Shown piece by piece: positions 1 through 20,447 of a stretch of DNA of 20,447 nt (positions are counted from its first letter, which is position 1; every line of letters begins with the position of its first letter). The notes beneath the pieces were generated by a model. That model made no database searches. It saw only the letters and a list, made by a program, of their open reading frames with translations, and had not been told where the DNA came from. Source of the DNA: a virus; the IMG/VR virus record IMGVR_UViG_3300026075_000043, positions 1 to 20,447 of that record, one strand, 5' to 3'. A program made the translations under genes and the position numbers.

Positions 1-253
1 ACACCGCGTTGGTGATGGTGAGGGTTTCGTCGCGGTCGGCCTGGAAGTCCGCGCGCGTCTGGGTGAAGACGATCACCTCTTCGTCGTCCTCGACACCGGT
101 GGCACCGACCCACAGTTCGATCTCCCGGGCCCGGTCGGTGACCGGCGGGCCGTCGGAGATCAGCAGCCGGTCCCCGTAGGCGATCAGGGTGGCGTCGGCC
201 CGCCACGCGAGCAGGAGCGCGTCGAGGACGTCGGCGGTGAGGGTTTCGCTCAC
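1..253 (-). CDS. Probable tail-completion/terminator protein, N-terminal part (runs off the window)
   Basis: The frame starts at a GTG (253-251) that overlaps the TGA of the connector gene as GTGA, so it is translationally coupled, and it stays open to the edge, giving about 84 residues. It opens MSETLTADVLDALLLAWRAD and contains LISDGPPVTDRAREIELWVG followed by an acidic run and a predicted beta strand (EEVIVFTQTRADF). The combination of an N-terminal helix, a DGPPVTD motif, an LWVG strand and a late DETLTITN strand resembles small tail-completion or tail-terminator proteins encoded after head-tail connectors in actinobacterial siphoviruses. That is family knowledge recalled, not a search result. 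Gene order (connector, then this) fits the role of joining head and tail. The C-terminus is missing, so length cannot be used as a check. Confidence 0.65.
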   Translation of the reverse strand, partial: MSETLTADVLDALLLAWRADATLIAYGDRLLISDGPPVTDRAREIELWVGATGVEDDEEVIVFTQTRADFQADRDETLTITNAV

Positions 254-1041
254 GCGATCCCGCCGACCATCAACCGTTCCAGCAGTTCAACCGCACGGCG
301 GGGCACGGCGAAGCCCAACCCGGTCTGGGTCAGGTCGTCGGAGTTGCGCCGGCCGGCGAAGCCGTTCTGGGTTTCCCACAGGTGCGCGGCGACGATCAGC
401 CCGGCCAGCTTGCCCCGCTCCGGCACGACCGTGCGCCCGGCGGTGTAGACGAGGGTGTGTTCGTAACCGGCCCCGTACCGCAGGTAGATCACGCCGAGGT
501 CGGTGTCGACCCGGTACGCGTCAGCGGTCAGCGCGGTCCCCAGGTAGGGCGTGATCGAGGTGACCGCGACGAGTGGTGTCCTACGCGGGACGATCATCTC
601 GGAGGCGTAGTGGGTCTCCGTGTAGGAGGTGATCGAGATCGGTCCGCCGATCGCCGATTCCACCCACTCCGTCGCGGCGGCCAGATGCGTGCGCAGTTCG
701 GCGTCGTCCACCACGTCGGTGCGGTTGAGGTGGGCTTTGAACTCCTCGATCGAGGCGACGTACACGCGGCCGGGGTCGACGGTGAACTGACCCGGATCGG
801 TCGCGACGACTGTGCCCGAGGCGGTCCACACGTAGGACCACAGCCCGGCCATGTCCACCGTGACCGGTGCCGTGTACACGCCGCCCGAGCCGGTGTTCGT
901 GACCGTCGGCGCCGGTGAGACCAGCGTCGCCCGGTCGCCTTTGGTCACCGCGATCGTCACCGTCGGCGTATTGACAGGTGTTCCGGCGTCGTTGCGGACA
1001 ACCGTGGACAAGGTCACCTTGTCGCCGATGTCGTAGATCAT
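250..1041 (-). CDS. Head-tail connector with N-terminal Ig-like domain
   Basis: The protein has 263 aa. Residues about 1-92 form an Ig-like beta domain (DIGDKVTLSTVVRNDAGTPV through a GVYTAPVTVDMAGLWSYVW strand pair). Residues about 95-263 look like an HK97 gp6-type connector: SIEEFKAHLNRTDVVDDAEL then a helix, a central beta part ending VYTAGRTVVPERGKLAGLIV, and the helix AAHLWETQNG. Connectors of this class form a ring under the portal and provide the platform for the tail. The start ATG (1041-1039) overlaps the TGA of the upstream 872-aa gene (ATGA), and its own stop overlaps the next start, so it sits in a coupled chain. The Ig-like domain could face outward from the neck. The connector call is strong; the role of the Ig-like part is inference. 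Confidence 0.82.
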   Translation of the reverse strand: MIYDIGDKVTLSTVVRNDAGTPVNTPTVTIAVTKGDRATLVSPAPTVTNTGSGGVYTAPVTVDMAGLWSYVWTASGTVVATDPGQFTVDPGRVYVASIEEFKAHLNRTDVVDDAELRTHLAAATEWVESAIGGPISITSYTETHYASEMIVPRRTPLVAVTSITPYLGTALTADAYRVDTDLGVIYLRYGAGYEHTLVYTAGRTVVPERGKLAGLIVAAHLWETQNGFAGRRNSDDLTQTGLGFAVPRRAVELLERLMVGGIA

Positions 1042-3656
1042 GCGTCACCTCCGCTGCTGGTAGAGGTGAGCCGGCCATGAGGTGCCGAGTTCGAAGAGGC
1101 CGAACCAGTGCGCGAGGTGCCGGTGAAACGGGGGCCGGTCGAGCTTGAGGTGAACGCCGGCACAGTGGTGCTGGTCGCGAACGATCCGGGGGTGGCAACG
1201 AACGCGATGATGTTCACCGTGCCAACGCCCGAGAGCGCTGCGACGGTGGCCGGTGTCGGGGCGGTGACGAGGACAGCCGTACCGACCGAGGCGATTGCCG
1301 CGACGGTGTTGGGCGTGATCGCCGCCGAGATCCGGACGGTGACCGCGCCGACCGCCGCGACCGCGGAGACGGTGGCCGGGATCGGTGCGGCGCCGGCCTG
1401 GACGGTTGGCGCACCGACCGTGGCGAGTGCGGGAACAGTGGCCGGAGCGACCGCCGAACCGGCCTGAACGGTGACGGCGCCAACGGTCGCGACAGCGGAG
1501 ACGGTAGCTGGGGTGACGTTCGCGGCGCCGCCGAGCTGCGGCACACCGACGGAGGCAATAGCCGCGACCGTGGCGGGTGAGACGGTCGTGCCGAAGAACC
1601 GGGTGATCGTCGCGACCGTGGCGGTCGCGACGACGGTCGCCGGGGCCGGGGCCGCACCCGCCTGGACGCCCGGGGCGCCGACCGATGCGGTCGCGACCAC
1701 AGTCGCGGGAGCGGGTGCCGCGCCCGCGCGCACGGTCGGCGCGCCCACCGTTGCGACCGCTGGCACGGTGGCCGGGGAGATCGCCGCCGACCATCGCAGC
1801 GTCGGACTGCCAACCGTTGCCGTCGCGACCACAGTGGCCGGTGCGGGCGCGGCCCCGGCCTGGACCGTGATCGTGCCGACAGAGGCGACAGCCGCGACAG
1901 TGGCCGGGGCTGCCGGTTGGTCCGGCAAGGTCGGGGCACCGACCGACGCGACCGCGACGACGGTGGCGGCACCGACGAGGACGCCGAGTCGGACGGTGAC
2001 CGTACCCACTGAGGCGGTGGCTACGACAGTTGCGGCGGTGACCGCCGCGCCGGCCTGGACGGTGACGGTTCCCACCGGGGCGATCGCCGCCACGGTCGCC
2101 GGGGAGATCGTGGCGCTGAGCCGAACGGTCGGCGCATCCACCGAAGCGATCGCGGCGACCGTGGCCGGGGTGACGGCAGAGCCGGCCTGGACAGTTACGG
2201 ACCCAACCGCGGCGACTGCGGCAACGGTTGCCGCGGAGATCGTGGCGTCGGCGCCGCCGCCGGCAACGGTGGTGGTGCCGTACACCTCGACAGCGGCGAT
2301 CGTGTACGTCTGACCGCCGGGTGTGGCGATGCCGTACGTGTTGAAGGTGGGGTAGCCGGTGTCCGACCAGTACGCGACGTACGTGGCGTACTGCGCGGCG
2401 TCCCTGAAGTAGGTCTGCTCCCCCGCGCCACCGGCAACCGGGGTGATCGCGTTGACGGTCCGGTAGGTGCGGGCGGCGCCGTCCTGCGCCGACCAGTCCC
2501 CGTTGACGGCGACAACCGCCGAGTTCGCACCCAGGGTGGACATGCCCAGCCCGGGTGCGCCGGCCGCCTGAGCCTTCCCGGACGCGCCGACCCCGTCACT
2601 GCCCCGGTATTGGAGGGCGTTGAAACCCCAGAACTGGACTGTCCCGCCGACGCTGGCCACGGACAGGGTGAACGTCTCATTCGCGACCGCGACGGCAGTC
2701 CAGACGAACACCGCGGTGTTGGAGGCAACCGCGGAGGACTGCTGCAGCGTGTAGGAGTGGGAGCCCCCGGTCGGAGTCGCGAGGGTTTTCACAGCATCGG
2801 CGGTGACCCCGGAGATGACCAGGACGTCGCCGGTCTGCACCGTCACGGAGATCGTTTTCGGGGTGGTGGTGGTGTTCCACGCCGACTCGTACTCGGCGAT
2901 GAACACGGGCGGGGTTTTCGTCTGCGGCAGGCCGCCGGAGAACGGCCGCCACTGCCCGGTGGGTCCGAGCCGGCCCGGGGTCGGACCGGTGTGCGGGCCG
3001 GCGAAGTCCCCGTCACCTTGGAACGCGACCGAGATGAGCGCCTTGAAGTTGGCGGTGGTGCAGGTGGCGGTGGTGGCCGAGTAGGTGCCCCGGATCGCGT
3101 ACTCGCCGGACGCGACGCCGAGCCCGCCGCCCAACCCGTCGATGACCCAGTTGTCGACGCGTTCGGTGACAGCGGCGAGCGAAGCGTTGGCGAAACCGGT
3201 CACATGCGCCGTACTGGCCACATCGGTGCCGGTGGAGAACGCCGCCAGAATCAGGCAGTCACCGAACGCGGTCGTAGCACCCGGAATAGAGACCGACGTG
3301 TCGGAGACCAGTTCGGTGTTACTGCCGACGGCGATCCACGGCGTGCCGGTGGGAACGCAGCCACGCAACCCGACGATCCGGGCCACCAGGTGATCCCCGG
3401 GGTCCGGGACGGTCGGCCCGCCCTCAGACGGCCCGGCCCGCTTCCATCGCACCGTCAGGCGGGTCACGGTGCCGGAGGCGACGAACACCGAGGTCACATC
3501 TGTCCAGCCGGTCATCGCCGGAACAGCGGTGACATCCTCGGACTCGATGAACAGGACGAGGATGTCGCCGGCCACTGTGCCGGCGGGCAGTCCGAGGACG
3601 ACAGCACCGGTGCCGGAGCCGACCGCCCCAACGTTGTACACGGTCGGCATCGGCAT
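1038..3656 (-). CDS. Large repetitive surface protein (probable head fibre or decoration protein) with 22-residue repeats
   Basis: The protein has 872 aa. Residues 1-215 and about 250-460 look like two beta-sandwich modules (GLPAGTVAGDILVLFI in the first, VTVQTGDVLVISGVTADAV in the second) joined by a Gly/Pro linker. Residues about 475-823 are roughly 16 tandem units of 22 residues, consensus P-A-T-V-x-A-x-A-x-V-G-x-x-T-V-x-A-G-A-A, with one unit of 21 and one of 20. The last about 50 residues are rich in Ser, Thr and Gly. The start ATG is preceded by GGGAGG at 9 nt. There are no catalytic motifs. It lies between capsid and connector genes, so a head-attached fibre or decoration is likelier than a tail fibre, though tail use is not excluded. 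The low-complexity repeat and Ser/Thr tail make it a candidate acceptor for the glycosyltransferases upstream. Confidence 0.7.
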   Translation of the reverse strand: MPMPTVYNVGAVGSGTGAVVLGLPAGTVAGDILVLFIESEDVTAVPAMTGWTDVTSVFVASGTVTRLTVRWKRAGPSEGGPTVPDPGDHLVARIVGLRGCVPTGTPWIAVGSNTELVSDTSVSIPGATTAFGDCLILAAFSTGTDVASTAHVTGFANASLAAVTERVDNWVIDGLGGGLGVASGEYAIRGTYSATTATCTTANFKALISVAFQGDGDFAGPHTGPTPGRLGPTGQWRPFSGGLPQTKTPPVFIAEYESAWNTTTTPKTISVTVQTGDVLVISGVTADAVKTLATPTGGSHSYTLQQSSAVASNTAVFVWTAVAVANETFTLSVASVGGTVQFWGFNALQYRGSDGVGASGKAQAAGAPGLGMSTLGANSAVVAVNGDWSAQDGAARTYRTVNAITPVAGGAGEQTYFRDAAQYATYVAYWSDTGYPTFNTYGIATPGGQTYTIAAVEVYGTTTVAGGGADATISAATVAAVAAVGSVTVQAGSAVTPATVAAIASVDAPTVRLSATISPATVAAIAPVGTVTVQAGAAVTAATVVATASVGTVTVRLGVLVGAATVVAVASVGAPTLPDQPAAPATVAAVASVGTITVQAGAAPAPATVVATATVGSPTLRWSAAISPATVPAVATVGAPTVRAGAAPAPATVVATASVGAPGVQAGAAPAPATVVATATVATITRFFGTTVSPATVAAIASVGVPQLGGAANVTPATVSAVATVGAVTVQAGSAVAPATVPALATVGAPTVQAGAAPIPATVSAVAAVGAVTVRISAAITPNTVAAIASVGTAVLVTAPTPATVAALSGVGTVNIIAFVATPGSFATSTTVPAFTSSSTGPRFTGTSRTGSASSNSAPHGRLTSTSSGGDA
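1195..2234 (-). repeat. Tandem 66-bp coding repeats (about 16 units)
   Basis: This is the DNA encoding the 22-residue repeats of the 872-aa protein. Units begin with a codon set for P-A-T-V and recur every 66 bp, with two shorter units (63 and 60 bp). Copies are diverged at the DNA level, so the array is old or under selection for protein pattern rather than recently amplified. Because the period is a multiple of three, copy-number change by recombination would keep the frame. The opposite strand is also open through much of the array, a by-product of the GC-rich repeat. Confidence 0.85.
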
Positions 3657-3688
3657 CGGTCAGCGCCTCCCGCCCGCGCCCGAGCGGA

Positions 3689-5800
3689 TCAGAGGTGGGG
3701 GATCAGGCTCTGCTCGGTGACAGTGGAAATGTCGGTGGCCCCGATGTATTCGGTGTGGACGGTGTCCGGTGGCACCTCGACTTCGATCGGTGACCCGCCG
3801 ACGGTCACCGAGTAGAACGCACCGGCACCGGGTGGTGTGGTGACGATGGCCTGGATGACACCGCTGCTGTCGGGGTCCATCCGCCAGTGGACGTAGAACC
3901 CGCCCTCGACTGAGATGACTTCGACGAGGTCACCGATCCGCAGGCACACCTCGCCGATGATGTTGTGGATGCCGATCGCCGGGCTCGCGTCGCCGGAGTA
4001 GCCGACCCGGAACGTGAGCGCGTCGAGTTTCGTCTGGGTCCAGTCGATCCGACCGGCGAGCGCCCGGACCATCTTCGCGAACCAGGCCGGGGTCGACGTG
4101 CTGTTGTCGAACTGGAGATCGGCAGCACCCTGCAGGGTGTGGTCGGTGGTGCCGTCGTAGGCGTGGAACCCGATGGTTGCCGTCGTCGTACTGGCCGCCC
4201 ACCCGCAGGCGACCATCCTGACACCCCGAATTGCCGCGCCCATGTCCACGGCGACGATCGACGTCATCGGGATTTCGACGTAGTCCGAGGTGGCGGTGAG
4301 CACCTGCGCGAACCCGTCAGCGGACGCGCTGATTGTCGGCGGCACCTCGTCGATGTTGTTCCGGGCTGTCGTCGCGTTCCATGCGGTCATCGTGCTGCCG
4401 TTGCCGGTGAACGTCTGGAAGTTGGTCGACGTTCCACTGAGGACGACGGTCCCGGCCGGGTCCGGGGTGATCGCCAGAACTTCCATGTTCCCGAGCGGGT
4501 AGTGTCCGCCCTTCGCGGACACCACCCAGTCGTCGTAACGGACTGTGCCGGTACTGGCCGCAGTCCAGCCGAGCCGGACCGCCCAACCCGTCGCGTTGAC
4601 AGTGCAGGTGCCGGCCGCCTGCGTCTGTACGGTGCGGTTGCCGTCGTCGTCGTAGTCCAGCGACCAGTCGCACAGGTGGGTGGTGGTCCGGCCGTCGATC
4701 CGCAGATCCAGGCTGATCCACTGGTCGGCGACCACGGCGGCGTCGGAGAACACCTCCGTGCCGGTGCCGACCTTCACCCCGATCGTCGAGTCCGCCGACT
4801 CATACCGGACCACGACCAGGTCGGCCGGGGTGGCGTGCGGGGTCAACGACAGCAGCACCAGGTCGGCGCCGGGCAGCGAAGTGGGGAAGTAGAACGACAC
4901 CCGGGTGATGCACTGGCTGGTGACGTTCATCAGGCTGGTCGTGGTGCCGCCAGACGAATACCAGGCGACACTCTCGGCCGCCGCGCTCGCCGACAGTTCC
5001 AGGCAGTACGTGCCCGACCGTGGGTTGGTGGTGATGATCTCCGGTGACCCGACCGCATCGTCGAAGAGCTTGCCGGAAACCCCGGCGCCGCCGCCGAGCG
5101 CGAGGCCGCCGGCGAACCCGAACTCGAACCCGGTACAGGCGTCAGGGTTCGCGACGTACTTCGCGGCCGCCGATGTGAAAACGACGATGTTCGCCAATGC
5201 AGCCTGGCCGGCCGCAACGGTTTTCGTGGCGGTGCACTGCCACGTCGCGGGCGCCGCCGTGTACGTGAACGCCAACGACACCGACAGGCCGAGGCTGATG
5301 GTGCCGTCATTCCCGCCGACCTCGGTCAGCTCCGACAGGCCACCGGTGTGCCCGGACCACGTCCCCGGCGTCGGTGAGGTCAAATCCTCACAGGCGTGGA
5401 ACACGAGGACCATGCCGTCGAACGTCGACGCGGCGGCGGTGTTCGTGGTCAGGTTCGAGGTGGTCGCGGTCGAGAACCCGCCAGTCACGTCCACCGGGTT
5501 GGACTGATCCAAGCCCTCGATTTCGTAGCAGACCCAGGTATAGACCTGCGACGCCGACCCGGTGAGCGCGAACGACGTTTCCCCACCTGCGGTGTTCTTC
5601 CACCAGATCCGGCCGGTGACCGGGCTGATCGTGCTGCCGGTGATCAGGGTGAATCCGGCAGCGCCCGGCGCGCCGGCTGTTCCGGTGACGATCAGGATGA
5701 CGGTGTTCCCGGCCGTGGTCGCGGCGAGCGTCGCGGTGCCGGAGGCGCCGACGAACGACCCGCTGGTGTTCTGGATCACCGAATCTGGGGTGAGCGGCAT
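3689..5800 (-). CDS. Large virion surface protein with concanavalin/LamG-like central domain
   Basis: The protein has 703 aa. Residues 1-210 look like a beta-sandwich module resembling the two N-terminal modules of the 872-aa neighbour (an early TTAGNTVILIVTGTAG strand, then W-rich strands and EIEGLDQSNPVDVTGG). Residues about 222-430 look like a concanavalin/LamG-type jelly roll: FEFGF opening, TYCLELSASAAAESVAWY, RVSFYFPTSLPGADLVLLSL, WISLDLRIDG and VRYDDWVVSAKGGHYPLG. Residues about 440-625 are a further beta-rich domain ending HNIIGEVCLRIGDLVEV. Such jelly rolls often bind sugars. No enzyme motif is seen. ATG start with GGGAG at about 8 nt. It probably acts on the outside of the virion with the 872-aa protein; whether attached to head or tail is not shown by sequence. 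Confidence 0.68.
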   Translation of the reverse strand: MPLTPDSVIQNTSGSFVGASGTATLAATTAGNTVILIVTGTAGAPGAAGFTLITGSTISPVTGRIWWKNTAGGETSFALTGSASQVYTWVCYEIEGLDQSNPVDVTGGFSTATTSNLTTNTAAASTFDGMVLVFHACEDLTSPTPGTWSGHTGGLSELTEVGGNDGTISLGLSVSLAFTYTAAPATWQCTATKTVAAGQAALANIVVFTSAAAKYVANPDACTGFEFGFAGGLALGGGAGVSGKLFDDAVGSPEIITTNPRSGTYCLELSASAAAESVAWYSSGGTTTSLMNVTSQCITRVSFYFPTSLPGADLVLLSLTPHATPADLVVVRYESADSTIGVKVGTGTEVFSDAAVVADQWISLDLRIDGRTTTHLCDWSLDYDDDGNRTVQTQAAGTCTVNATGWAVRLGWTAASTGTVRYDDWVVSAKGGHYPLGNMEVLAITPDPAGTVVLSGTSTNFQTFTGNGSTMTAWNATTARNNIDEVPPTISASADGFAQVLTATSDYVEIPMTSIVAVDMGAAIRGVRMVACGWAASTTTATIGFHAYDGTTDHTLQGAADLQFDNSTSTPAWFAKMVRALAGRIDWTQTKLDALTFRVGYSGDASPAIGIHNIIGEVCLRIGDLVEVISVEGGFYVHWRMDPDSSGVIQAIVTTPPGAGAFYSVTVGGSPIEVEVPPDTVHTEYIGATDISTVTEQSLIPHL

Positions 5801-5868
5801 GACAGGACTCCCTGCACAGAGAACGGGTTCGGGGGTTGGTTGTGCGGGGAGCGTGGTCCGGGCTCCGG

Positions 5869-6399
5869 TCAGCTACACAGCTCGACGTCGTGCCGAATGA
5901 CCTTGATCGTGTTCGAGGCTGAGGACGCCGACCACGCCGCACCCACCCCGATCTCCTTCGCCACGGTCGTGTCGATCGCGACCGTCCGCAGCGCCTGCGT
6001 CGTCGGAATGAACTGCGTCGTCAACGCGGTCAGGGAGGTGCCGAGGTCGACCCAGCCCATCCCGACAATGCTCCCGGCGGTGCCGATCGAGCGGACCCGA
6101 CCCCGGTAGTGGATGCGCCACGGCCAAGCCGTCGCGGCGGTGGTGGTGGTGATCGCAGCCGATGCTGCGAAGACCACGGCGGCGGTGCCCCAGAAGAACC
6201 CCAGCGACAGGGTTGGGGTGCCGGTGTTGGAGAACTCCCCGCACGCCTCCAGCTCGATCGTCGATCCGGGCTCGAACGTGTTGCCCTGGATGATGATCGG
6301 CGGGGCCGGGCTGATCGACTGGAACGTGGTGAACGTGTTGAACGCGGCGCCGTCGACGATGTGCAGCGGAGCGACAGGGGCAACCCAGTACTGGCGCAT
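5869..6399 (-). CDS. Small phage structural protein (beta-rich)
   Basis: The protein has 176 aa from the ATG at 6399-6397, which lies 2 nt after the TAG of the gene upstream; a longer reading from 6444 would overlap that gene and lacks support. It begins MRQYWVAPVAPLHIVDGAAF and is followed by beta-strand-like stretches (IIIQGNTFEPGSTIELEACG, TPTLSLGFFWGTAAVVF, WRIHYRGRVRSIGTAGSIVG). No signal peptide or enzyme motif is present. The composition and position among virion genes suggest a minor structural protein, perhaps associated with the two large surface proteins that follow. I do not recognise a named family with confidence. A 68-bp gap separates it from the 703-aa gene and shows nothing notable. 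Confidence 0.7.
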   Translation of the reverse strand: MRQYWVAPVAPLHIVDGAAFNTFTTFQSISPAPPIIIQGNTFEPGSTIELEACGEFSNTGTPTLSLGFFWGTAAVVFAASAAITTTTAATAWPWRIHYRGRVRSIGTAGSIVGMGWVDLGTSLTALTTQFIPTTQALRTVAIDTTVAKEIGVGAAWSASSASNTIKVIRHDVELCS

Positions 6400-6401
6400 G
6401 A

Positions 6402-6878
6402 CTACGGCGTCCAGTCCACGGTCGCCCATCCGGTGGCCGCCCACTGGATGCCGAACGTGCCGTTAACCGTGGAAAAGTTGGTGATGAAGTCGACGAGCAG
6501 CAGCAAGGCGTCGGCGGTAGGCGTAGTCAAAGCGTCCGCGTAGAGCCGGGCGGCCATCGCGTTGGTCAACGTGGTAGCGGACACGGCGACGTCGTTGCCA
6601 TCCCACATCATCGTCCCGGCCGGCGAAATCGTCAGCGTCGGCGCCAGCGACGTCGCACCTGCCGCTGCGGCCGAGAACAGAATCCCGCCGGACGCCCAGC
6701 CGGTGCCTGACACCTCGTTGGTCGAGTTCCAGGTGACGTCGGTGTCGAAGTTGGGTGTGTGCGTATCCGAGATCAGGGCGATCTTGTGGGTGGTCAGGGT
6801 CAGGTCGATGCCGACGTTCGTCACGTCCAACTCATCGATCATGTTCTGCGTGTACCAGCCACTCGCGGTGATTGCCAT
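6402..6878 (-). CDS. Phage structural protein of the EVSGTGxxxGG type
   Basis: The protein has 158 aa. The ATG start (6878) comes three bases after the TGA of the gene upstream. Characteristic segments are THKIALISDTHTPNFDTD, NEVSGTGWASGGILFSAAAA, a central WDGNDVAVSATTLTNAMAAR, and LLLLVDFITNFSTVNGTFGI ending in QWAATGWATVDWTP. This strand pattern (KVAL..S.TPN.D, EVSGTGYxAGG, a xDAxDVxW equivalent, then YVDFG.xxxxxNGTFxIxW) is one I recall from small proteins near fibre genes in many phages; their exact function is unsettled. It probably forms a single beta domain displayed on the virion. The assignment as structural rests on recalled family pattern plus context. Confidence 0.75.
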   Translation of the reverse strand: MAITASGWYTQNMIDELDVTNVGIDLTLTTHKIALISDTHTPNFDTDVTWNSTNEVSGTGWASGGILFSAAAAGATSLAPTLTISPAGTMMWDGNDVAVSATTLTNAMAARLYADALTTPTADALLLLVDFITNFSTVNGTFGIQWAATGWATVDWTP

Positions 6879-6881
6879 CGC

Positions 6882-7256
6882 TCACTCACCTGCCCGTCGC
6901 GCCCGGATCCCGACGACCGTCACGCCGCCGCGGTTGACCCGGTGCGCTGCTCGCGCGGCCTGCAACGTCTGCTTGGCCGTCTCGTAGGCGGCGGCCGTCC
7001 CATCGCCCGGATCGGCGAGGTAGGCGGCCTGCGCCCCGATGTAGTCGTCGGTAGCGTCGGCGATCGGCTGCGACATGAAGTCCTCGGCCCTGACCGCGTC
7101 GTCGTCGGGGCCATTCGGTCCCATCGGCGGGTTCTCGGCGATCAGCGCCGACGCCACTTCGTACTTGTACGGGAAGTGTTCGCCGGGGTCGGTGAGTCTG
7201 GCCGCGCGCAGCAGGGCTTGCGCTTCCTCCCACGCCTCGCCGTAGCTTTCAGCCAT
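6882..7256 (-). CDS. Hypothetical acidic, helical phage protein, 124 aa
   Basis: I chose the ATG at 7256-7254, giving MAESYGEAWEEAQALLRAAR; it overlaps the previous gene's TGA by 8 nt (ATGGCTGA). A longer reading would run through the whole N-terminal half of that gene with no support. The protein is acidic in the first two thirds (EHFPYKYEVASALIAENPPM, PDDDAVRAEDFMSQPIADAT), then has an Ala-rich helix (TAAAYETAKQTLQAARAAHR) and a basic C-terminus (VTVVGIRARRAGE). No known family is recognised. Its position in the coupled chain of small genes before the surface proteins suggests a head or neck accessory protein, which is inference only. Confidence 0.7.
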   Translation of the reverse strand: MAESYGEAWEEAQALLRAARLTDPGEHFPYKYEVASALIAENPPMGPNGPDDDAVRAEDFMSQPIADATDDYIGAQAAYLADPGDGTAAAYETAKQTLQAARAAHRVNRGGVTVVGIRARRAGE

Positions 7257-7494
7257 CCTGCTGTTCCACCTTCCCGGTCGACCTGGCGATGACCGCACGT
7301 ACGGTCGACGGCCGGACGAGCGCGTCCAGCCGATCGCCTTTGACGTTGTGTTCGGTGACAGTGCCGGCCTCATCGGTCACGGCCTTCCACGATCTGCCGG
7401 TCTCCGGATGTTCCCGACCTTCCCGTACCTGCGGCCTGGACCGGCGGGAGATCACACCGATGCCGAGTAGCTTGTCCCGATATGGGTTACTCAT
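7249..7494 (-). CDS. Hypothetical basic phage protein, 81 aa
   Basis: The ATG at 7494-7492 overlaps the stop of the 40-aa membrane protein gene by 8 nt (ATGAGTAA). The protein begins MSNPYRDKLLGIGVISRRSR, then a charged middle (REHPETGRSWKAVTDEAGTV) and TEHNVKGDRLDALVRPSTVR. It has no membrane segment, no cysteine and no enzyme motif. The HNVKGDRLDALVRP stretch looks conserved in character, but I cannot name the family. It is embedded in a translationally coupled run, so it is very likely made. Function unknown. Confidence 0.7.
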   Translation of the reverse strand: MSNPYRDKLLGIGVISRRSRPQVREGREHPETGRSWKAVTDEAGTVTEHNVKGDRLDALVRPSTVRAVIARSTGKVEQQDG

Positions 7495-7609
7495 CGCCGG
7501 GTTCCGCCTGCCGCTGGCGACGTTTGGTCAGCCACCACCCGACGAGCCCGGCGCAGGCGAGTACCGGGATCGCTACCGCGGTGAAGGTTTTGCGGTTAGC
7601 TGCGCGCAC
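7487..7609 (-). CDS. Small single-pass membrane protein, 40 aa
   Basis: This short frame starts at a GTG (7609-7607) with GGAGG seven bases upstream, overlaps the end of the preceding 57-aa gene by 37 nt, and ends TAA inside the next gene's start (8-nt overlap). The peptide has a short basic N-terminus (MRAANRKTF), a hydrophobic stretch TAVAIPVLACAGLVGWWL (about residues 10-27), then a strongly basic stop-transfer-like segment (TKRRQRQ) and an acidic end (AEPGDE). This is the look of a small integral membrane protein. Function is not evident; a lysis-related or superinfection role is possible but unsupported. The good ribosome site and the otherwise unexplained 78-bp gap it fills support its reality. 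Confidence 0.62.
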   Translation of the reverse strand: MRAANRKTFTAVAIPVLACAGLVGWWLTKRRQRQAEPGDE

Positions 7610-7746
7610 AGGGTTGCCTCCGCTCGGCGCGTGTACACGGGTACAGCCAGGCCGCGCTCGACGAGGGCGACGGCACGGCTGTCAGGGAGGTTGAGGACGG
7701 AGCCTTGTGGGGCGCCGGGGAAGTCGACGGTCGTGCGGATCTTCAC
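7573..7746 (-). CDS. Small phage protein, 57 aa, with GLAxPV motif
   Basis: The start is the GTG at 7746-7744, overlapping the upstream TGA as GTGA; the longer frame to 7905 is an antiparallel-looking Arg/Pro-rich reading of the previous gene and is not credible. The protein begins MKIRTTVDFPGAPQGSVLNL and carries PDSRAVALVERGLAVPVYTR. The pattern L-x-x-P-D-x-x-A-x-x-L-V-x-x-G-L-A-x-P-V is shared with the adjacent 88-aa protein, so the two are probably diverged paralogues. Short proteins with this pattern occur near capsid genes in many actinobacterial phages, as I recall, without a firm function. Confidence 0.68.
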   Translation of the reverse strand: MKIRTTVDFPGAPQGSVLNLPDSRAVALVERGLAVPVYTRRAEATLCAQLTAKPSPR

Positions 7747-8009
7747 GTGCCGTTGGGGGTGCCGTTCTTCCGCGGCCGGCCCGGTCCGCGTTTCTCCGGC
7801 ACCGCCATGCTCTGGGTGGTCAGGCCGCCGCGTAGTTCCGGTTCGGGTTCGGTGGCTTTCTCGACGTCGTCGGCGGCCACGGGCCGGGCGAGTCCGCCGC
7901 GGCACAACTGCATACCCTCTTCGTCGTCGACATCCATCGTCCCCATGTACGGGGGCCAGTCCTCGCCGGAGCGGGTGCCGGACATCCCGACGAGCATCTG
8001 GATTCTCAC
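7743..8009 (-). CDS. Small phage protein with C-terminal AT-hook, 88 aa
   Basis: I chose the GTG at 8009-8007, which has GGAGGT five bases upstream and overlaps the stop of the 42-aa frame as GTGA; longer readings enter the glycosyltransferase gene. Residues 1-50 include MLVGMSGTRSGEDWPPYMGT and MDVDDEEGMQLCRGGLARPV, matching the SGTR-x-G-x-x-WP and GLAxPV patterns of small proteins often found in phage head regions. The C-terminus KRGPGRPRKNG is a textbook AT-hook, a minor-groove DNA-binding motif (GRP core flanked by basic residues). The protein could therefore touch packaged or host DNA. Role unknown; the motif is seen, the DNA contact is inferred. Confidence 0.72.
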   Translation of the reverse strand: MRIQMLVGMSGTRSGEDWPPYMGTMDVDDEEGMQLCRGGLARPVAADDVEKATEPEPELRGGLTTQSMAVPEKRGPGRPRKNGTPNGT

Positions 8010-8134
8010 CGGGACCTCCGGAACAGCTTGGAGTTCTTGTACCGGGGGAACATCAGGATCCGCTCGGACGCGTCCATCAACGGGTGGCCGTTGCCTTCCG
8101 GCGAGTACATGCAATCGACGAGGGCCGGGCACAT
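8006..8134 (-). CDS. Small hypothetical protein, 42 aa (start uncertain)
   Basis: This frame fills the 142 bp between the glycosyltransferase stop and the 88-aa gene. The ATG at 8134-8132 gives MCPALVDCMYSPEGNGHPLM continuing DASERILMFPRYKNSKLFRR. It ends with a TGA that overlaps the next GTG. No good ribosome site precedes the ATG. An alternative start is a CTG at 8155-8153 that overlaps the glycosyltransferase TGA as CTGA and would add seven residues (LIVQPYS), but CTG starts are rare. The composition (Cys, Met, aromatic) is not what a GC-rich shadow frame usually gives. No family recognised. Confidence 0.45.
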   Translation of the reverse strand: MCPALVDCMYSPEGNGHPLMDASERILMFPRYKNSKLFRRSR

Positions 8135-8151
8135 CGAATACGGCTGGACGA

Positions 8152-9126
8152 TCAGCCAAGGAGCTTTTGGTAGGCGTCTTCCCACTGCTTCCATCCGTTC
8201 GTGATCGTCCACTTGCTTGCGAGGGATCGTGCGTTGGCGGCCATCTCGGTGCGCATCGCCTCGTCGTTGACGAGGGCGTGAACCCGTTTGAACCACTCGT
8301 GCTCGCGTTTGACGAGCCAGCCGGTGACACCGTCGACGACGAAGTCCCGGTAGGGCTCCAGGTCGGTTGCCACAACCGGAATACCGAGCGCCGCGTATTC
8401 GAGGGCTTTGATGTGCGACTTCGACCGGTTGAACACCGACGTCGTCAGCGGTGCAAGGCCGATGTCGAAGTCGATGTTCGAGTAGTACGTCGCGAGGTCC
8501 GGGTCCCATTTCGTGAACCGGCACGGGCGGCCGATGGTGTCCTCGTAGTCGGTGCCGACCAGATGCGTTTCGACGTCGTTGCGGTCGATCACCCGCCGCA
8601 ACTGGGCGGCGATCATCTGCAGGTCGGAGCCATGTGAGGCTCCCCCAGCCCAACCGATAACGAGCTTGTCGCGCTTCGGTCGCTCGATGTCGAGGATGAA
8701 GTCGGGCACGTAGTTGGGCAGGACCACGACATTCGGGTTGTGCCTGCGCATCACCTCGGCCAACGTCGGAGTGGTCACGGTGACCAAGTCAGCGACCTCG
8801 GCGGCGTGGGCGACGGCGTCCTGCACGTCGGCGCGGGAGAACGTGACATAGGCCATCGCGTTGACCGGGTCGACGGAGAACACGTCGTCGTCGATCTCGT
8901 AGACCAGCCGGGAGTGGGAGCGCATCCGCCGCCATTCCGGCAGGGCAGCGTGCTTGTCCATCCGCTGGCCGACGATGAGTTCGTAGTCACGCATCTCCGC
9001 GTGTTCGACGTTGGAGCCGAGGACCATCCGCACGTCATGCCCGCCGTGTTCGGCCATCGCACCGAGGGGGACTTTTACCCGATACTCGCCGCAACCTGAC
9101 TGGTCGTGGAAGGCGTAGACCCGCAC
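8152..9126 (-). CDS. GT-B fold glycosyltransferase (GT4-like)
   Basis: The protein has 324 aa and starts at a GTG that shares bases with the upstream stop (TAGTG). The N-terminal Rossmann domain has a glycine loop (GCGEYRV, residues 11-17). A linker and second domain start near IGWAGGASHGSDLQMI (157-172). The donor-binding region follows: FDIGLAPLTTSVFNRSKSHI (220-239) then KALEYAALGIPVVATDLEPY (240-259), ending with VDGVTGWLV. This E-x(7)-like arrangement and the GIPVVATD strand are typical of GT-B retaining enzymes that move sugars from nucleotide-sugar donors. It is shorter at the N-terminus than many host enzymes. Located in a methyltransferase, oxidoreductase and GT2 cassette, it probably adds a sugar to a virion protein or host surface polymer. 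Donor and acceptor are unknown. Confidence 0.85.
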   Translation of the reverse strand: MRVYAFHDQSGCGEYRVKVPLGAMAEHGGHDVRMVLGSNVEHAEMRDYELIVGQRMDKHAALPEWRRMRSHSRLVYEIDDDVFSVDPVNAMAYVTFSRADVQDAVAHAAEVADLVTVTTPTLAEVMRRHNPNVVVLPNYVPDFILDIERPKRDKLVIGWAGGASHGSDLQMIAAQLRRVIDRNDVETHLVGTDYEDTIGRPCRFTKWDPDLATYYSNIDFDIGLAPLTTSVFNRSKSHIKALEYAALGIPVVATDLEPYRDFVVDGVTGWLVKREHEWFKRVHALVNDEAMRTEMAANARSLASKWTITNGWKQWEDAYQKLLG

Positions 9127-9305
9127 TAGTCGGCTTTCGGGGGGCTGTAGCTCTCCTCGCCACCTGACGCGCTCATCGCACCTTCACGCCCGTTCGAGGT
9201 CATCATCGAATCCGGGTGAACCGCCTCGTGCTTGACGGTCTTCTCGGCGCCGTGCATCGTGGCGCCCATCCCGGTGACGCTGTCGCCGGTGTCTGCTCTC
9301 CGCAT
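9126..9305 (-). CDS. Small hypothetical protein between the two glycosyltransferases, 59 aa
   Basis: The ATG at 9305-9303 is preceded by a near-consensus ribosome site (GAGGAGGT with five bases to the ATG), which itself overlaps the GT2 stop region. The frame ends TAG at 9128-9126, sharing bases with the next GTG. The peptide begins MRRADTGDSVTGMGATMHGA, then EKTVKHEAVHPDSMMTSNGR and ends in a Ser/Gly/Glu-rich tail (SASGGEESYSPPKAD). It is hydrophilic, with no membrane segment or cysteine, and probably poorly structured. A role as partner of the flanking glycosyltransferases, or simply as a coupling gene, cannot be decided. It occupies space that would otherwise be an unexplained gap. Confidence 0.62.
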   Translation of the reverse strand: MRRADTGDSVTGMGATMHGAEKTVKHEAVHPDSMMTSNGREGAMSASGGEESYSPPKAD

Positions 9306-9316
9306 CGGTGACCTCC

Positions 9317-9946
9317 TCAGGTGGCGAAAAAGTAGTCGACAGTGACGTCGTTGATCCGGGTCCAGCGGGCGCCGTTGTCGAGCCAGCGCGACACGACACC
9401 CCAGTCAGGTGCGTGCTTGTCGCCGTCGATCTCGCCGGGCAGCGGCCACAGCCCGAACTTCTGCGGCACGCCACGACGGTGAATCAGCAGCGACGTGTCG
9501 ATGCCGCCGTAGATCGGTGTCTCGGCGCCGATCACCGAGTTGGTGGGGTGGCACAGCATCCGGGCGTAGGCGAAGTCGGCCAGCGGATCCCGCTTGAGCG
9601 CGCGCACCAACAGGCGCAGGTGTTCGGGTCGGTAGGCGTTGTCGTCGTCGAGGTAGGCGACGTACTCCCCCGACGCGTAGGCGAGGCCGTGGTTACGCGC
9701 ACGTGAGCCGTAATCGACCGGCCCGTCGAGGTGTTCGGACAGTTGCAGGAACCGCAACGGCCTGGTCTGCAACGGCCGGCGCCACAGGTCCTGGGAGACG
9801 AGCATGGCGAGTTCCCGGTCCGGGCCGTCGGAGACGATGATGTGCTCGACGCTCGGGTAGGTCTGCGCGTAGACGGACTGGACGCAGCGGCCCATCAGCA
9901 GATCGTGGCGCTGCCAAGTTGGAGTCACCACAGTGACGAGGCTCAT
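9317..9946 (-). CDS. Family 2-type (GT-A) glycosyltransferase
   Basis: The protein has 209 aa and starts at an ATG overlapping the oxidoreductase TGA (ATGA). The GT-A signature is clear: VTVVTPTWQRHDLL (4-17), SVYAQTYPSVEHIIVSDG (24-41, with the uridine-binding Asp at 40), RNHGLAYASGEYVAYLDDDN (84-103, the DxD metal site at 100-102), and a late DWGVVSRWLDNG (181-192) in the place of the catalytic base region. It is slightly short for the family but has all core blocks. The reaction would be inverting transfer of a sugar from a nucleotide-sugar to an acceptor. It forms a coupled unit with the FAD enzyme and methyltransferase. Virion glycosylation is the most economical role; host surface modification is the alternative. 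Confidence 0.88.
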   Translation of the reverse strand: MSLVTVVTPTWQRHDLLMGRCVQSVYAQTYPSVEHIIVSDGPDRELAMLVSQDLWRRPLQTRPLRFLQLSEHLDGPVDYGSRARNHGLAYASGEYVAYLDDDNAYRPEHLRLLVRALKRDPLADFAYARMLCHPTNSVIGAETPIYGGIDTSLLIHRRGVPQKFGLWPLPGEIDGDKHAPDWGVVSRWLDNGARWTRINDVTVDYFFAT

Positions 9947-10938
9947 GCGTCCACCATCGCGGCGGTGATCTCGCGCGCGGCCGCGAGTGCGGTGCCGATC
10001 TTCCCGGACAGGATCCTCACCGTGTCCCCGTCACGTTCGACCAACGTGGGCCGTTCGTCGGTGGCCGCCACATCGGGCAGGACCGCGCGGATCGTGAACA
10101 TCGACGCGACGTACGTGGCGGGGAAGTCGCCGAGGAACCGCCGGGCGGTGTCGGCCATCCGGTTGAACCGGGTCCGTGGGGTACGGACCGGTCCGGCATC
10201 CATGAGCTCGCGCAGGTGCTCGGGGACTTGCGGGCGCATCCCGACGGTGCGGTGGTGCACCGAATGGACCACATCGTAGAGGAGGTGATGCCGGGTGCCC
10301 GGAAGCGGGTCGATGCAGCAGTACGGCCCGTCGAGGACCACGTAGGACTGCCCGGCGTACTCGGGACCGAGCTGGCAGACCGCTACTTCGGTGACCTCGA
10401 ACTGCAACGGCCGGGCGGTGTGCGCGCCGTAGGTGGCCAGGACAGTCAGGTCGTAGCCGGGCATGTCCGGTCCGCCTTCACAGCCGAGCAGCAGTCGCAC
10501 CGGTGCCGCGGCGAGTTGGCGGTGCAGTGCGGCACGCAGCTTGGCGACGTTGATCAGCGACTCGGGTACCTCAACCGCGACGTCCACCGACGGGTGCCCG
10601 TACTGCCGGTAGGGCAACTGCAGGCTGTCCAGGAACGTCAGGTAGTCCGGGCCGGATACGAGGCTGTCCGGCGCGATCAGGTAGTGGTGTTTCGCGCTGC
10701 GGTGCACCGCGCTCGGGTACGCACGGGTGAACTCGTCGGCCGCTGCCTTCGATGCCAGTGCTGTCGATTCCGACCGCGGGTAGTGGTAGCCCCGGTGCAA
10801 CCTTCCGCAGGAGTTCCCCGACCCGCCGTGCAGCAGGTCGGGATGCCGCTCGTACAGGTCCACCTGTGCACCCGCGCGTGCGAGTTCGATCGCGGCCATG
10901 CACCCGAACAGACCGGCGCCGATGACTGCCGCCTTCAC
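9943..10938 (-). CDS. FAD-dependent oxidoreductase (DAO/Rossmann type)
   Basis: The protein has 331 aa; GTG start overlapping the methyltransferase TGA (GTGA). The dinucleotide fold opens at residue 1 with AAVIGAGLFGCMAAIELARA (GxGxxG at 7-12) and an acidic residue ending strand 2 (LYERH, E30). A second motif, GSGNSCGRLHRGYHYPRS (39-56), matches what I recall from FAD oxidoreductases in bacterial polysaccharide clusters, and VLATYGAH (about 166-173) is the usual ATG-like FAD contact. A final ILSGKIGTALAAAREI closes the FAD domain. It probably oxidises a sugar or amine group on a precursor that the flanking enzymes methylate and transfer. The substrate is unknown. A single-copy flavin enzyme inside a structural operon is unusual. 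Confidence 0.82.
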   Translation of the reverse strand: MKAAVIGAGLFGCMAAIELARAGAQVDLYERHPDLLHGGSGNSCGRLHRGYHYPRSESTALASKAAADEFTRAYPSAVHRSAKHHYLIAPDSLVSGPDYLTFLDSLQLPYRQYGHPSVDVAVEVPESLINVAKLRAALHRQLAAAPVRLLLGCEGGPDMPGYDLTVLATYGAHTARPLQFEVTEVAVCQLGPEYAGQSYVVLDGPYCCIDPLPGTRHHLLYDVVHSVHHRTVGMRPQVPEHLRELMDAGPVRTPRTRFNRMADTARRFLGDFPATYVASMFTIRAVLPDVAATDERPTLVERDGDTVRILSGKIGTALAAAREITAAMVDA

Positions 10939-11492
10939 GCTGGCGACCCGATGCCGACGAACTCGTAATGGACCGAAAGCGTGTCGGTCAACTTACCCGG
11001 ACCGCAGTACACCTTGTCGATCGCCGCCCGCACACCCGGGCAGGTCACCTCGCCGTAGTCGTGGCAGGCGATGATCCCAACGCCGTCCGCGTTGTACCGC
11101 AGCAGCCGCCGCGCCCATCCGATGTCATGTTCGACGACGTCGGCGGTGTGATCGCCGTCGATCCAGACAAGGTCGAACGTCTGCCCGTCCTCATGGATCT
11201 GCGGTAGTACGTCCTGCGACCTGCCGACCCTGATGTCAGCTTTCCCGGTGATGCCGTTGTCCCGCAGGTTGCGGGCGAGGTCGCCGAGCGAGCCGTGGGT
11301 CATGTGCGGGTCGACGGCGACGATCGAGCGGGCGACGAGTCCTATCGCGACGGTCGAGTACCCGTACGCGGACCCGATCTCCAACACGTCGGCGCCCACG
11401 GCGAGGCGTTGCAGTTCGAGGGTTTCGGCTTCGGTGAGCGAGGTGTTGATGACCGAGTTGCCGATCTTCACGTCACGCCAGAGAAGCTGCAT
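10935..11492 (-). CDS. Class I SAM-dependent methyltransferase (Methyltransf_24-like)
   Basis: The protein has 185 aa. Motif I is VLEIGSAYGYST (36-47), the strand-2 acidic region is IVAVDPH (57-63), and a WIDGDHTADVVEHDI block (110-124) plus IIACHDYGEV (140-149) match the Methyltransf_24 pattern, where IDGDH and HD can bind a metal with catechol- or sugar-like substrates. The ATG at 11492 is preceded by GAGGTG at four bases and overlaps the previous gene by 20 nt. It lacks a DNA target-recognition domain and the DPPY/PC motifs, so it is unlikely to be a DNA methylase. It probably methylates a sugar or small molecule in the cassette with the oxidoreductase and glycosyltransferases. Confidence 0.85.
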   Translation of the reverse strand: MQLLWRDVKIGNSVINTSLTEAETLELQRLAVGADVLEIGSAYGYSTVAIGLVARSIVAVDPHMTHGSLGDLARNLRDNGITGKADIRVGRSQDVLPQIHEDGQTFDLVWIDGDHTADVVEHDIGWARRLLRYNADGVGIIACHDYGEVTCPGVRAAIDKVYCGPGKLTDTLSVHYEFVGIGSPA

Positions 11493-11724
11493 CGCGCACC
11501 TCTTCGCGGATCTCGACGCCGTTCAGTGTTGACACCACGTCGAGTAGCCGGTTGTCGCCGATCCGTTCGACATACAGGCGGACAGCCCCGTCGACCGGGA
11601 TGTCGATGACGACTCGGGTCACGTAGTCCCCGGGCCGGATGATGCCGTGTTCGGTGAGCACGGCGAGGAGCTTCCGGCCCGCGATGCGAACTGGCTTCGG
11701 TGTCTCGGTAGCGGCCTGAGTCAT
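11473..11724 (-). CDS. Hypothetical small protein, 83 aa
   Basis: I prefer the ATG at 11724-11722 (AAAGGA ten bases upstream) over a GTG at 11781, whose extra residues would be encoded by the hairpin at 11763-11799. The protein begins MTQAATETPKPVRIAGRKLL, then AVLTEHGIIRPGDYVTRVVI and DIPVDGAVRLYVERIGDNRL, ending with VVSTLNGVEIREEVR. The pattern suggests one helix and a small beta sheet. No family recognised. Its end overlaps the methyltransferase start by 20 nt, so it is likely to be translated with the cassette. Confidence 0.65.
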   Translation of the reverse strand: MTQAATETPKPVRIAGRKLLAVLTEHGIIRPGDYVTRVVIDIPVDGAVRLYVERIGDNRLLDVVSTLNGVEIREEVRDAASLA

Positions 11725-11762
11725 AAGGGATTCGTCCTTTGTGGATGGATCCGGATGGTTGA

Positions 11763-11799
11763 CCTGCGGCCGGCCGACCATCCACCGGCCGGCCGCAGG
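11763..11799 (-). terminator. Perfect 14-bp GC-rich hairpin, possible terminator or attenuator
   Basis: CCTGCGGCCGGCCG (11763-11776) pairs perfectly with CGGCCGGCCGCAGG (11786-11799) around a 9-base loop. It lies just after the stop of a 15-codon frame and before the 83-aa gene. In the minus direction the stem is followed by TCAACC, with no U-tract; in the plus direction a TTTT follows four bases later. Many actinobacterial terminators lack a U-tract, so termination is possible but not shown. Confidence 0.5.
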
Positions 11800-11805
11800 G
11801 GCTTT

Positions 11806-11853
11806 TCAGCAGCAGACGTGCAGGAACACCGCGATGATGACGAGCAGGCTCAC
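11806..11853 (-). CDS. 15-residue hydrophobic peptide or leader frame
   Basis: A GTG at 11853-11851 follows AGGAGGT with a six-base spacer, the best ribosome site in the window. The frame encodes MSLLVIIAVFLHVCC and then TGA (11808-11806). It is almost wholly hydrophobic and ends in two cysteines. Seven bases past the stop begins the 14-bp hairpin, a leader-peptide/attenuator layout. It could be (a) a regulatory leader whose translation controls readthrough into the downstream cassette, or (b) a tiny membrane peptide. A strong ribosome site in front of so short a frame is unlikely to be accidental, but GC-rich DNA makes purine-rich motifs by chance. Confidence 0.42.
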   Translation of the reverse strand: MSLLVIIAVFLHVCC

Positions 11854-11897
11854 AGGTCCACCTCCTCCCGTGATGTACCGGGATTGGGCGTGGACAC

Positions 11898-12074
11898 CTA
11901 CTTACCGCCGCGCACGATGCCCTTACGGACCGTGCCCTTACCCGCGCCGGTGGTCTGCGGCAGGTTCGTTCCGGTGAGCGGATGCACGGCCGGCGGTGTC
12001 TCGTGGGATGCCTTCTGCGCCGAGTCGGTGGCCTCGTTGTAGCTACCGCCGAAGCTGGCTGTGGTCATCGCCAT
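11898..12074 (-). CDS. Small hypothetical protein, 58 aa
   Basis: The ATG at 12074-12072 has GAGG five bases upstream, seven bases past the stop of the 88-aa gene; a second ATG lies two codons on. The peptide starts MAMTTASFGGSYNEATDSAQ, continues KASHETPPAVHPLTGTNLPQ and ends in a basic Gly-rich tail (GKGTVRKGIVRGGK). It is hydrophilic and probably unstructured. No family recognised. The tail could bind nucleic acid or a negatively charged surface. It fits tightly between its neighbours, which supports it as a real gene. Confidence 0.6.
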   Translation of the reverse strand: MAMTTASFGGSYNEATDSAQKASHETPPAVHPLTGTNLPQTTGAGKGTVRKGIVRGGK

Positions 12075-12081
12075 CGGTGCC

Positions 12082-12348
12082 TCACTTCTTGTCGGACACG
12101 AACCCGCTCAGCTTCTGGTCGGCGTCGTGCAGGGCCTGGTCGTCGCCGCGCTCCAACGCGTCGGCCCGCTGCGCCACGATCTGCTGCAGGTCGAGCTGAC
12201 GGGCTGCCGCCGCGTTGAGGTCTGCGGTGCGCTCTTCTGCGGTCCGGGTGTCGTCGGCGATCCGCTTCGCCGCTGCCGCCTCGTCGCGCTTCGCTGCCGC
12301 TGCGACTGCCTCCGCGCTGTGATCGGCTGGCTTCTCAGTCAATGCCAT
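12082..12348 (-). CDS. Hypothetical Ala-rich helical protein, 88 aa
   Basis: ATG start with AAGGGA about ten bases upstream. The sequence is strongly helix-forming and charged: MALTEKPADHSAEAVAAAAK, RDEAAAAKRIADDTRTAEER, then RQLDLQQIVAQRADALERGD and a short DQKLSGFVSDKK end. Heptad-like spacing suggests a coiled coil. No cysteine, no membrane segment and no enzyme motif. It could be a head accessory or scaffold-like protein since it follows the capsid gene once the endonuclease insertion is discounted. I cannot assign a family. Confidence 0.65.
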   Translation of the reverse strand: MALTEKPADHSAEAVAAAAKRDEAAAAKRIADDTRTAEERTADLNAAAARQLDLQQIVAQRADALERGDDQALHDADQKLSGFVSDKK

Positions 12349-12388
12349 ATCGATGAATTCCCTTCATTCACGTACGTATGCAACGCGA

Positions 12389-12417
12389 AACGGACGGCTC
12401 CGAGGATGCCGTCCGTT
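12389..12417 (-). terminator. Hairpin downstream of the HNH gene, likely terminator
   Basis: Minus-strand AACGGACGGC pairs with GCCGTCCGTT over 10 bp around a 9-base loop, 14 bases after the HNH gene stop, and is followed by one more T (GTTTCGCG). This is the most terminator-like structure in the window, though the U-tract is short. It would separate the endonuclease gene from the 88-aa gene. Confidence 0.5.
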
Positions 12418-12430
12418 CCGGTGATGGATC

Positions 12431-13051
12431 TTAGTTGATCAGGGCACGGTGCCGTTCGATGTACTCGGCTGCCGCTCGAAGCAGCGCCGGGTCGTCCTTG
12501 AATCGGCCGAGCCCGTTGTTGCACGAGTTGCACAGCAACGCACGGGCCTTGCCGGTCACATGATCGTGATCGGTGTGTAGCCGACTCGCGGCGCGGATGC
12601 CGTCGGGGTTCGGCGGGCTACCACAGATGGCGCACAGGCCGTTCTGAGCGGCCAGCATGGCGTCGTGTTGCTCGGGCGTCAGGCCGTACCGCTCCAGTTG
12701 CTTCATCCGGTTGTACACACGCACGCGCTCGCTGCCGCGTCGCAGTTCGTTCTTCCGGCGCTGCCGCTCGGGCCGGCGATCTGCGGCTTGGATGACCGAC
12801 TGCCGGTCGGGCAGGCGCGCGTAGCAGGCGCGCGAGCAGGCGCGCTTGTCACGGCGGGCCGCCTGGAAGGTGACGCCGCAGACCGGACAGACGAGCGTGA
12901 CTGCCGGCGTGCGCGGGCCGACCTTGCCGGGCTTCTCGATCCGGTTCGAGCAGGTCTTGGAGCAGTACAACTGGCTGGTCTTGCGTTGCTGGAATGACTC
13001 GCCGCAGAGGCGGCAGAGCGCGGTCCAGCGACCGTCGGCGCTTCGGGGCAC
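12431..13051 (-). CDS. HNH endonuclease, recombination endonuclease VII family
   Basis: The protein has 206 aa from the GTG at 13051-13049, preceded by AAGGA at 8 nt; a TTG at 13099 would lie inside a hairpin and is unlikely. Two zinc-ribbon-like clusters come first: CRLC/CSKTC (about 13-34) and CPVC/CSRAC (about 55-76). A basic linker follows, then the nuclease: RYGLTPEQHDAMLAAQNGLC (about 122-141), LHTDHDHVTGKARALLCNSC (about 158-177) and NNGLGRFKDD. The His-Asp-His core, CxxC pairs and Asn pair match endonuclease VII-type HNH enzymes, which cut branched or specific DNA and often occur as free-standing homing endonucleases in phages. It interrupts the capsid-to-cassette gene run and is bracketed by hairpins. 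A homing role is inferred. Confidence 0.88.
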   Translation of the reverse strand: MPRSADGRWTALCRLCGESFQQRKTSQLYCSKTCSNRIEKPGKVGPRTPAVTLVCPVCGVTFQAARRDKRACSRACYARLPDRQSVIQAADRRPERQRRKNELRRGSERVRVYNRMKQLERYGLTPEQHDAMLAAQNGLCAICGSPPNPDGIRAASRLHTDHDHVTGKARALLCNSCNNGLGRFKDDPALLRAAAEYIERHRALIN

Positions 13052-13064
13052 TGGGGGGTTCCTT

Positions 13065-13104
13065 CCCTCTTGGGTAGGACGTGAGTACGCCCTACCCAAG
13101 AGGG
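13065..13104 (-). terminator. Perfect 14-bp hairpin between capsid and HNH genes
   Basis: CCCTCTTGGGTAGG (13065-13078) pairs perfectly with CCTACCCAAGAGGG (13091-13104) around 12 bases. It begins 22 bases after the capsid stop and ends just before the AAGGA ribosome site of the HNH gene. No U-tract follows on the minus strand. It may end or stabilise the abundant capsid message, or hold down translation of the endonuclease. Confidence 0.5.
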
Positions 13105-13126
13105 TACATGGTGGATCTGTCTGGAC

Positions 13127-14377
13127 CTACGTGGCCGGCGCCTTGAACGATTTCAGTGCGCCTGTGAGATCAACTAGCGCACCGTCACCACGCAGTACCG
13201 CTCTGTAGGCAACCATGTCACTGTCGAAGAGGAAGTCGTCGGAACGCTCAAAACGGATTCCACCGACCATACGCACAAAGAACTGGCTAAAGTCCCCGAA
13301 TGCGACACTTTGGGCACCAGTGGCCACAGCGGGCATAAAGGGATCAGTCACGATTGGCTTGCCGAGCAGGAGATCGGGTGCACCGACCTGCATCGACGGC
13401 TGCCAGATCGGCTGCCCTGTCGTGTCCCGCAGCTTGCGCAACGACCCCACGGTCGCGTCGCGCATGATCCAGTAACACGAACGGCTGGACCGGTACGGCG
13501 CGATCACCGAATACATCAGGTCCACAAGGTCCACGTACTGCGGAGCACCCGACACGCCCGTGGTCGTACCGGTGATCCCGATCGTCACCGAGGTCATGAA
13601 CCCGGTCGGCTGCGCGGTGCCGGTACCGGTGACGAGGTCGGCGCCGAACTTGTTGCCCAACGCCCGGCCTGCCTGCATCGACAGGTAGCCCTCAAGGTCC
13701 ACGCCGGTGTCATCGACGAGCTCGCGGCTGACGCGGCCGGTCCAGCCGAACTTGTACGCGCCCAAGGTGACCAGGCCGAACGCCGGGTCCGACGACGGGA
13801 GGACCGCCGCTTCCGCTGCTGACGCGGCGGTGGAGTGGGCGGTGGTCTTCGGGATCTGCAGGTTCTCGCCCGAGTTCGTGTTGAGCACGGTCGGGTTGGC
13901 CTGCATCACCCCGGACACCTCGATGAGGTGTGCGATGAGCTGGTCGTAGAAGCTCGTCGGGACGGTGTTGCCGCCTGCACCGGTCGTCAGGCGTGACAGA
14001 GCACGCTGGTTGATCTCCCACAGGTTCGTGTAGCCCGCTTCGTTGCGAAACTCCATCGACCGCGGGGAGCCGGGTGCGCCCTGCAGCATCTGCCGCAGCT
14101 CGGAGGCGTTCTGCTGCTGCTGTCGCCCGGTGCGGGTCTGCGGCTTCTGCTCCAGGCGGTTGAATGCGTCGTCGGCTTCCTTCGCCCGCGCCTCAGTGTC
14201 CAACGCGCTCTTGATCCGGGTGTCCAACGCGTCCAGTTCGGCGTTGTGCGCATCCCATTGGCCCTGCTCTTCCGCGCTCAGCGCGCGGTTCTCCTCGACG
14301 GCCCGCTCGGCGATCCCCTTGGCCTGTTCCCAGACATTGAGTCGCCGGTCGCGCAGCCGCTTGACGATCTCGCTCAT
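13127..14377 (-). CDS. Major capsid protein, HK97 family, with N-terminal scaffold domain
   Basis: The protein has 416 aa. Residues 1-85 are a charged coiled-coil (MSEIVKRLRDRRLNVWEQAK to LEQKPQTRTG), typical of the delta domain that scaffolds HK97-type heads and is removed by the protease. The fold proper begins near residue 120 (NLWEINQRALSRLTTGAGGN), followed by PTSFYDQLIAHLIEVSGVMQ, a KFGWTGRVSRELVDDTGVDL spine-helix region, FGADLVTGTGTAQPTGFMTS, WIMRDATVGSLRKLRD and a C-terminal FERSDDFLFDSDMVAYRAVL. ATG start with GAGAGGA five bases upstream. It is preceded by a 218-bp leader and followed by a hairpin, suggesting its message is handled separately. Cleavage probably lies between residues 85 and 120. 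Confidence 0.95.
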   Translation of the reverse strand: MSEIVKRLRDRRLNVWEQAKGIAERAVEENRALSAEEQGQWDAHNAELDALDTRIKSALDTEARAKEADDAFNRLEQKPQTRTGRQQQQNASELRQMLQGAPGSPRSMEFRNEAGYTNLWEINQRALSRLTTGAGGNTVPTSFYDQLIAHLIEVSGVMQANPTVLNTNSGENLQIPKTTAHSTAASAAEAAVLPSSDPAFGLVTLGAYKFGWTGRVSRELVDDTGVDLEGYLSMQAGRALGNKFGADLVTGTGTAQPTGFMTSVTIGITGTTTGVSGAPQYVDLVDLMYSVIAPYRSSRSCYWIMRDATVGSLRKLRDTTGQPIWQPSMQVGAPDLLLGKPIVTDPFMPAVATGAQSVAFGDFSQFFVRMVGGIRFERSDDFLFDSDMVAYRAVLRGDGALVDLTGALKSFKAPAT

Positions 14378-14595
14378 GCGAGTCCTCTCAGCGATTTGGC
14401 TTGATTTGGCTGCGCGAAGCGGGTTCTGCCCAGGTTCGCTAGGTGGTGCGGTGGTTATGTGCGGCAGCCGGGCCCGGCGGGGTCCACCCAGGCGGGTCCG
14501 GCTGCGGAAACGGGGCAGGACTTTGGATGCTCCGGTGCGGCGGGGTCCGCCCGACGCGTCCGGGGTACCGCGCGGTCCCTCGGAGAGGGGTTTTG
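14378..14595 (-). promoter_or_regulatory. 218-bp leader ahead of the capsid gene
   Basis: This is the longest gene-free stretch between genes in the window. It contains a long inverted repeat (GCAGCCGG at 14464-14471 with CCGGCTGC at 14498-14505), two direct copies of CGGCGGGGTCC (14475-14485 and 14538-14548), and a tandem 10-bp repeat GATTTGGCTT/GATTTGGCTG (14393-14412) just upstream of the capsid ribosome site. No clear -35/-10 pair was found. It may be a leader that raises or times capsid expression. Confidence 0.4.
14464..14505 (-). other. Inverted repeat in capsid leader
   Basis: Arms GCAGCCGG and CCGGCTGC pair over 8 bp with 26 bases between; further GGGTCC/GGACCC pairing inside is possible. 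No U-tract follows on the minus strand, so an RNA stabilising or processing element is as likely as a terminator. Confidence 0.4.
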
Positions 14596-14784
14596 TTACC
14601 CGGTGTACCTGTCTGAGATCGCACGTAGTTGTGCGTCGTATTCGCTCGGGTCCTCGGCCAGTTCGCGGAGCTGGGTCAGCCGTGCCACCTCGGCCTGATC
14701 CGGTGCCGACATTGCGTCCGGGTCAACGCCAAGCGTCTCGAAGGATTCGGTGTCCGGCTGTTCGTCCGGGTTCTTCCTGCTCAC
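14596..14784 (-). CDS. Small acidic protein after the prohead protease, 62 aa
   Basis: The GTG at 14784-14782 overlaps the protease TGA as GTGA, so translation is coupled. The protein begins MSRKNPDEQPDTESFETLGV, then DPDAMSAPDQAEVARLTQLR and ELAEDPSEYDAQLRAISDRY. It is acidic, likely a helical hairpin, with no cysteine or membrane segment. Its position between protease and capsid genes suggests a head-assembly accessory. I do not recognise a family. Confidence 0.68.
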   Translation of the reverse strand: MSRKNPDEQPDTESFETLGVDPDAMSAPDQAEVARLTQLRELAEDPSEYDAQLRAISDRYTG

Positions 14785-15509
14785 TGCTCACCCCATGGGT
14801 CGGTCTTCTTCTCCAACAGCGCCACCATCGCGGCGGCGCCGAACGTGCGCGGCTTCGGCTTGGGCATCGGCGCGTCGGAGCCGGTGACGGTCAGGAACCG
14901 GCGCAACTCGTCCTGCACTGCTGCCGCGACAACCTCGTCGACGTCGGCTTCGCACTTCGCCGCCAGCGAGCGCAGCGCGACCGCGGTCTCGGCCTGACCG
15001 AGATGCTCGCGGGTGCCCACCGACGAATCGGAGTAGGCCGGAATGTTCACCGGGGCGACGTCGACGAGCTGGCCGGAGACGAGCTTGCGCATCGGGTAGC
15101 CCTCATCCGGGCTCAGACCCCACTCGTCGCCGTCCGGGTAGAGCCGGAACGCGAACGAGGACTTCGCGACGTCGCCGCGCTGGATCAACTCGAACACGTC
15201 CGCGCGTGACTGCGGAAGATCCGCCTCATAGAGCAGACCGGTCTCGTCGATCGACAGGCGCAGCGTCCGGCCGGCGATCGTCCCCAACAGCATGTCGTCG
15301 TTGTGGTTGTAGCGGCAGATCACCTCACCCCAACCGTTGCCCCGGTCCCGGTTGAAGAACGGCGGCGTCACCATCTCGATGAACCCGCCGAGGTTCTTGG
15401 AGCGTTGGTTGAACTTGGCGGCGTATCCGCCGACGGTCCGACGGTCAACCGCGCCCGCGCGCACCTCAACCGTTACCTGGGTGAATCTGCGCTCGACAGC
15501 AGCGGCCAT
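14781..15509 (-). CDS. HK97-type prohead protease (U35)
   Basis: The protein has 242 aa. The fold is recognisable: VGGYAAKFNQRSKNLGGFIE (27-46), ICRYNHNDDMLLGTIAGRTL (64-83, catalytic His at 69), the substrate-like strand LSIDETGLLYEADLP, then VFELIQRGDVAKSSFAFRLY (105-124, catalytic Ser at 117 or 118) and LVDVAPVNIPAYSDSSV. This serine protease cleaves the capsid delta domain and itself during head maturation. ATG start with GGAAGG about 9 nt upstream. A helical tail after residue 170 ends in DPWGEQ and may anchor it inside the prohead. Genes on both sides are capsid-assembly genes. Confidence 0.93.
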   Translation of the reverse strand: MAAAVERRFTQVTVEVRAGAVDRRTVGGYAAKFNQRSKNLGGFIEMVTPPFFNRDRGNGWGEVICRYNHNDDMLLGTIAGRTLRLSIDETGLLYEADLPQSRADVFELIQRGDVAKSSFAFRLYPDGDEWGLSPDEGYPMRKLVSGQLVDVAPVNIPAYSDSSVGTREHLGQAETAVALRSLAAKCEADVDEVVAAAVQDELRRFLTVTGSDAPMPKPKPRTFGAAAMVALLEKKTDPWGEQ

Positions 15510-15581
15510 CTCGGCGGCCCTTCCTTCACATCTCGGAGATCTTGAACAGGGTGGAACGGATTGATCGAGGGGAAGGATGGG

Positions 15582-15785
15582 TCAGGTGATGCCGAGGATC
15601 CGGCGTGCCTCGGCGTGGAACTCGTCATCGTCGGCGTCGACGTCAACGTGGTGCTGGTTGTAGTCCGAGCCCGGCTTACGGCCCCGACTGTCGAACTCCG
15701 CACTAGCGCGCGCGAGGTTCGCTTCGACCCATTCCTGATGCCAGTCGGCGAGCGCGATGAGACGCCGACGACGGTCCGGGTTCAT
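15582..15785 (-). CDS. Small protein coupled to the portal gene, 67 aa
   Basis: The start is the ATG at 15785-15783, which overlaps the portal TGA (ATGA); a longer reading to 15845 lies inside the portal gene and is not needed. The protein begins MNPDRRRRLIALADWHQEWV, then EANLARASAEFDSRGRKPGS and a His/Asp-rich HHVDVDADDDEFHAEARRIL. It looks like two helices with a basic start and acidic end. No family recognised. It probably works with the portal or its C-terminal extension. Confidence 0.7.
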   Translation of the reverse strand: MNPDRRRRLIALADWHQEWVEANLARASAEFDSRGRKPGSDYNQHHVDVDADDDEFHAEARRILGIT

Positions 15786-18310
15786 AGCGGTTTCACCGCC
15801 TCCCAGGACGCGCCCCGGCCGAGCATCGCCGCCTTGCCGGGCCACGTGTCGGCCTTGCCCGCACCCGGCGGCCGACCGGCCTGGGAGATTTCGTAGGCGG
15901 TCGGGTAGCCGGGCTCGCCGAACGGGATCCGGTCGGCCCGGTCGAGGATGTCGCGAACCGGCGGGGTGTCGGCGCCGGGAACTTCGCGCAGGCGACGCAG
16001 GATCCGGTCGGCGTCGTCATTGTGCTTGAAGTCGAAACCGGCCCGCGCCCACGCGTACCCACCTACATCGATGTTGGCTTCCAACTCGATGCGGTCCAGG
16101 CCCATCTCCCGGTACCGGTCGATCATGTGGGCGTTGAACGCCTCGGCGAAGCCCTGCCCTTGAATGGAGTCGTTGAGAATCAGGCTTGAGTGGTACGCGA
16201 TGAGCACGCCTTCCTCTGGAAGGATTTCGCGGACGAAGTCGCCGACGGGCGAGCCGTTGCGGTCGGTGACCTCGCCGGTGATCCTCACCCCTTCGGCGTA
16301 CTCTTCGACCCGACTCACGCTGGTTCTGAACCCGGCGAACTCGCCTTTGTAGACGGAGCCGATCTGGTGACGGAACGCGGGGCTTTCGGTTGCGTCGAAG
16401 AACGTCGCCGGGTCGAGCCGCTTGGCCTTCTTGACCGCCGCCTTGCGACGGGGCCGTCGCGCGGGCCTCGGCGTGGCCGGCGTGCCGTCAACCGCGTCGG
16501 CGATCTCCTTCGCGGCCTTCTTCAGCGCGCCTTTGACACCCGGCCGGCCGTGTTTGCTCTGGTCGTGCAGGCCGGGTAGGTGACGTTCGTCGAACGCCAA
16601 GCCGGCCGGGTCAAAAGGGTCCGCCCTGCGCAGTTGCAGATCGGCGAACACGTTCGCACCAAGATTGCGCGGACCGACCGGGTTCTTGCCCTTCTGATGC
16701 CCAGGCCAATAGCCCTTGACCGCGTGGAACCAGGCTGCAGCCGTCGCTTTCGCCTTACGTGCCGGCATGTACTTACGCAGGTGCCGGTACAGGGCTGTCC
16801 ACGGGTGTGGGCTCGCCACCCACTTCGCCAGGCCCGGCCCCTTGGTCCAGTACGCCTTGAGCCGGGCCCCGCCCTTGACGCCTTCCGGGGTGACCGCGCG
16901 CCCGTCTGCTTCGTCGTCTACGAAGTCGTCGTCGTCGTCTGGATCGGGTTCGTTGGGATCCCAGTCCGCCGCTTCATCGTCGTCGGCTCGATCGTCGTCG
17001 TCTTCGTCGTCTGGCTCGACGTAGCTGCCGTCTAGCGCGCGCGTCTCGCGGACGTCGAGTTCGTCGACCCGGCGGGCGAGAAGCTCGACGAACGCGGCGA
17101 GGTCGGCCGGGTCCGGGTCGGCGCGGGTCTGGACCGCCGGCGGGCCGGCCTGTTTGGTGAGGATCTCCAACGGGGTGTAGTCCTGGCCCTGCCCGTTCGG
17201 CAGCGGCGGGAGGTCTTCGATCGCCCGTGCTTCGTCGATGCTGTAGAGGCCGATCTGCCGGCCGGTCTGGTAGGAGGCCATCCGGGTCTGCAGGTCGGTG
17301 CGGAGCAGGCTGTCGACGTTGAACTTGACGTACTGCGGGCGGGGCATGAGCTGGAAGAACGCCGCTTCGAGCAGGGTCAGCCACGGCCGGAGGGTGAACT
17401 TCTCCAGCCCTTCGGCGTTGGACTGCACGGTGTTGTACGTGAGCGGGCCGCCGGCTTCGCCGCCGATCATCTCCGGTGGGATGCCGTAGATCGAGGCGAT
17501 CTGCGTGGCCGTCAGTCGCTGGGTTTCGATGAACTTCGCCTCGTGCGCGGCGACGGCGATGGGCTTGTACTCCCAGTCGTTGCCGTAGACGAGGGGCTTG
17601 CGGCGTTTGATCGCCGCGTTCAGGCGGGCCGAGATGATGTCGGCCTCTTCCTGGGTGACCCTTTTGCCGGTGTTACGGAACTCGCCCGGCGGGACGGCGC
17701 CGGCGTCGAACCAGTCGTTCGTGTAGTGCTGCGCGCTGATGCCGGTGGAGATCGTGGCCGCGCACGCGCCGATCGGACTGAGGCCGAGGATCCTGCCGGG
17801 CACCGTGAACCACGGGATGTGCAGAAGATCCTCACCGGGAATGACGCGGCCCTGCCAGTACCAGACCGGCTGCGTGTAGGAGCCGGGACCGGAGGGCATC
17901 CGGTCTTCGACCTTGACGTCGTCCGGGTGCAGCCACTCGATCATCGTCGGGTACTGGTCCCGGTCACGGGCGGTGATGTAGCCGAAGGCGTTGCCACGCA
18001 GCGTGAGCGAGGTCATGCACCGGTGCAACCAGTCGTAGAGGGTGCCCTGCACGGACGGGCGGACGAACAGCGGGAACGGCGGGATCTTCTGCCGGCTGTC
18101 GCCGGTCTTGCGGTACGTCTGCAACGGCAGGCTCGCCACCTGCGAAGACAGCAGCCGCACCGAGGCGAACACGGGAACCAGGCCGAGCGCCTGATCGACC
18201 GAGACCGACGCGGCGCGCAGCGGGCCGCCGACATCCCACGGCACGGAGTCGATCGCCCGTTCCTCGACGCCCTTGTTGAGCCAGCGCAGCGCCACGTCAC
18301 GCAGCGTCAT
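15782..18310 (-). CDS. HK97-type portal protein with long C-terminal extension including a GNAT-like domain
   Basis: The protein has 842 aa, about twice the usual portal length. Residues 1-400 are a standard HK97/lambda-type portal (SVSVDQALGLVPVFASVRLL, GNAFGYITARDRD, DLLHIPWFTVPGRILGLSPI, ATQIASIYGIPPEMIGG, FNVDSLLRTDLQTR). After an acidic linker (432-470) comes AYWTKGPGLAKWVASPHPWT (486-505) with LYRHLRKYM, then HDQSKHGRPG (582-591), a basic stretch (613-631), and residues 650-765, which look like a GNAT-type fold: SIQGQGFAEAF (Q-x-x-G-x-A at 717-722) and LEANIDVGGYAWARAGFDF (743-761). GNAT enzymes transfer acyl groups from acetyl-CoA. The portal ring is the DNA channel, and the extra domains could be delivered with DNA or act in the prohead. 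ATG start with GGGGAGG upstream. Confidence 0.88.
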   Translation of the reverse strand: MTLRDVALRWLNKGVEERAIDSVPWDVGGPLRAASVSVDQALGLVPVFASVRLLSSQVASLPLQTYRKTGDSRQKIPPFPLFVRPSVQGTLYDWLHRCMTSLTLRGNAFGYITARDRDQYPTMIEWLHPDDVKVEDRMPSGPGSYTQPVWYWQGRVIPGEDLLHIPWFTVPGRILGLSPIGACAATISTGISAQHYTNDWFDAGAVPPGEFRNTGKRVTQEEADIISARLNAAIKRRKPLVYGNDWEYKPIAVAAHEAKFIETQRLTATQIASIYGIPPEMIGGEAGGPLTYNTVQSNAEGLEKFTLRPWLTLLEAAFFQLMPRPQYVKFNVDSLLRTDLQTRMASYQTGRQIGLYSIDEARAIEDLPPLPNGQGQDYTPLEILTKQAGPPAVQTRADPDPADLAAFVELLARRVDELDVRETRALDGSYVEPDDEDDDDRADDDEAADWDPNEPDPDDDDDFVDDEADGRAVTPEGVKGGARLKAYWTKGPGLAKWVASPHPWTALYRHLRKYMPARKAKATAAAWFHAVKGYWPGHQKGKNPVGPRNLGANVFADLQLRRADPFDPAGLAFDERHLPGLHDQSKHGRPGVKGALKKAAKEIADAVDGTPATPRPARRPRRKAAVKKAKRLDPATFFDATESPAFRHQIGSVYKGEFAGFRTSVSRVEEYAEGVRITGEVTDRNGSPVGDFVREILPEEGVLIAYHSSLILNDSIQGQGFAEAFNAHMIDRYREMGLDRIELEANIDVGGYAWARAGFDFKHNDDADRILRRLREVPGADTPPVRDILDRADRIPFGEPGYPTAYEISQAGRPPGAGKADTWPGKAAMLGRGASWEAVKPL

Positions 18311-18323
18311 ATGCCCTCCCCAG

Positions 18324-19877
18324 TCATCGGATACTGGCGAGGACGTCGTAGTCGGCGGCGGTCAGCCAGGACGCCCGGTCCACGGCCATCACCGCGGCGA
18401 CCGCGAGGTCGATGCGTTGCCGCGAGTTGCGGTGCTCCTTGTAGATCCGGGTCCCCCGCGAGTCCGCTTTGAGTACCGCGTTGTCCAGGTGCCGCGACAG
18501 GCGTTGGTCGCCGGAGTGGGCGATGGTCCGGTTCATCACCATCTCGTAGAACCGGGTCGTTGCCGGGGTCATCCGCGACGAGGTCTGCGGGAACTCGACC
18601 ACCGGATAGCCCTCTTCTTCGAGGATCTGGTAGGTGCGTGCCCAGCGGAACGGGTCACAGGCCAGCTCGACGACCTGCCAGCGCCGGCAGGCCTCGCGGA
18701 TCGTGTCCTCGACCTCGGCGATCGGGACCTTCCAGTCGCCGGGTGCGTGCAGCGGACGTTCCCACAGGGCGACGACGTCGACGTAGGCGGGTTCGCGCAG
18801 GTCAACCACGACCAGGGCGGTGCAGTCGCCGTTGAACGAGCCGTCGAACCCCAGCACCACCTCGGCGCCGTCCGGGATGTCGCGTTTCGCCTCGCAGGCG
18901 TCCCAGGTGCCGGTCGGCAGCCAACGGGAAACCGACGACACCCACTGGTTGCAACGCTTGGTCCGGAACTCGTTCTCCGGGGTACGCAGCACCGCCGACG
19001 CGAGGTCCTCGGCCGAGACGAGATCAGACAGGCCGGGGTTCGCTTCGCGCCAGGTGACCGGGTCCCGGTGGTCGGCGTCGGGGTCTTCCGGCTCCCACCA
19101 GGCCATGAAAAACGTCGGGTCCTCAACCTCACCCTGCGTGATCCGCTGCCCGTACTGATAGAGGGTGTAACAGAGCGTGTCTTCGCCGTCGATGTCGAAC
19201 TTGACCCCGGCGGTGGTGATGCCGATCATCAGCGGCTCGACGCGGGCACCCTGCGCCAGCGCCATGACGTCCCACAGCTCCCGGTTCGGCTGGGCGTGGA
19301 CCTCGTCGAAGATCACCTCGTGCGGATTCAGGCCCTCTTTCGTGAACGCCTCAGCGGACAGGACCCGGTAGATCGAGCCGGTCTGCTCGCATTCGATGAC
19401 GTCCCGGAAGACCTTGAGCATTTCGGACAACTCGGGGTCCATCGCGACCATCCGCCGTGCCGTATTGAAGACGATCTTCGCCTGTTCCTTGTCGGCCGCA
19501 CAGGAGTAGACCTCGCCGCCCTGCGGCCCGAGCACCAGCCCTGCCAAGCCGAGCGTCGCACCCACGCCCGACTTGCCGTTCTTGCGGGCCATCCCGACCA
19601 GCGCCTGCCGGTGCCGGTACCGGCCGTCCGGCCGTCGGGCCAGGAGGTGACCGAGGAGCAGCCGCTGCCACGGCCGGAACCGGATCAACTGACCGGCAGG
19701 GGAGGCGAGCGAGTCCTTGTCGACCCGGCAGACGGCCTCGCCGAAGTCGCCGAGTAGCTTCCCGTCGCCCCGCTCGACATCCTCGACCGGGACCGGGGTC
19801 AGCCAGCGCGGCGGCCAGCCGACGATCTCAGGAGGAGCGTTTACGGGACTCGATGAGCGTCTGGAGCGCGGAGGCAC
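18324..19877 (-). CDS. terL: Terminase large subunit
   Basis: The protein has 517 aa. ATPase: GMARKNGKSG (Walker A, about 95-104), NPHEVIFDEVHAQ (Walker B, 184-196) and IGITTAG (coupling motif, 218-224). Nuclease: VVLGFDGSFNGDC (340-352), ELACDPFRW (404-412) and a final RIDLAVAAVMAVDRA (488-502), giving the acidic residues of an RNase H-like fold. It packages DNA into the prohead through the portal and cuts it. The GTG start (19877) is supported by GGAGGTG six bases upstream, even though it overlaps the small-subunit gene by 50 nt. It is followed 13 bp later by the portal start. The sequence type resembles HK97-like terminases of actinobacterial phages. Confidence 0.95.
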   Translation of the reverse strand: MPPRSRRSSSPVNAPPEIVGWPPRWLTPVPVEDVERGDGKLLGDFGEAVCRVDKDSLASPAGQLIRFRPWQRLLLGHLLARRPDGRYRHRQALVGMARKNGKSGVGATLGLAGLVLGPQGGEVYSCAADKEQAKIVFNTARRMVAMDPELSEMLKVFRDVIECEQTGSIYRVLSAEAFTKEGLNPHEVIFDEVHAQPNRELWDVMALAQGARVEPLMIGITTAGVKFDIDGEDTLCYTLYQYGQRITQGEVEDPTFFMAWWEPEDPDADHRDPVTWREANPGLSDLVSAEDLASAVLRTPENEFRTKRCNQWVSSVSRWLPTGTWDACEAKRDIPDGAEVVLGFDGSFNGDCTALVVVDLREPAYVDVVALWERPLHAPGDWKVPIAEVEDTIREACRRWQVVELACDPFRWARTYQILEEEGYPVVEFPQTSSRMTPATTRFYEMVMNRTIAHSGDQRLSRHLDNAVLKADSRGTRIYKEHRNSRQRIDLAVAAVMAVDRASWLTAADYDVLASIR

Positions 19878-20295
19878 GCTTCACCTCCGCGACACCCAGG
19901 CGCGAACGGGCGGTCGGGTTGAAGCCGAGCACGCTCAGCGCGGCGTCGAAACGCTTGCCGAGGGTCGACAGGGCGGTGGCGTCCTTCGGGTCGGACGTGG
20001 CCCGGTACCGCCGTCTGGCCACAGCGACGTCGTCGGCGACCTGGCAGGCTTCAACGACCGCCGCCATGTCCGAGTGCGGCGAGATCCAGGTGATGGCCTG
20101 CTGCCAGATCTGGCGCCACAGTTGCGCACCGTCGGCTTCGATGCCGGCCGGCAGCGGTGGGATGCCTTCGGCCATCGGCAGGGCGACGACGTCGCCGGTG
20201 AGCGGCAGGGGGCGGCCGCCGGAGTCGGTGTTCTGGGTGCGCCCGCGGCGTCGTTTCAGCTCGATCGGGGCCGGTGGGCGACCACGCGTAGTCAC
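19828..20295 (-). CDS. terS: Terminase small subunit (P27-like)
   Basis: I favour the GTG at 20295-20293 (155 aa), which gives the typical opening TTRGRPPAPIELKRRRG and has GAGGG at about 8 nt; a GTG at 20325 would add ten residues but falls within an inverted repeat. The rest includes PLTGDVVALPMAEGIPPLPA, a helical region (GAQLWRQIWQQAITWISPHS, then DMAAVVEACQVADDVAVARR), LSTLGKRFDAALSVLGFNPT and ARSRLGVAEVKR, matching P27-type small terminases (a D-x-x-x-V-x-x-x-C helix, then LG-F-x-P-T-A-R-S-R-L-G). It recognises phage DNA and regulates the large subunit. Its end overlaps the large subunit gene by 50 nt. Confidence 0.88.
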   Translation of the reverse strand: MTTRGRPPAPIELKRRRGRTQNTDSGGRPLPLTGDVVALPMAEGIPPLPAGIEADGAQLWRQIWQQAITWISPHSDMAAVVEACQVADDVAVARRRYRATSDPKDATALSTLGKRFDAALSVLGFNPTARSRLGVAEVKRASALQTLIESRKRSS

Positions 20296-20320
20296 ATCGA
20301 TCACCCTCACTCTGCGTAGT

Positions 20321-20335
20321 ATCACACAGGGTGAT
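20321..20335. promoter_or_regulatory. ATCAC-N5-GTGAT inverted repeat
   Basis: A 15-bp inverted repeat, ATCAC ACAGG GTGAT, lies 26 bp upstream of the preferred small-terminase start. It could be an operator half-site pair or a weak RNA hairpin in the leader. Confidence 0.3.
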
Positions 20336-20364
20336 GATTTATGGTCACGAATGCCGAGTGTCCA
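20336..20364 (-). promoter_or_regulatory. Weak candidate promoter for the terminase operon
   Basis: On the minus strand TGGACA (20364-20359; five of six bases match TTGACA) is followed after 17 bp by TAAATC (20341-20336), a poor -10; CATAAA two bases earlier fits the -10 better but with a 15-bp spacer. The -35 overlaps the first palindrome, as expected for a repressed promoter. Weak evidence. Confidence 0.28.
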
Positions 20365-20393
20365 TTGTGGATGCAGTCACGTCCACTGTGGAC
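20360..20393. promoter_or_regulatory. Twin 13-bp palindromes spaced 21 bp, candidate operator
   Basis: GTCCACTGTGGAC (20381-20393) is a perfect 6-bp inverted repeat around one base. GTCCATTGTGGAT (20360-20372) is the same site with two changes. Centres are 21 bp apart, two turns of DNA, so two dimers would bind the same face. They lie upstream of the terminase genes, where head-gene expression would be controlled. No regulator is encoded in the window. Confidence 0.5.
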
Positions 20394-20447
20394 ATCAGAT
20401 ATCGGCCGTCGCGAATGGCCGGAATTCTGAGACCCCGTGTGCGAGCT

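What the first reader, a model, noticed from the sequence alone, without database searches (positions are those of the whole stretch)
15782..17000. Portal protein fused to a GNAT-like domain
Seen: an 842-aa portal with a D/E linker, two capsid-associated blocks (YWTKG..HPWTALYRH and HDQSKHGR), a basic stretch and a C-terminal region with Q-x-x-G-x-A and GGYAWARAGFDF. Known: Q/R-x-x-G-x-G/A is the acetyl-CoA loop of GNAT enzymes; phages do fuse effector domains to head proteins. Inference: each head would carry about a dozen copies next to the DNA, either working during maturation or being injected to modify a host protein.
Basis: partly seen in the sequence, partly recalled or inferred. Interest (0 to 1): 0.68.

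Follow-up and report, generated by a model that had tools for sequence, protein, structure and literature searches.

The report
Phage portal carrying an acetyltransferase effector
A phage's DNA-entry (portal) protein ends in an acetyltransferase domain of the kind used as a weapon, and that domain travels between unrelated phage head proteins and a bacterial secreted toxin-like protein together with a previously undescribed small partner gene, probably its inhibitor.

Summary
The window (a 20.4-kb virus fragment) encodes an 842-aa portal protein (core at residues 47-366). Its last ~212 residues form a GNAT fold: AlphaFold2 pLDDT 95.5, and the Foldseek hits listed are almost all acetyltransferases. 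Relatives sit mostly at the C-terminus of unrelated carriers: three portal types, MuF, Phage_min_cap2, VG15, ADP-ribosyltransferase polyproteins, stand-alone genes and a WXG100-type (type VII secretion) toxin-like protein of Actinoallomurus.

Homologues lie directly behind 40 of 48 distinct close GNAT relatives. Every partner found by a separate scan of the viral collection (27/27) lies directly behind a GNAT. The two proteins diverge in step (Mantel r 0.84). The partner has no Pfam, PHROG or PDB match.

Best reading: a mobile effector-plus-partner cassette on a phage portal, carried in the head to modify the next host; the partner most likely restrains the enzyme in the producing cell. Delivery, substrate and partner role are inferred. 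Portal and MuF effector fusions and GNATs in polyvalent proteins are known, so this is a new variant of a known kind.

The parts
15782..18310 (-). portal-GNAT fusion gene, 842 aa, ATG start, TGA stop
17213..18172 (-). portal core (residues 47-366)
   Evidence: Pfam PF04860 E 5.3e-63; PHROG 12 portal E 5e-74
16898..17014 (-). acidic D/E linker (residues 433-471)
   Evidence: sequence
16640..16894 (-). YWTKG...HPWTALYRH block (residues 473-557), a mobile module also found at the C-end of related portals L114/L115 and behind the partner in L013
   Evidence: PHROG 6439/29860/18402
16544..16567 (-). HDQSKHGR motif (residues 582-589), followed by a basic stretch to residue 631
15785..16420 (-). GNAT domain (residues 631-842)
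   Evidence: AlphaFold2 pLDDT 95.5, pTM 0.89; Foldseek PDB 104 matches at E<=1e-3, the listed top 50 almost all named acetyltransferases
16145..16162 (-). acetyl-CoA pyrophosphate loop QGQGFA (Q-x-x-G-x-A)
   Evidence: conservation in 61 relatives
16028..16063 (-). GGYAWARAGFDF, beta5-alpha4 region of the GNAT fold
15582..15785 (-). 67-aa partner gene, start codon overlaps the portal-GNAT stop (ATGA)
   Evidence: sequence; homologues directly behind GNAT genes; AlphaFold2 two helices
14781..15509 (-). prohead protease (context; could process the portal)
   Evidence: Pfam Peptidase_S78 E 1.5e-28
13127..14377 (-). major capsid protein (context)
   Evidence: Pfam Phage_capsid E 4e-61
18324..19877 (-). 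large terminase (context)
   Evidence: Pfam TerL_ATPase and TerL_nuclease

Best explanation
The gene makes a portal whose C-terminus carries, behind an acidic linker and a head-protein block, a complete GNAT acetyltransferase domain that serves as an effector. Portal C-termini face the capsid interior, so up to twelve copies (or cleaved copies) would sit beside the packaged DNA and could enter the next host to acylate a host protein or other amine substrate. The 67-aa gene translated in step with it makes a dedicated partner that most likely binds and restrains the enzyme in the producing cell. Shown here: the fusion, the predicted fold, the conserved cofactor loop, the coupled partner and its near-exclusive co-travel with the domain across unrelated carriers. 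Inferred: catalytic activity, packaging, injection, the target, and inhibition as the partner's role.
For: GNAT fold at pLDDT 95.5; PDB matches are GNATs such as NatD, OrfE, AAC(3) and Naa50. Pfam Acetyltransf_1 appears weakly in the window domain (E 0.12) and better in relatives (to 9.2e-7). dN/dS about 0.1-0.3 for the domain in most Salinispora-type prophage pairs. Carriers: portal types PF04860 and phrog_10963, portal+MuF, MuF, min_cap2, VG15, ADP-ribosyltransferase proteins. A WXG100-type 2372-aa bacterial protein ends in the GNAT and is followed by the partner. Partner directly behind 40/48 distinct close relatives; all 27 partner loci of a separate viral scan adjoin a GNAT; Mantel r 0.84, p 0.0002. 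Portals 67-68% identical to this one carry other extensions, and less close ones none (L114, L115, L117, L118); no partner was found in the 10 portal-relative loci.
Against: No proteomics or enzyme assay. Typical GNATs have Tyr where this clade has Trp754, so the catalytic residue is unsettled. Whole-chain TM-scores to known GNATs are modest (0.3-0.5), as the clade has a ~60-residue insert before the last strand. The partner's invariant residues (H16, W19, D41, Y42, H45), its conservation equal to the GNAT (39% mean identity each), and its fusion to other cargo-like proteins (L022, L028, L040, L064, L134) are unusual for a classical immunity protein. The partner is missing in most distant relatives.
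Confidence: 0.6

Rival explanations
1. The GNAT acts inside the infected cell or the prohead during assembly, modifying capsid or scaffold proteins, and the partner is its activating subunit or chaperone.
For: Sits in the head gene cluster next to the protease and capsid genes; partner motif very conserved and in places fused to other cargo-like proteins.
Against: The same domain and partner occur as the tip of a WXG100-type bacterial protein and as a stand-alone gene (L090); portals 67-68% identical do without it.
Confidence: 0.2
2. The extension is a non-enzymatic or decayed module, cleaved off by the prohead protease and lost.
For: A separate prohead protease lies two genes downstream; portals with short tails show the extension is dispensable.
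Against: Cofactor loop conserved, purifying selection in close relatives, co-diverging partner.
Confidence: 0.1
3. A bacterial-competition toxin: the prophage-encoded GNAT intoxicates non-immune bacteria when delivered by particles, with the partner as immunity protein of lysogens (MuF-toxin model). This is a variant of the best explanation that differs in who benefits.
For: Small gene directly downstream, as for most MuF toxins (PMC5576092); same pair on a WXG100-type protein; carriers found in Salinispora, Micromonospora and Nocardiopsis genome contigs.
Against: No orphan partner (immunity) copies in 395 genomes sampled; whether this phage is temperate is unknown.
Confidence: 0.3

Closest known systems
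Polyvalent proteins of phages and conjugative elements (Iyer et al. 2017, PMC5512222)
   Same: Phage head-associated proteins fused to effector domains, including PBECR, 2H and InPase domains on portals or MuF, and two RimI-like GNAT families
   Different: A GNAT on a portal is not described in the passages read; the dedicated small partner gene is not described there; Alice gp113, named for the second family, gives no hhalign match
MuF polymorphic toxins (Jamet et al. 2017, PMC5576092)
   Same: C-terminal toxin-like domains on a head protein, swapped between carriers, with a small ORF directly downstream read as immunity gene
   Different: Here the carrier is the portal itself; no acetyltransferase is mentioned in that paper; the same pair also occurs on VG15, WXG100 and stand-alone carriers
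GNAT toxins of type II toxin-antitoxin systems (TacT/AtaT, from general knowledge)
   Same: GNAT enzyme with a small partner gene in one operon
   Different: The partner is encoded downstream, is modelled as a two-helix protein without a ribbon-helix-helix strand, and the GNAT is a domain of large virion or secreted proteins
T4 Alt (ADP-ribosyltransferase packaged and injected; as cited in PMC5512222)
   Same: Protein-modifying enzyme proposed to be carried in the head and injected
   Different: Different enzyme fold; here physically part of the portal; packaging not shown

Membership tests
GNAT acetyltransferase superfamily | GNAT fold | tested here: met
   AlphaFold2 pLDDT 95.5; Foldseek best matches are GNATs, E 2e-5
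GNAT acetyltransferase superfamily | Q/R-x-x-G-x-G/A acetyl-CoA loop | tested here: met
   QGQGFA; Q/R in 59 of 61 relatives, second G in 60 of 61
GNAT acetyltransferase superfamily | Pfam GNAT model above its cut-off (a convenience, not a defining feature of the fold) | tested here: not met
   Acetyltransf_1 13.0 bits against 20.7 for the window domain; relatives reach E 9e-7: a divergent clade
GNAT acetyltransferase superfamily | acyl-CoA dependent transferase activity | not testable with these tools
   needs purified protein
Phage portal (PF04860) | complete portal domain in the head/packaging cluster | tested here: met
   E 5.3e-63, profile 3-321 of 321, between terminase and protease genes
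Polyvalent proteins / injected head effectors | effector-like domain fused to a virion protein, swapped among carriers | tested here: met
Polyvalent proteins / injected head effectors | present in virion and delivered into the host | not testable with these tools
   needs virion proteomics and infection assays
MuF polymorphic toxins | MuF domain as carrier | tested here: not met
   the window carrier is a portal; several relatives do have MuF
Polymorphic toxins | cognate small gene directly downstream | tested here: met
Polymorphic toxins | toxicity relieved by the downstream gene | not testable with these tools
   needs expression assay
Polyvalent GNAT family 2 (Alice gp113) | homology to Alice gp113 | tested here: not met
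   hhalign probability 1.1%
Polyvalent GNAT family 1 (BAR32501.1, gammaproteobacterial) | homology to its members, ART neighbour in the same protein | tested here: inconclusive
   some relatives do combine ART and GNAT (L029, L041), but BAR32501.1 was not available; of 369 genomes of the class of Pararobbsia only Pararobbsia itself matched

The most novel reading that the evidence does not exclude
An unnamed effector-partner cassette (GNAT plus a two-helix protein with a SDYNxHxVD loop) is passed as a unit between phage portals, other head proteins and type VII-type secreted bacterial toxins, so that the portal acts as a delivery vehicle for a polymorphic toxin whose inhibitor is made in step but need not be packaged.
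Probability: 0.45. Interest if true: 0.75.

Novelty: new variant of a known kind. Interest (0 to 1): 0.56.

Why it matters
If right, it gives a clean two-gene system in which to ask whether siphovirus-type portals deliver enzymes, since the enzyme is covalently part of the portal and so has a defined place and copy number. It also links head-borne phage effectors to bacterial secreted toxins through one shared enzyme-partner pair. The partner is a family without any annotation and gives a handle for finding further members; the partner was not found in cultured phages and close relatives of the GNAT are almost absent from them.

Tried and rejected
A direct sequence search of the single domain against PDB gave nothing; a profile gave only weak acetyltransferase hits. 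Single-sequence scans found 1 viral and 0 genome relatives; the alignment was needed. GNAT plus partner in one polypeptide was looked for in L050; the likeness was too weak to use. Alice gp113 as a family member was rejected. PADLOC gave no defence-system match. Foldseek of the partner gave no useful match. The partner in cultured phage genomes: none in 50,697 records. Many low-scoring hits (E 1e-3 to 1e-5) in the actinobacterial genome sample look like ordinary GNATs and were not counted. A literature search for a portal-acetyltransferase fusion found no paper.

Full report
What is there. The window is a 20,447-base virus record with a head gene cluster on the minus strand: large terminase, portal, a small gene, prohead protease and major capsid protein. 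The portal gene (15782-18310) is a single 842-codon frame. Pfam Phage_portal covers residues 47-366 in full (E 5.3e-63). Behind it come an acidic linker (433-471), a block also seen in other phage head proteins (473-557; PHROGs 6439, 29860, 18402), the HDQSKHGR motif (582-589), a basic stretch, and a C-terminal domain from about residue 631 to the end.

The C-terminal domain is a GNAT. An alignment of 61 relatives gave an AlphaFold2 model with mean pLDDT 95.5 and pTM 0.89. Foldseek against the PDB returned 104 matches at E <= 0.001; the 50 listed are almost all named acetyltransferases, led by NatD, OrfE, AAC(3) and Naa50. The best viral-library matches are unannotated Caudovirales proteins and Bacillus phage JL and CP-51 proteins. 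Whole-chain TM-scores are only 0.3-0.5, because the clade has a helical insert of about 60 residues before the last strand. The acetyl-CoA loop QGQGFA is conserved: Q or R in 59 of 61, second G in 60 of 61. Other conserved residues outside the search pattern are R694, H707, Y733, G737, G825, K826 and W836. The ANIDVGGYA stretch was used as the search pattern, so its invariance is not independent evidence. Trp754 stands where typical GNATs have the catalytic Tyr (general knowledge), so the mechanism may differ. The domain is under purifying selection in prophage pairs (dN/dS about 0.1-0.3 in most pairs). No Pfam model is specific to the clade; the PHROGs that match it (25452, 27103) are of unknown function.

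It is a mobile tip. Relatives (221 in viral contigs with the best 80 kept, 28 in bacterial genomes) sit mostly at the C-terminus of unrelated proteins. These include a second portal type (L009, L018; phrog_10963; L011 and L014 share that N-terminus), a portal-MuF protein (L104), MuF, Phage_min_cap2, VG15 and ADP-ribosyltransferase proteins. In Actinoallomurus it ends a 2372-aa protein with a WXG100 domain, the hallmark of type VII secretion substrates (general knowledge). Conversely, portals 67-68% identical to this one carry other extensions (L114, L115), and less close ones stop after 13-31 more residues (L117, L118). The extension is therefore not part of basic portal function.

The partner gene. 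The portal stop codon overlaps the start of a 67-codon gene (ATGA; 15785-15582). Homologues lie directly behind the GNAT gene in portal, MuF, VG15, stand-alone and WXG100 contexts. With a profile, 40 of 48 distinct close GNATs have it within a few tens of bases; some of these sequences built the profile, so the reverse test matters more. A scan of the whole viral collection for the partner's own motif found 27 loci, every one directly behind a GNAT; most were contigs already held, but two were new. In one case outside that scan (L039) the partner lies directly in front of the GNAT gene instead. In 395 genomes the partner was found once, beside a GNAT. None was found in the ten portal-relative loci. 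Pairwise divergence of the two proteins correlates with r = 0.84 (Mantel p 0.0002), and r = 0.65 among distant pairs. The partner has no Pfam or PHROG match. It is modelled as two confident helices joined by a low-confidence loop that holds the conserved SDYNxHxVD motif, and it has no PDB fold match. Two further bacterial carriers (L182, L183) have a different small gene at the same place.

How it most likely works. Inference: the portal C-terminus faces the capsid interior (general knowledge of portal structure), so the GNAT rides in the head in up to twelve copies and can reach the next host, as proposed for other polyvalent proteins (PMC5512222). There it would acetylate a host protein or another amine. 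The partner, translated in step, most likely keeps the enzyme in check while particles are made. Against a simple immunity role: the partner is as conserved as the enzyme (39% mean identity each), has invariant polar residues, and in several phages forms the N-terminus of another cargo-like protein, such as a 2H/ADP-ribosyltransferase protein (L022) or, judged by eye, NUDIX-like (L134) and HNH-like (L064) proteins. An activator or chaperone role therefore remains open.

Known or new. Effector domains on portals and MuF, and GNATs in polyvalent proteins, are described (PMC5512222). Small genes behind MuF toxins are described (PMC5576092). What I did not find described in the papers read is this GNAT clade on a portal, its dedicated partner family, and the sharing of the pair between phage head proteins and a WXG100-type protein. 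The second polyvalent GNAT family (Alice gp113) is not the same by profile comparison; whether the first family is the same could not be settled.

Noticed in passing
L056 (ORFs at 556, 1749, 2258, 7212), L073, L034, L042, L061; 18 of 92 GNAT carriers: A short motif, roughly [FW]xxxxHPR(D/N/G)xxxG(R/K/Q)(F/W), recurs ahead of effector-like domains and near the N-terminus of several ORFs of the same phage; 43 of 1396 other ORFs also match. It could be a packaging tag or protease site.
   Followed up: partly
window 8152-11492: Between the structural genes lie a glycosyltransferase (PHROG 7162), an FAD-dependent oxidoreductase and a SAM methyltransferase, suggesting a sugar- or small-molecule-modifying cassette in the phage.
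   Followed up: no
window 1038-3656: 872-aa protein with many degenerate repeats of the type ATVxAxAxVGxxTVxAGAA; no Pfam or PHROG match.
   Followed up: no
window 12431-13099: Endonuclease VII-type HNH gene just downstream of the major capsid gene, possibly a free-standing homing endonuclease.
   Followed up: no
L114 and L115: Two contigs with nearly the same portal core and the same C-terminal YWTKG block differ by a swapped insert of some 200-300 residues between them, a second variable slot in the portal.
   Followed up: no
L181 (actinobacterial genome): Three GNAT domains of this clade occur close together, two in one 1170-aa ORF and one in a following 430-aa ORF, upstream of an ORF that by eye resembles a prohead protease.
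   Followed up: no
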